Part shown: in pieces, positions 1 to 64,000 of the stretch
Layout of the letters: each line of letters starts with the position of its first letter
Position numbering within the stretch: position 1 is the stretch's first letter
Assembly: GCA_018402545.1 (NCBI GenBank)
Contig: JAGYIL010000001.1
Coordinates: forward strand, 2,294,001 to 2,358,000
Reading direction: 5' to 3'
From: Saccharospirillum sp.
Lineage (GTDB): Bacteria; Pseudomonadota; Gammaproteobacteria; Pseudomonadales; Natronospirillaceae
Length of the DNA: 64,000 bases
Notes under the pieces: generated by a model
What the model saw: only the letters and a program-made list of their open reading frames with translations
What the model was told of the DNA's origin: nothing
Database searches by the model: none
Made by a program: the position numbers and the translations under genes

Positions 1-26
1 TGCAACAAATTTGAACGAGTGGTCCC

Positions 27-377
27 ATGGCCTGGTCCAGCACGCCTATTACCAAACCCCATACCCTGTCCAATCTGGCCGATTTGCTGAGCCAGGGGTT
101 GCTTGGGTCTATGTCCCGGTTCAGCCATTTCCAGATCGTTGAATGGTGCGTGCGGTTTGGTGACGATTTCGATCACCAGCCTGATGATCAGATACCAGCC
201 AGCCCGGAGCTGGCGCTGGATATCGCCGACGATGTTGTGGTTCAGTGGGAGCTGCACCTGGCAACCCAGTACACGCTGGAAGATCTGCAACGCTTTTCGA
301 TGGACGACGTGGTACTGCCCAAACAGTATTTCGAGAGCTGGCTGAACCAATTGCTGGATTTACCAGTGTCGCACTGA
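27..377 (+). CDS. hypothetical protein, 116 aa
   Basis: Small acidic soluble protein that I do not recognise. It starts at an ATG preceded by a weak purine stretch; an upstream stop in the same frame at 12-14 limits extension. It has no signal peptide, membrane segment or cysteine motif. The second half is rich in Asp and Glu with Trp and Leu, as in a small helical adaptor. It ends 19 bases before mnmC on the same strand, so the two may be co-transcribed. No function can be inferred. Confidence 0.6.
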   Translation: MAWSSTPITKPHTLSNLADLLSQGLLGSMSRFSHFQIVEWCVRFGDDFDHQPDDQIPASPELALDIADDVVVQWELHLATQYTLEDLQRFSMDDVVLPKQYFESWLNQLLDLPVSH

Positions 378-396
378 CCGCCGGGGATAACCGACA

Positions 397-2427
397 ATGA
401 ATAACCTCAGCGCTGACCCGGACGCTGGTGCAGACAACACAGAGCAAGCCGCCATGCAACGCCCCGACCTGGTGTTCACAGACGCTGGTTCTCCGCGCTC
501 TGCTTACTTCGACGACTTCTATTTCTCGACCGACAACGGCTACGCCGAGACAGACTACGTCTTTCTGCAAGGCAACAACCTGGCACAGCGTTTTGCCCAA
601 CTGGCTGAGTACAGTCACTTTACCGTCGCTGAAACGGGCTTCGGCACCGGACTGAGCGCCCTCGCTGCCTGGGAACTATTCGAACAAACCGCACCTGCCA
701 GCGCCCGTCTGACCTTTATCAGTACCGAACGCTACCCCTTGTCGAAACACCAGATACAGCAGGCCTTGAAAGCCTGGCCCACGCTGTCGGGACGGGTCGA
801 ACGGCTGGTTATAGAGTACCCGCCCCGCTTGCCGGGTTTTCATATGGTGGAGTTGAACGAACGGGTCGATCTGTTGCTGCTATTTGGCGACGCTCAGGAC
901 ACCCTGAGCGACCTGAATGCCCGAGTAGATGCTTGGTTTCTCGATGGCTTCACGCCCAGCCGCAACCCGGACATGTGGCAGCCGCCGCTCTTTCAATCGA
1001 TGGCCCGTTTAAGCCATGCTGACACGTCTTTTGCGACGTTCACCTCGGCCAGCCAGGTCCGCAACGGTCTTCGGGGTGCCGGTTTCACCGTTTCCCGGCG
1101 GCCCGGGTTCGGCAAGAAGCGTGAAATGCTGCATGGTCGTTTTGCCGGTATTGTGGGGCCGCCCAAGCCGGGCCTGTGGCCGCAAAACGAATGGCATTGG
1201 CCCGCTGCCCCGGCAAACGCCAGCAATCGCACGGCCATTGTAGTCGGTGCCGGGCTGGCCGGTGCCCATACCGCCCGGGAGCTGGCCCGTCGTGGTTGGC
1301 AGGTGACGGTACTGGAACAGGCGGGTGAGGTAGCGGCAGGTGCCTCGGGCAACCAGCAGGGCGCTGTTTATGCCCGGCTGTCTCACGACGACACGCCGGT
1401 AAACCGCTTTTACACCGGGGCCCTGCACCTGGCACAGCGACGCCTGGCGACCTTGCCAGAGACCGTGCCGCACCAGGCATGTGGCTTGCTGCAATTGAAC
1501 CAGGGCAGCAAGGAAGCCCGGCGCTTCAATCACCTGCACCAGCAAAACCCCTTTGCCGGGGAGTTGGCTGATTGCGTCAGCCAATCTCTGGCCAGTGAAC
1601 AGGCGGGCGTAAACCTTCCCTGCGAAGCGCTGTTTTTTCCGGGTGGTGGCTGGGTTCAGCCGCCGGCGCTGGTGCAACACCGGTTGGCTCACCCGCTTAT
1701 TCAGGTGCGCACCCAACACCGCGTCACCGCGTTACACCAGGGTGAAGACGGGCACTGGCAGGTACTGTGCGAGACCGACGGCGGCCAACAAACTCTGGCG
1801 GCCTCACAGGTCATACTGTGCAACGCCTGGAACGCCCTTTCACTGTCGCAGAGCCAGTATTTGCCATTGAAACCCATCGGTGGCCAGGTCACTCGCATTG
1901 AGTCGACCCCGGCCCTTGCGGGACTGAAAGCGGTGATCTGTTCAGACCGCTACCTGGTGCCCGCCTATGACGGAGCGCACAGCCTGGGCGCCAGCTTTCA
2001 CGTTGGTCAAACCGAGCCTGCCCGACATGAGCAGGACGATACCGACAACCTGAACAACGCCCATCAACGACTGCCGGAACTGATCAGCGGCCGTGAGGCA
2101 GTTCGCGATGCTCGCGCCGGCCAACGCTGCGCCTCACCCGATTATTTTCCCCAGGTGGGCCCGCTGGCCGATGCCGACGGCTTTATCAGCCTTTATCAAA
2201 CCGGCCTGACCAAACGTCTGACCCACCGTTTGCCGGCACCGCCCTACTACCCGGGTTTGTGGGTTAACCTGGCTCATGGCTCAAAAGGCTTATGTTCAAT
2301 CCCACTGGCATCACGGGCCCTGGCTGCCTGGATCAGTGGCGAGCCCCTGCCTGTCGCACAGAGCGTGGCTAATCACCTGAACCCGAACCGCTTTATCATT
2401 CGACAACTGATTCGAGGACAACGATGA
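397..2427 (+). CDS. mnmC: bifunctional tRNA mnm5s2U34 biosynthesis protein MnmC
   Basis: Two-domain enzyme of 676 aa that finishes the 5-methylaminomethyl-2-thiouridine modification at wobble U34 of tRNAs. The N-terminal MnmD domain is a SAM methyltransferase with the motif ETGFGTGLSAL near residue 80 and a DGFTPSRNPDMW segment. The C-terminal MnmC1 domain is an FAD-dependent oxidoreductase with the dinucleotide fold VVGAGLAGAHTARELA near residue 280 and a GASGNQQGAVYARL segment, and removes the carboxymethyl group. Length and domain order match the fused gammaproteobacterial enzyme. Its stop overlaps the greB start (ATGA), which implies translational coupling. Confidence 0.96.
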   Translation: MNNLSADPDAGADNTEQAAMQRPDLVFTDAGSPRSAYFDDFYFSTDNGYAETDYVFLQGNNLAQRFAQLAEYSHFTVAETGFGTGLSALAAWELFEQTAPASARLTFISTERYPLSKHQIQQALKAWPTLSGRVERLVIEYPPRLPGFHMVELNERVDLLLLFGDAQDTLSDLNARVDAWFLDGFTPSRNPDMWQPPLFQSMARLSHADTSFATFTSASQVRNGLRGAGFTVSRRPGFGKKREMLHGRFAGIVGPPKPGLWPQNEWHWPAAPANASNRTAIVVGAGLAGAHTARELARRGWQVTVLEQAGEVAAGASGNQQGAVYARLSHDDTPVNRFYTGALHLAQRRLATLPETVPHQACGLLQLNQGSKEARRFNHLHQQNPFAGELADCVSQSLASEQAGVNLPCEALFFPGGGWVQPPALVQHRLAHPLIQVRTQHRVTALHQGEDGHWQVLCETDGGQQTLAASQVILCNAWNALSLSQSQYLPLKPIGGQVTRIESTPALAGLKAVICSDRYLVPAYDGAHSLGASFHVGQTEPARHEQDDTDNLNNAHQRLPELISGREAVRDARAGQRCASPDYFPQVGPLADADGFISLYQTGLTKRLTHRLPAPPYYPGLWVNLAHGSKGLCSIPLASRALAAWISGEPLPVAQSVANHLNPNRFIIRQLIRGQR

Positions 2428-2942
2428 GCCGTTACCGACCACCGCGTCCGCGCAGCAGCCCTTACATTACGCCCGAAGGTGAAGCCAGAATGCGCGCCGA
2501 GCTGCATGAACTGTGGCATGTGGAGCGCCCGCTGGTAACACAGGAGGTGTCTGATGCGGCCAAACAAGGGGATCGATCTGAAAACGCCGAATACATTTAC
2601 GGCAAGAAGCGATTGCGACAGATCGACAGCCGGGTGCGCTTTTTAACCAAGCGACTCGAATCCTTGCAGGTGGTCGCCACGCTGCCCGATGATCAAAGCC
2701 GCATCTTCTTTGGTGCCTGGGTTCGGGTGGTCGATGAAGATGAGTCCCCCCGGGTAATGCGCCTGGTCGGCCCGGATGAGTTCGACCTGGACCCGCGCTA
2801 CATCAGCATCGACTCACCGATGGCACGGGCGCTGCTGAAGAAGACCATCGACGATGAAATCCGGGTGCAAACGCCAGCCGGCGAGAGCGAATACTGGGTA
2901 ACACACGTCAGCTATCAGGCTCCTCCTCAAGGGGAGGCTTAG
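2424..2942 (+). CDS. greB: transcription elongation factor GreB
   Basis: Transcript-cleavage factor of 172 aa that enters the RNA polymerase secondary channel and rescues backtracked complexes. The N-terminal coiled-coil carries the tip motif GDRSENAEYIYGKKRLR, with the Asp and Glu that help hold the catalytic Mg2+, and the C-terminal half is the FKBP-like domain. The YIYGKK variant points to GreB rather than GreA. It overlaps mnmC by 4 bases. Its 3' end overlaps the small convergent gene at 2908-3096 by 35 bases. Confidence 0.95.
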   Translation: MSRYRPPRPRSSPYITPEGEARMRAELHELWHVERPLVTQEVSDAAKQGDRSENAEYIYGKKRLRQIDSRVRFLTKRLESLQVVATLPDDQSRIFFGAWVRVVDEDESPRVMRLVGPDEFDLDPRYISIDSPMARALLKKTIDDEIRVQTPAGESEYWVTHVSYQAPPQGEA

Positions 2943-3096
2943 GCAGGGCTTTGCTGCTGTCGGGCAGTGGCAGGGCTTCTCGCAAGGCGCGCATGCTTCG
3001 GATAATCTCATCAGCGGCCAGGTAGGAATAACCCAGGCTTTTGCGCATTTCCCGCGCCTTCAGCCCGGCTTCAAGCCAGGGGTCGACTTTTTTCAC
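2908..3096 (-). CDS. hypothetical protein, 62 aa
   Basis: Short basic-then-acidic protein beginning at a GTG, with an AGGA about 10 bases upstream on the minus strand. The middle is predicted to be helical (EAGLKAREMRKSLGYSYL) and the C-terminus is a proline-rich acidic tail. It runs convergently into greB, overlapping its last 35 bases. I do not recognise a family. The supporting evidence is start context and protein-like composition, so a spurious call is possible. Confidence 0.5.
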   Translation of the reverse strand: MKKVDPWLEAGLKAREMRKSLGYSYLAADEIIRSMRALREALPLPDSSKALPKPPLEEEPDS

Positions 3097-3261
3097 GGCA
3101 GGTTTCCTGGGAGGTTTGCAGAAAGTTTAGCCAACAATAGTCACGGTTGCGAAGTATTACAGATATCGTCTTCCACCCGGGAAGCTATAAATACAGACCG
3201 CCCTCCCCTCAAGCCTGTCAAGCTGCTAAAATACGCGACCCTTTTCGCGACCGGACCCATA

Positions 3262-4125
3262 ATGAGCCGCCTTTTCGTAGACAATCTGACTGTACTCGAT
3301 TTCAGCTATTTTCACCCAACCCGGGGTGTGGTGGGCGAAAGCTGGATTGTTGACGTCGAGCTGGTGGGCGATCTCAACGACGAAGGCATGGTGTTCGACT
3401 TCGGCCACGTCAAGAAACTGCTTAAGGCCGCGCTTGATTCAGGCATGGATCACACCCTGGTGCTGCCAGCAAAACTGCCCGGGTTGACGCTGCAGGAAAC
3501 CGATAACGGAGAACGCATTCAGGCGGAATTCCGTAACGCCCGGGGCAAACGCCGGTTTTACTATGAATCGCCACGTGAAGCGGTTTATCTGGTGGAAACC
3601 GACGACATCAGCATCGACTCCGTGCGCCCAACACTGGAGGCGCACCTCAATACCTTGGTGCCCGATAACGTCTCCCAGGTCGTGTTGCGCCTGCGCAGCG
3701 AACTGATCGACGGCCCCTTCTATCACTATTCGCACGGCCTGAAAAAACACCAGGGTGACTGTCAGCGCATCTGCCACGGGCACCGGTCGCGCATTGAAAT
3801 TTTCCGCAACGGTCAGCGCGATGTCGAAGTAGAGCGAGACTGGGCGGAACGCTTTCAGGACATCTACCTGATCACCGAAGAGGATATTGTAGACAGCCAG
3901 ACTTCAGATTCAGACCTGATCCATGTCGGTTACGACGCCGAACAAGGGCGGTTTGATGTCTGGCTTCCCGAGGCAAGCACCGAGATCCTCAAAACCGACA
4001 CCACCGTTGAGCTGATCGCCGCGCACCTGGCTAGCAGCCTGGCGGCAGAATACCCGCGAGACCGGTGGCGCGTGCGCGCCTTTGAGGGCGTGATGAAGGG
4101 TGCCATCGCCGAATCCGGCTCATGA
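3262..4125 (+). CDS. 6-carboxytetrahydropterin synthase (QueD)-like protein with two PTPS-type halves
   Basis: Protein of 287 aa, about twice the length of QueD, which converts dihydroneopterin triphosphate to 6-carboxytetrahydropterin in queuosine synthesis. The first half has the PTPS motifs GMVFDFGHVKK and DHTLVLP, but GESW stands where the zinc-binding His-x-His normally lies. The second half has a complete-looking active-site pattern, HGLKKHQGDCQRICHGHR, with a Cys between His ligands. I read it as a tandem PTPS duplication with a degenerate first domain. It is monocistronic with a TAAAAT-like -10 about 30 bases upstream. Its exact reaction is not established by sequence. Confidence 0.85.
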   Translation: MSRLFVDNLTVLDFSYFHPTRGVVGESWIVDVELVGDLNDEGMVFDFGHVKKLLKAALDSGMDHTLVLPAKLPGLTLQETDNGERIQAEFRNARGKRRFYYESPREAVYLVETDDISIDSVRPTLEAHLNTLVPDNVSQVVLRLRSELIDGPFYHYSHGLKKHQGDCQRICHGHRSRIEIFRNGQRDVEVERDWAERFQDIYLITEEDIVDSQTSDSDLIHVGYDAEQGRFDVWLPEASTEILKTDTTVELIAAHLASSLAAEYPRDRWRVRAFEGVMKGAIAESGS

Positions 4126-4201
4126 CCCTATGTCGCGGCGGTGTTACACTGCCGCCACAGCTAACCATTCAATTTCACTCAAGAGAGCTTCGGAACCGCA
4201 G

Positions 4202-5587
4202 ATGACGCTGACTGTTTACAACACCCTGTCCGGCAAGAAAGAACCCTTTGTACCGCTCGACCCGAACAGAGTGACGTTTTACGCCTGCGGCCCTACTGTC
4301 TACAACTACATTCACGTCGGCAATGGCCGTTCGGCCGTGGTGTTCGACTTGCTGTACCGGGTTCTGAAAACCCAATTTTCGAATGTCATTTTCGCCCGTA
4401 ACCTGACGGACATTGACGACAAGATCAACGCCAGCGCCAAAGCCGAAGGCGTCGATATCAAAGCCTTTGCCGACACATACGCGACAGCCTATCAGGAAGA
4501 CATGGCAGCACTGGGTAATCTGGAACCCACGCTGCAACCCCGAGCGACCGAACACATCCCGCAGATCATCGACATCATTGAGCGGCTAATCGACCGCGGC
4601 CATGCCTACGCCGCCGAAGGCCATGTTCTGTTCGCCGTCGATTCCATGAAAGACTACGGCCAACTGTCGCGTCGTAACATTGACGATATGCTGGCAGGCG
4701 CCCGGGTCGACGTCGCCACTTACAAGCGCCACCCAATGGATTTCGTACTGTGGAAGCCCTCCAGTGACGACTTGCCCGGCTGGGACAGCCCCTGGGGTCG
4801 AGGTCGCCCCGGCTGGCACATTGAGTGCACCGCCATGATCATGGCGCATCTCGGCGATACCATCGATATTCACGGCGGTGGCAGTGACCTGATCTTTCCG
4901 CACCACGAGAATGAAATGGCCCAGGGCCTGTGCTGCGTGCCGGACAGCCAGGGCTATGCCCGTTATTGGGTACACAATGCCATGCTCGACGTGGAAGGCG
5001 AGAAAATGTCCAAGTCATTGGGCAATTTCACGGTGTTGCGGGACGTACTGAACGAACAACCGGGTGAAGTGGTTCGGCTGACGCTGTTATCGGCGCATTA
5101 CCGCTCAAACCTGAACTGGTCGGAACAGTTGTTGAGCCAGAGCCGTCAGACACTGGACCGGCTCTACACGGTGTTGCGCGACAGTCAGGATATTGAGGCG
5201 GTTGAGCCAGAGAATCTATCGTCCCTGGAAGCGGTTCAAGCCCTGCTGGACGACCTGAACACTCCCAGAGCCATAGCCGCGCTTTATGAACTGACCGGTC
5301 AGTTCTTCAAGACAACCGACAACACCGAACGTGCCAGGCTGAAAGGCGAGTTGATTGCCATTACCGGTATTATGGGCATCGCCCAACAAGACCCAATGAC
5401 CTGGTTCCATGGCCAGCAACAAGACGGCATGCAACCCGCAGACATTGAAGATCTGATTCAGCAACGGCAGGACGCCAAAAAGGCCAAAGACTTCGCCCGG
5501 GCCGATGCCATCAGAAATGAACTGAAGCAGGCAGGTATTCTCATTCAGGACACCCGCGAAGGCACACAATGGTCTCGCGAAGCCTGA
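4202..5587 (+). CDS. cysS: cysteinyl-tRNA synthetase
   Basis: Class I synthetase of 461 aa that charges tRNA-Cys. The zinc-binding [13 protein letters not shown] segment includes the HIGH-type HVGN, followed by GWHIECTAM with further zinc ligands and the KMSKS motif as [10 protein letters not shown] near residue 265. The C-terminal DALR anticodon-binding domain ends with the usual [15 protein letters not shown] helix. The ATG at 4202 is chosen because the protein then begins MTLTVYNTL and matches the family length; an upstream in-frame ATG at 4100 would overlap the previous gene. A hairpin GGCGG...CCGCC lies just upstream at about 4137-4156. Confidence 0.97.
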
Positions 5588-5606
5588 ACTGGGCGGAGCC
5601 TGCATC

Positions 5607-5927
5607 GTGCTGAAATGGCCGCTGATCGCCCTGGTAAAATTCTACCGGCTGGCCATCAGCCCCCTGCTCGGGCCACGTTGCCGGTATTACCCGACTTGCT
5701 CGGAATATGCCCTGATCGCTTTGCAACACCACGGTGCGTTCAAAGGCAGTTGGCTGGCGATCAAACGCATTGCCCGCTGCCACCCGGGGTGCGAAGGCGG
5801 CATTGACCCGGTACCGGGCGTACCATTACCAGACTATGATGAGCCGCCAGCGGATGACACCCGTCCGCAAGACACCAAACAGACAACGGACTGCAGCCAC
5901 GAGGGCCACCGCAATGATGATCGATAA
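5607..5927 (+). CDS. yidD: membrane protein insertion efficiency factor YidD
   Basis: Protein of 106 aa beginning at GTG. It has the YidD signature: an amphipathic N-terminal helix ([19 protein letters not shown]), the Cys-containing [14 protein letters not shown], and [17 protein letters not shown]. YidD assists YidC-dependent insertion at the inner membrane. The acidic hydrophilic tail after PVPGV is longer than in short homologues. It is usually found between rnpA and yidC near the origin; here it sits 19 bases after cysS and overlaps the following Trm112-family gene by 14 bases. Confidence 0.93.
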
Positions 5928-6129
5928 ACAAATGCTGAATATTCTGGTCTGCCCGGTCACCAAAGCACCGCTGCAAATAGACCGGGAAAAGGAAGAGCTG
6001 ATTTCAACCGCCGCCAAACTCGCCTACCCCATCCGCGACGGCATTCCCGTCATGCTGGAAGACGAAGCCCGGGCGTTGAATCAGGAAGAATACGAACACT
6101 GGTTGTCTAAGAAAAGCTCTTTGGTTTGA
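5914..6129 (+). CDS. Trm112/YcaR-family small protein
   Basis: Protein of 71 aa (70 if the second ATG at 5917 is used). It has the Trm112-fold pattern: [11 protein letters not shown] at the N-terminus, [21 protein letters not shown] in the middle and an acidic tail. Only the first Cys of the eukaryotic zinc pair remains, as in many bacterial members. Bacterial homologues are short partners of methyltransferases or of unassigned function. It overlaps the 3' end of yidD and closes the operon, with a terminator about 85 bases downstream. Confidence 0.9.
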
Positions 6130-6137
6130 CAAGAGTG

Positions 6138-6201
6138 CCCTCTCCCGTGGGACGGGAGAGGGAGCTACTGAAAGTCCTCTCTCCACCTCTGGAGGAGAGA
6201 G
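6138..6201. repeat. pair of CT/GA-rich hairpins
   Basis: Two adjacent inverted repeats. CCCTCTCCCGT at 6138-6148 pairs with ACGGGAGAGGG at 6152-6162 (11 bp, 3-base loop). CTCTCTCC at 6177-6184 pairs with GGAGAGAG at 6194-6201. They lie between the Trm112-family stop and the fleR stop (convergent genes). They resemble the dispersed CT-rich intergenic palindromes common in proteobacteria and may stabilise 3' ends. Confidence 0.75.
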
Positions 6202-6214
6202 CTAGAGAGAGGGG

Positions 6215-6238
6215 GAACGGCACAGCCGTTCGTTTTTC
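6215..6238 (+). terminator. Rho-independent terminator after the cysS-yidD-Trm112 operon
   Basis: GAACGGC at 6215-6221, loop ACA, GCCGTTC at 6225-6231, followed on the plus strand by GTTTTTC. Read on the plus strand this is a compact stem with a U-tract. On the minus strand the T-rich side is lost, so it serves mainly the plus-strand operon. Confidence 0.7.
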
Positions 6239-6246
6239 AAACCACC

Positions 6247-7668
6247 TCACCGAATACCGGCAATCGCCCCATCCACATCCATGCCAATCTCCCGCATTCT
6301 GGCCAGCTTGTAACGCAAGGTCCTGGCTGAAATACCCAGCTTGTCCGCCGCCCGGTTTTTACGTCCCTGAGTGACCCGTAACGCATCCAGAATAATCTCG
6401 AACTCACGATGTTTCAGGTCAACTTGCATGGACTCATGCACGGCCGCCTCCGGTTCATCAGACTTGCTGTCGTGCTCGGCGATGCTGTTCGACATAGCCT
6501 CTGACTGATGCGCCATGGCCTGCTGCCGGGCCGGCTCAAAGTCGATCAGATGTTCGCCTTCCAGCCCCAGATCCTGAGCGGTCACCCATTGGCCAGACTG
6601 TAAAATCAGCGCTCGTTGCAAGGCGTTGTCGAGCTCACGAATATTGCCGGGCCAGTCGTAAGTCAGTATTCGGGCACGAGCAGAATCGTCGAGCATGACG
6701 CGTGGTTTGTGCATTTTTTTAGCGTGCTTGGCGAGCAGGTGGTTCGCCAGCGGTATCAGGTCGCCCCGGCGTGCTCGCAATGGCTGCCACTGCAGCGGGA
6801 AAACGTTTAGCCGGTAGTACAGATCTTCGCGGAACCGACCGGCCTGTACTTCCCGCATCAGATCGCGGTTGGTGGTCGCCAGTACCCGGACATCGAGTTC
6901 AACCACCTTGCGACCACCGATGCGTTCGACTTCGCGCTCCTGCAACACGCGCAACAGTTTCGCCTGCAAGCCCATGTCCATTTCGGAAATTTCATCCAGC
7001 AACAGTGTGCCACCGTTAGCCTGTTCAAACTTGCCGGGCTGGCTGGCAATGGCACCGGTAAAGGCGCCTTTTTCGTGGCCAAACAACGTCGCTTCCAGCA
7101 TGTTTTCCGGAATGGCGGCGCAGTTGATCGCAACAAAAGGTTGCTTGGCCCGGGGCGAGTGCTGGTGAATGTATCGTGCCAGCACTTCCTTGCCCGTCCC
7201 GCTTTCGCCACTGATCAGGGTGGTACTGTCCGTAACGGCCACCTTGCGGGCCAGCATCAACACCTGCTGGCTTGAGGTTTCATTGGCAATGGGCTCATCG
7301 ATGGCCGTATTGGGCTGACTGCCATGGCGCTCCAGCAGCTCGATCAGTTGCTCGGGCTGGAAGGGTTTGACCAGGTAGTCAACAGCACCCGCATGCAAGG
7401 CAGACACCGCTTTTTCGACCGTGGCGTAGGCGGTTACCAGCAGGAACGGAATCTGGGGCTGGTGTTGGCGCACATAGGCCAGCAGTTCATGACCATCCAT
7501 GCCCGGCATATTCACATCGCTGACGATGAAGTCGACCTGGTTTTCATTCAGTCGTACGATGGCCGCTTCACCACAATCGGCTTCAATGACCTCGTAGTCA
7601 GATAACTTCAGCGTATCGCTGACCGCCTCTCTCAGGCTGGCATCGTCTTCAACAATGAGTACTCGCAT
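6247..7668 (-). CDS. fleR: sigma-54-dependent flagellar response regulator FleR/FlrC
   Basis: NtrC-family activator of 473 aa. The N-terminal receiver has acidic VEDD and the phospho-acceptor in VSDVNMPGMDG near residue 54. The central AAA+ domain has Walker A GESGTGKE, the sigma-54 contact loop GAFTGA and the arginine-finger region. The C-terminal Fis-type helix-turn-helix is RAADKLGISARTLRYKLARM. Phosphorylated by FleS, it activates class III flagellar genes (hook and basal body). A GGAG lies 6 bases before the ATG. It follows fleS by 54 bases, in the order fleQ-fleS-fleR. Confidence 0.95.
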   Translation of the reverse strand: MRVLIVEDDASLREAVSDTLKLSDYEVIEADCGEAAIVRLNENQVDFIVSDVNMPGMDGHELLAYVRQHQPQIPFLLVTAYATVEKAVSALHAGAVDYLVKPFQPEQLIELLERHGSQPNTAIDEPIANETSSQQVLMLARKVAVTDSTTLISGESGTGKEVLARYIHQHSPRAKQPFVAINCAAIPENMLEATLFGHEKGAFTGAIASQPGKFEQANGGTLLLDEISEMDMGLQAKLLRVLQEREVERIGGRKVVELDVRVLATTNRDLMREVQAGRFREDLYYRLNVFPLQWQPLRARRGDLIPLANHLLAKHAKKMHKPRVMLDDSARARILTYDWPGNIRELDNALQRALILQSGQWVTAQDLGLEGEHLIDFEPARQQAMAHQSEAMSNSIAEHDSKSDEPEAAVHESMQVDLKHREFEIILDALRVTQGRKNRAADKLGISARTLRYKLARMREIGMDVDGAIAGIR

Positions 7669-7722
7669 GCATTTCTCCTCATATCTGACGGCGATTTGCC
7701 GCGCGCCAGGTCACGCTGGCGA

Positions 7723-8925
7723 TTAGCCTTTAACCGGAAAAGACAGGGCAACCTGAGTGCCCTCCCCCGGCCGACTGTTTATATGAAACTCACCCTGGTG
7801 CGCCCGGGTGACGGCCATAACCACCGGCAAACCCAGCCCGGTACCATGGCTTTTGGTGGTGAAAAACGGTTCGGTGACCTGATTGAGGGTCGCCTCGTCC
7901 ATGCCCGGCCCGTTGTCCGAAATGGTCAGCAACAGCCGGCCGGCTTCTTCGCGGGCAATGATGGAAATTCTGGGGTTGGACCGTATTGCTTCGAAGGCGT
8001 TGGTAACCAGGTTACTCAGGGCACTGACCAGCGCATCTTTCTGGCACTGCAACTCGGCGCCGTTACTGAGGTCTCGCCACTCCAGAGCGTCCGGGTGCTG
8101 CTGAATCAGCACGGATAAGTTGTCCTGCATGGCCGAATACAGATCGGCGACGGTGACTCTGTGAATCAGCTTGCACTCGCCCTTCACAAACACCAGCATG
8201 TCTTGCACCTGCTGTTCGAGATGGTGTAACCGGCCCAGCAATTTATCGACAAACTGCTCGCGCACCGGCTGGCTAACCCGGGGGTTCTTCAGGTTGGAGG
8301 CATACAACATGGCGGCTGACAGGGGCGTGCGGATCTGGTGCGCCAGAGAGGCGACCATACGCCCCATGGCCGATAGCCGTTCGTGACGCGACAGCTGCGC
8401 CTGCAGGGCGCGGGTTTCCGTCTGGTCGGTGAGCAGTATCAGTTGGCCTGCGTTATCGAGCGCACAGGTTTCAATGCTGACCAGGCGTCCGTCGACCAGT
8501 GAAATCTCATGGCCGTCGTCCTGGCGGGGCTTAAAAGCATTTCGGATGATGCGAACCCAGGGCTCGCCGATCAATCGGGGGTTGGCGTCGGTGCGCAGAA
8601 GCGCCTCGGCAGCCGGGTTAATCCGGCCAATTCGGCCGGTATTATCGATAACGATCACCCCGGCCGGCAGCAGGTTCAGCAAACTTTCCAGCTGATCGGC
8701 GAGGCGCTCTTTCTCCGACAACTCCTGCATGCGTTGTTCACTGACCGTCGCCAGCTCACCGCTGAGCTCTACCACACGGCTTTCAAGCATCTGGTAGCTT
8801 TCGGTCAGTTGCTCGGAAACCTGGTTAAAGGTCGCAAACGCCTGTTTCAAATCAGCAAGCGATTGCTCGGACATTTCGGCCGAGCCTTGCTGCTGATTCA
8901 GGTTGTCAAATTGTGGCACACCCAT
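7723..8925 (-). CDS. fleS: flagellar sensor histidine kinase FleS/FlrB
   Basis: Cytoplasmic kinase of 400 aa without transmembrane segments. An N-terminal coiled coil (about 20-85) leads to a PAS domain beginning LLNLLPAGVIVIDNTGRIGR. The HisKA box has the phospho-His in LAHQIRTPLSAAM near residue 195, and the HATPase has N, G1 (DNGPGMDE) and G2 (GTGLGLPVV) boxes. It phosphorylates FleR. The ATG at 8925 has GGGAG 5-6 bases upstream. An RpoN promoter lies 43 bases upstream, which places fleSR under FleQ control as in Pseudomonas. Confidence 0.95.
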   Translation of the reverse strand: MGVPQFDNLNQQQGSAEMSEQSLADLKQAFATFNQVSEQLTESYQMLESRVVELSGELATVSEQRMQELSEKERLADQLESLLNLLPAGVIVIDNTGRIGRINPAAEALLRTDANPRLIGEPWVRIIRNAFKPRQDDGHEISLVDGRLVSIETCALDNAGQLILLTDQTETRALQAQLSRHERLSAMGRMVASLAHQIRTPLSAAMLYASNLKNPRVSQPVREQFVDKLLGRLHHLEQQVQDMLVFVKGECKLIHRVTVADLYSAMQDNLSVLIQQHPDALEWRDLSNGAELQCQKDALVSALSNLVTNAFEAIRSNPRISIIAREEAGRLLLTISDNGPGMDEATLNQVTEPFFTTKSHGTGLGLPVVMAVTRAHQGEFHINSRPGEGTQVALSFPVKG

Positions 8926-8967
8926 GCCTTCTCCCAGTGACCATTTATTGGCGCTTTACAGGGGTTT

Positions 8968-8983
8968 AGCAAGAGGGGTGCCA
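8968..8983 (-). promoter_or_regulatory. RpoN (sigma-54) promoter of fleS
   Basis: The minus strand reads TGGCACCCCTCTTGCT, a perfect TGGCAC-N5-TTGCW -24/-12 element, 43 bases before the fleS start. FleQ-dependent RpoN transcription of fleSR is established in Pseudomonas; here the promoter is seen directly and the activator is inferred. Confidence 0.9.
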
Positions 8984-8987
8984 ATTT

Positions 8988-9055
8988 GAGCTGCGAGCTA
9001 CGAGCTGTTAGCTGTTAGCTCGCAGCTCTAAGCTCTAAGCTCGAAGCTCAAAACT
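8988..9055. repeat. AGCT-rich repeat tract after fleQ
   Basis: About 68 bases made of variants of GAGCT(G/A)(C/T)GAGCTA, beginning at the fleQ stop codon and ending 4 bases from the fleS RpoN promoter. GAGCTGCGAGCTA at 8988-9000 is exactly complementary to TAGCTCGCAGCTC at 9016-9028, giving a 13-bp stem with a 15-base loop. It shares 13-mer and 10-mer words with tracts at 31203 and 27577. Confidence 0.85.
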
Positions 9056-10504
9056 CTAAACTGATTCACGCTTGTTGATTTTGTATTTGCGCATTTTTTC
9101 AACCAGGGTCGTACGGCGTATGTGGAGCTTCTCTGCCGCGCGTGCCACCACGCCCTGTGCATCGTCGAGCGCCTGCTGGATCAGGTTGCGCTCAAGCTCG
9201 GTCAGGTACTCTTTCAGGTCCAGTCCATTTACCGGCAGCAACGCAGCCTGCTCCGAATGGGTTATGCTGAACGATTCCGACTCCGGCAAGACTGGCAATG
9301 GCAGAACCGACTCGTCATCATCGTCAACATGCCGGTATTTCAGGGGGAGTTCCTGAACCCCCACCACACCGTAGGGGTGCATAATTGCGAGCCGCTCAAC
9401 CAGGTTCGCCATCTCGCGAACGTTGCCTGGCCAGTCATGCCGTACCAGCGACATCACTGCTGCCGAGTTAAAGCGAATAGACCCGCGTTTCTCATTCTCC
9501 AGCCGGGCGATCAACTCATTGAGCAAAACAGGTACATCTTCGGAACGTTCACGCAGTGGCGGCATTTCGATCGGGAAAACATTCAACCGGTAATAGAGGT
9601 CTTCCCGAAAGGTGTTCTCCTCAATCATCTGCTCAAGGTTCCGGTGCGTCGCCGCAATGACGCGAATATCGCAGTTAAACGTCTTGTTACCACCCACCCG
9701 CTCAAAGGTTCGTTCCTGCAACACCCGCAGCAGCTTCACCTGCATGTTCAACGGCAAATCCCCAATTTCGTCGAGAAACAGGGTGCCCCCCTCGGCCATT
9801 TCAAAGCGGCCGGCCCGGGAGGTAATGGCTCCGGTGAAGGCGCCCTTTTCGTGACCAAACAGCTCGCTTTCTATCAACTCGGCCGGAATGGCCCCGCAGT
9901 TGACGGGCACAAAGGGCTTGTGACGACGGTGAGAGTTGTAATGCAGATTGCGCGCAACCACCTCTTTGCCGGTGCCGCTTTCGCCCTGAATCATGACGGT
10001 GACTTCTTTGTCAGCCACCTGAGTCATCATTTCACGAACCTGCTGCACGCCCCGGCTGGTGCCGACCAGCGAACGGAACAAATTCACTTCCCGGCGCTGG
10101 CCCCGGCCACGCGTCAGATCAAACTGTTCGCGGTACATCTGGGCACGGTGCAGGGTATCGAGCAATTTGTTGTAAGTCGGTGGCATCGACAGCCGGGCAA
10201 TGACCCGGTGGCGCAGACTGTCGTCGAGCAACTCATATTCCGGATGTTCGGACATCAGAATGACGGGCAAGCCCTCATCCCAATCCGCAACGGCCTGAAC
10301 CATACGAGCCAGCGACAGCTGGGTTGACCCCACCACTACAGCTACCAGCTCATCGGATCCACCCAATTCGGCGACCGCCTGCTCCTGCCAGTTGTCGCTA
10401 CCCAGGGTAACGTTAACTTCGCCCAAAAAATCCAGAATAACCTTAATGTCCCGACGACGCTGATCATCATCGTCTACTACCAGGAGCTTAATTTCACGCC
10501 ACAT
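9056..10504 (-). CDS. fleQ: flagellar master regulator FleQ/FlrA
   Basis: Sigma-54 activator of 482 aa at the top of the flagellar cascade. The N-terminal FleQ domain is receiver-like but has no phosphorylatable Asp (VVVGSTQLSLARM at the expected site), as in FleQ. Next is LFRSLVGTSRGV, the LFRS motif known to bind cyclic di-GMP in Pseudomonas FleQ. The AAA+ core has GESGTGKE and GAFTGA, and the C-terminal Fis-type helix-turn-helix is RAAEKLHIRRTTLVEKMRK. The start MWREIKLLVVDDD at 10504 matches FleQ and has a better-spaced AGGA than the ATG at 10513. Confidence 0.96.
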   Translation of the reverse strand: MWREIKLLVVDDDDQRRRDIKVILDFLGEVNVTLGSDNWQEQAVAELGGSDELVAVVVGSTQLSLARMVQAVADWDEGLPVILMSEHPEYELLDDSLRHRVIARLSMPPTYNKLLDTLHRAQMYREQFDLTRGRGQRREVNLFRSLVGTSRGVQQVREMMTQVADKEVTVMIQGESGTGKEVVARNLHYNSHRRHKPFVPVNCGAIPAELIESELFGHEKGAFTGAITSRAGRFEMAEGGTLFLDEIGDLPLNMQVKLLRVLQERTFERVGGNKTFNCDIRVIAATHRNLEQMIEENTFREDLYYRLNVFPIEMPPLRERSEDVPVLLNELIARLENEKRGSIRFNSAAVMSLVRHDWPGNVREMANLVERLAIMHPYGVVGVQELPLKYRHVDDDDESVLPLPVLPESESFSITHSEQAALLPVNGLDLKEYLTELERNLIQQALDDAQGVVARAAEKLHIRRTTLVEKMRKYKINKRESV

Positions 10505-10560
10505 TGGGAACATTTCCTCACATCAAAACAGCTGAGATGGCACCAGGCCCGACTTTCCAC

Positions 10561-10574
10561 GTCAGGAATTTGAC
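10561..10574 (+). promoter_or_regulatory. FleQ-box-like palindrome in the fleQ leader
   Basis: GTCAGGAATTTGAC has the GTCA-N6-TGAC architecture of the FleQ box described in Pseudomonas (GTCaNTAAAtTGAC), with two mismatches at specified positions. It lies just downstream of the candidate -10 of fleQ, where binding would repress. Autoregulation is an inference. Confidence 0.45.
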
Positions 10575-10585
10575 TGTATTGAAAC

Positions 10586-10614
10586 AGTAAAGACCGAGAC
10601 TTACGCCCTGTCAA
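10586..10614 (-). promoter_or_regulatory. candidate sigma-70 promoter of fleQ
   Basis: On the minus strand TTGACA (10609-10614) is followed after 17 bases by TTTACT (10586-10591). The -35 is perfect and the -10 weak. It lies 82 bases before the fleQ start. This fits vegetative transcription of the master regulator, but it is a single motif match. Confidence 0.5.
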
Positions 10615-10881
10615 ACTCACGGCGGTTCCGGAGAAAACGCGCCAAAAACCCGATAATGCCTTTATTTTCAGTGGCTTACCATAGAAAAACGCTAAGTTCC
10701 ATGCAACAGAACACAGAATGTAACAGAGGTTTAACGAATTCAGGATGGAAACCGACAGGAACACGCGTCTATAAGCGCTCAAGAGTGGCCAACGTCCCGC
10801 TGCCGGGACAGATGACCTTTGGAAATTTCAGCATTGACCCGTAAACGCCATGCCAGCCCTGACAGGTTACAAGGCCATGGA
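10615..10881. other. non-coding stretch between the FliT-like gene and the fleQ promoter
   Basis: No convincing gene. It contains an inverted repeat GTCCC...GGGAC at about 10795-10810 without a T-run, and AT-richer sequence nearer fleQ. Open frames here lack start signals and protein-like composition. Confidence 0.6.
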
Positions 10882-11217
10882 TTAGCCGGCGATCACCCGG
10901 CGTTGTTGCCGCAATTCTGTCGCCTGAGCGGTATGGCTTTGTTGTAGCTCCGACAGGCTGGCCAGCACAGACACGTAGAGTTCGAGCAGACATTCGATGC
11001 GCCGCTTCAGAGCAGGACTTGCCAGTCCGGAGTTCAGCACCTGTTCATTGATAACCATGAGAATGTCGTTGACGGCATCGTCCCAGCGCTCCAGATCATC
11101 CAGCGATTGCATGTCCTGCAGCTCAAAGCCCTGAACAATCAGATCGTTGGTCTGGGCCAGCAGGGTCTCCTCCGACACCCTGAAAGGGCTTTTGGCTGTG
11201 CTTTGCAACATCGCCAT
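10882..11217 (-). CDS. FliT/FleP-like flagellar chaperone, 111 aa
   Basis: Small, mostly helical protein (LDDLERWDDAVNDILMVINEQ; LKRRIECLLELYVSVLASLSELQQ) with no membrane segment. The ATG at 11217 lies just after the fliS TAA (11219-11221), so the genes are tightly coupled. Position between fliS and fleQ is that of fliS' / fleP / fliT in Pseudomonas and Vibrio. FliT-type proteins bind the cap protein FliD before export. Similarity is by size, helical character and context; no strong motif exists. Confidence 0.75.
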   Translation of the reverse strand: MAMLQSTAKSPFRVSEETLLAQTNDLIVQGFELQDMQSLDDLERWDDAVNDILMVINEQVLNSGLASPALKRRIECLLELYVSVLASLSELQQSHTAQATELRQQRRVIAG

Positions 11218-11218
11218 T

Positions 11219-11623
11219 TTATTTACCTGGCCGGTTCTGAGCCAGGGCTTCATCGCGTATTGCATCCCATGACGATTTGATCTGGGACAACAATCCGGCG
11301 ACTTCATCCAGAATCGCCTCATCATTGCGCGCATTGGCTTCAAACAGGCGGCGCAGCATGTAGTCGTACAATCGCTCAAGGTTCAGCGCCAACTCGCCGG
11401 TATCGGTGTTCAGACTGTCCTGCAGACCACCGACAATGTCGATTGCAGAGTTGATCATTCTGGATTTCTTGTCGTATTCCTTGCGAGCCATATGCCCCTT
11501 GGCGGTGGATATCCGAGCAAGCGCACCTTCGAAGAGCAGTTGAATCAGCTTGTGGGGGTCGGCGTCCATGATGGAGGTTTCAGTACTGACCGACTGGTAC
11601 TGCTTAATCCCCTGTGCGTACAT
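11219..11623 (-). CDS. fliS: flagellin-specific export chaperone FliS
   Basis: Chaperone of 134 aa that binds the flagellin C-terminus in the cytoplasm and prevents premature polymerisation. The N-terminal YAQGIKQYQSVSTETSI and DPHKLIQLLFEGALARI are typical, and the rest forms the four-helix bundle with LERLYDYMLRRLFEAN. The ATG at 11623 has GAGAGGA 7-8 bases upstream; the open frame extends further upstream but that part is not FliS-like. Its usual neighbour fliD is about 12 kb away, across the rnb-acnB block. Confidence 0.95.
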   Translation of the reverse strand: MYAQGIKQYQSVSTETSIMDADPHKLIQLLFEGALARISTAKGHMARKEYDKKSRMINSAIDIVGGLQDSLNTDTGELALNLERLYDYMLRRLFEANARNDEAILDEVAGLLSQIKSSWDAIRDEALAQNRPGK

Positions 11624-11853
11624 AGTGTTTCCTCTCAGACCACTGGATGTTTTTTTCACCTCAGCCTCCCCGGTAAACATTGATCTGCCTTGCCCCGGGA
11701 TAGCATCTGGACACTCCCCGCGTGGCTCTGCGCGCATCACTGATCGCCGAACAAGCTTAATCCATGTAGCGGCACTGTGCCGGAATTGTTGAGTGTTTTT
11801 TTGAGATGCGATACCTGCTATCGAGCAACGCCAGGTAACGACCGGTGCAAAAC

Positions 11854-11869
11854 TGGCACACCCTTGGCA
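11854..11869 (+). promoter_or_regulatory. RpoN-like promoter upstream of the TPR-methyltransferase
   Basis: TGGCACACCCTTGGCA matches TGGCAC-N5-TTGCW with one substitution (TG for TT) and correct GG/GC spacing. It lies on the plus strand 138 bases before the ATG at 12008, in the 384-base divergent region shared with fliS. It suggests the methyltransferase gene belongs to the flagellar RpoN regulon. Confidence 0.65.
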
Positions 11870-11944
11870 ATACCTCTGTCAATGAACGAAAAAACGGCCA
11901 GTCTCGCGCCAAACCGGAGACTCATTGCCGCTTTTTCACGACCG

Positions 11945-11963
11945 GCGGTCAAACTTTGACCGC
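11945..11963. promoter_or_regulatory. 19-bp palindrome between the RpoN-like site and the methyltransferase start
   Basis: GCGGTCAAA-C-TTTGACCGC is a perfect palindrome with a one-base centre. Its middle, GTCA-N5-TGAC, is one base shorter than a FleQ box. FleQ binds downstream of several RpoN flagellar promoters in Pseudomonas, so this could be an activator site. It could also act as an RNA hairpin in the leader. Confidence 0.5.
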
Positions 11964-12007
11964 CCGACACTGGCAGCGGCCTGGCCGCTCACCCATAAAG
12001 GTGCGTT

Positions 12008-14083
12008 ATGAGACACTCATCGCAGGCGCTGGCGACACCGGGGCAGACATCGGCTCTGTCGACGGCGAGACCAACCGACACCCTGGCTGAACTGGATCAA
12101 CAGGCGCGGCACTATTACGAACTGAGCCTGAGCGACCGGGTAAGCAATGAGCACACAGCCCAGTACCGGGGTCAGGCGCGGGCGATCGCCCAACAGTTGC
12201 TCGAGCGTCAATCCAATTACTCGCCAGCGCTCAACCTGTTGGGACGTATTGCTCTGGACGAGGGCTTTTACGAGCGGGCTGAGCATTACCTGCAATTTGC
12301 CCTGAACCAGACGCCGGATGATGCCGGTTGCTGGTACTCTCTGGGCCATGTAAAGCTGGCAACGGGTCATTACGACGACGCTCTCGCCCATTTCAGCCGC
12401 AGCCTGGAGCTGGCTCCCGAAGAAACCCGGGCCGCTACCTCACTGGTATACACCTTTGCACGCCAGGGCAATGTGGTGCAGGCGTTCAACGGCTATCGCC
12501 AACTGTTTCAGCTACACCCCAACGACGCGCACATTCGGGCCAAGCTGTTTGAGGTTTCCCGTCATATTCAGGCCGACAGCTACCAGCCTGCCCTGGCAGA
12601 CGACGTCGTTCGCTGGCTGAAACTCGACAAAGTCGATCACGATGGCCTGGCACCGCTGACCGCCTCGCTGTTGCGGCACAAATATCAACTCGACGACCCC
12701 AATGCCGTCGTCGACCTGCAAGATCTCGCCCGGGACGACCTGCTCGGCCTGGCACTGAATACACTGTATTTCAGCCAGGCAGAACTGGAGGAGTTTCTGA
12801 TTCAGGTGCGCAAACAGGTATTGCTCAATTGCCTTGCCCAGCAGTTCTCTGACCCGGCGCTGTTGCGCCTGGCTGCGGCTTTCGTGGTTCAGGGCATTCA
12901 CAATGAACACGTATGGGCACAGGATGACGAAGAACAATCTCTACTGAAAGCCCTGCGGGATCTGCTGGAAACCGCCCTGTCCACCCCCGAGTCTCAACCA
13001 GCCGATCTGACCAGCGCATTGCTGATGTATGGCATGTATGAACCTCTGCACCTGCTAACGCACAGTGAACAGCTCACTCGATTTGCCTTGAACCGGTGGC
13101 CAAGCTATGTCCGGCCAATCATTCGTCGCTGCGTCATAGAACTGCAGGAAGAAATGACGTTAGCATTGGATATTGAACAGCTAACGCCGATTCGCGATAG
13201 CATTTCACGGGAAGTACGTCAGCAATATGAAGAAAACCCCTACCCGCGCTGGCTGCACCTGGGCTACAACACCCCGACCAACTACGGCCGGGCGCTTGAA
13301 GCTGAGCTGGAAGGCTTCAGAGCACCTCAGTTCTTCAATATGGGGACGATTAAAATTCTGGTGGCTGGCTCAGGCACGGGCCGGCATGCCTTGCACGTCG
13401 CCCGCTATTTCCGCAATGTTGAAGTGACCGCCGTAGACCTCAGCGCGCGCAGCCTGGCTTATTCAAAGCGCATGGCTGAGCGTTATGGTATTCACAATGT
13501 GCGGTTTCTGCAGGCCGACATTCTTGAACTGGACCAGCTCGACGAACGCTTTCATGTAATTGAATGTTCGGGGGTACTGCATCACATGAGCGACCCGGAG
13601 CAAGGGCTAAAAGCACTGCAACGCCGCCTGGAAGCCAATGGCCTGTTGAAAATCGGGCTATACAGCGAGCGCGCCCGCAGAATCGTCAGTCAGGCTCAGG
13701 GGCAAATAACGCAGCTGGGGTATACCGCCCGCCAGGCAGACATCCGCCGTTTTCGCGAGCACCTGCTGCAAAAACGGCTGGAAGGAGACTACAGCGCTCT
13801 GCTTAAAAGCCGGGATTTCTACTCCACCAGCGGCTGTCGGGACCTGCTGTTTCACGTTCAGGAACATTGCTACTCGCCCGCCAGCATCAAAGCCCTACTC
13901 GATCAGAATGCGCTCAAATTTCTGGGGTTTGTGTTGTCACCCGACGCCCGACGTCTGTTTTTGGCCAGCGTGAACAACCAGCGCCCTGCCCTGACCAACC
14001 TGAACGACTGGGAGGCGTTTGAGAAAACCCATCCGGACACCTTTGCCGGTATGTTGCAATTTTACGTACAGGCGCAGGACTGA
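12008..14083 (+). CDS. TPR-repeat protein fused to a class I SAM-dependent methyltransferase
   Basis: Protein of 691 aa. Residues about 30-170 form TPR-like helices (ALNLLGRIALDEGFYERAEH; CWYSLGHVKLATGHYDDAL). A long helical middle is followed by the QQYEENPYPRW motif near residue 405. The methyltransferase core has motif I ILVAGSGTGRHAL near residue 450, VTAVDLSARSLAY and ECSGVLHHM. The acceptor is not identifiable. It is divergent from fliS and has an RpoN-like promoter, so modification of a flagellar protein is plausible but unproven. It has no signal peptide and is probably cytoplasmic. Confidence 0.88.
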   Translation: MRHSSQALATPGQTSALSTARPTDTLAELDQQARHYYELSLSDRVSNEHTAQYRGQARAIAQQLLERQSNYSPALNLLGRIALDEGFYERAEHYLQFALNQTPDDAGCWYSLGHVKLATGHYDDALAHFSRSLELAPEETRAATSLVYTFARQGNVVQAFNGYRQLFQLHPNDAHIRAKLFEVSRHIQADSYQPALADDVVRWLKLDKVDHDGLAPLTASLLRHKYQLDDPNAVVDLQDLARDDLLGLALNTLYFSQAELEEFLIQVRKQVLLNCLAQQFSDPALLRLAAAFVVQGIHNEHVWAQDDEEQSLLKALRDLLETALSTPESQPADLTSALLMYGMYEPLHLLTHSEQLTRFALNRWPSYVRPIIRRCVIELQEEMTLALDIEQLTPIRDSISREVRQQYEENPYPRWLHLGYNTPTNYGRALEAELEGFRAPQFFNMGTIKILVAGSGTGRHALHVARYFRNVEVTAVDLSARSLAYSKRMAERYGIHNVRFLQADILELDQLDERFHVIECSGVLHHMSDPEQGLKALQRRLEANGLLKIGLYSERARRIVSQAQGQITQLGYTARQADIRRFREHLLQKRLEGDYSALLKSRDFYSTSGCRDLLFHVQEHCYSPASIKALLDQNALKFLGFVLSPDARRLFLASVNNQRPALTNLNDWEAFEKTHPDTFAGMLQFYVQAQD

Positions 14084-14092
14084 ACATCAGCA

Positions 14093-14110
14093 GCCCGCTC
14101 GGACGCGGGC
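14093..14110. terminator. hairpin between convergent methyltransferase and mscS genes
   Basis: GCCCGC (14093-14098) pairs with GCGGGC (14105-14110) in the 42 bases between two convergent stop codons. There is no strong T-run, so it is a weak or bidirectional terminator candidate. Confidence 0.5.
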
Positions 14111-14125
14111 TTGCGGCAACGCCCA

Positions 14126-15247
14126 TCAGTTACTCTGCTGAGGTTCCGGGCCGGCTTCAGACTCGGCTTCAGCCATATGAATGGTGTGTGTCGGGAAGGC
14201 AAACTCGGCCCCGTGGCCTTCAACGATATCGATGATTTTCAGCAGGATATCCTGCTTTATTTCATGAAACTCTTTCCACACCACCGTTTTGGTAAAGGTA
14301 TAGATAAAGAACTCAATCGACGAAGCGGCAAATTTATTCAGGTGCACCATGAGCAACTGATCCTGATCGATCGCTTCGTGTTCTTTCAACATGGCTTCCA
14401 CATCGGCAACAATGGCCGCTACTTTTCCGGCGTCGCAATAGCGCACCCCAATGTTCTCGTTGATCCGACGATTGAACATCCGCGAGGGGTTCTCAACCGT
14501 GATGTTGGCAAAAGTGGCATTGGGTACATAGATCGGTCGCTTGTCGAAGGTTCGGATGCGCGTCAGGCGCCAGCCAATGTTCTCGACGGTCCCCTCGATT
14601 TCCTGGTCCGGTGACCGGACCCAGTCCCCCACCCGAAAGGGCTGATCAAGGTAAATCATCAGACCACCAAAGAAGTTGGCCAGCAAATCCTTGGCGGCAA
14701 AACCCACGGCAATACCGCCAATACCGCCAAACGCGAGCACACCGGATACACTGAACCCCAGGCTCTGCAGTACTACAAGGGCTGAAGTGATGAGCACGGA
14801 AAGCCGCATCAGCTTGCCCAGTGCAGAGGCCGTCGTGGCATCCATGGGTTTTGAGGCATGGTTCGGATCCTGAACCATTTCTTCACCCTTGCGGATGAAG
14901 CTGACCATAAACCAGGCGAACACCAGCACAAAGGTCACCGACCGCACCGGATCGACAAAATCGAAAATGGGCTCGTTCGACACTCGACGCACCACATCGG
15001 TTGCCAGCAACAGACCATTCAACCAGATGAAAAGCCTGACCGGTTTGCGCGCTGCGCCAATCAGCAAGTCATCCCAGAAGGTGTTCGTTCTCTTCGCCGA
15101 TTTTTCCAGCTTATCGAACACTTTCTTAATAGCGAAACTGACCAGTGTGGTCAGCAACACAATCACAAACACCTGAATGATCCAGGTATGTTCTTTACCG
15201 ATATTCAAAGCGCTGGTCACCCAACTGACCAGAGTTTCCATGTCCAT
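14126..15247 (-). CDS. MscS-family mechanosensitive ion channel
   Basis: Inner-membrane channel of 373 aa. N-terminal hydrophobic segments (IIQVFVIVLLTTLVSFAI; SVTFVLVFAWFMVSFI) precede the pore helix and its Gly/Ala pattern FGGIGGIAVGFAAKDLLANF. The beta domain follows with PFRVGDWVRSPDQEIEGTVENIGWR and YVPNATFANITVENPSR, then the cytoplasmic C-terminal domain. Such channels open on hypo-osmotic shock. It is single, convergent with the methyltransferase gene, and has no obvious flagellar link. Confidence 0.93.
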   Translation of the reverse strand: MDMETLVSWVTSALNIGKEHTWIIQVFVIVLLTTLVSFAIKKVFDKLEKSAKRTNTFWDDLLIGAARKPVRLFIWLNGLLLATDVVRRVSNEPIFDFVDPVRSVTFVLVFAWFMVSFIRKGEEMVQDPNHASKPMDATTASALGKLMRLSVLITSALVVLQSLGFSVSGVLAFGGIGGIAVGFAAKDLLANFFGGLMIYLDQPFRVGDWVRSPDQEIEGTVENIGWRLTRIRTFDKRPIYVPNATFANITVENPSRMFNRRINENIGVRYCDAGKVAAIVADVEAMLKEHEAIDQDQLLMVHLNKFAASSIEFFIYTFTKTVVWKEFHEIKQDILLKIIDIVEGHGAEFAFPTHTIHMAEAESEAGPEPQQSN

Positions 15248-15388
15248 CTGACGTCGAACCTCTAAACCGAATATTGACTAAAACCGACCCGACAAGGCGA
15301 GCCCGCTACAGGCATCGCAATGTAACGGCTAAATGAATAAATGTGTAGGTTGGAATTGAACAGGAAGCGCTAGACGTCCGACAGGCGC

Positions 15389-15673
15389 CTAGGCGGCGGC
15401 TTTGCGAACCGTTGGTAGCCAGCCTGTCATCAGCTTGATCCAGGCGTAGGCAGAAATTGAGCCGAACAAAATGACGGTGGACATCTCGAAACCGGAATCC
15501 ACCAGAAGAACGATCAGCCCCAGCTGAACGACGTACCCGCTGAGCAGGGCGCACCAGCGGCAAAATACGGAAGAACGCGACCATTCGTACCAGCAAACCA
15601 GCGGTACAAACAGGAAGGCGACGCCCCATTGGCAAGCCTGAAAGAAAGAGACTAGCGAGGAAGATTCAATCAT
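15389..15673 (-). CDS. small membrane protein, 94 aa
   Basis: Three hydrophobic segments (WGVAFLFVPLVCWY; LLSGYVVQLGLIVLLVD; VILFGSISAYAWIKLM) make this a likely small inner-membrane protein. Its strong hydrophobicity makes this frame preferable to the overlapping one. No recognisable family and a poor Shine-Dalgarno. It lies alone between mscS and the cyclase. Confidence 0.6.
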   Translation of the reverse strand: MIESSSLVSFFQACQWGVAFLFVPLVCWYEWSRSSVFCRWCALLSGYVVQLGLIVLLVDSGFEMSTVILFGSISAYAWIKLMTGWLPTVRKAAA

Positions 15674-15956
15674 GCTGAGATTCTAACGCCTTTAGGCGCG
15701 CCATTACAGGCCTCCAGACGATCTTTAACGTTAACTGACGCACAGTTCAGCCATTAACAGGCACTATTGACTCATGGGTATTTCCAAGTTGTGACGGAAA
15801 TCACCTTTAAGGCCTCTCTGCTGAGAAACAGGTTAGGCAGGAATCAAAGACAGAATGAGCGCAGGCTCACCACTAGCTCCGGAGCATGATAATATTGCCG
15901 GGGGAATTTAATATCGCCTTAAAGCGATTACAACCGGTAAACCACGTGAATCTCTG

Positions 15957-17378
15957 ATGAAATGGCATTTTGGACACAAGCTCGCCCTGATCATGACCAT
16001 GCTGGTCTTGCTGGCGTCGTGCATTCTTGGCTATACGCTGGTCTACCGGCAGTTTTCGATGATGCAGACACAGTTTGTAGACACCGGCAACAGCCTGTCA
16101 TCACAACTGGCGGCCGCCTCGGTTGAGCTGGTATTCACCGAAGACCAGCTCAGCCTCGCCAGCCTGGTGTTTTCACTCAGCGATCAGCCCTCTGTCGTTG
16201 CCGCCAGCGTGGTAAACCGGGATGGCGACGTGCTGGCAGAAGCCGGCACTTCCCTGCCCGCCGTGAACGCAGACCAGGCTTATCGTAGCCAGGGACAGAT
16301 CGAAACCAACGAAGAAACGGTCTGGTTCTATTCTCCGGTTGTGTTCCGGGGTGTCAGCGGTGGGGCCGCCTGGGTGGGTCTCGACCGGTCCGAGATGATT
16401 GCCGGCCAGCGCTCCATCGTCCGCTCCGGTGTGGTCGTCGTTATACTGCTGGTGCTATCCATTACGCTCATCGCCATTCGCCTGGGCCAATCGCTGGCCA
16501 AGCCGGTACGCGACCTGATAGAGGGTACCCGCGCCATTGAGTCAGGCCATTATGGATTTCGAATTCGCGGCCAGCACCAGGGTGAATTCAGCGACCTGAC
16601 GCAGTCGTTTAACCATATGTCAGCCGAACTGGAACAGAAACAACGGGTTGAACAGCTGTTTTCCCGCTTTGTCAGTGACCCGGTCGCCGCCCGCTACATG
16701 GCTCAGGATAACGTCGAGCTGGCCCGGGAAGGAAAACGCGTCGATGCCAGCATTCTCTTTGTCGATCTGGTGGGTTACACCGCGTTCAGCGAAGGGCGCC
16801 ACCCGGAAGAGACCGCCGAGGTACTCAACCTCTATTTCACCGAATTCGCCAACACCTGCCACGAATTCCATGGCAACGTCGATAAATACATCGGCGATTG
16901 CGCGATGCTGGTATTTGGCTGCCCGCAATCGGACCCCGAACATCGCTTCCACGCCATGGAGTGTGCCCTGCAAATTCGCGATCGGATCACCGCCATGAAC
17001 CGGGAGCGCGCCGAGGCCAATCAGCCCTGCCTTACGATTCGCATCGGGGTGAGCGGCGGCACGGTACTGGCGGGTTTGCTCGGGTCACATGAACGAATGC
17101 AATACACCGTGATTGGAGAGCCCGCCAACCTGGCTTCCCGCCTCTGCGACCTGGCCGACTCAGGCCAGGTGGTTACTGACGGAAATTTCTATTCCATGCT
17201 CAATCAGCGCCACCCCTTGCTCATCCATGCCAACGAGTCGCATCAGATCAAGGGTTTACAAAGCACCGTAGACGTCTTAACCGTCAACACCTGGGCCGAC
17301 GCGTCAGCTAAAGACGCTCGTCATGAAGACGGAGCGAACGCTGTCAACGAGCCCAGTGCCAGGGAGTCGCAGTCATGA
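15957..17378 (+). CDS. membrane-bound class III adenylate cyclase with HAMP domain
   Basis: Protein of 473 aa. TM1 (about 8-30), a periplasmic sensor of about 120 aa, TM2 (VVVVILLVLSITLIAIRL, about 160-178), HAMP (about 180-232), then the cyclase domain. Metal Asp residues are in FVDLVGYTAF (about 270) and KYIGDCAMLVFG (about 314). The purine-selecting pair is Lys in VDKYIGD and Thr in QYTVIGE, as in adenylyl-specific class IIIb enzymes. NLASR supplies the transition-state Asn and Arg. The enzyme looks active and should make cAMP. An inverted repeat ATCGC...GCGAT lies at 15913-15928 in the leader. Overlaps the next gene by 4 bases. Confidence 0.92.
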   Translation: MKWHFGHKLALIMTMLVLLASCILGYTLVYRQFSMMQTQFVDTGNSLSSQLAAASVELVFTEDQLSLASLVFSLSDQPSVVAASVVNRDGDVLAEAGTSLPAVNADQAYRSQGQIETNEETVWFYSPVVFRGVSGGAAWVGLDRSEMIAGQRSIVRSGVVVVILLVLSITLIAIRLGQSLAKPVRDLIEGTRAIESGHYGFRIRGQHQGEFSDLTQSFNHMSAELEQKQRVEQLFSRFVSDPVAARYMAQDNVELAREGKRVDASILFVDLVGYTAFSEGRHPEETAEVLNLYFTEFANTCHEFHGNVDKYIGDCAMLVFGCPQSDPEHRFHAMECALQIRDRITAMNRERAEANQPCLTIRIGVSGGTVLAGLLGSHERMQYTVIGEPANLASRLCDLADSGQVVTDGNFYSMLNQRHPLLIHANESHQIKGLQSTVDVLTVNTWADASAKDARHEDGANAVNEPSARESQS

Positions 17379-18412
17379 TCCGCCTGTTTCTGATGTTAGG
17401 CTCCGCCCTCCTGCTGACTGGCTGCGCCCAGTTTTACGCACAACAAAGCAATGTGAACGAACAAATAGATACCTGGGTTGAAAACCACCAGTACGATAAA
17501 GCCCTGGCGACCATTAATGCCATGGACCCTGAACACGAGACCTACCCGGAATTACGCCAACGCTCGAGCGTCATTGAGCAAAGACGATCCGACTACATCG
17601 ATGAGCAACTCGAAAGCGCCAGCCGCCATGAAGCCGATAACGACTGGGCAGGTGCCATTGTGGTTTTGGACGCGGCCCTGGCCAACCTGCCGGAAGCGCC
17701 GGAACTGCTGTCACAGCGCCGCGAATACGATCAACGCCGCCTGAACAGCATCAACCGCAGTGAAAATGCCATTCTACTGGCCCGCGCCCGCTACTTGCTG
17801 GCCATTCGCGACAGCGAAGAGAACCTGCTGAAAGCGACGCCCAATAACTTCTTTACCCAACAACGCTACCGAACCTTTCAACAGGAGCTGAAAACCATCT
17901 CGCGGCAACTTTATGCCTCCGGCCGACAAGCGCTGTATGAAAACGACTCTTTCCGTGCGGTACAGGCATTAACTCTGTCGAACCGGCTGTCACCCAACGA
18001 GTTGAGCCAGGAATTGCTGAACAGCATTCAACAAGCCCAGCAGACGGAACGCCAGGAAGCCAGAACCCAGGAGGCTGCTGTCGCCGAACAACAATGGCCG
18101 CAACTGGAGGAAGCCTTTGCATTAAGCATGTCGTTGAACGACCTGGCCGGTGCAAGACGTCTGCTCACTGAAATGACGGAGCTCGACCCTGAAAAAGCGG
18201 AACCGATGCTTGAAGAGCTGAATACCCGCCTGGCCAGTGAGTCGGCCCTACTCAAGGAACGGGGCGAATTGCTCTACAGCCAGGGCTTTCTGGGCGAAGC
18301 ACTGGATGTGTGGGAAGAAGCCCTGACCCTGACGCCCAACGACCCCGAGCTGCAAGCCAATGCCGAGCGAGCCAGAACCTTTCTGACGAATCTGGATCGC
18401 TGGTCTAACTAG
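17375..18412 (+). CDS. lipoprotein with TPR-like helical repeats, coupled to the cyclase
   Basis: Protein of 345 aa with a lipoprotein signal (MIRLFLMLGSALLLTGCAQF; LTGC lipobox, Cys at 17). The rest is helical with TPR-like units (WVENHQYDKALATINAMDP; GELLYSQGFLGEALDVWEEA) and an Arg/Gln-rich central segment. It is probably in the periplasm or outer membrane. Start and stop overlap as ATGA with the cyclase, so it may tune the sensor domain or act in the same complex. No enzymatic motif. Confidence 0.88.
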   Translation: MIRLFLMLGSALLLTGCAQFYAQQSNVNEQIDTWVENHQYDKALATINAMDPEHETYPELRQRSSVIEQRRSDYIDEQLESASRHEADNDWAGAIVVLDAALANLPEAPELLSQRREYDQRRLNSINRSENAILLARARYLLAIRDSEENLLKATPNNFFTQQRYRTFQQELKTISRQLYASGRQALYENDSFRAVQALTLSNRLSPNELSQELLNSIQQAQQTERQEARTQEAAVAEQQWPQLEEAFALSMSLNDLAGARRLLTEMTELDPEKAEPMLEELNTRLASESALLKERGELLYSQGFLGEALDVWEEALTLTPNDPELQANAERARTFLTNLDRWSN

Positions 18413-18416
18413 TGGC

Positions 18417-18611
18417 TCAACGGGCTTTAACCTGAACCTCGCCACACCGACTACACCGATACCGGGTCAGCAGCTTCCCGGCTTTCACATCAAACTGAGG
18501 CTGGTTATCGACCTCCCAGCGATGGTGGCCGTGCTTGCACAGGGTGGTCGCTTTGGCTTTTTTCTTTCGCGCCTGCTTGCGAGCGGCGTCCAGCGAGCGG
18601 ATATCGGCCAT
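18417..18611 (-). CDS. zinc-ribbon microprotein, 64 aa
   Basis: A basic N-terminal helix (DAARKQARKKKAKAT) is followed by CKHGHHRW and, 25 residues later, YRCSRCGEV. This C-x2-H ... C-x2-C layout suggests one zinc ribbon. It is convergent with the lipoprotein gene, 5 bases from its stop, and divergent from rnb. It could bind nucleic acid; function unknown. Confidence 0.75.
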   Translation of the reverse strand: MADIRSLDAARKQARKKKAKATTLCKHGHHRWEVDNQPQFDVKAGKLLTRYRCSRCGEVQVKAR

Positions 18612-18712
18612 GGGTGGCTCCTCGAATTTTACCCGCCCAGCTTATCAAAAAGCCGACCGTTTCCGGTATACTGCGCGCCCACAACGAAATGCGAACCCGA
18701 TTCAGGTCCTCT

Positions 18713-20659
18713 ATGCTCGATGCCAAAGCCCTCGCCCAGCTTCAATCTCTGAAAAGTGACATCAAGTCCACCACGCCCGAACCCCTGGTCATGCGCGGCA
18801 CTATTAAAGGCACCGGCCGCAGTTTCGGCTTCGTAATCGCTGCCGACGCCACCGAGTATTTTCTACCGCCCGATGCCATGGCCAAGGTATTCCCCGGCGA
18901 TGAAGTCGAGTTCACCATTGAGGAAACCGCCGAAGGCAAGGTCAACGCTGATCTGGTCAAACTGGTATCGTCACCGCTGACCGAGTTTATGGGCCGCTAT
19001 GTCGTGCGCGGCAAAGCCCAGGGTGTGGAACCCGAAGTTATCGGGCATGCAAAATGGCTGTTCGTGCCGCCCAAAAAGACCGCAGACGCTAACAATGGTC
19101 AATGGGTTAAAGCCAAAGTAACCCGCCACCCATGGGAAACCGGCAAAGCCCAGGCTGAAGTAATCAATGTAATCGGTAGCGAAGAGGAGCCTGGTACCTG
19201 GCATGCCATTGCCATTGAAAAGCACCAGTTACCCGGCGACTTTTCAGCCGAAGCCCTGGCTGCTGCCGAAGCGCTCAATGAAAACCTGATCGAATCAGCC
19301 AGCGAAGGCCGGAGCGACTTGCGCGACATTCCCTTTGTCACCATCGACAATGCCTCCACCAAAGACATGGACGATGCCCTCTATGCGGAAGAAACCGACG
19401 ATGGCTGGCTACTGCGCGTTGCCATTGCCGACCCGGCTGCCTGGTTCCCTGCCGACTCACCGCTTGAAGTCGAAGCCCGGCAACGCCTGACCACGACTTA
19501 CCTGCCTGGCCGCCCGATCAGCATGCTGCCCGAACGCCTGGCTAACGACCTGTGTTCACTGACGCCCAATGCTGACCGGTTGGCACTGGTGTTTCACATC
19601 CGCGTCGCTACCGACGGCAGCCTGAGCAAACTGGCGATTACCCCTGCGGTCATTCGCAGTACGGCCAAACTGAGCTATCAGGAAGTCAGCGAATGGCTCG
19701 ACGGCGCCGCCCCAATACCGGCTGCCCACTGGCACCTGGAAACGCTCAAACAATGCTGCAAAGCTCTGTTCGACTGGCGCAAGAACAACGCCCTAATCAT
19801 GCAGGAGCGACCCGACTACCGGGTGAAGGTCGATGAACAGTTGAACGTCACCGGTGTGGTGAAAGAAGAACGCAACACCGCCAACAGCCTGGTCGAAGAA
19901 AGCATGCTCGCGGTCAATCGCATTGCCGCCGCCTGGCTGGCCGAAGACAATGCCCTGTTCATGACCCACGCCGGCTTTCGGCCCGACCGTGAAGAGGAAC
20001 TCAAAGGCCTGCTGCGCGAATTCGCCAAAGACGTTGCCGATACCGATGGCCATGACCCGGAAGGTTTTAAAACTATTTTGCGCGCCGCTCGCACGGTCGA
20101 AGACTTCCCGCTGCTGAGCGTGCTACTCAAGCGGTTGGAGCGCGGCGCCTGGTCCAGCACCACGGCACCCCACTTTGGCCTCGGTTTCGACCATTACACC
20201 ACCGTAACCAGCCCAATCCGTAAATACACGGATCTCGCGCTGCATCGGCTGATTCACGCCAAACTGGCCGGCCAGCCCTTCACTCTGCCCGCCGAGCTGA
20301 CCGACGACCTCAACGAACGCCTCGGCAACAGCCGCAAAGCCGCCAACGAAGTTGAAAACCGCCTGCGTTTGGACTGGTTAAGCCAGCAACCTGAACAAAG
20401 CTGGCAAGCCACCGTCGTTCACATCAACTCGGGCGGCATCATCGCCCAGCTCGACGACAACGGCGCTGCCGGCTTCATCGATCTGCGCGGCCAGAAGAAA
20501 AAACTGAGCTACGACCCCCTGCGCATGATGATGAAGGGTGAAAGCCAGAGCTTTATGCTGAACCAGCCACTGACAGTAACCATCGCCAAGATAGAGGGTG
20601 ACAAGCTAGAATTGAGTTTGGTGGAAGACAGCCAGGTGGAACCTGGCGTCTCGGAATAA
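18713..20659 (+). CDS. rnb: exoribonuclease II
   Basis: RNase II/R-family 3'-5' exoribonuclease of about 648 aa, close to E. coli RNase II (644 aa) and shorter than RNase R. It has an N-terminal cold-shock domain (GRSFGFVIAADATEYFLPP), the RNB active site with clustered Asp (IDNASTKDMDDALY), LPERLANDLCSL, HFGLGFDHYTTVTSPIRKY, and a C-terminal S1 domain. The start at MLDAKALAQ gives the family length; in-frame ATGs at 18614 and 18689 are alternatives. A TATACT -10 lies at about 18667. It is in the middle of the flagellar locus but has no flagellar role I know of. Confidence 0.95.
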   Translation: MLDAKALAQLQSLKSDIKSTTPEPLVMRGTIKGTGRSFGFVIAADATEYFLPPDAMAKVFPGDEVEFTIEETAEGKVNADLVKLVSSPLTEFMGRYVVRGKAQGVEPEVIGHAKWLFVPPKKTADANNGQWVKAKVTRHPWETGKAQAEVINVIGSEEEPGTWHAIAIEKHQLPGDFSAEALAAAEALNENLIESASEGRSDLRDIPFVTIDNASTKDMDDALYAEETDDGWLLRVAIADPAAWFPADSPLEVEARQRLTTTYLPGRPISMLPERLANDLCSLTPNADRLALVFHIRVATDGSLSKLAITPAVIRSTAKLSYQEVSEWLDGAAPIPAAHWHLETLKQCCKALFDWRKNNALIMQERPDYRVKVDEQLNVTGVVKEERNTANSLVEESMLAVNRIAAAWLAEDNALFMTHAGFRPDREEELKGLLREFAKDVADTDGHDPEGFKTILRAARTVEDFPLLSVLLKRLERGAWSSTTAPHFGLGFDHYTTVTSPIRKYTDLALHRLIHAKLAGQPFTLPAELTDDLNERLGNSRKAANEVENRLRLDWLSQQPEQSWQATVVHINSGGIIAQLDDNGAAGFIDLRGQKKKLSYDPLRMMMKGESQSFMLNQPLTVTIAKIEGDKLELSLVEDSQVEPGVSE

Positions 20660-20899
20660 TCGATATCAATGAGCCTCATCGGTAAGTAGCCAGGCCCTCG
20701 GCACCCACCCTACTATTCATGCCATGAATACAGGGTATAAGGTGCCATTACTTAACTTTTGTGCTGTTTTTCACTAAACTGCGCCTCGCTTATGCTCAGC
20801 CAGTCCCGGTTGTTGACGCAAGCGTCCGGTGTTTCAGGCAACCCCGTTGCCCTGCCGGCTCAGCCGCGCCGCAACCCCTTCACTGTTGGAGAATTAACC

Positions 20900-23491
20900 G
20901 TGCTAGAAGCCTATCGTAACCATGTCGAAGAGCGCGCCGCTCTTGGCATTCCGCCCAAGCCGCTGACTGCCGACCAGGTAACCGCGCTGGTGGAGCTGCT
21001 GAAAAACCCGCCTGCAGGCGAAGAAGCCTTCATTAAAGATTTGATCGTCAACCGGGTACCGCCTGGCGTTGACGAAGCCGCCTATGTAAAAGCCGCCTTC
21101 CTGTCTGCCGTTGCCAAAGGCGAAGCCGAATGCCCGCTGATCGACGCCGAAGAAGCCGTGCAACTGCTCGGCACCATGCAGGGTGGCTACAACATCGAAA
21201 CCCTGGTTGGCCTGCTGACCGACGACAAGCTGGCTGAAGCCGCCGCCGAAGAGCTGAAGCACACCCTGCTGGTGTTCGATGCCTTCCACGATGTTGATGA
21301 ACTGGCCAAAGCCGGCAACGCCGCCGCCAAGAGCGTCATGCAATCCTGGGCTGATGCCGAGTGGTTCCTGAACAAGCCCGACGTGCCTGAAAAACTGACC
21401 CTGACCGTCTTCAAAGTCACCGGTGAAACCAATACCGATGACTTGTCTCCGGCGCAGGACGCCTGGTCGCGTCCGGATATCCCGCTGCACGCCCTGGCCA
21501 TGTACAAAATGAGCCGCGACGGCCTGACACCCGACAAAGAAGGCGAAATCGGCCCGATTCAGCAAATTGAAAAGCTGAAAGAAAAAGGCCACTCGATTGC
21601 TCTGGTCGGTGATGTGGTAGGTACCGGTTCTTCGCGTAAATCGGCCACCAACTCCGTGCTGTGGCACACCGGCGAAGACATGCCGTTCGTGCCGAACAAA
21701 CGCACTGGTGGCTTCGTACTAGGCAACAAGATCGCCCCCATCTTCTTCAACACCATGGAAGATTCCGGTGCCTTGCCCATCGAAGTTGACGTCAATGAGC
21801 TGAACATGGGCGACGTGATTGACGTTTACCCCTTCGCTGGCAAAGTTGAACGCGATGGCAACGTAATTGCCGAATTCGAACTGAACACCCAAGTGCTGCT
21901 CGACGAAGTACGCGCCGGTGGCCGTATTCCGCTGATCATCGGCCGTGGCCTGACCGACCGTGCCCGTGAAGCCATGGGCCTGGAACCAAGCAAAGTATTC
22001 CGTCGCCCGGGCGCCGTTGCTGACAGCAAAGCCGGTTACACCCTGGCACAGAAGATGGTCGGCAAGGCCTGTGGCCTTGAAGGTGTTCGCCCTGGCCAGT
22101 ACTGCGAACCGAAGATGACCACCGTCGGCTCTCAGGACACCACCGGTCCGATGACCCGTGATGAACTGAAAGACCTGGCCTGCCTGGGCTTCTCGTCTGA
22201 CCTGGTAATGCAGTCGTTCTGCCATACTGCGGCCTACCCGAAACCGGTCGACATCGAAACCCAGCACACCCTGCCCGACTTTATCAAGAACCGTGGCGGC
22301 GTTTCCCTGCGCCCGGGTGACGGCATCATCCACTCCTGGCTGAACCGCATGTTGCTGCCCGATACCGTCGGTACCGGTGGCGACTCCCACACCCGCTTCC
22401 CGATGGGCATCTCCTTCCCGGCCGGTTCTGGCCTGGTTGCATTTGCCGCTGCCACTGGCGTTATGCCGCTGGACATGCCGGAATCGGTTCTGGTTCGTTT
22501 CAAGGGCAAGCGTCAGCCTGGCATCACCCTGCGCGACCTGGTGCACGCCATTCCTTACGCCGCCATCAAAGAAGGTCACCTGACCGTTGAGAAGAAAGGC
22601 AAGAAGAACGTCTTCTCCGGTCGGATTCTGGAGATTGAAGGCCTGGAAGAACTGACCGTTGAACAGGCCTTTGAACTGTCTGACGCTTCAGCCGAACGCT
22701 CTGCCGCCGGTTGTACCATCACCCTGGGTGAAGACTCAGTGGCTGAATACCTGCGCTCCAACGTCGTTATGCTGCGCTGGATGATCTCCAACGGCTACGG
22801 CGATGCCCGTACCCTGGAACGCCGCGCCAAGGCGATGGAAGAGTGGCTGGCCAGCCCGAACCTGATGCGTGCCGACAAAGATGCCGAGTACCACACCGTC
22901 ATTGAAATCGACATGGACCAGATCAAGGAGCCGATTCTCTGCGCCCCGAACGATCCGGATGATGCCCGCACCCTGTCTGATGTGGCGGGCGAAAAGATCG
23001 ACGAAGTCTTCATCGGTTCGTGCATGACCAACATCGGTCACTTCCGCGCTGCCGGTAAGCTGCTCGACGCGCACAACGCGCCGATCGCCACTCGTCTGTG
23101 GGTCTCCCCGCCGACGAAGATGGACCAGGCCCAGTTGATGGAAGAAGGCTACTACAACATTTTCGGCCGTGCCGGTGCCCGCACCGAAATGCCGGGTTGT
23201 TCACTGTGCATGGGCAACCAGGCACGGGTAGCGGCCAAGTCGACCGTGGTCTCCACCTCTACGCGGAACTTCCCTAACCGCCTGGGTGACGGTGCCAATG
23301 TGTACCTGGCTTCCGCCGAGCTGGCCGCCATTGCTGCCCTGAACGGCAAGCTGCCAACGGCTGCCGAGTACCTGGAAATCGCCAACAAGATCGACAGCAT
23401 GTCAGCGGATATCTACCGCTACCTGAACTTCGACAAGATGGAAGATTTCATCAAGGCCGCCGATTCGGTGATTGCCACTTCAGCGGCTTAA
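20900..23491 (+). CDS. acnB: bifunctional aconitate hydratase 2 / 2-methylisocitrate dehydratase
   Basis: TCA-cycle aconitase B of 863 aa, colinear with E. coli AcnB from [14 protein letters not shown] to the C-terminal YRYLNF. The HEAT-like domain is first, then the swivelling domain ([19 protein letters not shown]), then the catalytic domains with the 4Fe-4S ligands in [13 protein letters not shown] and [11 protein letters not shown]. The GTG at 20900 is chosen because GGAG lies 8 bases upstream and it aligns with AcnB; the frame extends upstream to 20759 with unrelated residues. The 240-base upstream gap holds a weak TTAACT-N17-TAAACT promoter candidate at about 20752-20780. Confidence 0.98.
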
Positions 23492-23506
23492 TTGGCCAGC
23501 TGAAAC

Positions 23507-23535
23507 AAAAAAACCCGCCTCGGCGGGTTTTTTTT
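23507..23535. terminator. bidirectional terminator between acnB and fliD
   Basis: AAACCCGC-CTCG-GCGGGTTT at 23511-23530, flanked by an A-run on the left and a T-run on the right. It therefore has a U-tract in both directions, ending acnB (plus) and fliD (minus). Confidence 0.92.
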
Positions 23536-23566
23536 GGCTGAAAACTTACCATACAGCTTTCGCCAA

Positions 23567-26500
23567 TTACTCCCTACCTGCCGCCATGGCTTCAAACTGC
23601 TGGGTCAAAAAGTCTTCAGTACTCTTCAACTGATTCACAATCTGATCGTTGAACAGGAACTTGGCCTTCAAACGCTTTTCCTGTGCCTCCAGACGGGCAT
23701 CCAGGCGTTCCCGGTCTTCGGTAATGCCTTCCATATCCCGCTCAAGCGCTTTTTCGCGATTGGTGATCAGGCCTTCCGACTTCAAAAAGCTATCGAGCGT
23801 CTTATCGAGTTTGGCGAAAATACCTTCGACCAGACTCACGCTGCCACGCTCACCGGTACCCGCACCGGCAACGCGCAAAATAAGCCCGGCCGCCGGGTCT
23901 TTTTCACCGGTGGCGTCTTTACCGGCTACGCCCTGTGTAGAGGTGGTGAAGCCAAAGACATCAATTGCACCCGCATCAATCTCGGAAACCCGAACGCTGG
24001 ACTGGGCGCCCTTCTCGACCGAGAAGATACCAAAGGTGGATGTTTCCGGATCGTACTGTACATCCACGGCTTTACCATCGGCCTGCAAGGCCGCATCGGC
24101 GTTGATGGCACGCTTCAGTTCATCTGCCAGGGCATTACCCGTGGTGTAAACGCCGCTGTTAAGGGTGATGGTGCCAGACGACTCGCCGTCTATGACAACT
24201 TTCAAATTGTTGTTGCTGTTATCGATGGTCACGGCACTGGAGAAATCCGCACCGGTACCACCGAGCAAGTAACCATTGGTAGCGCCAGAGTTGCCATCGC
24301 GGGCGGTCAACAACTGGCCGCTGCCGGTGGCTTCTACGCCATTAATGGTGCCTTTTACATCCTGGCCCCGGGCCGGTTCACCGGCGTCGCCGGTACCGGT
24401 TGAGAAGCCGAGCTGAGCTGCGGCTTCCAGGTCTACGCTGTCGAACTGAACCTGAGTGTCGTTGCCAAAGCTGATGGCAAAACGGCCGTTACCGCTGTCA
24501 TTCTGGCTATAGCTGACGGTCGCCTGACTGTCGAAGCCCTGGTAAAGCCCTTTCGCCATGCCAAACCCATCCGCCCCGGCATTGCCGGCACCGTCGCTGA
24601 TGCCGAGGGAGGTTCCCGTGGTATTCGACACACTGATGGCGGCGCTGGCGCCATAGGTCATCAGCGTCGGCTCGCCCATTTTGGACAGAGTTTCGAAATA
24701 AAGCTGGCCGTTTTCATCCAGTTTGGCTTCAACATCACCTGCCTGGAACTCGCCACCGCCGCCGGCTGCGGCAAGGGCGGTATCGAGCGCTTGCTGAATG
24801 ACGGCCAGGTTCGATTCACCATCGTTTGTGCCCGTGGTGCCATCGCCATTAACGTTGACATCAATATCGATGCCATCAACCGTCAGGCTAAAACTGGTTG
24901 GGTCGGCGCTGAAATCCACCCCGGTGCGCAAATCGGCGGTGCCAGCCTGAGTTGTCGCACCCAGGCCATCTTTGGTGATTTCAAGTGTCTGGCCAGAACC
25001 GGTCGCCGTGGTATTAAGTACCAGACCATTGGAGTCCAGAGTCGCTTCTATGTTGCCGGCCAGGCCCGGGGTTGCTGCAATGGCCGCGTTGATGCTGTCG
25101 AGCGTTGACGCGCCGCTGGTCGCATCCACCCGCAGGCTGTAGTCAGTGCCATTCAGGTTCAACTGAATTTCTGAAGGTTTCGAATCAAAATCAACATTGG
25201 CACCCAGTACCCGGCTGCCTTTGGTGGTCATGGCGCCCTGAGCACCGCCCGCTATCGCCGGGTCTGCGTTAATTTGTGACTGAATGGCCGCTGCCAGGTC
25301 ATCGGGGGTTTCATAAGTACCCGCCGCCACACTAACCACGCCGCTGCTTACATCACCATAACGGTTTGAGTAGCTCAGGGAAAAGTCAGCTGCATCACTT
25401 AGCGTAAACCCGCTGGTTCCGGTGCCTGACTGTAACCCCAGAACATCAACACCTGTGGTGTTAATGTTCGAAACGGTCAGTTCCTGGGTACCTGCCTCGG
25501 GCTCTGTACGGAACACCAGCCGATCGGCACTGTTGAATTCGGCCTGCACCATGCCGGCAAACCCAGCCGCATTAAGCTCGGACTGAATGTAGGCCAGTGC
25601 ATCCTCGCGCGTACGCTCGGTCGCTACGTTGCCGTCGGTATCGAGCACGCTGCTCCAGTCTTCATCAAGTGTAATGTTAACTGGCCCTGCGGGCGCACCT
25701 GCTACGCCCGTCAGTTCCAGATCAAAACTGACGCTATTGCTTTCGAAGTTGATACCAGAGTCTTCGTCAACTGCCTGAGTGCCAGGAGAGGTAGTGGCTG
25801 CAAAGCCGGCATCACTCAGACCCGAGAAGTACTGGCCTGCCACCTGGCCGGTTCCTGACGGCGTAAGCCCCAGCGTATTCGCCAAGGTTGGATCAGCAGA
25901 TGAAATATTGACCGTTGAGGCAGAGCCAAACTTGGATGAGGTAATGGAAAAACTCTGATTATCGGCATCAAACTGAACCGAAGCAGACTGGCCGGTTCCG
26001 ACAAAAGCGCTGTTGATAGAGGACTGCAGCATCAGCGCCAGGTCGTCCCCGTTGCTGTAACTGCCCTGCTCGAGCGATACGGTACGCTGGGTACCGTTCA
26101 GTTGCAGGGCGAACTCGTCATTGCTGCCACCGATGACCACATCGCTGGCAAAATCGAGCCCTGCTGCGCTAAGACCTTCCCAGACAGCCTGCTCGGCGGC
26201 TTTTTCGATCACAACATCGTAGTTGCCGGGCTTGGTATCTTCCCCCTGGGCGATATATCGGATCTGACTGTCGGTGGCCGTTTGCTGGCGCGCCAGCAAG
26301 CCGGACAGGGCATCGGCATTGGCATTCAGGGCGGCTTCAAACTTGGTGCGATCAAACTGGAACTGGAAATTCTGGGTCTGGTCGGTTTCGAGCCCTACGT
26401 CAGCCAAGCTGCGGAAATCGGCGCCGGTCAGGTTTTCGACGATGGCGTTCAGGCCGCTGCGCATTTGGCTGTAGGTGCTGCGCAGGGTTGAGTCGCCCAG

Positions 26501-27463
26501 CAACAGGCCACCGGTGCCTTCGTCAGGGTCGAACTTGTTTACTTCGTCATAGACAAATTTGAACTCGTTGAACGCCTCGACAAAGGCTTCCATCTTATCG
26601 GCTACTTCACCGGTATTGCGATTAACATTCAGGTTGATAGTGCCGGTGGTTTCCTGATTGAGGTTCAGGGTCACACCCCGAATCACTTCATCAACCTGGT
26701 TGCTGGCCGAGGTGATATCGAGCCCGTTCACCCGCAGCAATGCATTTTCACCGCGCTGAGTTTCACGCATGTTGCTGTCCGGGTCGTTCTGAGCGGCGTT
26801 ATAGGCCAGTGATTGCAAACCGGCATCGCCACTGGCGGTGATCTCCATGCTGCTTTCTTCGCCGGTTTCGTCGCTGCTCAGGAGCAAGCGATAGCCGACG
26901 CCATCGTACACAATGCTGGCGGTCACGCCTTCCACATCTTTGTTAATGGAATCCCGCAGGCCAGACAGCGTGTTATTGCTCGAATCGACATCGATGCTGA
27001 AGGAGGGTTGTTCTGCGTTTTGCTCGAAGCCGGTGTAGTCACCCGTCGCCTCGTCATAGCCGGTGGTGCCGAATTTGAACGTAAGTGTGCCGGTACCAAC
27101 GGTATCGCTCACTGATGTATAGGCTTTGGTAGCCAGGGTATGGGCGCTTGCGACCTGATCGACCGCTACGCGGTAATTGCCAGGTTCGGCCGTGGAATTG
27201 GTGGTGGCGGTAAGGGCACTTTCGTCACTGCTGGACGCCGTAGTACCGCGAATCAGGTTCCCGCTGGCAAGGGAAGATGCAGCACTCTGCACTTTATCGA
27301 GCGCGCTGCGCACTTCGCCGTAGGCGGTGATTTTGGCTTCGACTTCGGCTTCTTTGCGATCAAGACGCAGTTCGGTTGGTTCACGCTCTGCGGCGATAAT
27401 CTGGTCAACCAGGTCACTGGTCAACAAGCCCGATCCGATACCAAGAGACTCAATACTCGCCAT
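23567..27463 (-). CDS. fliD: flagellar filament cap protein FliD, giant form (1298 aa)
   Basis: The N-terminus (MASIESLGIGSGLLTSDLVD) and the C-terminal coiled coil (GEKDPAAGLILRV; IFAKLDKTLDSFLKSEGLI; KFLFNDQIVNQLKSTEDFL) are those of FliD (HAP2), which caps the growing filament and promotes flagellin folding. Usual FliD is about 450-680 aa. The extra length is a continuous, Gly/Asp/Thr/Ser-rich middle with repeated units such as LQLNGTQRTVSLEQGSYSNG, DYSLRVDATSG and VVIDGESSGTITLNSGVY. Several look like flagellin-IN-type beta hairpins. No stop or frameshift interrupts it. It is secreted and surface-exposed. Confidence 0.93.
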   Translation of the reverse strand: MASIESLGIGSGLLTSDLVDQIIAAEREPTELRLDRKEAEVEAKITAYGEVRSALDKVQSAASSLASGNLIRGTTASSSDESALTATTNSTAEPGNYRVAVDQVASAHTLATKAYTSVSDTVGTGTLTFKFGTTGYDEATGDYTGFEQNAEQPSFSIDVDSSNNTLSGLRDSINKDVEGVTASIVYDGVGYRLLLSSDETGEESSMEITASGDAGLQSLAYNAAQNDPDSNMRETQRGENALLRVNGLDITSASNQVDEVIRGVTLNLNQETTGTINLNVNRNTGEVADKMEAFVEAFNEFKFVYDEVNKFDPDEGTGGLLLGDSTLRSTYSQMRSGLNAIVENLTGADFRSLADVGLETDQTQNFQFQFDRTKFEAALNANADALSGLLARQQTATDSQIRYIAQGEDTKPGNYDVVIEKAAEQAVWEGLSAAGLDFASDVVIGGSNDEFALQLNGTQRTVSLEQGSYSNGDDLALMLQSSINSAFVGTGQSASVQFDADNQSFSITSSKFGSASTVNISSADPTLANTLGLTPSGTGQVAGQYFSGLSDAGFAATTSPGTQAVDEDSGINFESNSVSFDLELTGVAGAPAGPVNITLDEDWSSVLDTDGNVATERTREDALAYIQSELNAAGFAGMVQAEFNSADRLVFRTEPEAGTQELTVSNINTTGVDVLGLQSGTGTSGFTLSDAADFSLSYSNRYGDVSSGVVSVAAGTYETPDDLAAAIQSQINADPAIAGGAQGAMTTKGSRVLGANVDFDSKPSEIQLNLNGTDYSLRVDATSGASTLDSINAAIAATPGLAGNIEATLDSNGLVLNTTATGSGQTLEITKDGLGATTQAGTADLRTGVDFSADPTSFSLTVDGIDIDVNVNGDGTTGTNDGESNLAVIQQALDTALAAAGGGGEFQAGDVEAKLDENGQLYFETLSKMGEPTLMTYGASAAISVSNTTGTSLGISDGAGNAGADGFGMAKGLYQGFDSQATVSYSQNDSGNGRFAISFGNDTQVQFDSVDLEAAAQLGFSTGTGDAGEPARGQDVKGTINGVEATGSGQLLTARDGNSGATNGYLLGGTGADFSSAVTIDNSNNNLKVVIDGESSGTITLNSGVYTTGNALADELKRAINADAALQADGKAVDVQYDPETSTFGIFSVEKGAQSSVRVSEIDAGAIDVFGFTTSTQGVAGKDATGEKDPAAGLILRVAGAGTGERGSVSLVEGIFAKLDKTLDSFLKSEGLITNREKALERDMEGITEDRERLDARLEAQEKRLKAKFLFNDQIVNQLKSTEDFLTQQFEAMAAGRE

Positions 27464-27502
27464 AGTTCACCCATTCAATCAAACGTTCAGAACCTGCAAA
27501 CA

Positions 27503-27558
27503 CAAAAACAGGATACTCAAGGTATCGGCTGAGGCCGACATTCCTTGATACCCTGTTT
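27503..27558 (-). terminator. terminator-like imperfect palindrome between flaG and fliD
   Basis: On the minus strand an imperfect stem (ACAGGGTATCAAGG pairing with CCTTGAGTATCCTGT) is followed by TTTTTG. This lies 40 bases before fliD and suggests that fliC-flaG transcription is attenuated or ended before fliD. No RpoN or FliA promoter was evident for fliD. Confidence 0.65.
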
Positions 27559-27576
27559 GTAAGTTTCTGTAGCGGC

Positions 27577-27645
27577 GAGTTAGGAGCTGCGAGTTTAAAG
27601 CTAAAAATCTTTAACTCAAAGCTAACAGCTCGTAGCTAACAGCTT
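27577..27645. repeat. AGCT-rich repeat tract after flaG
   Basis: About 70 bases ending 4 bases from the flaG stop. Contains GAGCTGCGAG (27584-27593), GCTAACAGCTCGTAGCTAAC and an imperfect stem GAGTTTAAAG / CTTTAACTC. Same word family as the tract after fleQ. Confidence 0.8.
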
Positions 27646-27649
27646 CCTT

Positions 27650-28090
27650 TCACACTTGCGCCGAAAACAACAGTAACGGTTCTTCTTCATTCAATTTCTG
27701 GGCCAACGATACGGCTTCTTCATTGGGGATTTGCCGAATCAACTCATCAGTCTGCTTGTCGTAAACGCGAATGATGGTTAACCCTGCGTCTTCATCCAAC
27801 TGGAAGTTCAGCTTTCGCTCCGTGTTTTGAACATAATCGTTCAGCGTTGCCACGGCCTGCTCTAACTCCACAGCGCCTGAAGGGTTGGCGGGGTTTTGCC
27901 CTGCCATGTCTTCCTGTGCTTTGGTGTAGAGGCCGACAGTCGACAAAGCGTTCTTGCCGTCTGCCTGTTTCACAACCTCTGCCGGTAACCCATTGCCGCT
28001 TTCCTGCTGCGGCCTTGCCGTTACCGAACGGCTTTCAGGTGTGGAAGGCCGAGCATTCAGTGCTGTGTTATAGCCACTAAAATCACTCAT
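27650..28090 (-). CDS. flaG: FlaG-family flagellar protein
   Basis: Protein of 146 aa with a disordered Ser/Pro/Gln-rich N-terminus and the FlaG core: LNDYVQNTERKLNFQLDEDA, TIIRVYDKQTDELIRQIPNE and VSLAQKLNE. FlaG influences filament length and is encoded between fliC and fliD in polar flagellates. The ATG at 28090 has GGAGG 8 bases upstream. It follows fliC after a structured 108-base spacer. Confidence 0.93.
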   Translation of the reverse strand: MSDFSGYNTALNARPSTPESRSVTARPQQESGNGLPAEVVKQADGKNALSTVGLYTKAQEDMAGQNPANPSGAVELEQAVATLNDYVQNTERKLNFQLDEDAGLTIIRVYDKQTDELIRQIPNEEAVSLAQKLNEEEPLLLFSAQV

Positions 28091-28125
28091 ATTTAAACCT
28101 CCGGTCACACTCAGTTAATCAGTGT

Positions 28126-28188
28126 GGGTCGGTCCCCGCCTGGCTCCCTGCTCTGATTAAGAGGAGAGCCAGGGCCGGAAACCGACCC
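28126..28188 (-). other. structured spacer between fliC and flaG
   Basis: Two nested perfect 8-bp stems: GGGTCGGT (28126-28133) with ACCGACCC (28181-28188), and CCTGGCTC (28139-28146) with GAGCCAGG (28166-28173). There is no U-tract. It may protect the abundant fliC mRNA 3' end or reduce read-through into flaG. Confidence 0.75.
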
Positions 28189-28198
28189 GACTACCGGA

Positions 28199-31063
28199 TT
28201 AACCCAGCAGTGACAACACCTGCTGCGGCCGCTGGTTGGCCTGGGCCAAAATCGAGATACCAGCCTGCTGCAGTACCTGAGTCCGTGACAGCTCAGCGGT
28301 TTCAGCCGCAAAGTCCGCATCCCGGATTCGGGAGTTAGCTGCTGTCAGGTTCTCGGCAGTAATAGCCAGGTTGCTGACGGTAGACTCGAACCGGTTCTGC
28401 AGGGCACCGAGTTCAGCACGTTGGCTGGCTACGGTCTGCAGGGCATTGTCGATCGCGGTGATCGCCGACTGAGCGCCTTCGAAGGTAGAGATGTCAATGT
28501 CTTTCAGGAACTGACCGTCTTCACCGCCACCAAAAGTACCCACTCGAACACCCAGAGCTTCCAGCTCTTCCGCACCGCGAGACCCGCCTTCGATGGTGAA
28601 CTGTCCGGCACTTTCCAGCTTGACGGTTCCGTAGGTAGTCTCGTAGGTAGCACCTTCAGCACTGAGATCGCCATTGACGCTTGCTTCGCCAAAGGAGGAC
28701 TCACCGATACCATCAACCGCTCCATCCAAACCGAACAATGCACCAATGGATTCTTCACGGCCTGACTTATCATCAATGGCGACTGACACGTTCCTGCCAT
28801 CTGCCGCCGTCAATGTCAGCGATACGCCATTGTCTTCTGCCGTAACCCCTGTTTTACCAGAATTCTGGTTGATCAGGTTCAGTGCGTCTGCGCGTGCCCG
28901 GTCAGTATCAATCGCACCACTGCCATCGGCCTGGAGCGTAACTTCACCCACTTCGACGCCGTTGATGAAAATACCTGCCTGATCACCGACTTCGAATTCG
29001 GCAGCAGCGGTATCGGTTGCGTTGGTTCCATCGCCACCGATAACTTCAGTAGCATTAACAACTGCAGATACGCCGGTTTCATCAGACACATCGTTGATTG
29101 ACGCTGCAACCGCGATGGCTGACAACTCCTTGGTGGATGAGAATATCTGGCCACCGTCGGAGGCTACGACTGCACTGGCTGTGTCAGCAGAGGTACGGGC
29201 TGAACCGATGGTTACACCGTTAATAACCAGATCACCATCTTCCAGACCGTTAACACCTTCAAACGAGCCCGAGAGCGATGTATCCGTGTCAATCAGCTCA
29301 TCGGTTGTGTTATCTGCAGTACTAAGGTTGAACGACGTGTCTGTGCCATCGGTATTGGCAAAGCGGACAGACCCGGTGATGGCGCCTTCGGTTGCATCTG
29401 TCAGAGCCTGGCCACCCAGCGTCGCTGCACCACCACCCGTTGCTTGGGTAAATTCAACAGTGGCTGCTGTTGCCGCGAAGTTACGGGTTGTCAGGTTGAT
29501 TTCTGTACCCGCCTCATTGACCTCGGCAAAAACTTGCAAATCTGCACCGAAATCAGTTTCGTTAATTTCCTTGGCCAGATCTTCCAGCGTATCGCTGGTT
29601 GCAACGACGGCCGTGCCACCAATTTCCAACTGATCACCGGCTATCAGACCCGCTACTGCCAGCTCACCGGTGAATTCCTCCCAAGCAATAACACCATTAC
29701 CCGCATTGGCATTGATATCATTGGCAATGAAAGCCATTGCATCCAGGTTATCTGCAACACCGGTTGGGAACGCTTCGGAATAAACATTTTCTCCATCTAC
29801 TGCGACGGAATAGCTGTAGTCGTCAACCATCGCTGCGGCAGTTGTATAGTCTGCAGTAACAACATTAACGAAGGTCGCATCATCGTCTTCCAACACACCC
29901 GCAGTGAAACTGGCATCCTGGGCTTCAGAGACGGAAGCAGCAACTGCACGGCTGTAGGTGCCGGCGGTTAAGCCCGCGTTGGACAGATCGCCGTTGCCGG
30001 TGCCATTGCCACCTTCGACGGTGATTTCACTCACATCACCATTCGCTACCAGAGTGTAACCACCTTCATAGGTGTCTGATGCAGCCAGACCGGTCTGAGC
30101 CGCCGTCAATGAACCAAGATCCAGCTCAATGTTACGACCATCTTCGGCAACCAGTTGAACACCGTTTGCATCAGAATCCGTATCAACAGCACGAATACCG
30201 GTTTGCTCTGTATAGGCATTAATGGCCTGGGCAACAGAAGCCCTGGTCGCACCTTCTTCACTGGAGGTCGAAATTTCTATATCCACACCATTCAGCGAAA
30301 TGGTGCCGGTAGCTGCAGTGGCGGTCATTTCCGAACCAGCTGCGACATTTTCGTTCGCGAAAGCGGTTACGCCAGTTTCATCGGTGTAGCGATTGATGGC
30401 TTCGGCTTTTGCAATGGCTGATGCTGCTGCGTTGTCGGTAGACGCAGTATCGTCGCCAGCTTTTGATGCAGCAATGGCAACACCATTAATCATCAGATCG
30501 CCATTACCAATGGCTTCGTCAGTACCGAATGCACTTACACCGACCTGATCAGAGGCACCCAGGCGCCCTGCAGTCAACTCACCAATCTGAACGTCCACAG
30601 TCTGACCAGCGTTAGCACCAATCTGGAAAGTGCCATTGAAATTACCATCAAACAGGTTACGACCGTTGAAGTTGGTTTCATCGGCTGTACGAGTTACTTC
30701 AGCAACCAGAGCAGAAACTTCCTGCTGCAGGGCTACCCGGTCTTCATCTGAGTTGGTAGCGTTTGCAGACTGAACCGAAAGCTCACGAATACGCTGCAGG
30801 TTGTCAGTCATCGTACCCAAAGCGCCTTCAGCGGTCTGAGCCAGGGAGATACCGTCACCGGCGTTCCGGATGGCCTGGTTCAGGCCCCGGGTCTGGGATT
30901 CAAACTTGGTGGAAATCGCAAGACCGGCGGCGTCGTCTTTGGCGCTGTTAATGCGCAGACCAGAAGACAAGCGTTCCAGAGCCGTGCTATTCGCACCTTG
31001 GGAGTTGTTCAGGTTCCGCTGAGCATTCAGCGAAGCGATGTTGGTATTAATGATCTGGGCCAT
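28199..31063 (-). CDS. fliC: flagellin, giant form (954 aa)
   Basis: The N-terminal D0/D1 (MAQIINTNIASLNAQRNLNN; LERLSSGLRINSAKDDAAGL) and C-terminal D1/D0 (NRFESTVSNLAITAENLTAA; QVLQQAGISILAQANQRPQQ) are canonical. Between them is an insert of about 700 residues instead of the usual 100-300. It has flagellin-IN-like units, for example GDLMINGV, GTISLNGVDIEI, GDLVINGVTIG and AGIFINGVEVG, each followed by an (A/S/L)IN...TGV/I helix-turn. A start at 31063 is supported by GGAGAG at 6-11 bases. It has its own FliA-type promoter and is the main filament subunit, secreted. Confidence 0.96.
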   Translation of the reverse strand: MAQIINTNIASLNAQRNLNNSQGANSTALERLSSGLRINSAKDDAAGLAISTKFESQTRGLNQAIRNAGDGISLAQTAEGALGTMTDNLQRIRELSVQSANATNSDEDRVALQQEVSALVAEVTRTADETNFNGRNLFDGNFNGTFQIGANAGQTVDVQIGELTAGRLGASDQVGVSAFGTDEAIGNGDLMINGVAIAASKAGDDTASTDNAAASAIAKAEAINRYTDETGVTAFANENVAAGSEMTATAATGTISLNGVDIEISTSSEEGATRASVAQAINAYTEQTGIRAVDTDSDANGVQLVAEDGRNIELDLGSLTAAQTGLAASDTYEGGYTLVANGDVSEITVEGGNGTGNGDLSNAGLTAGTYSRAVAASVSEAQDASFTAGVLEDDDATFVNVVTADYTTAAAMVDDYSYSVAVDGENVYSEAFPTGVADNLDAMAFIANDINANAGNGVIAWEEFTGELAVAGLIAGDQLEIGGTAVVATSDTLEDLAKEINETDFGADLQVFAEVNEAGTEINLTTRNFAATAATVEFTQATGGGAATLGGQALTDATEGAITGSVRFANTDGTDTSFNLSTADNTTDELIDTDTSLSGSFEGVNGLEDGDLVINGVTIGSARTSADTASAVVASDGGQIFSSTKELSAIAVAASINDVSDETGVSAVVNATEVIGGDGTNATDTAAAEFEVGDQAGIFINGVEVGEVTLQADGSGAIDTDRARADALNLINQNSGKTGVTAEDNGVSLTLTAADGRNVSVAIDDKSGREESIGALFGLDGAVDGIGESSFGEASVNGDLSAEGATYETTYGTVKLESAGQFTIEGGSRGAEELEALGVRVGTFGGGEDGQFLKDIDISTFEGAQSAITAIDNALQTVASQRAELGALQNRFESTVSNLAITAENLTAANSRIRDADFAAETAELSRTQVLQQAGISILAQANQRPQQVLSLLG

Positions 31064-31138
31064 GATTCTCTCTCCTAACGCTGTCCCGGAGGCCGACTGG
31101 CGCATTCCGTCAGCGATGTTCGCTCGTTTACAGTTGTG

Positions 31139-31166
31139 TTAACGGCGGTGGGAGAGAAAGCTTTTA
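31139..31166 (-). promoter_or_regulatory. FliA (sigma-28) promoter of fliC
   Basis: The minus strand has TAAAAGCT (31159-31166), a 12-base spacer and GCCGTTAA (31139-31146). This compares with TAAAGTTT-N11-GCCGATAA, so the -10 matches 7 of 8 positions. It lies about 75 bases before the flagellin ATG. Confidence 0.75.
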
Positions 31167-31202
31167 GAGTTTTTTGGAATATAAAGGGTAGTTTTTAGTA
31201 TC

Positions 31203-31222
31203 TAGCTGTGAGCTGCGAGCTA
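31203..31222. repeat. short AGCT-rich repeat tract
   Basis: TAGCTGTGAGCTGCGAGCTA contains GAGCTGCGAGCTA, the exact 13-mer also found at 8988-9000. It lies 33 bases past the stop of the 103-aa gene at 31255. Confidence 0.8.
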
Positions 31223-31254
31223 AAAACAGATGATGGTGCGACTTTCAGGCAGAT

Positions 31255-31566
31255 TCAGAGCTTGCCGACGTCTTTGTAACGGCCAGCTTTGGCTTTGGTT
31301 CGGGCGGCGTTGGGTTGTTGTACCAGAGTGCTGAGGATGGAGAGGCTTTCCTGTTCGAACAGGGTACGGTTTTCCTGGATGACGGTTTGTACATCGTTTA
31401 GCAGGGCTTCGGCGCGGGCTTGAGGCAGGGCTTGCAGAGCTTCCACCATCTTTTCCTGCCAGGCCGGGAGCGTCACAGACAGGCGGTCGGGTTGCTCCAG
31501 GATCGCCTGAAGCCGTGTCACCAGGGCGTGTTGTACCACCGATACCTCCGGGTATTGCAGCCACAA
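31255..31566 (-). CDS. small helical protein between flgL and fliC, 103 aa
   Basis: Helical, Gln/Glu/Leu-rich protein (HALVTRLQAILEQPDRLSV; KMVEALQALPQARAEALL) with a basic C-terminus. Start uncertain: a TTG gives 103 aa, and a GTG nine codons later is possible; no clear Shine-Dalgarno. Its position is the one occupied in Pseudomonas by the flagellin glycosyltransferase gene fgtA, but it is far too small for a transferase. A chaperone-like role would fit size and helicity only. I do not recognise the family. Confidence 0.6.
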   Translation of the reverse strand: MWLQYPEVSVVQHALVTRLQAILEQPDRLSVTLPAWQEKMVEALQALPQARAEALLNDVQTVIQENRTLFEQESLSILSTLVQQPNAARTKAKAGRYKDVGKL

Positions 31567-31638
31567 GGGCTAATGTTCGCCGCGTGGATTGTAGCAGAAC
31601 TGAGCATTACTGGGGGAGTTGTTCAGAGGCTCCCTAGG

Positions 31639-31660
31639 TTAGCAGCTCGCCGCTCTCAAC
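31639..31660. repeat. degenerate AGCT-type tract after flgL
   Basis: TTAGCAGCTCGCCGCTCTCAAC lies directly beside the flgL stop at 31661. It is a diverged member of the AGCT word family seen after fleQ, flaG and the 103-aa gene. Confidence 0.5.
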
Positions 31661-32914
31661 TCAGATAAAATCAAACAAACTCAGCCGACTAGTCTGGGCA
31701 AAGCTCTGCTGAGACGCCTGCAGAATAAAGCTTTCCATTTGCAACCGGCTAACGGCTTCGGCGAAGTCGAGATCTTCGATACCGGATTTGATGTCTTTTG
31801 CGGCCAGTTTGTTGTCGGCATGCTGGTTCATCACGCTTTCAGAGGTGTTCATGCGGGCGCCGATGCGGGCGCGCACCTGGGAGACATTCTCGATAGTGTT
31901 GTCGAGGTTGTTCAGGGTCTGGCTGATGTTCTGGTCATACACCTCATCGAAACCAGTGCCTGGGGGGTAATTCTCAAGCGTAAACAGGAACTTCTCGAAG
32001 GTGGTGAGCACGCCCTGCTTATTGCTGGATTCAATGATGAACTGATCACCCGGGTTTGGGTTGCCAGTGATGTTGACTGAGACGCCCCCTACCTGAATGG
32101 GTGAACCCGGGTTGTAGGTCACATTCTGCAAACCATCTAGCACGCGGCCGTCAGATTTGCGTCGAACCGTAAAGTTCTGCTCCGGCGGGTCAACGTCCAG
32201 CGGGTTTTCGAAGCTGATGACGGCATCTTCGGGGTAAAAGGCGTCCAGTGCTTCCTGATCCAGTGTTACACCCGCCGAGACAATACCGGGCGGGTTGCCG
32301 GTGTTTTGCGGGTTAGCGTAGCTGGTGAAACTGGTCTTGTCAGAGGGTATGTCCATAAAGACGTCTTTGCCCGAGTCGCTGGAGGCCAGGGTGATGGTCT
32401 GGCTGACCTGCAGGAAGCGCACGCCTTCGTCGCCTTCATAGCCGTAACCGCCGCCGGGGTTTTCAACAAAGGGTTGGGTACCGCCCGAGAAGCCGGCAAA
32501 CAGGTATTCACCGCTGCCGTCCTTGCTGTTCATCAGGTCGTACATTTCTTCTACGCGCTCGCGAATTTCAGCCGCGATGGCTTTGCGGTCTTCTCCGGTC
32601 AAAACGCCGGCGTTACCGGCTTTAACGGCCAGTTCACGAATACGGGCAACGCTGTCTTCCACGGCACCGAGTACGCCCTCTTCCTGCTCAAGGCGAGCAT
32701 CCAGTAGCGTGATGTTGCGTTCGTACTGATCCATCAGCGCGATTTCCTGGTTCAGCTGCAACACGCGCGAGGCGCCCACCGGGTCGTCGGCCGGGGTTAG
32801 AATACGTTTACCGGTGCTGATCTGCTCCTGGGTTTTGTTCAGGTTCGACTGCAGTTGCAGCATGTCGTTAACCGGCCGCTGATAAATCCAGTAAGTAGAC
32901 AGACGATCACTCAT
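31661..32914 (-). CDS. flgL: flagellar hook-filament junction protein FlgL
   Basis: HAP3 of 417 aa. The N-terminal QLQSNLNKTQEQISTGKRIL and TPADDPVGASRVLQLNQ and the C-terminal FAEAVSRLQMESFILQASQQ are canonical. Modestly longer than common FlgL, with an added central domain. Joins FlgK to the filament. GAGG lies 9 bases before the ATG. It follows flgK by 18 bases in the same operon. Confidence 0.95.
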   Translation of the reverse strand: MSDRLSTYWIYQRPVNDMLQLQSNLNKTQEQISTGKRILTPADDPVGASRVLQLNQEIALMDQYERNITLLDARLEQEEGVLGAVEDSVARIRELAVKAGNAGVLTGEDRKAIAAEIRERVEEMYDLMNSKDGSGEYLFAGFSGGTQPFVENPGGGYGYEGDEGVRFLQVSQTITLASSDSGKDVFMDIPSDKTSFTSYANPQNTGNPPGIVSAGVTLDQEALDAFYPEDAVISFENPLDVDPPEQNFTVRRKSDGRVLDGLQNVTYNPGSPIQVGGVSVNITGNPNPGDQFIIESSNKQGVLTTFEKFLFTLENYPPGTGFDEVYDQNISQTLNNLDNTIENVSQVRARIGARMNTSESVMNQHADNKLAAKDIKSGIEDLDFAEAVSRLQMESFILQASQQSFAQTSRLSLFDFI

Positions 32915-32932
32915 GATTCAGAGACCTCATGT

Positions 32933-35900
32933 TCATCGGAATGCCCCCAGCAAGGCGTCAAAGGTTTCCTGGGCGATACTGATGACCCGGGCATTGGCGT
33001 TATAGGCGAGCTGGAATTCGATCAGGCGGGCGGCTTCTTCATCGAGGTTGACTCCACGAACGGAGTTCAGAGCTTCATCAGTGGAAGCCAGCACGCCTTC
33101 TGCGGCATCGGTTTGTATCTGTGCCTGGCGGGTTTTGGTACCCACCTGCTCTACCGCCTGGCTGTAGGCTTCGGTGAAGGTCATGCCGCCATCGCGATTG
33201 TTAACTGTGTCGGTGGTTTCCAGGCCGACCAGGTCGAGCACGTTACGGTTGTCGCTGACGCCACCTTCGTTCCAGCCGATGGTGAACTCATCTCCGGTTT
33301 CGGGCCGTCCGCCAATCTCAAACTGAAACCCCTGGTAGGTGGATTTGGCTTCGGGGGTACCGGTAAATATGGCGCCTGCCTCGGGGCGGGTTTGCAGGGA
33401 AATGCCGTCCGCCATGGTCACGTCGACCTGGCCGCCTACGTTAACGCCTACAGTGTCGTCATTGCCGGTGCCCTCTACTTTCATGAATATCTGGTATTCC
33501 AGCTCACCACGCGCAGTGATACGAGCCTGTACCCGACCGGGGCTGTCGAGCAAGGCGCCGATTTTGGATTCGACTTCAGCTTTGACGTCTTCAGCGGTAG
33601 CGTGGTTGCCTTCCAGGGTGATGCGCCCGGTGCGACCGTCAGGTAGGTACATTTCATAGGTGTAGGGGCCACCTTCGCTGAAATCGAAGCCAGTCAGGTT
33701 GTTGAGTTGACCGCGGGTATTGCCGCTTACCGGCTCTAAAGGCCAACGTTCACCGGTGCTGATTTCGAAGCTATCACCCGGGTCGACCGCTCCGTTGGTC
33801 GGGCCAGGCCCTACCGGGGGTGTTCCAACAATCACGTCATCGGGTTTGTCGCCCCGCATTTCGATGAATATATCTTCGCCGTTTTCCTGGGTAATAGTCA
33901 GAGTCTCACCATCGCTTTTGGCGCGAATACCGGCTTGTTGCAGGTCGTAATGGGCGTTGATTCGGTCTGCCAGGAAATTGGGGTTCATTGCTTCTGGCAG
34001 TTCGGTCGGGTAGCCGTCTTCGTAGATGTTCTGATTTGGCCCCAGATCGCTTTCGGTAAGATTAAAGCCGTTTACCCAGACTTCAAAAGGATTATCCGGG
34101 TCGTAAGGGGTACCGGAATTGGTGAAATTGGCGATTTGCACTTCACTGAAGGCGCGCGCCGTTACCCCATCCACACGGTTCAATTCTTCTGCTATTTCCG
34201 AGGCACTGGCTCCACTCGGAGTGACCAGGGTTTCGTCTTCTGTCACTTCACCGGTAGCCGGATCCGTTCTGGAGAACACAAAGCGTTCTGAATTAATGCC
34301 GTTGTAGGGGGCCACTGTCGCAGGCCCATCGAGTGCGAGTACCGGGTTTTCCGGCAAACGTGGCCGCCAGCTACTGACAATGGTTTCGCCCGGGTCATCC
34401 GTGAACAGGGTATTGGTGACACCCGGCACAAACTCGATGTTCTCCAGCGGCGGGTCTAGTGAGACCGGGTTGCCCGGGTCGCTGTTATCGTAAACCGAAT
34501 AGCGGGTCGGACTTTCAAACACAATCACCAACGGCGGTGATAATTGTCCGTCTACCGAGAAGATTTCGCTGTCGCGACTGAGCATGGTGCCCTGGTCGAT
34601 CTCGCCGGTGCCCTGGTTGCCCACGCCTGTACCGGCCCGCATGGGATATGAAAAGGCCAGTTCAGCCGGCTCATCGATTAGCCAATCAAGTTGAGCCGGG
34701 GCACCACGCAGTGGATTAATGGTGAACTCGTCCCCTTCTTTGAAATTACCGCCTTCCAGTTGAACGCGCAGGCCATCGAATTCAATCGAGTCCGGGAAGT
34801 CGCCCGTCAGGGAGCCATTGGCCACTTCGGCGCCATCGCTTTTACGAATGACTTCATAGCGTGAATCGCCGGGGCCGGTCAGGCTTAGGGTGTAATCACT
34901 GGTGGTCAGTTCCCGGGTGTCTTCGAAGAAAACGCTGAGCACCTGGTTGCGTGGCAGTACGTTGTCGCTACTGCCCTGGGCCCGGCCAACGGAGGCGAGG
35001 TCCGGATCATTCATGTCCTGAAACGCGTTCTGGCCAAAGTTACCGTTCAGGTCGATGCCCAGCTTGTGCTGGTTATTGAATTCCTGGGCGAAACCAACGG
35101 CAATGCGACCCAGGTTGTTCATCGCCGGGTCGAGCGCGTCTGAGCGGAAGTTCAACAGGCCGGCAAGCTGGCCGCCGGCAATGTCGGCCGTAATGTCATT
35201 GCGCTCAATCGGGCTGACAAATCGAATGCCAAAACGCTGGGGGTCTTCAGTACCCGGTACGGCTTCAATTCGGTTGGCCTGGTTGGCAAGCACCAGCGCC
35301 TGACCACTGCCAATGGAAATATTGAACTGGTCGTTATCGACGGTGACGTCTATATCAACGTATTCGGATAACTGCCGAACCATTTCGTCCCGTTTGTCGA
35401 TCAGATCGTTGGGCGGCTGGGCGCTGGCACTGCCACGTGCACTGACGATCTCGTTGTTCAGGCTGGCAATGCCAGCCGCCAGCGAATTTACCTGACCGGC
35501 CATGGCCTGCATCTGGCTGTTCAGGGTTTCGTTCTGATCGGTCAGGTATTTGTGAATGGTCTTGAACCGGTCGACCAGCCCCTGTGATTCACCCAGCACC
35601 ACATCACGCGCCGGCACATAGGCCGGGTTATCCGCCCCACCCTGCAGGCTGGCAAAAAAGCGGTCCAGTTGCGGCTGCAGGCCGGTGCGTTCATCGGCCA
35701 GAATACGATCGACCTGTTCGATGTTGACCTTGTAGGCGTTCAGCTGCTGAAATTCACTGGTGTCGGTGCGTTGCTGGGCAATCATGAACTGATCGGTAAT
35801 TCGCCGTACCGACTGGATATCGACACCCTGACCAACAAAGCCAAAGCCCCGGAACAAAGGGCTGTTGGTATCAAGTACGACTTCCTGGCGCGAGTAACCC

Positions 35901-35992
35901 GGCGTGCTGGCATTGGAAATGTTATGGCCGGTAACCCGCAGGGCTTCCTGTTGCGCTTTAAGACCGGTAATTGCCGTATTGAGCAGACTCAT
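32933..35992 (-). CDS. flgK: flagellar hook-associated protein FlgK, giant form (1019 aa)
   Basis: HAP1 with canonical N-terminus (SLLNTAITGLKAQQEALRVT; GHNISNASTPGYSRQEVVLD) and C-terminus (VNLDEEAARLIEFQLAYNAN; AQETFDALLGAF). Ordinary FlgK is about 550-680 aa. The surplus of about 350-450 residues is a central surface region rich in Pro, Gly and acidic residues, including DGETLTITQENGEDIFIEMR. It forms the hook-filament junction. GGAGG lies 7 bases before the ATG. Confidence 0.95.
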   Translation of the reverse strand: MSLLNTAITGLKAQQEALRVTGHNISNASTPGYSRQEVVLDTNSPLFRGFGFVGQGVDIQSVRRITDQFMIAQQRTDTSEFQQLNAYKVNIEQVDRILADERTGLQPQLDRFFASLQGGADNPAYVPARDVVLGESQGLVDRFKTIHKYLTDQNETLNSQMQAMAGQVNSLAAGIASLNNEIVSARGSASAQPPNDLIDKRDEMVRQLSEYVDIDVTVDNDQFNISIGSGQALVLANQANRIEAVPGTEDPQRFGIRFVSPIERNDITADIAGGQLAGLLNFRSDALDPAMNNLGRIAVGFAQEFNNQHKLGIDLNGNFGQNAFQDMNDPDLASVGRAQGSSDNVLPRNQVLSVFFEDTRELTTSDYTLSLTGPGDSRYEVIRKSDGAEVANGSLTGDFPDSIEFDGLRVQLEGGNFKEGDEFTINPLRGAPAQLDWLIDEPAELAFSYPMRAGTGVGNQGTGEIDQGTMLSRDSEIFSVDGQLSPPLVIVFESPTRYSVYDNSDPGNPVSLDPPLENIEFVPGVTNTLFTDDPGETIVSSWRPRLPENPVLALDGPATVAPYNGINSERFVFSRTDPATGEVTEDETLVTPSGASASEIAEELNRVDGVTARAFSEVQIANFTNSGTPYDPDNPFEVWVNGFNLTESDLGPNQNIYEDGYPTELPEAMNPNFLADRINAHYDLQQAGIRAKSDGETLTITQENGEDIFIEMRGDKPDDVIVGTPPVGPGPTNGAVDPGDSFEISTGERWPLEPVSGNTRGQLNNLTGFDFSEGGPYTYEMYLPDGRTGRITLEGNHATAEDVKAEVESKIGALLDSPGRVQARITARGELEYQIFMKVEGTGNDDTVGVNVGGQVDVTMADGISLQTRPEAGAIFTGTPEAKSTYQGFQFEIGGRPETGDEFTIGWNEGGVSDNRNVLDLVGLETTDTVNNRDGGMTFTEAYSQAVEQVGTKTRQAQIQTDAAEGVLASTDEALNSVRGVNLDEEAARLIEFQLAYNANARVISIAQETFDALLGAFR

Positions 35993-36007
35993 TCCGTGGC
36001 CTCCGGC

Positions 36008-36973
36008 TTATGCCTGACCCGAGCTGAGCTCAGCATCGGTGGTGGGCAGGCTGTTGGCGATGCGCAGGATTTTATCGGCATAATCCGGATCGGTGGCGTA
36101 GCCGGCAGACTGTAACGAACGAACGAACTGTTCAGAATCGGATACCTGATCCAGTGCAGCCTGATAACGCGGGTTGCTGCTTAGAAAGTCGACGTAATCA
36201 TTGAACGACTGGGACGGGTCGTCATAGGCGCGAAAGGCATCGCGTATTGAAATCCGGTTGCCCTCTACGTATTCGTGCGTCTGCGTATCGGCTACCGCAC
36301 CCTGCCAGCGCTGGTCGGCCTTTATGCCAAAGAAGTTGAAGCTGTTGGCACCCTGATCGTCCTTAATCATCGCCCTGCCCCAGCCGGTTTCCAGGGCAGC
36401 CTGGGCAACCAGAATGCGCGGTTCCACGCCCAACCGCTGAGCGGCCTGCTCGGCATGAGGTAACAGGGATTCAATAAAGGCTTGCGGGGATTCAAACGCC
36501 GACAGCTTATCCAGTTCAGGATTCGTCAGATTGAGGCTGGACGTCGGTTCTGCAGCATTCAACCCCGCCGGGTCACGAGGTGCCGGTGCAACCGGCAATT
36601 CAGGGCGCAAGCTGTCGTTCAATGATTTGACATCAATGTTATGAAAGTCAGCCGGTCGCTGAGGCAAATTGGCCGACATCTGCTCATACATCACTTCAGC
36701 CAGCCCATAGCCACCGCTTTCTGCCAGATGCAAGCTGAGCTGCTGGTCGTGCATGTCGCGGTAGAATTTGGTTTCGTTGCTGCTCAACAAGTCAGAGGCC
36801 ATAACATCGGTGGCATCGCGCATGCTTTTTAGCATCATGTTGATGAACATGGATTCGAATTGCTGGGCAACACCTTTCAGAGCGGCGGCATCGTCTTTAC
36901 GGGCCAGCGATTTCAGGCTGTTAAGGCCATTAAGATCGTTGTAGTTAAAGGCTGCGTCGATTTGTGAAGCCAT
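36008..36973 (-). CDS. flgJ: flagellar rod assembly protein / peptidoglycan hydrolase FlgJ
   Basis: Protein of 321 aa. The N-terminal rod-binding domain has KGVAQQFESMFINMMLKSMR. The C-terminal glucosaminidase domain has the catalytic Glu in LVAQAALETGWGRAMI, then NSFNFFGIKADQRWQG and FRAYDDPSQSFNDYVDFL. It opens the periplasmic peptidoglycan for the rod. The two-domain form is typical of gammaproteobacteria. Sits between flgI and flgK. Confidence 0.95.
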   Translation of the reverse strand: MASQIDAAFNYNDLNGLNSLKSLARKDDAAALKGVAQQFESMFINMMLKSMRDATDVMASDLLSSNETKFYRDMHDQQLSLHLAESGGYGLAEVMYEQMSANLPQRPADFHNIDVKSLNDSLRPELPVAPAPRDPAGLNAAEPTSSLNLTNPELDKLSAFESPQAFIESLLPHAEQAAQRLGVEPRILVAQAALETGWGRAMIKDDQGANSFNFFGIKADQRWQGAVADTQTHEYVEGNRISIRDAFRAYDDPSQSFNDYVDFLSSNPRYQAALDQVSDSEQFVRSLQSAGYATDPDYADKILRIANSLPTTDAELSSGQA

Positions 36974-37058
36974 GATTTGCCGCTCTATGGGTTAAACGTT
37001 GCCGGTTCACCGAAGCGAACCGTTACACTCAGTTGTGCACTCAAGATATGTGCCAGAG

Positions 37059-38147
37059 TCAGATAACAATCAATTCTGCCTTCAACGCCCCGGCCGATTT
37101 TAACGCCTCCAGAATCGCCATCAGATCACCCGGCGCAGCGCCTACCTGGTTTACGGCATTCACAATGTCATTCAGGGTAACGGTACCGCCGAACAGAAAC
37201 ATCCGGTTGTCACCTTCGTCGATGTTGATTTCGGTGTCGGGCACGACGACGGTTTCGCCATCGGTGAATCCTTCCGGTTGGCTGACCTGCAAGGCGTTGT
37301 CGATGGTGACCGTCAGATTACCGTGGGTAATGGCAACAGGATCAATGCGTACATGCTGGCCAACCACGATGGTACCGGTGCGGCTGTTGATGATGACCTT
37401 GGCGGATTCCTCCCCCGGGGTGACTTCCAGGTTTTCCAGAACGCTGATGAAACTGACGCGCTGGTTAGGGTCACGTGGGGCGGTTACCCGAACTGAAGCA
37501 GCGTCAACAGCAGAGGCTGCGCCCGGGCCAAGCAAATCGTTGATGGTTTCCGACATGCGCCGGGCTGTGGTGAAATCGGGCCGGTGCAGGTTGAAAGTCA
37601 GGTAATCGCCTTGCGAGAAGGTGCTGTTGACACCGCGTTCCACAATGGCGCCGTTGGGAATGCGCCCGGCACTGGTGACGTTGACCTGAATGGAAGAGCC
37701 ATCCAACCCTTCGGCGCCAAAACCACTGACGACGAGGTTGCCCTGAGCGACGGCGTAGGTCTGGCCGTCCGGGCCGCGCAGCGGTGTCAGCAGCAGGCTG
37801 CCGCCACGCAAGCTGTCGGCGTTGCCGATACTGGAGACGGTGATGTCAATTTCCTGACCAGGCTTGGAGAACGGGGGCAAGGTGGCATGCACACTGACGG
37901 CCGCGACGTTCCGCAACCGTGGGTCTTCCCCTTCGGGAATGGTAATGCCGAACTGTTCCATCATGTTGCGGAAGGTCTGGTTGGTGAAGGGGGCTCTGTC
38001 GCCCGTACCACCCAGGCCAACCACCAGGCCGTAGCCCACGAGTTGGTTGTTTCGCACACCCTGCACCCCAGCCAGATCTTTAATCCGGTCGGCATAAGCC
38101 AGGCTGCCCAGCAGCATTAGAACCAGTGTGATCGTGAAGCGTTTCAT
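37059..38147 (-). CDS. flgI: flagellar P-ring protein FlgI
   Basis: Protein of 362 aa with an N-terminal signal peptide ([20 protein letters not shown]) for the periplasm. The FlgI core is [39 protein letters not shown] and the C-terminal [20 protein letters not shown]. It forms the P ring around the rod with FlgH. Normal length. Confidence 0.97.
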
Positions 38148-38233
38148 GGTGTCACCTTGTTGGCGGTTTGGGGCGTGCGTTGATGAATTAGCAAGTTGCG
38201 GGCCATTCGATGGCCCGCTTAGCGCATGGATTG

Positions 38234-38929
38234 TTAAAACGGAAACAATGGGGAGTTAAAGAACCGGGTCAGCCAACCGGGCTGGCTCGCACTGGCCAGT
38301 CCACCGGCCCCGCTGTAGGAGATGCGGGCATCGGCCAGCTTCTGGCTGGAGACGGTGTTGTCCAGGTTAATGTCTTCCGGGCGCAGCATGCCCTGAATAC
38401 GGATGAACTCGGCCCCGGTGTTGAGTGTGATCCACTTTTCGCCACGCACGCGCAGTACACCGTTTGGCAGGACTTCCGATACGGTAACCGAGATATTGCC
38501 GCTCAGACTGTTGCTCTGGTCCGCATCGCCCCGGCCAGAGAAGTTGCGCTCTCCCTGGATGGTGGCGCTAAGCGCTTCAATAGGCGCACCTCCGGCGATA
38601 ACAGGCGCGTTCAGGCCAGCCTCGCTGGACTTGGACGACGAGCTCTGGGAAGACTTGCTGCCCTGAGTCTCTTCAGCGAGTACAACGGTGATAATATCGC
38701 CAGTACGCATGGCTTTTTTATCGCCATAGAGCGACATGCCATAGGCATCGTTGAACAGAGACCCGTCGTTACTCGGCGGTGGTTCCAGTGAATTTGACGG
38801 TACCGGCGCAAAATCCGGATCCCCTGGCTTGGGGGAATCACTGAGGGCAGTGACTTGCATACTGCCGCACCCCGCCAGTGTGAAGGTGACGAGTACCACA
38901 AGAAAACTCGGTACGCTGTGTATGTTCAT
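38234..38929 (-). CDS. flgH: flagellar L-ring lipoprotein FlgH
   Basis: Outer-membrane lipoprotein of 231 aa; lipobox LAGC in [14 protein letters not shown]. FlgH hallmarks include [58 protein letters not shown] and [20 protein letters not shown]. The ATG at 38929 gives a proper signal peptide; the open frame continues 12 codons upstream. Normal length. Confidence 0.96.
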
Positions 38930-38971
38930 GCTGTGCCCCTTTCGTTTACCAAGGCTGTGCCACATTAGGTG

Positions 38972-39757
38972 TTACAGGTTCTGGTTAATGAAGCCCAGCA
39001 TCTGATCTGCTGTGCTGACCACTTTGGAGTTCATTTCGTAGGCGCGCTGGGTTGAAATCATATCGACCATTTCTTCAACGATGGTAACGTTGGATGTCTC
39101 CAGCGCCCCCTGAATGATGGCGCCGAACCCGTCCAGGCTGGGTACACCCACCTGTGGCTGGCCACTGGCGGCTGTTTCCAGGTAAAGGTTGTTGCCGATG
39201 GCTTGCAAGCCCGCCGGGTTAACAAAGTCGACCACGTCGATCTGCCCGATTTCGAACGGAATGTTGTCGTTTTCCGAAACGGCGGTAACAATGCCATCGT
39301 TACCCACGGTGATGGTTTTAGTCTGCTCGGGCACCTGAATATTGGGCTCCAGCAAGTAGCCGTTTGCCGTCACAATGTCGCCATCGGCATTCAGGTGGAA
39401 GGTGCCATCCCGGGTGTAGGAAATGTTGCCATCCGGCATCAGCACCTGGAAGAAACCGCGACCATTGATCGCCATGTCCAGCGGTTGTTCGGTCATGTTC
39501 AGGTCGCCCTGGGTGAACATCTTTTGTGTGCCAACGGTGCGCACACCGGTTCCCAGCTGCAGCCCCGAGGGTAGCTGGGTGTTTTGGGCACTCTGCCCGC
39601 CAGGCTGACGCTGCACCTGATAGATCAGGTCCTCAAACACCGCCCGTTCCTTTTTGAACCCGGTGGTGCTGGCGTTGGCCATGTTGTTGGAGATGGTGGC
39701 CAGGGCGATGTCCTGTGCCTCCAGACCGGTTTTACCTACCCATAATGCCTTGTGCAT
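38972..39757 (-). CDS. flgG: flagellar distal rod protein FlgG
   Basis: Protein of 261 aa. N-terminal KALWVGKTGLEAQDIALATI and SNNMANASTTGFKKERAVFE; C-terminal VDMISTQRAYEMNSKVVSTA. The standard length marks it as the distal rod. In operon with flgF (24-base gap). Confidence 0.97.
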   Translation of the reverse strand: MHKALWVGKTGLEAQDIALATISNNMANASTTGFKKERAVFEDLIYQVQRQPGGQSAQNTQLPSGLQLGTGVRTVGTQKMFTQGDLNMTEQPLDMAINGRGFFQVLMPDGNISYTRDGTFHLNADGDIVTANGYLLEPNIQVPEQTKTITVGNDGIVTAVSENDNIPFEIGQIDVVDFVNPAGLQAIGNNLYLETAASGQPQVGVPSLDGFGAIIQGALETSNVTIVEEMVDMISTQRAYEMNSKVVSTADQMLGFINQNL

Positions 39758-39781
39758 GACTTACTCTCCTGCCGGGCCCGA

Positions 39782-40525
39782 TCAGTTCAAGCGCAACAAT
39801 TGTTCAGCGGCCTGGGACACATCGTCCGATGCCTTCATCATTTTGATCTGCATTTCATACTGGCGGTTAATGGCCAGTATGTTGGTCAGTTCCGCGACGG
39901 CGTTAACGTTGCTGCCTTCCACAAACCCGGAGACCACTCGCAATGCCGGGTCTCCAGCAAGTACCGTTTCACCCTCTCTCGGGCGAAACAGGCCGTCGGT
40001 GCCTTTTTCAAAATTCTGCAGATCGGGATTGACGACTTTCAAGGCGTCAATCACCAGCATTTCGTTGGGGCCGCCTCCTGCAGGGCGAATGGAGATGGTG
40101 CCGTCGCCAGCGATCTCCAGCTTTTCATAAGGCGGTAAAACAATGGGGCCACCGTTACCCAGAACCGGCTGACCCACACCGTTGATCAATTCACCCAAAG
40201 GGGTTACCGCCAGATCGCCGCGCCGCGTGTAGGCTTCGTTACCTTCGGCATCGAGCACGGATAAAAAGCCATCGCCGCCTACGGCAACATCGAGTTCGTT
40301 ACCGGTTTCAATCAGCGGACCGTCGTTAAAATCAGTGGCTGGTCGTTCGGTCATCGAATAAGCACGGGTCGGGAAATGCTCACCGTATACCGGCATCGCC
40401 CGGGCCTGCGCCCAGTCGGCCCGAAAGCCTGTGGTTGAGGCGTTGGCCAGGTTATTGGAGTGTGACGTTTGCGCCATCATGTTGTTCTTGGCGCCGGTCA
40501 TTGCAATGTAGAGGGCACGATCCAT
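39782..40525 (-). CDS. flgF: flagellar proximal rod protein FlgF
   Basis: Rod protein of 247 aa. N-terminal MDRALYIAMTGAKNNMMAQT and SNNLANASTTGFRADWAQAR; C-terminal NILAINRQYEMQIKMMKASD. The ATG at 40525 has AGCAGGAG about 9 bases upstream; the frame continues upstream through the promoter and is not coding. It is the first gene of an RpoN-driven flgFGHIJKL unit. Confidence 0.95.
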   Translation of the reverse strand: MDRALYIAMTGAKNNMMAQTSHSNNLANASTTGFRADWAQARAMPVYGEHFPTRAYSMTERPATDFNDGPLIETGNELDVAVGGDGFLSVLDAEGNEAYTRRGDLAVTPLGELINGVGQPVLGNGGPIVLPPYEKLEIAGDGTISIRPAGGGPNEMLVIDALKVVNPDLQNFEKGTDGLFRPREGETVLAGDPALRVVSGFVEGSNVNAVAELTNILAINRQYEMQIKMMKASDDVSQAAEQLLRLN

Positions 40526-40568
40526 ACCGGACTCCTGCTGCCGCTTTAATAGACTGTACAGGGGGTAT

Positions 40569-40584
40569 TGCGAAAGGTGTGCCA
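40569..40584 (-). promoter_or_regulatory. RpoN promoter of flgF
   Basis: The minus strand reads TGGCACACCTTTCGCA, matching TGGCAC-N5-TTGCA with one substitution (C for T). It lies 44 bases before the flgF ATG and starts a second rod/ring/junction transcription unit. Confidence 0.75.
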
Positions 40585-40720
40585 GGTTTGCTTGAACGGA
40601 CGCAGGACAGAAAAGACGCGGAACCTGAGGGACGCAGAACAAGGAAAGACGTGAAACAGGAAAGGACGGACTAAAAAAACGACGGCCAAACGGCAAGCTT
40701 TGGCCTGAATTGCCGGTTTG

Positions 40721-40757
40721 CGGAAGCGGCACTGAGCAATGCTCAACGCCGCTTCCG
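40721..40757 (-). terminator. strong hairpin after flgE
   Basis: CGGAAGCGGC (40721-40730) pairs with GCCGCTTCCG (40748-40757). Inside it TGAGCA (40733-40738) pairs with TGCTCA (40740-40745). It lies 19 bases past the flgE stop and separates flgBCDE from the flgF promoter. T-tailed only on the plus strand, so on the minus strand it may act as a 3' stabiliser. Confidence 0.65.
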
Positions 40758-40775
40758 TTTTAAGCTACGACCCGT

Positions 40776-43700
40776 TTATCGTAGATTGATGATCGTCTGA
40801 GTCACGGCGTTGGCCGTCTCAATCGTCTTCGCACTGGCCTGATAGTTCCGCTGCGCGATGATCAGATGCACCAGCTGCTCGGAAAGATCCACCGTTGAAT
40901 CCTCCAGGGCTGCCGACTGCAGATTGCCCAACAAGCCAGTGCCTGGCTCACCAATGGTCGCATCACCGGAGGCAAAGCTTTCTTTCCATTCGGTGTTGCC
41001 GACCGGGTCGAGCCCTTCATTGTTGGCAAAACTGGCCAACGCCACCTGCCCGAGCACCTGCGCTTCGCCGTTGGTGTAGCGGGCGAAAATGATGCCGTCG
41101 TCACCCACTTCAAGATCCTGCAGCCTGCCACTGGCATAGCCATCCTGCTGGAAGTCGTACCGGGCGAAAGGACCACCGTACTGAGTGGTGCCATCGAACG
41201 AAATGGCGAAGTTCGAGTTGACGTTCGGGTCAGGGATCGGCAATCGACCACCCTGTGCCTCCGGCAAGCCAACGTAGGCTCCGGTCGGCTCTCCGGTTTC
41301 CGGGTCGATCGGGCTCCAGTTAGAGATCAGGAACTCGCCGGTGTTTTCCTCGTCAATGGTGCCATCCGGGTTAAAGAACAGCTGGAACGAGGCCATGCTC
41401 GGCTCGGTGTTTTCCGGGAACGGCAGGCTGGTATCTGGATCGCCAATGTTTTCGCCATCAATCTGGGCATAAACTGTCCAGGAGTTCAGGGCATTGGGAC
41501 GGTTTTCATCGCCCGGGTTCTTGACGTAAAACAACTGCAACTGATGCTGGTTACCGATGGAGTCGTAAATCGGCAGAGACGCGACTTCATTGTAGGTTGA
41601 GGTATCATCCGGGTTGAAGGCGTTAATGGTGTAGTCTTCAAAGCTGCTGTCGGTCAAACCATTGAACAGGCCCGTGACCCGAGGGTCTGGCTCTATCATG
41701 GTGTAGCCTTCGTTCAATATGATGTCGACAAAACCACCAATCTTGGCGTTCACTTCGGCATCGGGCTCGCCTCCAAGGACGACCGGTGCGGTGCCCTGAA
41801 AGCCCTGAACCGTTAAGGTGTCGTTGTCATTAGGTGAGTCGATTGATACCGAAACATCAATACCCGTCGAAGACGTAATAACAATATCTCCGGTATCGTC
41901 ATCCAATTCGGCCGTAATACTGTTTAGCGACGATTGCTGATACTGATTGATTTCATCGACCATGTCCTGGTACGAATTGGCAGTAATTCGCTGACCATTG
42001 ATGATGATGTCCATATCGCCGGAGTTGCCATAGTTTTCAGCCAGCAAGCGAACCTGCGTTTCCGCTTCTGCATCCACGCCAGCTTCTTCACTGAGCAAGG
42101 CGGCTATTTCAGCAGCAGTGGCCCCTTCTGGAATGGTAATGGGCGTCCGCTCATCGGCCTCTTCATTGAACAGCACCAGTGATTGTTCCGGGTAGCCATT
42201 GGTGATCGCGGCTTCACCCACTTCCAGGTAATTGGCATCGAAGGGATCAACCTGCAGCAAGGCATAAAGTTGCTCGACATCCAGATCATCCCCCGGTGCC
42301 AGAATGTTGGTGACCGACACGATGGCCGCCTCACCTTCCTGAATGGCGACAAACTGCAACTTCTTGTTGTCGTTCTCATCGCGTACGACTTCGGCCTGAA
42401 CGCCGATGTAATCTTCTTCAGGAACGGCAGCCAACTCACGATTAATCGCCGCTGCGAGCTGATCGACTGACAGAATGGTTTCATCCAGGCTAATGACGAC
42501 AGAGCCAGACCGGTTATCTTCATCAGGCGCTGGTACGGTCAGGTTTACCCGAAAGCTGTGGCTGCGGTCTATCGGTTCAGTTCCAACCGTTTTGGTGCTG
42601 CTGGCGAAGCCTAGTGCATCAATCGATTCACCGGTCGCCGGATCAGCGACATCAATGTCTATCGGAAATTCACCAATATCGGTGCGCTCGAGCACAAGAC
42701 GACCGTTCACATGAGAGGCTTCCACTTCACCTGCCAGGCCCGGTGTGGTCTGAATCTGAGTGTTAATCTGATCAATCAGCTGGTTGTAGCTGGAATAGCT
42801 GCCCGGTGGGATGGTAATCGTCAGAGGAGCGCCGCCATCTACGATAACATCGAGCTGGTTATTGAACGGCGTGTCCGGTTCACCCAGTACGCGGGTTGGC
42901 GCTGGTGAGGAAGACACCGCCATACCCACGGTATTCATGTTGATGGACGAGGTCGTAGCACCCGCATTGTGAATAATGCTGATGTCTTCCGGCCCAATGC
43001 CAACCGCCGTATCTGTGCTCAATACCAGCCGGTTGGTAGCACCGTCCACGTTGGCATTGATGGTGTTGGCACCCAGGGCACCGTTAACCGCCGTTTCTAT
43101 TGCCGTCGCAAAGGCTGCCTGGTTGGCGTACCCACCGGCGGGAACCGTCATGGTAACGGCACTGCTCAGGGAGCCCACGTTAATATTAAATACAATATCG
43201 TTGCCCGCATCGGCGTTGGCAAACGGATCGGTATTGTCAAGCGTGTTCAGGGTTGTACCACTGGTCAGGGTGGTATTGGTGCCAGGAATGAAGTTGTTGT
43301 ACTCAAGCTCCATCTGGTCGTTGCCCTGAATATTGGCGGCCTGACCGGGGTCGGACGTCAGGTCAATAAATCCGCCCGCGGTGAAGAGCTCGGTACCAGC
43401 GACCGGTGAAGTAACAGTCGGGGTCGCAAAGTTCATCCAACCTGCATCCAGCAGGGTGCCGGTTGAGTTAGCAAGGCCAACAAAGGAGGTACCATCGGTG
43501 GCATAAGGACCATTGGTTTCAAACGTAATGGTGCCTGCGGGGTTTTCGACCGCCCGGATCTTGCCCGCCAAGTCGGAGTCCGACTGAATGCTACCGTTAA
43601 TAGCCGACACCATATCAGCCACGCTGTTATAGGTGGCGGTGTCTCTGAACGGCTGCAGGTTCGCAGTAAGGGGGGTAGTGCCACCATTGATGTTGGGGCC

Positions 43701-44420
43701 CTGAATGGTAACGTCGAATGTCCAGGAGGCCTCAACGGCACTGGGCGTCCAGGGCAAGCCTACACCAACCGGATCACCCTGGTAGGTTGCCGAACTGCCT
43801 GCAGTCGTTGGAAAGCCGACTGTTGACAGGGTTGAATTAGTATCAACCAGAGAGCCCGTCTGGGCTGCGCCAATGGCCAGCCCGTTGGTACGGGTTATGG
43901 TCCCATCCTGCTGCAATACCTGAGCACCGGCCGGTACGTTTACTCTCGAATCCACATCGTGGGTACCACGCGGAGCCTGATTGCCAGTATCGACTTCCAG
44001 GTCGGTCAGTACGCCATTTACAATGCCGTTTTCATCAACGCCAAACCCCTGCAACTTGGCCCCGGTGTTGCCGGTAATAAACCCTTGTTTGTCGACACCA
44101 AAAATACCGGAACGAGTATAGGTAACAGAGCCGTTCGGGTACTCCATGACAAAGAAGCCGTTGCCATCAACCGCCAGATCCAGCGCTGAGTTGGTTTGAC
44201 TGATGTTGCCCTGGTCAAACTTCTGCCCGATGTTGCTGACGCGCACACCGGCACCGGCTTTATCCTGACCGTAGCCGAGGAAGGAATTGGTGTAGGCATC
44301 ACCAAACTCCGTACGACTGGCTTTGAAACCCGTCGTGCTGGCGTTGGCAACGTTATTACCGGTTACTTCAAGGTCTTTATTTGCGGCGGCAATGCCGCTC
44401 AGGCCAGTACCAAAACTCAT
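40776..44420 (-). CDS. flgE: flagellar hook protein FlgE, giant form (1214 aa)
   Basis: The N-terminus (MSFGTGLSGIAAANKDLEVT; GNNVANASTTGFKASRTEFG) and C-terminus (LGQVALASFANNEGLDPVGN; VDLSEQLVHLIIAQRNYQAS) are canonical FlgE. Ordinary FlgE is about 400-450 aa. The extra 750 or so residues form a continuous central region rich in Gly, Asn, Thr and Asp. It includes repeated beta-type units (ITIPPGSYSSYNQLIDQINT; VTMTVPAGGYANQAAFATAI; FNEEADERTPITIPEGATAA). No stop or frameshift. It polymerises outside the cell as the hook. Confidence 0.95.
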   Translation of the reverse strand: MSFGTGLSGIAAANKDLEVTGNNVANASTTGFKASRTEFGDAYTNSFLGYGQDKAGAGVRVSNIGQKFDQGNISQTNSALDLAVDGNGFFVMEYPNGSVTYTRSGIFGVDKQGFITGNTGAKLQGFGVDENGIVNGVLTDLEVDTGNQAPRGTHDVDSRVNVPAGAQVLQQDGTITRTNGLAIGAAQTGSLVDTNSTLSTVGFPTTAGSSATYQGDPVGVGLPWTPSAVEASWTFDVTIQGPNINGGTTPLTANLQPFRDTATYNSVADMVSAINGSIQSDSDLAGKIRAVENPAGTITFETNGPYATDGTSFVGLANSTGTLLDAGWMNFATPTVTSPVAGTELFTAGGFIDLTSDPGQAANIQGNDQMELEYNNFIPGTNTTLTSGTTLNTLDNTDPFANADAGNDIVFNINVGSLSSAVTMTVPAGGYANQAAFATAIETAVNGALGANTINANVDGATNRLVLSTDTAVGIGPEDISIIHNAGATTSSINMNTVGMAVSSSPAPTRVLGEPDTPFNNQLDVIVDGGAPLTITIPPGSYSSYNQLIDQINTQIQTTPGLAGEVEASHVNGRLVLERTDIGEFPIDIDVADPATGESIDALGFASSTKTVGTEPIDRSHSFRVNLTVPAPDEDNRSGSVVISLDETILSVDQLAAAINRELAAVPEEDYIGVQAEVVRDENDNKKLQFVAIQEGEAAIVSVTNILAPGDDLDVEQLYALLQVDPFDANYLEVGEAAITNGYPEQSLVLFNEEADERTPITIPEGATAAEIAALLSEEAGVDAEAETQVRLLAENYGNSGDMDIIINGQRITANSYQDMVDEINQYQQSSLNSITAELDDDTGDIVITSSTGIDVSVSIDSPNDNDTLTVQGFQGTAPVVLGGEPDAEVNAKIGGFVDIILNEGYTMIEPDPRVTGLFNGLTDSSFEDYTINAFNPDDTSTYNEVASLPIYDSIGNQHQLQLFYVKNPGDENRPNALNSWTVYAQIDGENIGDPDTSLPFPENTEPSMASFQLFFNPDGTIDEENTGEFLISNWSPIDPETGEPTGAYVGLPEAQGGRLPIPDPNVNSNFAISFDGTTQYGGPFARYDFQQDGYASGRLQDLEVGDDGIIFARYTNGEAQVLGQVALASFANNEGLDPVGNTEWKESFASGDATIGEPGTGLLGNLQSAALEDSTVDLSEQLVHLIIAQRNYQASAKTIETANAVTQTIINLR

Positions 44421-44518
44421 GGGTTGCTCCTCGCACTGCGCTGTTCAAAACCGGGATGAAGCCATCACCGGTAACGGTTCCTGATGTTCTGTTCTGTCGC
44501 TTGGTTTATAAGCGCCGG

Positions 44519-45271
44519 TCAGTACACCTGATTAATCTGTTTCACATCGGCCATGGTGATGTTGCCGCCACCGGCCAGGTTCAGTTGCAGGTCGTTATCC
44601 TGCCTCAGGGTGACCGAATCGACCCGGGCACTGGTATGAGTGCCCAGAGACTGTTGCTCTCCGTCCACGTTGCCAACCACATTGAAGCGGTAAATACCGG
44701 CATCATGCGGAACAATGTTGCCGTCTTCGTCGGTAGGGAACTTGTCGTAGTCGATATCAGCCATTTCACCGTTCACTTCGAGATTGGCACCGTCCCACTT
44801 GAAGTTCAGTTCACCGGCAGGCTGGTTACCCAAAGGAACCGACTCAACCATTTCGCCTTCACTGTTGGTGATCTGCAGCATCATTCCATTGGCGCCGGAA
44901 GGTACATCAGTCATCCCGAAAACCAGTTCACCATGGCGCAACAGGCTCTCCTGTTTACCTTCAATGGTGACGGCCCCGCCTACCAGGGAACTGGCCTGCA
45001 GTGCCTGAGACGACTTGTAGGAATTCGATAACGACTCGAACCCCTTGCTCATGTTCTGAATACCTTCGACCTGGGAGAACTGCGCCAGCTGAGCCACAAA
45101 CTCTGCATTGGCCTGAGGTTCAAGCGGGTTCTGGTTATTCAACTGAGCAATCATCAGCTTCAGAAAGTCATCTTTTCCCAGCTCGTTGGACGTATTTTCC
45201 TTGGGCTTTTTCTGAGCAATGTCGTATTGGCTCAGTGCCCCCGCACCGGTTACGTCGTTAATGTCAGCCAT
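44519..45271 (-). CDS. flgD: flagellar hook cap protein FlgD
   Basis: Hook assembly scaffold of 250 aa, with the N-terminal signature LGKDDFLKLMIAQLNNQNPL and QANAEFVAQLAQFSQVEGIQ and a C-terminal Ig/tudor-like domain. Length is slightly above typical (about 225-240), unlike the tripled hook subunit it must cap. In operon between flgC and flgE. Confidence 0.96.
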   Translation of the reverse strand: MADINDVTGAGALSQYDIAQKKPKENTSNELGKDDFLKLMIAQLNNQNPLEPQANAEFVAQLAQFSQVEGIQNMSKGFESLSNSYKSSQALQASSLVGGAVTIEGKQESLLRHGELVFGMTDVPSGANGMMLQITNSEGEMVESVPLGNQPAGELNFKWDGANLEVNGEMADIDYDKFPTDEDGNIVPHDAGIYRFNVVGNVDGEQQSLGTHTSARVDSVTLRQDNDLQLNLAGGGNITMADVKQINQVY

Positions 45272-45328
45272 GATGATTCCTCTCGTGGGCGTTCTGGCCG
45301 CGGCAATGGTTGATCGGGTTCATGTCGT

Positions 45329-45769
45329 TTACTGCCCCATCGTCAGCGTTTTCTGCAGCATTGTTTTGGCCGTGTTGAACACCTCAACGTTGACGGTAAA
45401 GCTGCGCTGGGCGGAAATCATGTCAGCCATTTCCTCTACCACGTTAACGTTCGGGTAGTAGACATACCCCTGCTCATCGGCAAAGGGATGGGTGGGGTCG
45501 TAACGGATGTCGAGCGGATCCTGTTTTTCAACAATGGCACGAACGTTAACGCCCTGCCCCACATCGTGATCCAGATCCACATCGGACCAGTCGCGGTCGA
45601 TACCGGCCTGTTGCAGCACCTGAAAAATCGGTTTGCGCGCCCGGTAGGTGTCTTCCTCGCTGGAGCTGACACTCTGGGCGTTGGCCAGGTTACTCGCGGT
45701 GGTATTCAGCCGGATCGACTGGGCATTCATGCCAGTACCGGCGATATTAATAATGTTCGACAGTGACAT
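45329..45769 (-). CDS. flgC: flagellar proximal rod protein FlgC
   Basis: Rod protein of 146 aa. Contains NIAGTGMNAQSIRLNTTASN, LANAQSV and the C-terminal VNVVEEMADMISAQRSFTVN. Normal length, 2 bases after flgB. Confidence 0.97.
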   Translation of the reverse strand: MSLSNIINIAGTGMNAQSIRLNTTASNLANAQSVSSSEEDTYRARKPIFQVLQQAGIDRDWSDVDLDHDVGQGVNVRAIVEKQDPLDIRYDPTHPFADEQGYVYYPNVNVVEEMADMISAQRSFTVNVEVFNTAKTMLQKTLTMGQ

Positions 45770-45771
45770 GA

Positions 45772-46170
45772 TTATTGCCCTCTGATGGCGCTGGTAAGAC
45801 CTTTGAATTTACGATTCAGAAAATCAAAACTGGCGTTGTACGACATGGCGTTCTTGGTGAATTCGGCGTTCTCAACGTTTGAATCCACGGTGTTACCGTC
45901 GATTGAGGGCTGATAGGGGTTGCGATAGAACAGCTCGGTATCACCGCCCGACTTGCCGGGAATGTGGTTGGCCTGGGTCCGGTTGACCTCGAGGCTCTGA
46001 GTACGCTGGACTTCTCCGTTCAGGATGGCCTTGAAATCAATATCACGAGCCTTGAACCCCGGGGTATCCGCGTTGGCCAGGTTATTGGCCAGCACCTCGG
46101 AACGCTGGGCACGCACCAGCAAAGCGTTGTCGTGTATACCCAGTGAATTGTTAAAGCCCAGTGCCGCCAT
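45772..46170 (-). CDS. flgB: flagellar proximal rod protein FlgB
   Basis: Rod protein of 132 aa with SEVLANNLANADTPGFKARD, DIDFKAIL and the C-terminal NAEFTKNAMSYNASFDFLNR. First gene of flgBCDE, 42 bases downstream of an RpoN promoter. Confidence 0.96.
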   Translation of the reverse strand: MAALGFNNSLGIHDNALLVRAQRSEVLANNLANADTPGFKARDIDFKAILNGEVQRTQSLEVNRTQANHIPGKSGGDTELFYRNPYQPSIDGNTVDSNVENAEFTKNAMSYNASFDFLNRKFKGLTSAIRGQ

Positions 46171-46212
46171 GATGGAACCTCATTGCCGTTTTTCTGAATT
46201 CACAGAAGGTAT

Positions 46213-46228
46213 TGCAATGGGAGTGCCA
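46213..46228 (-). promoter_or_regulatory. RpoN promoter of flgBCDE
   Basis: The minus strand reads TGGCACTCCCATTGCA, a perfect TGGCAC-N5-TTGCA element, 42 bases before the flgB ATG. Expected to be activated by FleR. Confidence 0.92.
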
Positions 46229-46317
46229 AGTTATTAAAACCTTGTAAATCAACGGGTTACTATAAGACTAGGGGAGAATCATCGGCAAAGCGGCAAGGCT
46301 TAACCGATGAGGAGGGG

Positions 46318-47142
46318 TTACCGCTTCCGGTAAATAATGCCAGGCCGGCAATGCACCATCTCATAGAGATCGTTCAGGCCGTTTACCGCTTCCGAAGCAC
46401 CAACCAGGAGATATCCCCCCGGGTTCAGAGTGGCGTGGATGCGGGAGAGAATGTCGCGTTTGAGGTCGGCGGTGAAGTAGATCAGCACGTTGCGGCAGAA
46501 CACAATGTCGAACTTGCCGAGCAAGGCATAGCTGTCCTGCAGGTTAAGGGAGCGGTATTCGACTCGCTGGGCAATGCCTGGCTTGACCTTCCAGCGCCCA
46601 TTGGGAGCCTCGATAAAGTGTTTTTTCAGTCGCTCCGGATCAAGGCCGCGGCCGATGGCCAGCATGGCGTATTCGGCCGACTTGGCGGCATCAAGCACCG
46701 AGGCGGAAATATCGGTCGCGACGATTTTCTCGCCGCCGCTAACCAGCCGGTTACGGGCCTTGTATTCCTCGATCATCATGGAGATCGAATAAGGCTCCTG
46801 CCCGGTTGAGCAGGCGGCCGACCAGATTCGCAACGGGCGAGCGCCGCGTTGCTGGTAAAACTCTGGCAACAGCTTTTCTTCCAGAATCCGGAATGGATGG
46901 ATATCTCGAAACCAGAGGGTTTCGTTGGTGGTCATGGCGTCGATAACGTCAGCGCGCAACTTTTGACCACCAGGTCGCTGAATCGCTGTTACCAGATCCT
47001 GCAGATTGGTGATGTCGGCTTGCTGCAGTATTTTTCGCAACCGGCTCGACACCAGATACTGCTTGCTGGCACCCAGACATATCCCACTGTGCTTTTCCAG
47101 GTAGTCACAAAATGCCTGGTACCCTTTTTCAACGTCGACCAT
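46318..47142 (-). CDS. cheR: chemotaxis protein methyltransferase CheR
   Basis: SAM-dependent glutamate methyltransferase of about 274 aa that adapts chemoreceptors. The N-terminal helical domain has GICLGASKQYLVSSRLRKIL. The catalytic domain has RIWSAACSTGQEPYSISMMI, KIVATDISASVLDAA, KFDIVFCRNVLIYF and NPGGYLLVGASEAV. The ATG at 47142 has GGAG 11 bases upstream; a GTG at 47154 is an alternative. The cheV-cheR pair beside flgB is the Pseudomonas/Vibrio order. Confidence 0.95.
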   Translation of the reverse strand: MVDVEKGYQAFCDYLEKHSGICLGASKQYLVSSRLRKILQQADITNLQDLVTAIQRPGGQKLRADVIDAMTTNETLWFRDIHPFRILEEKLLPEFYQQRGARPLRIWSAACSTGQEPYSISMMIEEYKARNRLVSGGEKIVATDISASVLDAAKSAEYAMLAIGRGLDPERLKKHFIEAPNGRWKVKPGIAQRVEYRSLNLQDSYALLGKFDIVFCRNVLIYFTADLKRDILSRIHATLNPGGYLLVGASEAVNGLNDLYEMVHCRPGIIYRKR

Positions 47143-47247
47143 TAATCCCTGCACTCCTGGCCCTAGGGCACTGGGTTTGCTGACCTGTCAGCCTGGTTTT
47201 GTCCTTACTCGTCCCAACGGCCGGGAAGAGCCTGATTGCCTGTTGTT

Positions 47248-48204
47248 TCATGCCTCTCCTTCGATCGCTGGCAAATTACCGCCCAGGTTGGTAATCCGTT
47301 CTATCACCAACTGGGCCAGCATATCAGGCTGGAACTTGGCCAGAAAATCGTTGGCACCCACTTTTTGCACCATCGCCTTATTAAAGACACCACTCAACGA
47401 GGTATGCAACACGATGTAAGCCTCTTTGAGCTGGGGGTGGTTGCGGATTTCATGGGTCAGGGTGTAGCCATCCATTTCCGGCATTTCGATATCAGAGATA
47501 ATAATCGGGTAGCGCTCCGTCGGTTGCACCCCTTCGTCAATCAGGGCCAGCAAGTGATTCAACGCTTCACGGCCGTCATTTAGCGCAACAACCGTTAACC
47601 CGATTTTCTCCAGGGTGCGCTGAATCTGCTTGCGTGCAATCTTGGAGTCATCAACGATCAGCACTTGTCTCGACACCGCGCTGGCGGCGACTTCGGGTGT
47701 CAGCAGGTCTTCGTTGAAGTCTTCCTGCATCGGCGTGACATCCGCCAGAATCTTCTCAACATCGATGATTTCGACCAGCTTGTTATCGTACTTGGTCACC
47801 GCGGTCAGAAAATGATCGTGACCGGTTCCCTTGGGAGGTGGCTGCACATCTTCCCAGTTGATGTTGATAATGCGCTCCACCCCCTGAACCAGGAAGCCCT
47901 GACTCTTCATATTGTATTCAGTGATGATGGTGAACTTGTCTTCGATATGTTCTATCGGCGCATTGCCCGTCGCTACGCTCAGGTCGAGAATGGGTATGGT
48001 GCCGCCGCGAATATGGGCAACGCCTTTCACCACCTTGCTGGCGTGAGGCATCTGAGTCAGCTTGGGGCACTGGAGCACTTCTTTAACTTTAAAAACGTTA
48101 ATGCCGTAAATTTGATCGCCATTGAGGCGGAACAGCAGCAGTTCCAGGCGGTTTTGCCCGACCAACTGCGTACGCTGGTTCACACTGTCCAGAACACCGG
48201 CCAT
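47248..48204 (-). CDS. cheV: chemotaxis coupling protein CheV
   Basis: Protein of 318 aa: an N-terminal CheW-like domain (LELLLFRLNGDQIYGINVFK; HIRGGTIPILDLSVA) and a C-terminal receiver (VLIVDDSKIARKQIQRTLEK; phospho-Asp in IISDIEMPEMDGYTL). It couples receptors to CheA with phosphorylation-dependent feedback. The ATG at 48204 has GGAG 6 bases upstream; a GTG at 48216 is less likely. Divergent from flgA. Confidence 0.96.
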   Translation of the reverse strand: MAGVLDSVNQRTQLVGQNRLELLLFRLNGDQIYGINVFKVKEVLQCPKLTQMPHASKVVKGVAHIRGGTIPILDLSVATGNAPIEHIEDKFTIITEYNMKSQGFLVQGVERIININWEDVQPPPKGTGHDHFLTAVTKYDNKLVEIIDVEKILADVTPMQEDFNEDLLTPEVAASAVSRQVLIVDDSKIARKQIQRTLEKIGLTVVALNDGREALNHLLALIDEGVQPTERYPIIISDIEMPEMDGYTLTHEIRNHPQLKEAYIVLHTSLSGVFNKAMVQKVGANDFLAKFQPDMLAQLVIERITNLGGNLPAIEGEA

Positions 48205-48391
48205 AGAATTCTCCACTGATAATACGGTTAACTGCCGGACACCGAGTCCGACTCCTGCCGCGACTCCACGACAGTCGGTAACGCCTTTGTAGAAAGGTCG
48301 GCACAGCCTTTGCAGACGGACTGTAACACAGGCGCTGCCCGAACCGTTTCGTCAATTTACTGGCGAATGCACCAGCGGCATTTTCAGCCCA

Positions 48392-48440
48392 CTGGCAACG
48401 AATTGCCAGCAAGCGCCCTTTTTATGGTGACTTTTCACCA
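48392..48440. promoter_or_regulatory. two inverted repeats in the cheV-flgA divergent region
   Basis: CTGGCAA-CGAA-TTGCCAG (48392-48409) and TGGTGA-CTTT-TCACCA (48425-48440) lie between the divergent starts. They could be operators or leader hairpins. The first resembles an RpoN site but is one base too short between its GG and GC elements. Confidence 0.5.
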
Positions 48441-48472
48441 AGCATAGTCGGCAATCGTCCAAGGACAACTGC

Positions 48473-49282
48473 ATGATCAGACATTTGTACCTATCGGCGG
48501 ATGTTTCAGAAGGTTTAACCGGACGAGACCGGTCAGACACGGCATCGCGCATTGAAGGTAAACCGGGCATCAGAATCGCCGGCATGATCCTGACCATAGC
48601 CAGCCTGGCATATACGGCCAATGCCACTGAAACGGTCAGCCAAACGGCGGGCAAGCAGATTGCCCAGGCCGTGGAACACTCGCTGCTGCAACGTGTCAGG
48701 GACGACCACCCGAACGTTCCTGATGAACAGATATCAACCACCATTACTGTCAATGATGCCACGGCCAACCTGGCGCCCTGCCCCGCTCCCTTACTGGTCG
48801 ACTGGCGAGGCAGTTCGTTATCCAACCGGCTGACCCCCCGAGTTGCCTGCGAAAGTCTGGGCTGGCAGGTCTATATTCCGGTTGGGTTGACGGTGAATGT
48901 ACCCGTGGTCGTAACCGCGCGCAGCCTGTCGCGCGGTCAGCGCCTGTCACCGGCTGATTTGAGCCTGGCGATGACGGATGTATCCACACTCCGCCATGGC
49001 CACTATAACAACGCGGCCGATCTGAGCGGGTACGAAGTAGCCCGGAACCTGACACAGGGGACGGTGATAACCCCCTTTGTGGCCAAACCGCCGGTGATGA
49101 TCGAGCGGGGTGACCGCGTTATCATATTCGCTACCGGCGCCGGCCTGTCGGTTCAGACCGAGGGTGAAGCACTCAGGGAAGGCTCCGAGGGGCAACAAAT
49201 ACCCGTCAGAAACCTGTCGTCCCGGCAAACCATTCATGCCTATGTAAAATCGAAAGGCGTGGTGGAGATTAATACCCAGTGA
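48473..49282 (+). CDS. flgA: flagellar P-ring assembly chaperone FlgA
   Basis: Periplasmic chaperone of 269 aa for FlgI. The core has two SAF-like segments: GWQVYIPVGLTVNVPVVVTA, ARSLSRGQRLSPADLSL, RNLTQGTVITP and the C-terminal IPVRNLSSRQTIHAYVKSKG. The ATG at 48473 has AAGGA 7 bases upstream, but it places about 35 residues before the hydrophobic stretch MILTIASLAYTANA. An ATG at 48584 would give a more normal signal peptide but lacks a Shine-Dalgarno. The start is therefore not settled. Confidence 0.92.
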   Translation: MIRHLYLSADVSEGLTGRDRSDTASRIEGKPGIRIAGMILTIASLAYTANATETVSQTAGKQIAQAVEHSLLQRVRDDHPNVPDEQISTTITVNDATANLAPCPAPLLVDWRGSSLSNRLTPRVACESLGWQVYIPVGLTVNVPVVVTARSLSRGQRLSPADLSLAMTDVSTLRHGHYNNAADLSGYEVARNLTQGTVITPFVAKPPVMIERGDRVIIFATGAGLSVQTEGEALREGSEGQQIPVRNLSSRQTIHAYVKSKGVVEINTQ

Positions 49283-49365
49283 GGGCATACCGACTCAACT
49301 GGCTGGTTTTTAACCAATTTGATACAGTGATTGAAGAAAAAGCTGACTTTTTTCACAAAATTCAC

Positions 49366-49392
49366 TCAAGTTTCTGAAGTCAGGGCCGCTAC
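49366..49392 (+). promoter_or_regulatory. FliA (sigma-28) promoter of flgM
   Basis: TCAAGTTT (49366-49373), 11-base spacer, GCCGCTAC (49385-49392). The -35 is a perfect Pseudomonas-type element and the -10 matches 6 of 8. It lies 39 bases before flgM, so FliA would feed back on its own anti-sigma factor. Confidence 0.8.
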
Positions 49393-49431
49393 CCCTTTCA
49401 GGAAAAACCAACTTCACATGAGGTGACCACA

Positions 49432-49758
49432 ATGGCCATTAATCTGAACGGCCTTTCATCGGGACAAACCGGGTCTGCCAAGAGCCGCGAAAGCGACAAT
49501 GCTCAGTCGACCAAAAAAGCTGGCACAGAAAGTGCTGAAGCTGTAAACAAGAGTGATAGCGGCAAGAACACAGACGATGTGGTTAAGCTGTCGGATCGCG
49601 CTGAGGTATTGCGTACCGTCAACAGTAAGGTGCAGCAGTTGCCAGACATCGACCAGGAAAAGGTCGATCGCATTCGAACCGCCATTCAAAACGGCGATTA
49701 CTCTATTGACTATAATAAGCTGGCGGCCGCCTTTCGACGCTTCGAGTCGGGCCTTTGA
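49432..49758 (+). CDS. flgM: anti-sigma-28 factor FlgM
   Basis: Protein of 108 aa with a disordered N-terminus (INLNGLSSGQ) and the sigma-28-binding C-terminus: DDVVKLSDRAEVLRTVNSKV and KVDRIRTAIQNGDYSIDYNK. It is exported through the completed hook, releasing FliA. The ATG at 49432 has GAGG about 8 bases upstream; a GTG at 49423 is possible. Followed by flgN. Confidence 0.95.
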   Translation: MAINLNGLSSGQTGSAKSRESDNAQSTKKAGTESAEAVNKSDSGKNTDDVVKLSDRAEVLRTVNSKVQQLPDIDQEKVDRIRTAIQNGDYSIDYNKLAAAFRRFESGL

Positions 49759-49806
49759 TCGTTTGAGGGTTCAGGCAGTCGCCGGGTAAACCGCGGGGAC
49801 AAGACC

Positions 49807-50298
49807 ATGAATACCGAAACGCTCAACGCCCTGCAGGCGGCGCTCGCCAGAGCGCTCGATGCCAGCCAGGCTTTTGAACCGATACTCGCCGATGAACACC
49901 GGGCCCTGAAAACCGGTGATCTGGCATTGCTGTCCAATGTCCTCGACCGAAAATCCTCCCTGACTGAAACACTGCTAACGGCTTCGCAAGCGCTACTCAC
50001 CTGGTGTTCCGACCAGGAAATCGAACCCGACTACCCGGCTTTTCACGCCTGGTGCGAACAACAGCTGGACGCAACGCAGCAAGCCCCGCTCCTGACCCAA
50101 TGGCAAACACTGAAAGCGAGCCTGGACGAAAATAGCCGCTCTACCGCTGTGAACCGGCAAATGCTGGCCTCCCTGTCGGCACAGAACCAGGCACGTCTGA
50201 CGCTGCTGAAAAACCTGGTCGGTACCACCGATACCTACTCCGCCTCGGGTACCCAGTCGCTCAATGATGGCCAGCGTCGCTGGGTCGATCAGGTCTAG
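49807..50298 (+). CDS. flgN: flagellar export chaperone FlgN
   Basis: Helical protein of 163 aa in the FlgN position, right after flgM. The N-terminal half has ILADEHRALKTGDLALLSNV and LDRKSSLTETLL, typical of FlgN; the C-terminus is a long helix ending ARLTLLKNLVGTTDTYSASG. FlgN delivers FlgK and FlgL to the export gate. Confidence 0.92.
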   Translation: MNTETLNALQAALARALDASQAFEPILADEHRALKTGDLALLSNVLDRKSSLTETLLTASQALLTWCSDQEIEPDYPAFHAWCEQQLDATQQAPLLTQWQTLKASLDENSRSTAVNRQMLASLSAQNQARLTLLKNLVGTTDTYSASGTQSLNDGQRRWVDQV

Positions 50299-50311
50299 GG
50301 CAGCGACGTCT

Positions 50312-51913
50312 ATGTTTATTGATCAAATGACCCTGTTCATCATCGCGGAAATTGCCGTGGTGTATGTGGTCATCACGATCTTCCTGTTTTACCGGCACCG
50401 GCTCTACCATGTGCTAGTCGCCATTCTCAAGGAGATGCGCTGGCAGAAGTTGCGCCGGCAACAGGAAAAGCAACAGGAAATCGCGGCCTTGCGGGCTCAG
50501 AACCGCAAGCTAACCCAGGATTTCAAATCGGCGCAGGCAGCAGCCGACAGCGCCGGCAAAACCATTCCGGAACAACTCAGACACCACCTGAATACACTGG
50601 AAGCCGAACTGACGGAATCCGGAAACGACCTGCATCGCACCCCCGAACCGGATGAACCGGCCCATATTCACTGGCTTCGCCGCCGCATTCTGGACCTTGA
50701 ACAAAAGCTGCTGGCCGGCGAAATCGACGATGAGGAATGGGCGCACCAGGCGCACCAGGTGTTGAAAGACAGCGGCCTTGAACCGGCGCGCGAGGCACGT
50801 CAGGAAGGGGCCAACTCGGAATTGGGCAAAGACCAGCTCACCCGAGACCTGAAACAGTACGAAGCCCAGTATGCCGCCGCTCGCGACCGGATCCGGCTGC
50901 TCGAACAGGAGATGAACACCCTCAAATCCATCAACACGTCCAGCCCAAGCAATTTTGAGCGCCCGCAAAAAGGCATGTACGCCGACGAGATCTACAAGCT
51001 CAAGTGCGACAAGTACGACATGCAGGAGGCCATCAACCAGCTATCACTGAAATTGCAGCAAATAGACCCCGATGGCGACGAGTACGCCAACCAGCAGGCT
51101 GAGTTGATTCAGGCGCTAAACCGCTATGTCAAAGAGGCTGATGTCAGCGTTAATCTGATGGAGAAGGAGCTGGAAGCCGCCAACCATGAGAACGAAGAGC
51201 TCGAAACCGAGGTTCACGGACTGAAGAATCGCCTGAAAGACCTGCAGGTACGCGGGCCCAAGGCGGTGAACCCGGATCATGTCAAAAAGCTGACCTCCAA
51301 CGCCTCCAGCCAGGCCGAGTCTGTGGCCAGTCTGCGCGATGCGCTGGAGCAGTTGCGCTCAGGCAACGATCCGGAGCGTGCCATGCAGGTTCAGGACGAT
51401 GAAATCAGCCGGCTGGAATTGCTGGTGCGCGATTCAGAATCGTGCGTTGCCATGCTGGAAATGGAGCTGCAACAAGCCCAGCAGGCACTGGAAGAGTTAA
51501 GCGCCCAGCCGATTGACACCACAGAAACCAAAGCAGAGGCTCCTCAAGGCGCCACCGCTGAAGAGTTCGAAACGCTCAGCGCACAGATTCAACTCAGCCT
51601 GGATACCCTGCGCAACCTCGTCGACGACCTGCGTGAAGGGGCCGACACCGACGACATACTGCCGGCCCAGGAAAAGGAAATCGATCAGCTGCAAGCCCTG
51701 CTTCGCTCCACTGAGACTCTGGTTGCCGAGCTTAGCGCCCGAACCGAGCAGGTGAATGCCCAGGATAACCGGGCAGAGAGCAACGAAGACATCGAAGAGA
51801 TGGAAACACTGGTCAAACAATTCATGTCTGACTCCCAAACCATGCTGCAACGCATCAAAGAACTGGAACAGAACCAACGCGACGAAGATCAGGCCGCCAT
51901 AAAGGCAGGTTAG
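50312..51913 (+). CDS. membrane-anchored coiled-coil protein of unknown function, 533 aa
   Basis: It begins 14 bases after flgN at ATG 50312. One N-terminal transmembrane helix (LFIIAEIAVVYVVITIFLFY), a basic patch (HRLYHVLVAILKEMRWQKLR), then almost entirely coiled coil that is cytoplasmic if the basic patch is inside. Three related units of about 45-50 residues occur, each with an acidic dip followed by a helix: QAELIQALNRYVKEADVSVN (about 270), QDDEISRLELLVRDSESCVA (about 375) and QEKEIDQLQALLRSTETLVA (about 455). The last two units are the most alike. It takes the place of the PilZ-type brake gene beside flgN in Pseudomonas. A scaffold at the flagellar pole is a guess. Confidence 0.85.
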   Translation: MFIDQMTLFIIAEIAVVYVVITIFLFYRHRLYHVLVAILKEMRWQKLRRQQEKQQEIAALRAQNRKLTQDFKSAQAAADSAGKTIPEQLRHHLNTLEAELTESGNDLHRTPEPDEPAHIHWLRRRILDLEQKLLAGEIDDEEWAHQAHQVLKDSGLEPAREARQEGANSELGKDQLTRDLKQYEAQYAAARDRIRLLEQEMNTLKSINTSSPSNFERPQKGMYADEIYKLKCDKYDMQEAINQLSLKLQQIDPDGDEYANQQAELIQALNRYVKEADVSVNLMEKELEAANHENEELETEVHGLKNRLKDLQVRGPKAVNPDHVKKLTSNASSQAESVASLRDALEQLRSGNDPERAMQVQDDEISRLELLVRDSESCVAMLEMELQQAQQALEELSAQPIDTTETKAEAPQGATAEEFETLSAQIQLSLDTLRNLVDDLREGADTDDILPAQEKEIDQLQALLRSTETLVAELSARTEQVNAQDNRAESNEDIEEMETLVKQFMSDSQTMLQRIKELEQNQRDEDQAAIKAG

Positions 51914-51940
51914 CTGCTTGCTGAAATTCCACTCAGGTCA

Positions 51941-51961
51941 CTCCTCCTACCTTAGGAGGAG
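51941..51961. terminator. hairpin after the coiled-coil gene
   Basis: CTCCTCCTA (51941-51949), loop CCT, TAGGAGGAG (51953-51961). A perfect 9-bp stem 28 bases past the stop, without a T-run. Ends the flgAMN-coiled-coil unit or protects its 3' end. Confidence 0.55.
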
Positions 51962-52045
51962 AGCCGCCGCTCCAGCGCTAAACTCCCGTCTGAAAGTGCT
52001 ACACTGCCGGTCAATAAAAACGACAACATCGATGCTGTGAATGCC

Positions 52046-52687
52046 ATGACGGATACCCTTCAAGTCCTGATCGCCGACGACCACCCGCTGTTCCGCAATG
52101 CGCTGTCTGAAGCCCTGTCGAACACCGGAACGCCGGTCACGATTGAGCAGACCGACACCCTGGAATCGACGCTGCTCCACCTTGAAAATAGCGCCACCGA
52201 CCTGTTGTTGCTCGACTTGAAAATGCCCGGCAGCGAGGGCTTGCTCGGCCTGATTCAAATACGAACCCGCTTTCCGGAAGTTGCGGTGGCAGTCATCACA
52301 GCTAATGAAGCCAGCAGAACCGTGGCACACGTAAAAGCCACCGGCGCCCTGGGGTATCTGCCCAAATCACTGTCTCTGGAACAATTGGTGGAAGCGCTGC
52401 AGGCGCTGATCAGCGGCAAGGGGTATTTCCCCGCCAACCACCAGGCTGACAACCACAGCATCGATGAAGACATCGACGCCATTACCAAACTCGCCAGCCT
52501 GACCCCCAAGCAACAACATGTTCTGGCGCTGATTGCCCGTGGCTACCTGAACAAGCAGATTGCCTACGAGCTGAGCGTCAAGGAAACCACCATCAAGACT
52601 CATGTCTCCGAAATATTCCGCAAGCTCAATCTGTATAACCGCACCCAGGCCGCCATGTACAACCAGTATTTGGAAGTGCCTGAGTAG
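52046..52687 (+). CDS. LuxR/NarL-family response regulator, CrbR/ErdR type
   Basis: Protein of about 213 aa. The receiver has IADDHPLFRNAL and the phospho-Asp in LLLLDLKMPGSEGL near residue 54. The C-terminal LuxR helix-turn-helix is LTPKQQHVLALIARGYLNKQ, IAYELSVKETTIKTHVSEIF. A GTG at 52037 is an alternative start. It is convergent with the transporter-fused hybrid kinase, which strongly suggests a CrbS-CrbR (MxtR-ErdR) pair; these regulate acetate and related carbon use in Vibrio and Pseudomonas. The target genes here are unknown. Confidence 0.88.
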   Translation: MTDTLQVLIADDHPLFRNALSEALSNTGTPVTIEQTDTLESTLLHLENSATDLLLLDLKMPGSEGLLGLIQIRTRFPEVAVAVITANEASRTVAHVKATGALGYLPKSLSLEQLVEALQALISGKGYFPANHQADNHSIDEDIDAITKLASLTPKQQHVLALIARGYLNKQIAYELSVKETTIKTHVSEIFRKLNLYNRTQAAMYNQYLEVPE

Positions 52688-52748
52688 GTGAACTAACGAC
52701 TCAGCTCGGAGTTCAGGTCAGTTGGGAAGCATTGGCCCGCACCGGGCA

Positions 52749-52818
52749 CCGGGGTAGCCCTTGTGGGGCCTAGACCGCAACGTCCATGTTGCGGACTTCC
52801 CCACAAGGGCTACCCCGG
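52749..52818 (+). repeat. modular long palindrome, copy 1 (short form)
   Basis: Left arm CCGGGGTAGCCCTTGTGGGG (52749-52768) and right arm at 52799-52818 are perfect 20-bp complements. Inside are CCTAGA, then the stem CCGCAAC-GTCCAT-GTTGCGG (52775-52794), then ACTT. It lies between the convergent response regulator and kinase genes. Relative to copy 2 it lacks a 23-base segment flanked by GGGG. No U-tract. Confidence 0.9.
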
Positions 52819-52862
52819 CACCCGCCGCTCGTTTATTCAGCAATCTCTGACAATTGAATTGA

Positions 52863-55800
52863 CTACCGCAACAAAGACGCCAGTAAAGCCCTCAATTGCA
52901 GTGGCCGCACCGGTTTTTTCAGTAATCGATAGCCCCGCTTCTCGATCGCCTGGCGCACCTCTTCCGTGTAATCGGCCGTGATCATAATCACCGGCACGTC
53001 GGCCAGCCCCCGGTTGTGCCAGTCTTCCAGTACGCTTAGCCCGGTTAAGGTCTGATCCAGATGGTAATCCATCACGATCAGGTCCGGCTTATGCTCGCAG
53101 GCCATATCCCAGGCCTGTTCCGGCTGGCTGGCCACCGAAACACTGAAGCCCCATTCGGCCAACAGACTGTTCATGCCTTCAACAATCTGTACTTCATTAT
53201 CGACACAGAGAATGTGATACCCCTGGTGGGAACCAGCCGCCGGCACGGCTAATTTACCCGTCGCTATGCCAGCAGCGGCCAGCGGCAATTCAATGCCAAA
53301 CATACTGCCCTGCCCCAGCTCGCTGCGCACCGTAACCGGGTGCTCGAGCAGCACCGATAAACGCCGCACAATGGCCAGGCCCAACCCAAGGCCGCGCTCT
53401 TCACTCCGGGTATCCGGTAGACGATGAAACTCCTCGAACACCTCGGACTGTTGTTTTTCGGTCAGGCCCGGGCCGGTATCCCAGACTTCAATGCGACAGC
53501 GAGCGCCATGCCGCCGAACCCCCAAAGTAACCCGGCCGCGCTGGCTGTAACGCAAGGCATTACTGAGCAGATTTTGCAGCATGCGCCGCAACAGCCGGGC
53601 ATCGCTGTGTACCCATAGCGAAGTTCTGACGAAGGTCAGGTGAATGCCCCGGTCTCGCGCCAGCACGTCAAATTCTTCGTGCAGAGAGGCCAGCACGCTG
53701 GCCAGGGAAATGGTTTCCGGGTTCGGATGAATGATGTGCGAATCCAGCTTGGAAATTTCGAGCAATTCACCCAGCAAGTTATCGGCCGAGTGCAAGGAGC
53801 GTTCGATCTGTTCGGCCAGGCCAAGCAGTTCAGGCGTCTGATCCAGGCGCCGCAGCTTGGCTTGCAGACTCGCGGCAAACAGGGCTGCCGAATTCAGCGG
53901 CTGCACCAGATCGTGCCCGGCGGCAGCCAGAAAGCGGGTTTTATTGGTGTTGGCTTTTTCCAGTTCGGTGTTGGTCAGCTGCAGTGCTTCGGTGCGTTCG
54001 GAGACTTTTTCTTCCAATAGATCGTTACTGCGGCGCAGCTGATCTTCAATACGGCGGCGATCGGTAATGTCTGAATATACCGTGATGTAACCCCCATCAG
54101 GCATCGGGTTACCCTGAATTTCCAGGTAACTGCCATCCGGCCGTTTGCGCTCAATCCGGTAGGAAGACCCTGCTTTCAGGTGGCCCAGGCGCCGCTCTAC
54201 CAGTTCGTCAACGTCCCCGTCGCCCAGTTCGCCTTTCACTGCGTTATGCCGCAGCAGAGCCTCGACCGGCTGTCCGGCTTGCAGCATGCCCTCCGGGTAG
54301 CGAAACATGCGCTGGTATTCCTGATTCCAGGCCACGATGTTCAGATCACGATCAACAATGCTGATGCCCTGACTGATCGACTGCAGCGCCGAGTTGAGCA
54401 AGTCACGATTGAACTTCAGCACCTGTGAGGCTTCATCCACCATGGTCGACAGATGCCGCCACTGGCCGGTCATCGGCTGATCGAACCGTTCAAACAACAA
54501 GCGGGTGGCAGGTGCACCCAGCACAGACGACAGCGAACGCTCGGCCTGGTAAAGCAAATCGTCATCGGCAGTGTGGTCGGTCAGTAAACGGCCATTGAGC
54601 GGGTTGGTGTAGCGCGAGAACAACCGGTGCAGTTTGTCGGCGCCAATAAAACGCCCCAGCAACAGGTGCAGATCACCAATTGACACAGTTCGACTGGCGT
54701 TCTGCAGCAAGCCCGAATCGGACCGGTTGGCGTGCACAAACAGCGAGGCCTGCATCCGGTCTTTCAGGGTTTCGCGGCCAAAAGCAGAGCCAAGCAACAG
54801 CCCCAGTACGTTCAGCGCCAGGCTCCAGGCGGTGCCGTGCACAATGGGGTCTAGCCCCTCAACACCCATCAAGGCCTGAGGCCGCAGAAAGCTCAGGCCA
54901 AACAGGCCGTCCATCAAGGTATCGGGCATCAGGCCGGCACGAATCAGTAACGGAATCAGCAAGGTATAAAACCAGACCGCTGACCCAAGCCCCAGCCCCC
55001 ATAACACGCCCTTCCGGTTCATCGCGGTCCAGTACAGGCCCAGAAATAACGCCGGTGCAAACTGTGCAACGGCAACAAATGAGACCAGACCAATCGCCAC
55101 CAGCCCTTCAAAGGCAACGATCAGCCGGTAATAGAAAAAGGCGGCCAGCACGATGAGCATGATGCCCAAACGACGCAACCAGACGACCCGGCGGCCAAGA
55201 TTGGGCGCATCGGCAGACCACCAGCCAAGTCGAATCAACCCGGGCAAGAGAATTTCGTTCGAGAGCATGGTGCTGAGCGCAATATTGGCCACAATCACCA
55301 TCGACGTCGCCGCCGACAAACCACCGATAAAGGCCAGGACCACCAGATCATCCCGCCCCATCATCATCGGCAGAATCAGCGTCATGTATTCCAGTTGCTC
55401 GGGATTGGTCGAAAAGTACTCGTACCCGACCAGCACCATGGGCAGCACAAAAAGGTTAATCAGCACCAGGTAGAGCGGGAAAATCCAGCGCGCCATGCGC
55501 AGGTCGCGCTCATCCCGGTATTCAACGACGGCCACATGAAATTGCCGTGGCAGAGCGATGATGGCGACAACCCCCAGCATCACCTGGGTAGTGTAAATAT
55601 AAGGGCTACTGAAATCGGTCATGATCGACCAGATCTCGGGAGTATTCACCGCCGTTTTAACAACCTCGGCAAAGCCACCACCAACGGCATAGACCGCCCA
55701 GTAGCCCAACACCAGAAAGGCAAAGAGTTTGACCACCGATTCAAAGGCTATCGCCAGCATCATGCCGGGGTGGTGTTCAGAGGTATCCAGATGACGGGTG

Positions 55801-56315
55801 CCAAACAGAAGCGTAAACAGCCCAAGAATCAAGGAAACATAAAGTGCCGAGTCGTTATACCAATACTCGCCCGCGGTGATCGTTGGCGCGACCACGTTAA
55901 AACTCACCGAGATGGCTTTCAACTGAAGCGCAACGTAGGGCACGATCCCGACCAGGGAGATCAACGCAACAAACACCGCGACAGCCCGGCTATGCCCGAA
56001 CCGACTGGCAATAAAGTCGGCAATGGTGGTCACGTTCTCGCGTTTGGCGACCTGCACCACTTTTAGCAGAAACGCATAACCCACCAGAAACAGCAGAATG
56101 GCACCAACATGCGAAGGCGCAAAGGCCCAGCCATATTCGGCAAACTGACGAGTAGCCCCGTAGAATGTCCAACTGGTGCAATAGACCGCCAACGACAGGC
56201 TGTACACCCAGGGCTGCCAGCGACGGGCGACCGGATGCCGGTCACCATAGAGTGCGATGACGAACAACAGGATGACGTAGAGCAGCGAAATAAGGATGAA
56301 AAACGTCGGTGACAT
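52863..56315 (-). CDS. sodium:solute symporter-fused hybrid histidine kinase, CrbS/MxtR type
   Basis: Protein of 1150 aa. Residues about 1-540 are a 13-helix SLC5/SSS-type transporter domain (PTFFILISLLYVILLFVIAL). A PAS domain (LNSALQSISQGISIVDRDLN) and coiled coil follow. HisKA has the phospho-His at about 801 in AAGHDLVQPLNSAAL, and HATPase has WDTGPGLTEKQ and GLGLGLAIVRR. The C-terminal receiver has Asp about 1083 in IVMDYHLDQTLTG. It is of the CbrA/CrbS class, probably sensing a transported carboxylate or amino acid. Partner: the convergent LuxR-type regulator. Confidence 0.94.
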   Translation of the reverse strand: MSPTFFILISLLYVILLFVIALYGDRHPVARRWQPWVYSLSLAVYCTSWTFYGATRQFAEYGWAFAPSHVGAILLFLVGYAFLLKVVQVAKRENVTTIADFIASRFGHSRAVAVFVALISLVGIVPYVALQLKAISVSFNVVAPTITAGEYWYNDSALYVSLILGLFTLLFGTRHLDTSEHHPGMMLAIAFESVVKLFAFLVLGYWAVYAVGGGFAEVVKTAVNTPEIWSIMTDFSSPYIYTTQVMLGVVAIIALPRQFHVAVVEYRDERDLRMARWIFPLYLVLINLFVLPMVLVGYEYFSTNPEQLEYMTLILPMMMGRDDLVVLAFIGGLSAATSMVIVANIALSTMLSNEILLPGLIRLGWWSADAPNLGRRVVWLRRLGIMLIVLAAFFYYRLIVAFEGLVAIGLVSFVAVAQFAPALFLGLYWTAMNRKGVLWGLGLGSAVWFYTLLIPLLIRAGLMPDTLMDGLFGLSFLRPQALMGVEGLDPIVHGTAWSLALNVLGLLLGSAFGRETLKDRMQASLFVHANRSDSGLLQNASRTVSIGDLHLLLGRFIGADKLHRLFSRYTNPLNGRLLTDHTADDDLLYQAERSLSSVLGAPATRLLFERFDQPMTGQWRHLSTMVDEASQVLKFNRDLLNSALQSISQGISIVDRDLNIVAWNQEYQRMFRYPEGMLQAGQPVEALLRHNAVKGELGDGDVDELVERRLGHLKAGSSYRIERKRPDGSYLEIQGNPMPDGGYITVYSDITDRRRIEDQLRRSNDLLEEKVSERTEALQLTNTELEKANTNKTRFLAAAGHDLVQPLNSAALFAASLQAKLRRLDQTPELLGLAEQIERSLHSADNLLGELLEISKLDSHIIHPNPETISLASVLASLHEEFDVLARDRGIHLTFVRTSLWVHSDARLLRRMLQNLLSNALRYSQRGRVTLGVRRHGARCRIEVWDTGPGLTEKQQSEVFEEFHRLPDTRSEERGLGLGLAIVRRLSVLLEHPVTVRSELGQGSMFGIELPLAAAGIATGKLAVPAAGSHQGYHILCVDNEVQIVEGMNSLLAEWGFSVSVASQPEQAWDMACEHKPDLIVMDYHLDQTLTGLSVLEDWHNRGLADVPVIMITADYTEEVRQAIEKRGYRLLKKPVRPLQLRALLASLLR

Positions 56316-56411
56316 CCGGGGCTTGGTCCTGTGTCAGTCAGAATTTAAATCGTGGGAAGCGAGACAGACTTGGTGAAACACTACCTTTTGCCACCTGAGC
56401 AGTGCCGGCTG

Positions 56412-56575
56412 CCGGGTTGCTCTGTCTGGGGAGGTCCGCAGCAGGGACTAAAACGCCAGGAGCGTTTTAGCATGAGCGGAGCGAACCCGAAGGGTGAATC
56501 CCACGGATGGGATTCATATCCTGCGGTCCAGGCCCCATGGACGGGTTCACGCCGGCCCCAGACAGAGCAACCCGG
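56412..56575 (-). repeat. modular long palindrome, copy 3 (long form, minus orientation)
   Basis: Outer arms CCGGGTTGCTCTGTCTGGGG (56412-56431) and 56556-56575 are perfect 20-bp complements. On the minus strand it shows the shared CCGGCGTGAACCCGTCCATG segment, then GGGGCCTGGA and CCGCAG. In place of the simple core is an insert of about 75 bases with two perfect 9-bp hairpins: TGAATCCCA/TGGGATTCA (56495-56516) and CTAAAACGC/GCGTTTTAG (56448-56470). It lies 39 bases past the acyl-CoA ligase stop, in that gene's orientation. Confidence 0.9.
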
Positions 56576-56613
56576 TGGCTGGCACGGCAAACAACCCCAG
56601 GGCCAACTCGTGT

Positions 56614-58245
56614 TCAGGCTTTGTCTCGCTCCACCAGATAATCCCGGTAGTCGTCGCGAATGTCTACCTTGCGCAGTTTTCCAGTGCCGGTATGCGGCAA
56701 GCTGTCGACCTGGATGATAGCATCTGGCAGCCACCATTTGGCGACGCGTTCTGCCAATACCTTGCGCAGGCGAGCTTCATCGAGGGTTTTACCGGCACGA
56801 ATCGTCACCAGCATTAGCGGGCGTTCATCCCATTTTGGGTGGGTGGCGCCGATCACGCAGGCTTCGTTAATGGCGTCGTCGTGCAGGGCAGCATTTTCCA
56901 GCTCAACCGAACTGATCCACTCGCCTCCGGATTTGATCACATCCTTGCTGCGATCCACCACGCGCAGATAGCCCTGGGGGTTAATAACGGCTACGTCACC
57001 GGTATCGAACCAGCCATCGATAAACTTGTCTTTGCCCTCGCCCTTGAAATACTGGGCTAGCACCCAGGGGCCCCGGCAGCGCAGGTTGCCCCGGGTTCTG
57101 CCGTCATGCGGCAAGGGGCGACCTGCTTCATCAAAGATCTCGATTTCCACACCCAGCATCGGGCGCCCGGCCGAGCTTTGCAGTTCGTAGCGCTGTTCAT
57201 CTGGCATGGCGTCCATCTGCGGTGTGCGATTCGCGGCTGTCGCCAGTGGGCTGGTCTCGGTCATGCCCCAGATGCCCATCCAGTAGACGTCGTAGAGCTT
57301 GTCGTAAATCTCGACCAGACTCAGTGGCGATGCCGCCCCGCCGACGCCGATTACCTTCAGTGAATCGATCGTCTTGCCGCTCTGCTGAAGATAATTGTGC
57401 AGGTTCAGCCAAACGGTCGGTACCGCAAAGGCCTGATTGACCGACTCCTCCTCAATCAGAGACTGCAAGCTCTCACCATCGAGGTTGCCGCCCGGCAACA
57501 CCAGTTTGGCGCCATACAGCGGTGCTGAAAACGGTACGCCCCAGGCACAGACGTGGTACATGGGTACTACCGGCATGGCGACCGACCGTTCTGTGAAATC
57601 GAGATACTGGCTGGAGCCGCTCATCATCGCATGCAACACGGTCGAGCCCTGCTCGTACATAACCCCCTTGGGGTTGCCGGTCGTGCCGCTGGTGTAGCAA
57701 AGTCCACAAGGGGCATCGGACGGCAGGCGCGGCCAGTGAAATTCCGTCGGCATCTGGGCCAGCAAGTGCTCGTAGTTATCCAGGGTCAGTACACTGGATT
57801 CGGGCATTTTGTCTTCATCACACAGCACTACGAACCGTTCAACACTGCGAATCTGGTCGGCAACCTCTTCCAGCAGAGGCAGAAACTCCGGATCCAAAAA
57901 AACCCAACGGTCTTCGGCGTGGTTGATAATGTATTGCAACTGCTCACTGAACAGCCGCGCATTGAGGGTGTGTACAACCGCCCCCATGCCAGAAATACCG
58001 AAATACAGCTCCAGGTGGCGATAGTGATTTACTGCCAATGTGGCCACCCGGTCGCCACTTTGAATACCGGAGCGCGCCAGCAGGTGGGCAACCTGGGCCG
58101 ACCGATGCAGCGCATCCCGATAGAGGTAGCGATGCCGGCTGCCATCTGTCATCGCAGAAACTATGCTTTGCTCGGGATAACGTTGCGCTGCATTGCGTAG
58201 AATATCGCTGGTATTCAGCGGGTGAATCATCATGTTGCCAGCCAT
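56614..58245 (-). CDS. AMP-forming acyl-CoA ligase, AlkK/DmdB-like
   Basis: Adenylate-forming ligase of 543 aa. Motifs include the P-loop YTSGTTGNPKGVMYEQGSTV, MGIWGMTETSPLA, GWFDTGDVAVINPQGYLRVV and the catalytic Lys in HTGTGKLRKVDIRD. The sequence HTLNARLFSEQLQYIINHAE and VPMYHVCAWGVPFSAPLYGA matches the medium-chain ligase AlkK and the DMSP-pathway ligase DmdB; the substrate cannot be told. It is not a short-chain Acs. AGGAG lies 8 bases before the ATG. Neighbouring CrbS/CrbR could regulate it, which is inference. Confidence 0.9.
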   Translation of the reverse strand: MAGNMMIHPLNTSDILRNAAQRYPEQSIVSAMTDGSRHRYLYRDALHRSAQVAHLLARSGIQSGDRVATLAVNHYRHLELYFGISGMGAVVHTLNARLFSEQLQYIINHAEDRWVFLDPEFLPLLEEVADQIRSVERFVVLCDEDKMPESSVLTLDNYEHLLAQMPTEFHWPRLPSDAPCGLCYTSGTTGNPKGVMYEQGSTVLHAMMSGSSQYLDFTERSVAMPVVPMYHVCAWGVPFSAPLYGAKLVLPGGNLDGESLQSLIEEESVNQAFAVPTVWLNLHNYLQQSGKTIDSLKVIGVGGAASPLSLVEIYDKLYDVYWMGIWGMTETSPLATAANRTPQMDAMPDEQRYELQSSAGRPMLGVEIEIFDEAGRPLPHDGRTRGNLRCRGPWVLAQYFKGEGKDKFIDGWFDTGDVAVINPQGYLRVVDRSKDVIKSGGEWISSVELENAALHDDAINEACVIGATHPKWDERPLMLVTIRAGKTLDEARLRKVLAERVAKWWLPDAIIQVDSLPHTGTGKLRKVDIRDDYRDYLVERDKA

Positions 58246-58378
58246 CCCAGGTCTCCTGTTGACAGCAATGTCCGGTGTCGGGTCTGCCCGAAAAAGTGCA
58301 GGCCTTTAACAATTAGGGTAGATGCTACCAGTGTAGAGACCGGGCCCGGCCAGACCCATCGGCGAATAGTAGGAGGCG

Positions 58379-58397
58379 CCCTCACCCAGAGTGAGGG
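58379..58397. terminator. hairpin in the ligase-binding protein spacer
   Basis: CCCTCAC (58379-58385) pairs with GTGAGGG (58391-58397), framed by GGCGAA (58361) and TTCGCC (58398). It lies downstream of the binding-protein gene (minus strand). No strong U-tract. Confidence 0.45.
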
Positions 58398-58482
58398 TTC
58401 GCCTGGAACAGCGGCGGATGATGAGTTGCTCTGGTTGACGCAACGCCGCCCAGAGATTAACAAGTCACCAGCAGGCAGGCGC

Positions 58483-59667
58483 TCAGCGGCCTAGCGGGAC
58501 GTCCATATCATCCAGGGTGAGCTCGCGCATCAGTTCAGGGATAGCCCATTCAACGTCCTCTTCAGCACTGAGGCGGAAGTGATACATCGATTGCAGGGCC
58601 TGGTGGTCCTCTGCTCGGAACAACATTTCACCCTTGGGCGTATCAAAGCGCATGCCTTCCATGGTGCTGATCAGTTCCTCTGTGTCGGTTGAGCCCGCAC
58701 GGCGAATCGCTTCAACGGCGGCGATACCCGCTGCCATACCACCGGCGGCAAAAAAATCTGGTGGCGTGCCAAAGCGCTCCAGGTGGTGTTCGACCAGCCA
58801 TTGGTTGATGTCGTTGCCCGGAGTCTCGTAGTAGTAATAGATAGCCCCTTCGAGACCGACAAATGGCTTGTAGCGAACCAGGCCCGACAAATTAGTGCCA
58901 CTGGCTGCAAACCGAATGTCGTGACGTTCGGGGTTCATCGCCTGCAGTTCAGCCATGGGGTTGCCACCACCGGCCCAATAGAAAAACACGACCCGGTCGC
59001 CTTCTGCATCTTGCAACTCGTCAAAAATGCGCTGACCCGCTGCGGTGAAATCGGTGGTATCGGCCGGCACGTACTCTTCGTGCACCACTTCGGCACCGGT
59101 ACCGGCCAGTGCATCGCGAAAGGCAGTGATACCATCACGACCATAGGCGTAGTCTTGGGCCAGCGTCGCAATCTTCACCCCCGGGCGGCCAATGGCGACC
59201 GCGTTGGCAACGGCATCCTGCATCGCATTGCGACCCGTTCTGAAAATATAGCGGTTGCCGTCGTCTCCGGTTACGGCGTCGGCCATGGCTGGTTCAACGA
59301 TCAATATTTTCTCAAATGCTTCAGCCACGGGCAGCATGGCCAGTGCTACGCTGGAAGACATCGGCCCAACCGCCAGGTCTGCATTGTCGTCAGCGTAGGC
59401 TTCTTCGAGCAGCGCACGGCCTTTGGCCGGGTCCAGCCCGGTGTCTTTCTCGATGACTTCAATGGCCCGGCCATCGACTTCAAAGGTACCGTTTGTGGCG
59501 TATTCGAGCCCCAGCATGAGGCCATTGTGGCTCTGCCTGGCATAGGCTTCAAAGGGCCCGGTTTTGCCGTAAACATGGGCAATTTTAATCGGTTCTGCCT
59601 GTAACGTGGCGCTGAGCAACAGAGGTAAGGCGATCATAGCCCAGTGGGCTATGCGAAGGGGTTGCAT
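58483..59667 (-). CDS. LIV-type ABC transporter periplasmic substrate-binding protein
   Basis: Protein of 394 aa with a cleavable signal peptide (IALPLLLSATLQAEP, cleavage after LQA). The type I periplasmic-binding fold of branched-chain amino-acid/amide receptors is seen in IKIAHVYGKTGPFEAYARQS, AVGPMSSSVALAMLPVAEAF and IATLAQDYAYGRDGITAF. No permease or ATPase gene is adjacent, so it is an orphan that may serve a distant transporter or a chemoreceptor. AGGAG lies 6 bases before the ATG. Confidence 0.92.
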   Translation of the reverse strand: MQPLRIAHWAMIALPLLLSATLQAEPIKIAHVYGKTGPFEAYARQSHNGLMLGLEYATNGTFEVDGRAIEVIEKDTGLDPAKGRALLEEAYADDNADLAVGPMSSSVALAMLPVAEAFEKILIVEPAMADAVTGDDGNRYIFRTGRNAMQDAVANAVAIGRPGVKIATLAQDYAYGRDGITAFRDALAGTGAEVVHEEYVPADTTDFTAAGQRIFDELQDAEGDRVVFFYWAGGGNPMAELQAMNPERHDIRFAASGTNLSGLVRYKPFVGLEGAIYYYYETPGNDINQWLVEHHLERFGTPPDFFAAGGMAAGIAAVEAIRRAGSTDTEELISTMEGMRFDTPKGEMLFRAEDHQALQSMYHFRLSAEEDVEWAIPELMRELTLDDMDVPLGR

Positions 59668-59689
59668 GAATCTCTCCTGTTTCTTTGCT

Positions 59690-59715
59690 TCAAGAATCTA
59701 CTAAACTGCCGATAT
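59690..59715 (+). promoter_or_regulatory. candidate FliA promoter of the chemoreceptor gene
   Basis: TCAAG (59690-59694), 13 bases, GCCGATAT (59708-59715). The -10 is near-perfect and the spacer one base shorter than in flgM. The gene starts 256 bases downstream, a long leader, so the link is tentative. The rest of the 304-base gap (59668-59971) shows no gene. Confidence 0.5.
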
Positions 59716-59971
59716 AGACAGACGTCTGCAACGACTTAATGGCCGGTAGACCCGAACAATAACGACAATGATTGGCTAACGGGATGCCGAAGCAACGGTT
59801 AGCTTTCAACCTGCCAGGGTAACGTCTGCCATGAACGCGCCGGTGCCGGCATCATTTACTGATTACCACCAGTAAGCCCTAATGGCCCGACCAGCGGTTG
59901 CCCAGGTAACAGGCCGCAGTGCAGCAACATTGTTTTAATCACAATACTATCTCGCCGGTGGAGCTTGATCT

Positions 59972-61993
59972 ATGAAAATCACGGTTGTAATGAAAACAGC
60001 TCTGGGCTTTGGCCTGATGCTCCTGCTCATCATTGGCATATCCCTGACTGCACTGACCAACCAGGCGTCCATCGCCAGTCTGTTTCGCATCACTACCGAT
60101 GAGGTCGTTCCTCAGGTAGAAAACGCCTTCGAACTGGTCATCAGTATCCAGAATGCCAACAAGGCAGTCTCGCAGCATGCGGCGGTTGAATCAGAAGACG
60201 CCCTGGCGCGCTACGAAGCGGATTTTGAAACGGCACTGGTTGAAGTAGACCGTCTGAACCAGCAACTGAGTGATCGGTTAATCAATGCACCCGAGCTGCA
60301 GGAACAACTGTCAGCCGCCTACTCCAATGTGAACGAAGCCATGGCACTGGCAGCAGAGCACCTGAGCACCCGGCGCACCGTTCTCGACAGCCGGGCCTCC
60401 TTTCTGTCGGAATTTCAGACTCAGAATTCGCGCTGGCTGACCTATACCAACGATATGAAAATTGTCGACCGGGTGCTGGAAAACCTGGCCATGGAGACCG
60501 ACTCGGTCTCACGCCAGGTTGGCGCAGATGCAACTTATGTTCTGGATAGAATTGCACTTATCCGGTCAGGTGTCGGCGGTATCACCGGGCTTTCCAGCGC
60601 CGAACAGGTCGATAATGTACAAGCGGGTCTTCAACGGGAAATCGAACGTGCCGACACTCGCATGGAACGGCTGGAAAGCAATAACGAGATTCTGTTTCGC
60701 TACCTGTCGACCTATATGGATCTGCTCAGAACGGCGGTAAGCGGAGAAACCGGTACCCTGCCCCGGTATCGTGCCTCTCTGGCTGCCAGCGAACTCAGTA
60801 CCCTGCAGTTGGGTCAACTGGCCGACAGCATCAACCGCAGTGTTGATGCATTAACCGAACTGTCGGTCGACTTGTCCAACCGGCGTGTGGCGCTGGCCAG
60901 CGAGGTGACCTCTGCCAATCATCAAGCGGCGCTGACGGTTTGGGGGGTATTGGGCGCTTCGATTCTGGTGGCCTTGCTGGTAATGGCGTCGCTGATTCGC
61001 AGTATTCGGACGCCGCTTAAGCGCATTACCGAGGTGCTGCACGCGGTCGCCACCGGTGACCTGACTCAGAAGATGAAGATCACCTCCCAGGATGAATTCG
61101 GGCAAATTTCTGCTGGCATCAACGAGTTGGTGGAACAAACACAGGCCGTTATTCGTGACATTACCAGAGCCTCCGGCGAGGTCGATTCCGTTACGCAACA
61201 GGTAACGGAAACCACACGTTCCAGCTCGACCAAGTTGCTGCGCCAGAAGGATCAGTCAGCTTCCATCGCCACCGCTGTGACAGAGATGACCGCAGCAGCC
61301 AGCCATATTTCCGACAATGCCAATGACACTCTGGTTCAGGTGGAGGCAGTGAACGAATCGGCATCGGAAGGTCAGGCAAACATGAATGCCAGCCGCGAAG
61401 TGATCAGCAGTTTGCTGGAGGAAATACACTCAACCAGCGACGTAGTATCTGAACTGCAGCAGGAGTCGAGCAACATTGGCAAGATTCTGGAGGTGATTCA
61501 AAACATTGCGGAGCAAACCAATCTACTGGCGTTGAATGCGGCGATCGAGGCGGCCCGGGCGGGTGAACAGGGTCGCGGCTTTGCGGTTGTGGCCGATGAA
61601 GTGCGCAGCCTGGCCAGCAAGACCCAGCAGTCTACTGAAGAAATCTACCAGATGATCGACCGGCTACAACAACGCGCCAATCAGGCGGTAGCCCGCATGG
61701 GCACCAATCGCGACAAGGCTGAATCGCTGGTTACCCAGGCCGACAATACCGACAAGTCCATTCAAACTATTCTGGACAGTTTGGGCAGCATCACCGACAT
61801 GAGCCGGATGATCGCGGAAGGCACATCCGAGCAACAAAAGGCGGCAGAGTCCGTTTCGGAAACCATTCAGGAAATTGCGGAATTATCCGACGCGATCTAT
61901 TCCAACGCGCGCCGCAACGTATCCAACTTCGAACAACTGAACACGTTAGTCCAGCAACAGAAAACGTCAGTAAGCCGCTTCAAATACGACTGA
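59972..61993 (+). CDS. methyl-accepting chemotaxis protein
   Basis: Chemoreceptor of 673 aa. TM1 (about 8-28), a helical periplasmic domain of about 290 aa, TM2 ([20 protein letters not shown], about 322-342), HAMP ([20 protein letters not shown]), then a long signalling coiled coil. The conserved tip is [40 protein letters not shown]. No C-terminal CheR/CheB tether pentapeptide is visible; it ends SVSRFKYD. The long all-helical ligand domain suggests a four-helix type. It is near the orphan LIV-type binding protein but divergent from it. Confidence 0.95.
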
Positions 61994-62020
61994 ATCAGTG
62001 CCGAGAGCCCGTGCCAGCAG

Positions 62021-62113
62021 CCGGGTATACCTCTCCGGGGTCGGCGTGAACCCATCCATGGGGCCTAGACCGCAACATCCATGTTGCGGACTTCCCCGGA
62101 GAGGTATACCCGG
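62021..62113 (+). repeat. modular long palindrome, copy 2 (intermediate form)
   Basis: Arms CCGGGTATACCTCTCCGGGG (62021-62040) and 62094-62113 are perfect 20-bp complements. Inside are a 23-base segment (TCGGCGTGAACCCATCCATG then GGG), CCTAGA, the stem CCGCAAC-ATCCAT-GTTGCGG (62070-62089) and ACTT. It starts 28 bases past the chemoreceptor stop and lies between convergent chemoreceptor and fpr genes. Confidence 0.9.
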
Positions 62114-62162
62114 CAGCCAGCACTCAGCATGTGGTCGCTCCTGGCATACTGACGGCAATAAA

Positions 62163-62939
62163 TTACTTCTCTACAAAAGCCCGCTCAATTACATACTCGC
62201 CAATGTGTCCGGCACGGGTTTCGTTGAAGCCCATCTCGTCCAGAATGGCGGTGGTGTCTTTAAGCATGGCCGGGCTGCCGCAGAGCATGAAGCGGTCATC
62301 TTCCTTGTTCGGTGCTGGCAGGCCCAGGTCTGAAAACAACTTGCCGCTTTTCATCAGGTCTGTAAGACGACCCTGGTTGCGGAAGGGTTCGCGGGTGACC
62401 GTTGGGTAATAGAGCAGTTTTTCCTGAATGACCTCACCGAAGTATTCGTGCTCGTGCAGTTCCTGTTCGATCATGTCGCGATAGGCCAGCTCCGACACGT
62501 GGCGCACACCATGGGTCAGAATGACCCGGTCGAACTGCTCATAGATTTCCGGGTCTTTGATGATGCTTAAGAACGGCGCCAGGCCAGTTCCGGTCGACAG
62601 CAACCAGAGGTTTTTCCCGGGAAGCAGATGGTCGGTTACCAGGGTACCGGTCGGCTTACGGCCTACATAGATCTGGTCGCCGGGTTTAATGTTCTGTAAC
62701 TGGGAGGTCAGCGGGCCGTCGGGAACCTTAATGCTGAAAAACTCGAGTTCTTCTTCGTAGTTGGCGCTGGCAATGGAATAGGCGCGCAGCAGCGGACGGC
62801 CGGTGTCCTGTTCCAGGCCGATCATGGTGAAGTAACCGTTCTTGAAGCGAAAACCCGGATCACGGCTGGTCTTGAAGCTGAACAAGGTGTCGTTCCAGTG
62901 CTGTACGCTGGTGACCGTCTCTATATTCAAATTAGACAT
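62163..62939 (-). CDS. fpr: ferredoxin/flavodoxin--NADP+ reductase
   Basis: FAD enzyme of 258 aa that moves electrons between NADPH and ferredoxin or flavodoxin. FAD motif RAYSIASANYEEELEFFSIK; NADP region LLSTGTGLAPFLSIIKDP and MLCGSPAML; C-terminal HIGEYVIERAFVEK. Bacterial subclass I length. AAGAGG lies 5 bases before the ATG. Divergent from a LysR regulator, the fpr-finR arrangement of Pseudomonas, where expression responds to oxidative stress. Confidence 0.96.
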   Translation of the reverse strand: MSNLNIETVTSVQHWNDTLFSFKTSRDPGFRFKNGYFTMIGLEQDTGRPLLRAYSIASANYEEELEFFSIKVPDGPLTSQLQNIKPGDQIYVGRKPTGTLVTDHLLPGKNLWLLSTGTGLAPFLSIIKDPEIYEQFDRVILTHGVRHVSELAYRDMIEQELHEHEYFGEVIQEKLLYYPTVTREPFRNQGRLTDLMKSGKLFSDLGLPAPNKEDDRFMLCGSPAMLKDTTAILDEMGFNETRAGHIGEYVIERAFVEK

Positions 62940-63044
62940 ATAAACCTCTTAAAAAAGAATAATAAGTTATATAACACTACTATACCGAGACCGCCCTTAT
63001 CGGCAAAATGCCTATTATCAATATACGTTATCGGTTTTGCCACT

Positions 63045-63935
63045 ATGAAATTTACGTTGCGTCAATTACAGGTCTTTCTGGCCACGGCTCACTACGAAAA
63101 CATCAGCCGGGCGGCCACCAGTTTGAACATGTCCCAGTCGGCAGCCTCGGGGTCTCTCAAAGAACTGGAGTCACTGTATTCGGTCCGGTTGTTTGAACGG
63201 GCGGGTAAACGCCTGAAGCTGAATGAGCTTGGCAGACAGCTCTGGCCAAGGGCAGAAGCCTTGCTTGCCCAGGCGCTGGAGATGGACCAGGCACTGGCCC
63301 ATCATCAGGATCTGGGCTTGCTCAAAGTCGGGGCGACGCTGACCATCGGCAACTACCTCGCTGTCGGGTTGATGGCTCAGTTCAAGGCTCGCCAGTCCTC
63401 GGCGCGGGTGCAGCTCAAGGTTGCCAATACCCAGACCATTGTCGACCAGGTGCTTAACTTTGAACTGGATCTGGGCATGATCGAGGGCGAAATCAACCAC
63501 CCCGATCTGGATATTCAGCGCTGGCGCAGCGATACCCTGGTTGCGTTTTGCGCTCCGGATCACCCGCTCGCAAATGTTCAAACCCTGAACGACCAGCACC
63601 TGCTGGATGCGAACTGGATTGTTCGTGAGTCCGGTTCAGGTACCCGGCAAACGTTTGAGCGTGGCATGCACGGCATCTGGTCTGATCTGACCATTGAGTT
63701 GGAGCTGGAACACACCGAAGCAATTAAACGCGCCGTTGAAGCTGGGCTGGGCATCAGTTGCCTGTCACACGTCTCGCTGAAAGAGGCATTCAGGCGCGGC
63801 ACCCTTGTGCCGCTTAGGCTTCCCCACCGGGATTTCAGCCGGGACTTTTATTTGGTGTTGCACCGCCAGAAGTACCGCAGCCCCGGTATTCAGGCCTGGC
63901 TTGAGTTGTGCCAGGCCGGTGTTGACCAGATTTGA
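63045..63935 (+). CDS. LysR-family transcriptional regulator, FinR-like
   Basis: Regulator of 296 aa. The N-terminal winged helix is LRQLQVFLATAHYENISRAA, TSLNMSQSAASGSLKELESL; the C-terminal effector domain has LKVGATLTIGNYLAVGLM and ESGSGTRQTFERGM. The ATG at 63045 gives the standard LysR N-terminus; the frame extends upstream with unrelated residues. The 105-base divergent region with fpr has the repeats TTATCGGCAAAA and TTATCGGTTTTG and the small palindrome GGC-AAAAT-GCC (63002-63012). FinR identity rests on context. Confidence 0.88.
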   Translation: MKFTLRQLQVFLATAHYENISRAATSLNMSQSAASGSLKELESLYSVRLFERAGKRLKLNELGRQLWPRAEALLAQALEMDQALAHHQDLGLLKVGATLTIGNYLAVGLMAQFKARQSSARVQLKVANTQTIVDQVLNFELDLGMIEGEINHPDLDIQRWRSDTLVAFCAPDHPLANVQTLNDQHLLDANWIVRESGSGTRQTFERGMHGIWSDLTIELELEHTEAIKRAVEAGLGISCLSHVSLKEAFRRGTLVPLRLPHRDFSRDFYLVLHRQKYRSPGIQAWLELCQAGVDQI

Positions 63936-63961
63936 CGTTTAATCCAATCAGGAATACTGGC

Positions 63962-64000
63962 TTATAGACGCTCCAGACACATGGCTGTGCCTTCGCCACC
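63962..64000 (-). CDS. thiolase (acetyl-CoA acetyltransferase) C-terminal end, partial
   Basis: The minus strand entering from the window end encodes GGEGTAMCLERL then TAA. This is the conserved C-terminus of thiolases, with the active-site Cys of the GG-x-G-x-A-x-C motif. Only 12 codons are present, so the specific thiolase cannot be told. It is convergent with the LysR gene. Confidence 0.8.
   Translation of the reverse strand, partial: GGEGTAMCLERL

Follow-up and report, generated by a model that had tools for sequence, protein, structure and literature searches.

ERIC/RU and Correia elements are bacterial MITEs, that is, short, intergenic, high-copy sequences that have terminal inverted repeats and a long imperfect palindrome. 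Among structured RNAs, the closest described family is TwoAYGGAY (Rfam RF01731), presented in the available part of a 2010 report as a candidate RNA whose role was not known (PMC2864571). Binding of CsrA to TwoAYGGAY is proposed in the accessible portion of another paper (PMC4333381), and ANGGA is given as the CsrA motif in an extract of a third (PMC9788540). Nothing that we found in the searched literature, as far as its available text goes, describes TwoAYGGAY as mobile or as present in high copy number. Here we describe three long palindromes from a 64 kb window, the whole stretch of Saccharospirillum DNA that was analysed, which belong to one dispersed family of elements, probably of structured-RNA type.

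Layout and strand of the three palindromes

A preliminary description had placed three palindromes with a common layout at 52749, 56412 and 62021, and the sequence confirms all of them. The 20-nt outer arms differ at nine positions among the copies and yet pair at 20 of 20 positions in each one, as had been claimed. Together with their flanks, the copies are the three longest inverted repeats listed for the window (33, 30 and 26 nt; 88, 90 and 92% complementary), and their predicted folds are very stable. The features, with scores from covariance model R1 and from R2, are as follows:

62001-62127, minus strand: element copy 62021, complete, with two loops (R1, 141 bits; R2, 124.6 bits)
62021-62040, no strand assigned: outer arm of copy 62021, pairing with 62094-62113 (sequence, inverted-repeat listing and fold)
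62094-62113, no strand assigned: partner arm of copy 62021 (sequence, inverted-repeat listing and fold)
62070-62089, minus strand: hairpin A of copy 62021, loop AUGGAU, GGA at 62080-62078 (sequence, fold and ANGGA column counts)
62043-62065, minus strand: hairpin B of copy 62021, loop AUGGAU, GGA at 62057-62055 (sequence, fold and ANGGA column counts)
52729-52832, minus strand: element copy 52749 (R1, 97.8 bits; fold), with arms at 52749-52768 and 52799-52818 and hairpin A, with a GGA loop, at 52775-52794; no hairpin B
56398-56595, plus strand: element copy 56412 (R1, 105 bits), with arms at 56412-56431 and 56556-56575
56531-56553, plus strand: hairpin B of copy 56412 (CAUGGACGGG), assigned by alignment to the other copies
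56436-56526, plus strand: hairpin A of copy 56412, enlarged by a module; stem 56436-56441 with 56521-56526
56448-56470, plus strand: part of the module, CUAAAACGC-CAGGA-GCGUUUUAG (sequence)
56495-56516, plus strand: part of the module, UGAAUCCCA-CGGA-UGGGAUUCA (sequence)

The conserved core attributed to the three copies was upheld for the layout, but their interiors are less alike. Copy 52749 is short of one inner hairpin, apparently through loss of the stretch between two CCCCA repeats, and in copy 56412 a three-hairpin module sits within hairpin A according to sequence and fold. The genome has the sequence of this module at 42 places. When copy 56412 is folded as a whole, the minimum-energy structure pairs the stretch 56531-56553 differently from the hairpin B assignment.

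The strand on which the palindromes had been read, with TCC in the loops, was not the one preferred by R1, which in all three copies scored the opposite, GGA strand higher (141 vs 45.6 bits for copy 62021, 105 vs 33.9 for copy 56412 and 97.8 vs 55.9 for copy 52749). On the GGA strand the element consists of a stem about 30 bp long, variable in sequence and constant in pairing, that usually closes two hairpins with ANGGA loops. Two adjacent GGA-loop hairpins within an outer stem are present in the family (120 ungapped copies), copy 52749 having one hairpin.

Selection on the fold and probable kinship with TwoAYGGAY

Covariation was quantified in 34 copies gathered by two sequence patterns. In this set 98.1% of 1394 cells were paired, changes on both sides were seen at 25 of 41 pairs, and none of 500 shuffles reached the observed value on any of five measures. 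In the arm columns of 120 ungapped copies, G-U mismatches outnumbered A-C mismatches by 54 to 4, and the corresponding counts in other genomes were 69 and 10 (62 elements, 56 of 71 loci, four of the loci belonging to the same genus). Since G-U far exceeds A-C in the arms, the fold is, as judged from these comparisons, under selection on the GGA strand, in agreement with one of the two explanations first offered for the matched arms. The loops were also conserved, each A, G, G and A being kept in 118-120 of the 120 copies in both loops, with variation at the N of A-N-GGA, and both ANGGA loops were intact in 114. Arm mispairs did not rise with erosion of the terminal repeats described below (Spearman -0.016), and arm pairing was retained in all gene contexts. 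Folding as single-stranded DNA would yield the same mismatch polarity as folding as RNA.

The rival view, that hairpin template switching (the other explanation first offered) or gene conversion keeps the arms matched by a mutation mechanism alone and without selection, has in its favour that exchange or inversion does occur among copies. This follows from the comparison with S. impatiens, which at C1:857109 and C1:1481167 has the same flanks and ends with a different arm type inside, and at five single-copy sites has the core pattern on the opposite strand. However, in 32 pairs of nearest copies there were 24 one-sided G-U changes and 9 other one-sided changes against 19 two-sided ones, and 2 of the 19 were adjacent, with an expectation of 0.9. 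The one-sided G-U changes and the excess of G-U over A-C make template switching unnecessary, and such an excess is not expected from a copying process of this kind, which is strand-symmetric. We therefore regard this explanation as very improbable.

No described family had initially been named for the palindromes, but TwoAYGGAY in Rfam matches copies of the element on the opposite strand. At the gathering threshold, which is 43 bits for RF01731, no Rfam family matched anywhere in the window. Copy 62021 gave 33.4 bits with RF01731, the best of 14 Rfam rows and below the cut-off, and no RF01731 row at E <= 5 was obtained for the locus holding copy 52749 (L020) or for 56350-56620, which holds copy 56412. 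In the same genome, two of 34 listed loci exceeded the cut-off: L314, an undoubted copy (R1, 121.7 bits) with 47.8 bits, and L313, matched by neither R1 nor R2; L314 is thus the only undoubted copy that passes. When 40 loci from other genomes were scored, none of their elements reached the Rfam gathering threshold. In 20 loci of genomes G144 and G138 there was no TwoAYGGAY row at E <= 0.1, and unrelated hairpin families scored 24-39 bits; among 14 control genomes, RF01731 had a match in one, below the cut-off. Low-scoring hits to microRNA, phage and sRNA families were put down to the chance resemblance of long hairpins, and a sub-threshold TwoAYGGAY score is therefore weak when taken alone. 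The link is drawn because L314 lies above the cut-off and because the loops align. From these sequence comparisons, the best explanation is that the palindromes, read on the GGA strand, are of the TwoAYGGAY type and belong to RF01731 or to a closely related family.

Dispersal, apparent mobility and genomic context

R1 gave at least 150 matches in the 4.25 Mb genome, all 150 scored candidates being matched, and the element was detected in 23 of 57 near genomes, so that the further copies with compensated arms foreseen for a structured family are indeed there. A broader covariance model detected it in 50 of 229 genomes of the class. When one copy was used as a blastn query, phage and plasmid collections gave no match.

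Terminal inverted repeats of 19 nt were found at both ends of 46 of the 150 copies (up to 6 mismatches of 19 at each end, ends 175-201 bp apart). In total, 130 ends lay within 3 mismatches, compared with 2 in the reversed control. Some element sites are empty in S. impatiens. Because of the terminal repeats and the empty sites, the family looks mobile, as proposed when a non-autonomous palindrome was suggested. In the 46 copies, no length or offset of target-site duplication rose above the reporting threshold and the flanks were only AT-rich; a TA or longer target duplication likewise had no support beyond these flanks, nor had the idea that the element inserts in the middle of older palindromes. 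No transposon-sized end pair was seen by eye among about 100 of the 130 end matches listed in this genome, and no transposase linked to the element was found. That no target duplication was detected and no autonomous partner seen speaks against MITE-like spread. In the favoured reading, the family would have spread as a non-autonomous, MITE-like element, whose ends erode after insertion; selection may maintain the fold, which exchange between copies would renew in part.

A palindrome spreading for itself, with a fold that serves its own copying through an RNA or single-stranded DNA intermediate and has neither a CsrA role nor a host use, would fit the terminal repeats, the presence or absence of sites between species, the strand polarity of mismatches, the lack of orientation bias relative to genes and copy numbers that range within one genus from 4 found in a congener to at least 150 here. 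We consider it unlikely: the arms are still paired in copies with eroded ends and whatever the gene context, near-invariant ANGGA loops are not predicted by copying alone, and genomes outside the genus have the core without these ends, as judged by eye.

The copies are intergenic, and convergent contexts (42) exceed divergent ones (13). Both observations, and the very stable folds, are compatible with an RNA barrier or processing element, whose stem would protect or terminate neighbouring transcripts, as in REP or Correia sequences, with incidental GGA loops. Nevertheless, among 88 copies between co-directional genes, 47 are sense and 41 antisense, the antisense ones are as well kept as the others, and a barrier would not require loops so strongly conserved, which makes such a function improbable. 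The same counts do not support a terminator or 3'-UTR as the general role, an option raised in the preliminary description.

A candidate CsrA decoy and its relation to known systems

The favoured reading, to which we give slightly better than even chances, is that the element encodes a decoy RNA binding CsrA/RsmA, distributed by a MITE-like element. The stem would close a junction that presents the two ANGGA-loop hairpins, the dimeric regulator CsrA/RsmA would bind the two loops, and transcripts carrying the element might act as distributed CsrA decoys or as CsrA-controlled RNA segments. Transcription of the element and CsrA binding are points that we infer, which weighs against this reading. 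A promoter scan of the GGA strand in 91 copies gave a positional peak, with a mean of 5.96 vs 6.14 for antisense and 5.69 for shuffled sequences. The genome has one csrA gene, and of the 50 element-bearing genomes of the class, 46 had a recognisable CsrA; this co-occurrence is weak evidence, because CsrA is present in 194 of the 229 genomes anyway. The element-bearing genomes in which CsrA was not recognisable are G063, G124 and G155 (67-88% complete) and G250, whose 98% completeness counts against the decoy reading, as do the Rfam gathering scores missed in the window and in 40 loci of other genomes. In the searched literature no link was found between CsrA and miniature inverted-repeat elements, an Rfam 12 paper mentioning both, unrelated, in its available text; nothing was found for CsrA with GGA and repetitive extragenic palindromic sequences, or for a Saccharospirillum repeat with small RNA.

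A further idea, tentative and rather doubtful, is that a hairpin acting as a CsrA decoy now occupies at least 150 sites, to which it has spread, and that its copy number tunes the CsrA regulon, a regulatory RNA having turned mobile or the reverse. If true, a global post-transcriptional regulator would be buffered by many dispersed loci instead of a few dedicated sRNAs. If CsrA binds the element, the latter would be a distributed regulator sponge differing many-fold in size between congeners, and a sponge-dosage effect on a global regulator would be directly testable. About one in five of the genomes sampled from the class has an element of this design. If the core of this high-copy element is TwoAYGGAY or a near relative of it, hundreds of natural variants become available, the wobble polarity fixes its strand, and its fold is seen to be under strong selection in several lineages.

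The elements resemble TwoAYGGAY in the outer stem closing two ANGGA-loop hairpins and in the Rfam matches on the same strand, but differ from it in their at least 150 copies, fully paired copy-specific arms of about 30 bp, terminal inverted repeats, extra hairpin modules and scores mostly below the Rfam cut-off. With the CsrA-sequestering sRNAs of the CsrB/RsmY/RsmZ type, as portrayed in the available text, they have in common that one RNA carries several GGA-loop hairpins; such sRNAs are portrayed as dedicated molecules, whereas the elements are dispersed, high-copy candidate RNAs known from sequence, usually with two loops and a long closing stem. Like REP/BIME sequences they are high-copy extragenic palindromes, although longer, branched and with two GGA loops. 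Finally, they have the size, intergenic siting, copy number, terminal repeats and imperfect palindrome of ERIC/RU and Correia MITEs, from which they are set apart by the lack of a detected target duplication and by an interior that covaries strongly and has conserved GGA loops.

Copies in the window and among genomes

The three palindromes with copy-specific, fully paired arms (copies 52749, 62021 and 56412) were present where the preliminary description had placed them. They are the longest inverted repeats listed for the 64 kb window by an inverted-repeat scan, and their 20-nt arms are paired at 20/20 positions within each copy, with nine positions varying among copies. A further inverted repeat at window 8985-9031, with arms of 22 nt that are 86% complementary, appeared by eye to be unrelated to the element. 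The structured family with further copies that had been envisaged was also recovered. In the draft genome (4.25 Mb, 11 contigs), R1, a covariance model built from 34 copies, matched all 150 candidates scored among 2344 first-look candidates, the weakest at 92.5 bits. The window holds three copies. Since only these 150 were scored and all matched, the copy number is at least 150. The pattern CCGCAACATCCATGTTGCGGACTTCCCC occurred 78 times in the genome with up to 3 mismatches (40 forward, 38 reverse), and its reversed control 0 times. Beyond the 150 places of R1, the sequence pattern contributed 11, and the loci listed with the Rfam model at E of 10 or less, of mixed strength, contributed 16 more beyond both; a related module was found at 42 further places. 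The finding is real and extends beyond the original three copies; it belongs to the other strand and is kin to a described RNA family.

A degenerate core pattern matched 61 stretches over the named genomes, all of them from Nitrincola alkalilacustris or from members of Saccharospirillum, S. impatiens and S. salsuginis among them, and the own genome is accordingly assigned to Saccharospirillum. R1 had matches in 23 of 57 near genomes, the own genome included, and in 6 of 6 of the genus, with at least 61 copies in four of these and 13 and 4 in the remaining two. R2, a model from a more diverse set, had matches in 50 of the 229 genomes of the class, and in 39 of the 198 good ones among these, with up to 15 hits counted in each genome. 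In two other genomes, 15 copies (G144) and 5 copies (G138) showed by eye the same two-loop core within long, well-paired arms of their own, and the Saccharospirillum ends, 19-nt terminal inverted repeats, were absent from them.

Arm pairing and strand polarity

Pairing in the 34 copies reached 98.1% of 1394 cells, both sides had changed in 25 of 41 pairs, and 0 of 500 shuffles attained the observed value on any of five measures. A single hit on a G-C pair gives G-U or A-C with equal odds on DNA, and G-U is tolerated by the folding strand only. The preliminary description had read the strand on which the loops are TCC; on the opposite strand both loops are ANGGA, and it is this GGA strand that shows a G-U excess. 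The mismatch counts, which are not independent events because the copies have common ancestry and which come in many cases from copies picked by models that accept G-U pairs, were 52 G-U, 3 A-C and 24 other in the 34 copies (22 of the 52 G-U from one wobble-rich pair), 54, 4 and 36 in arm columns 15-34 of 120 ungapped copies (150 minus 30 dropped for indels), and 69, 10 and 43 in 62 elements of other genomes. These 62 were drawn from 56 of 71 loci (4 of the 71 from the same genus; 15 without an element passing the anchor pattern), and per element G-U was favoured in 30 and A-C in 5. The set A1, drawn by sequence pattern, had the same G-U skew. Because pairing is kept and G-U far exceeds A-C on the GGA strand, the arms are selected as a single-stranded structure.

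Arm mispairs did not increase as the ends eroded (Spearman -0.016), the values per 20 being 0.43 with near-intact ends (14 copies), then 0.28 (25) and 0.13 (8), and 0.36 in 73 copies whose ends are near background. Among the 32 nearest pairs, changes on one side only comprised 24 G-U and 9 others, and 19 changes were two-sided, a pattern that fits stepwise compensation. Copy-to-copy exchange may contribute to the kept pairing, since at C1:857109 and at C1:1481167 the own copy and the orthologous site hold different arm types within the same ends. At one site in two congeners (L066 of G002 and L067 of G005, 1501-1627), flanks matched and hairpins and lower stem were similar; by eye, the middle arms were wholly different and each well paired.

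Gene context, sites in relatives and ends

A called gene stood on either side of 143 copies (hexamer-scored ORFs called in this analysis; 7 of 150 copies had no neighbour on the locus). Where the two genes were co-directional, 47 copies were sense and 41 antisense; the remainder had convergent (42) or divergent (13) neighbours. Overlaps of more than 30 nt with a called frame occurred in 12 copies. Pairing was similar across contexts (mean mispairs 0.38-0.50 of 26), and a promoter scan of the element demonstrated none. In neighbouring pairs less than 600 bp apart, the GGA strands pointed apart in 9 of 9 cases among the 150 copies, in a tenth pair at locus L314 and in 7 of 8 pairs at loci of relatives; examples in the own genome are C4:503141-503453, C1:102042-102411 and C5:32179-32491.

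Sites were compared for 31 own copies whose neighbour genes were both on one fetched relative locus (S. impatiens 29, S. salsuginis 1, another genome of the family 1). The relative was without the core pattern at 10 of the 31; by eye, C1:84475, C4:45351, C1:151806 and C1:1751364 appeared as insertion in one genome or loss in the other. In S. impatiens (L126), the counterpart of the full element at window copy 62021 is a short palindrome consisting of arms only. Eight were single copies with the same orientation in the relative, eight stood in adjacent pairs of which one partner or both occurred there, and five had the core on the opposite strand. Of the five, C4:389906 and C1:272059, which have similar flanks, look like interior inversions; the core at C1:858688 may instead belong to another copy, as an older one adjoins.

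TAACTCAAGTTTCGGAGTTCG and its complement bound many of the copies. The 19-nt core of these ends had 130 matches within 3 mismatches in the genome (reversed control, 2), and both ends were within 6 mismatches in 46 of 150 copies, with lengths of 175-201 bp, most commonly 186. No target duplication was found in these 46; the element looks mobile, its mode of movement being inferred. Four longer elements (254-301 bp) have the same ends and contain a module found in copy 56412. The GGA-loop module CGAACCCGAAGGGTGAATCCCACGGATGGGATTCA at window 56448-56516 has 42 genome places at up to 3 mismatches, some within longer elements bearing the same terminal repeats. Both terminal repeats also enclose a different interior at C1:1597304-1597412 (109 bp), and both are present at C1:1715149-1715236 (88 bp).

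Loops, CsrA and the TwoAYGGAY family

The A, G, G and A columns were kept in 118, 119, 118 and 119 of 120 copies in hairpin A and in 120, 120, 119 and 119 in hairpin B, and the base between A and GGA was variable. ANGGA is the CsrA motif (PMC9788540); if transcribed, the element would be a candidate CsrA ligand and might act as a decoy. The own genome has one csrA gene, and CsrA was present in 46 of the 50 class genomes matched by R2; protein search in the other four, G063, G124 and G155 (75, 88 and 67% complete) and G250 (98%), gave chance-level matches or none. As 194 of the 229 class genomes have CsrA anyway, this association is weak evidence.

The preliminary description could name no family; the element is instead related to TwoAYGGAY (RF01731), first reported as a probable RNA whose sources are human gut, gammaproteobacteria and Clostridiales (PMC2864571), with proposed CsrA binding and a poorly conserved external stem (PMC4333381). 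Matches of its model fall on the GGA strand. Against a gathering cut-off of 43 bits, window copy 62021 scanned alone scored 33.4 bits, and two of six copy-bearing loci tried gave rows (L001, 38.1; L024, 33.2), L006, L007, L016 and L020 being without one in the Rfam scan. At E up to 10, 34 loci of the own genome matched, 14 of them overlapping the 150 places of R1 and two above the cut-off; one of 14 control genomes matched, below it. No element of the kind reached the gathering score in 40 loci from other genomes, nor did 20 loci from G144 and G138 give a row at E up to 0.1. Of the two loci above the cut-off, L313 (C6:287464-287984) is a distinct element whose long stem holds two GGA-loop hairpins; as it is matched by neither R1 nor R2, the genome holds at least one further subfamily. 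The other, L314, scored 121.7 bits with R1 and is an undoubted copy outside the 150 scored, but most loci tested were below the cut-off or without rows. Some copies are thus genuinely linked to RF01731, although the family as a whole is poorly covered by its Rfam model.
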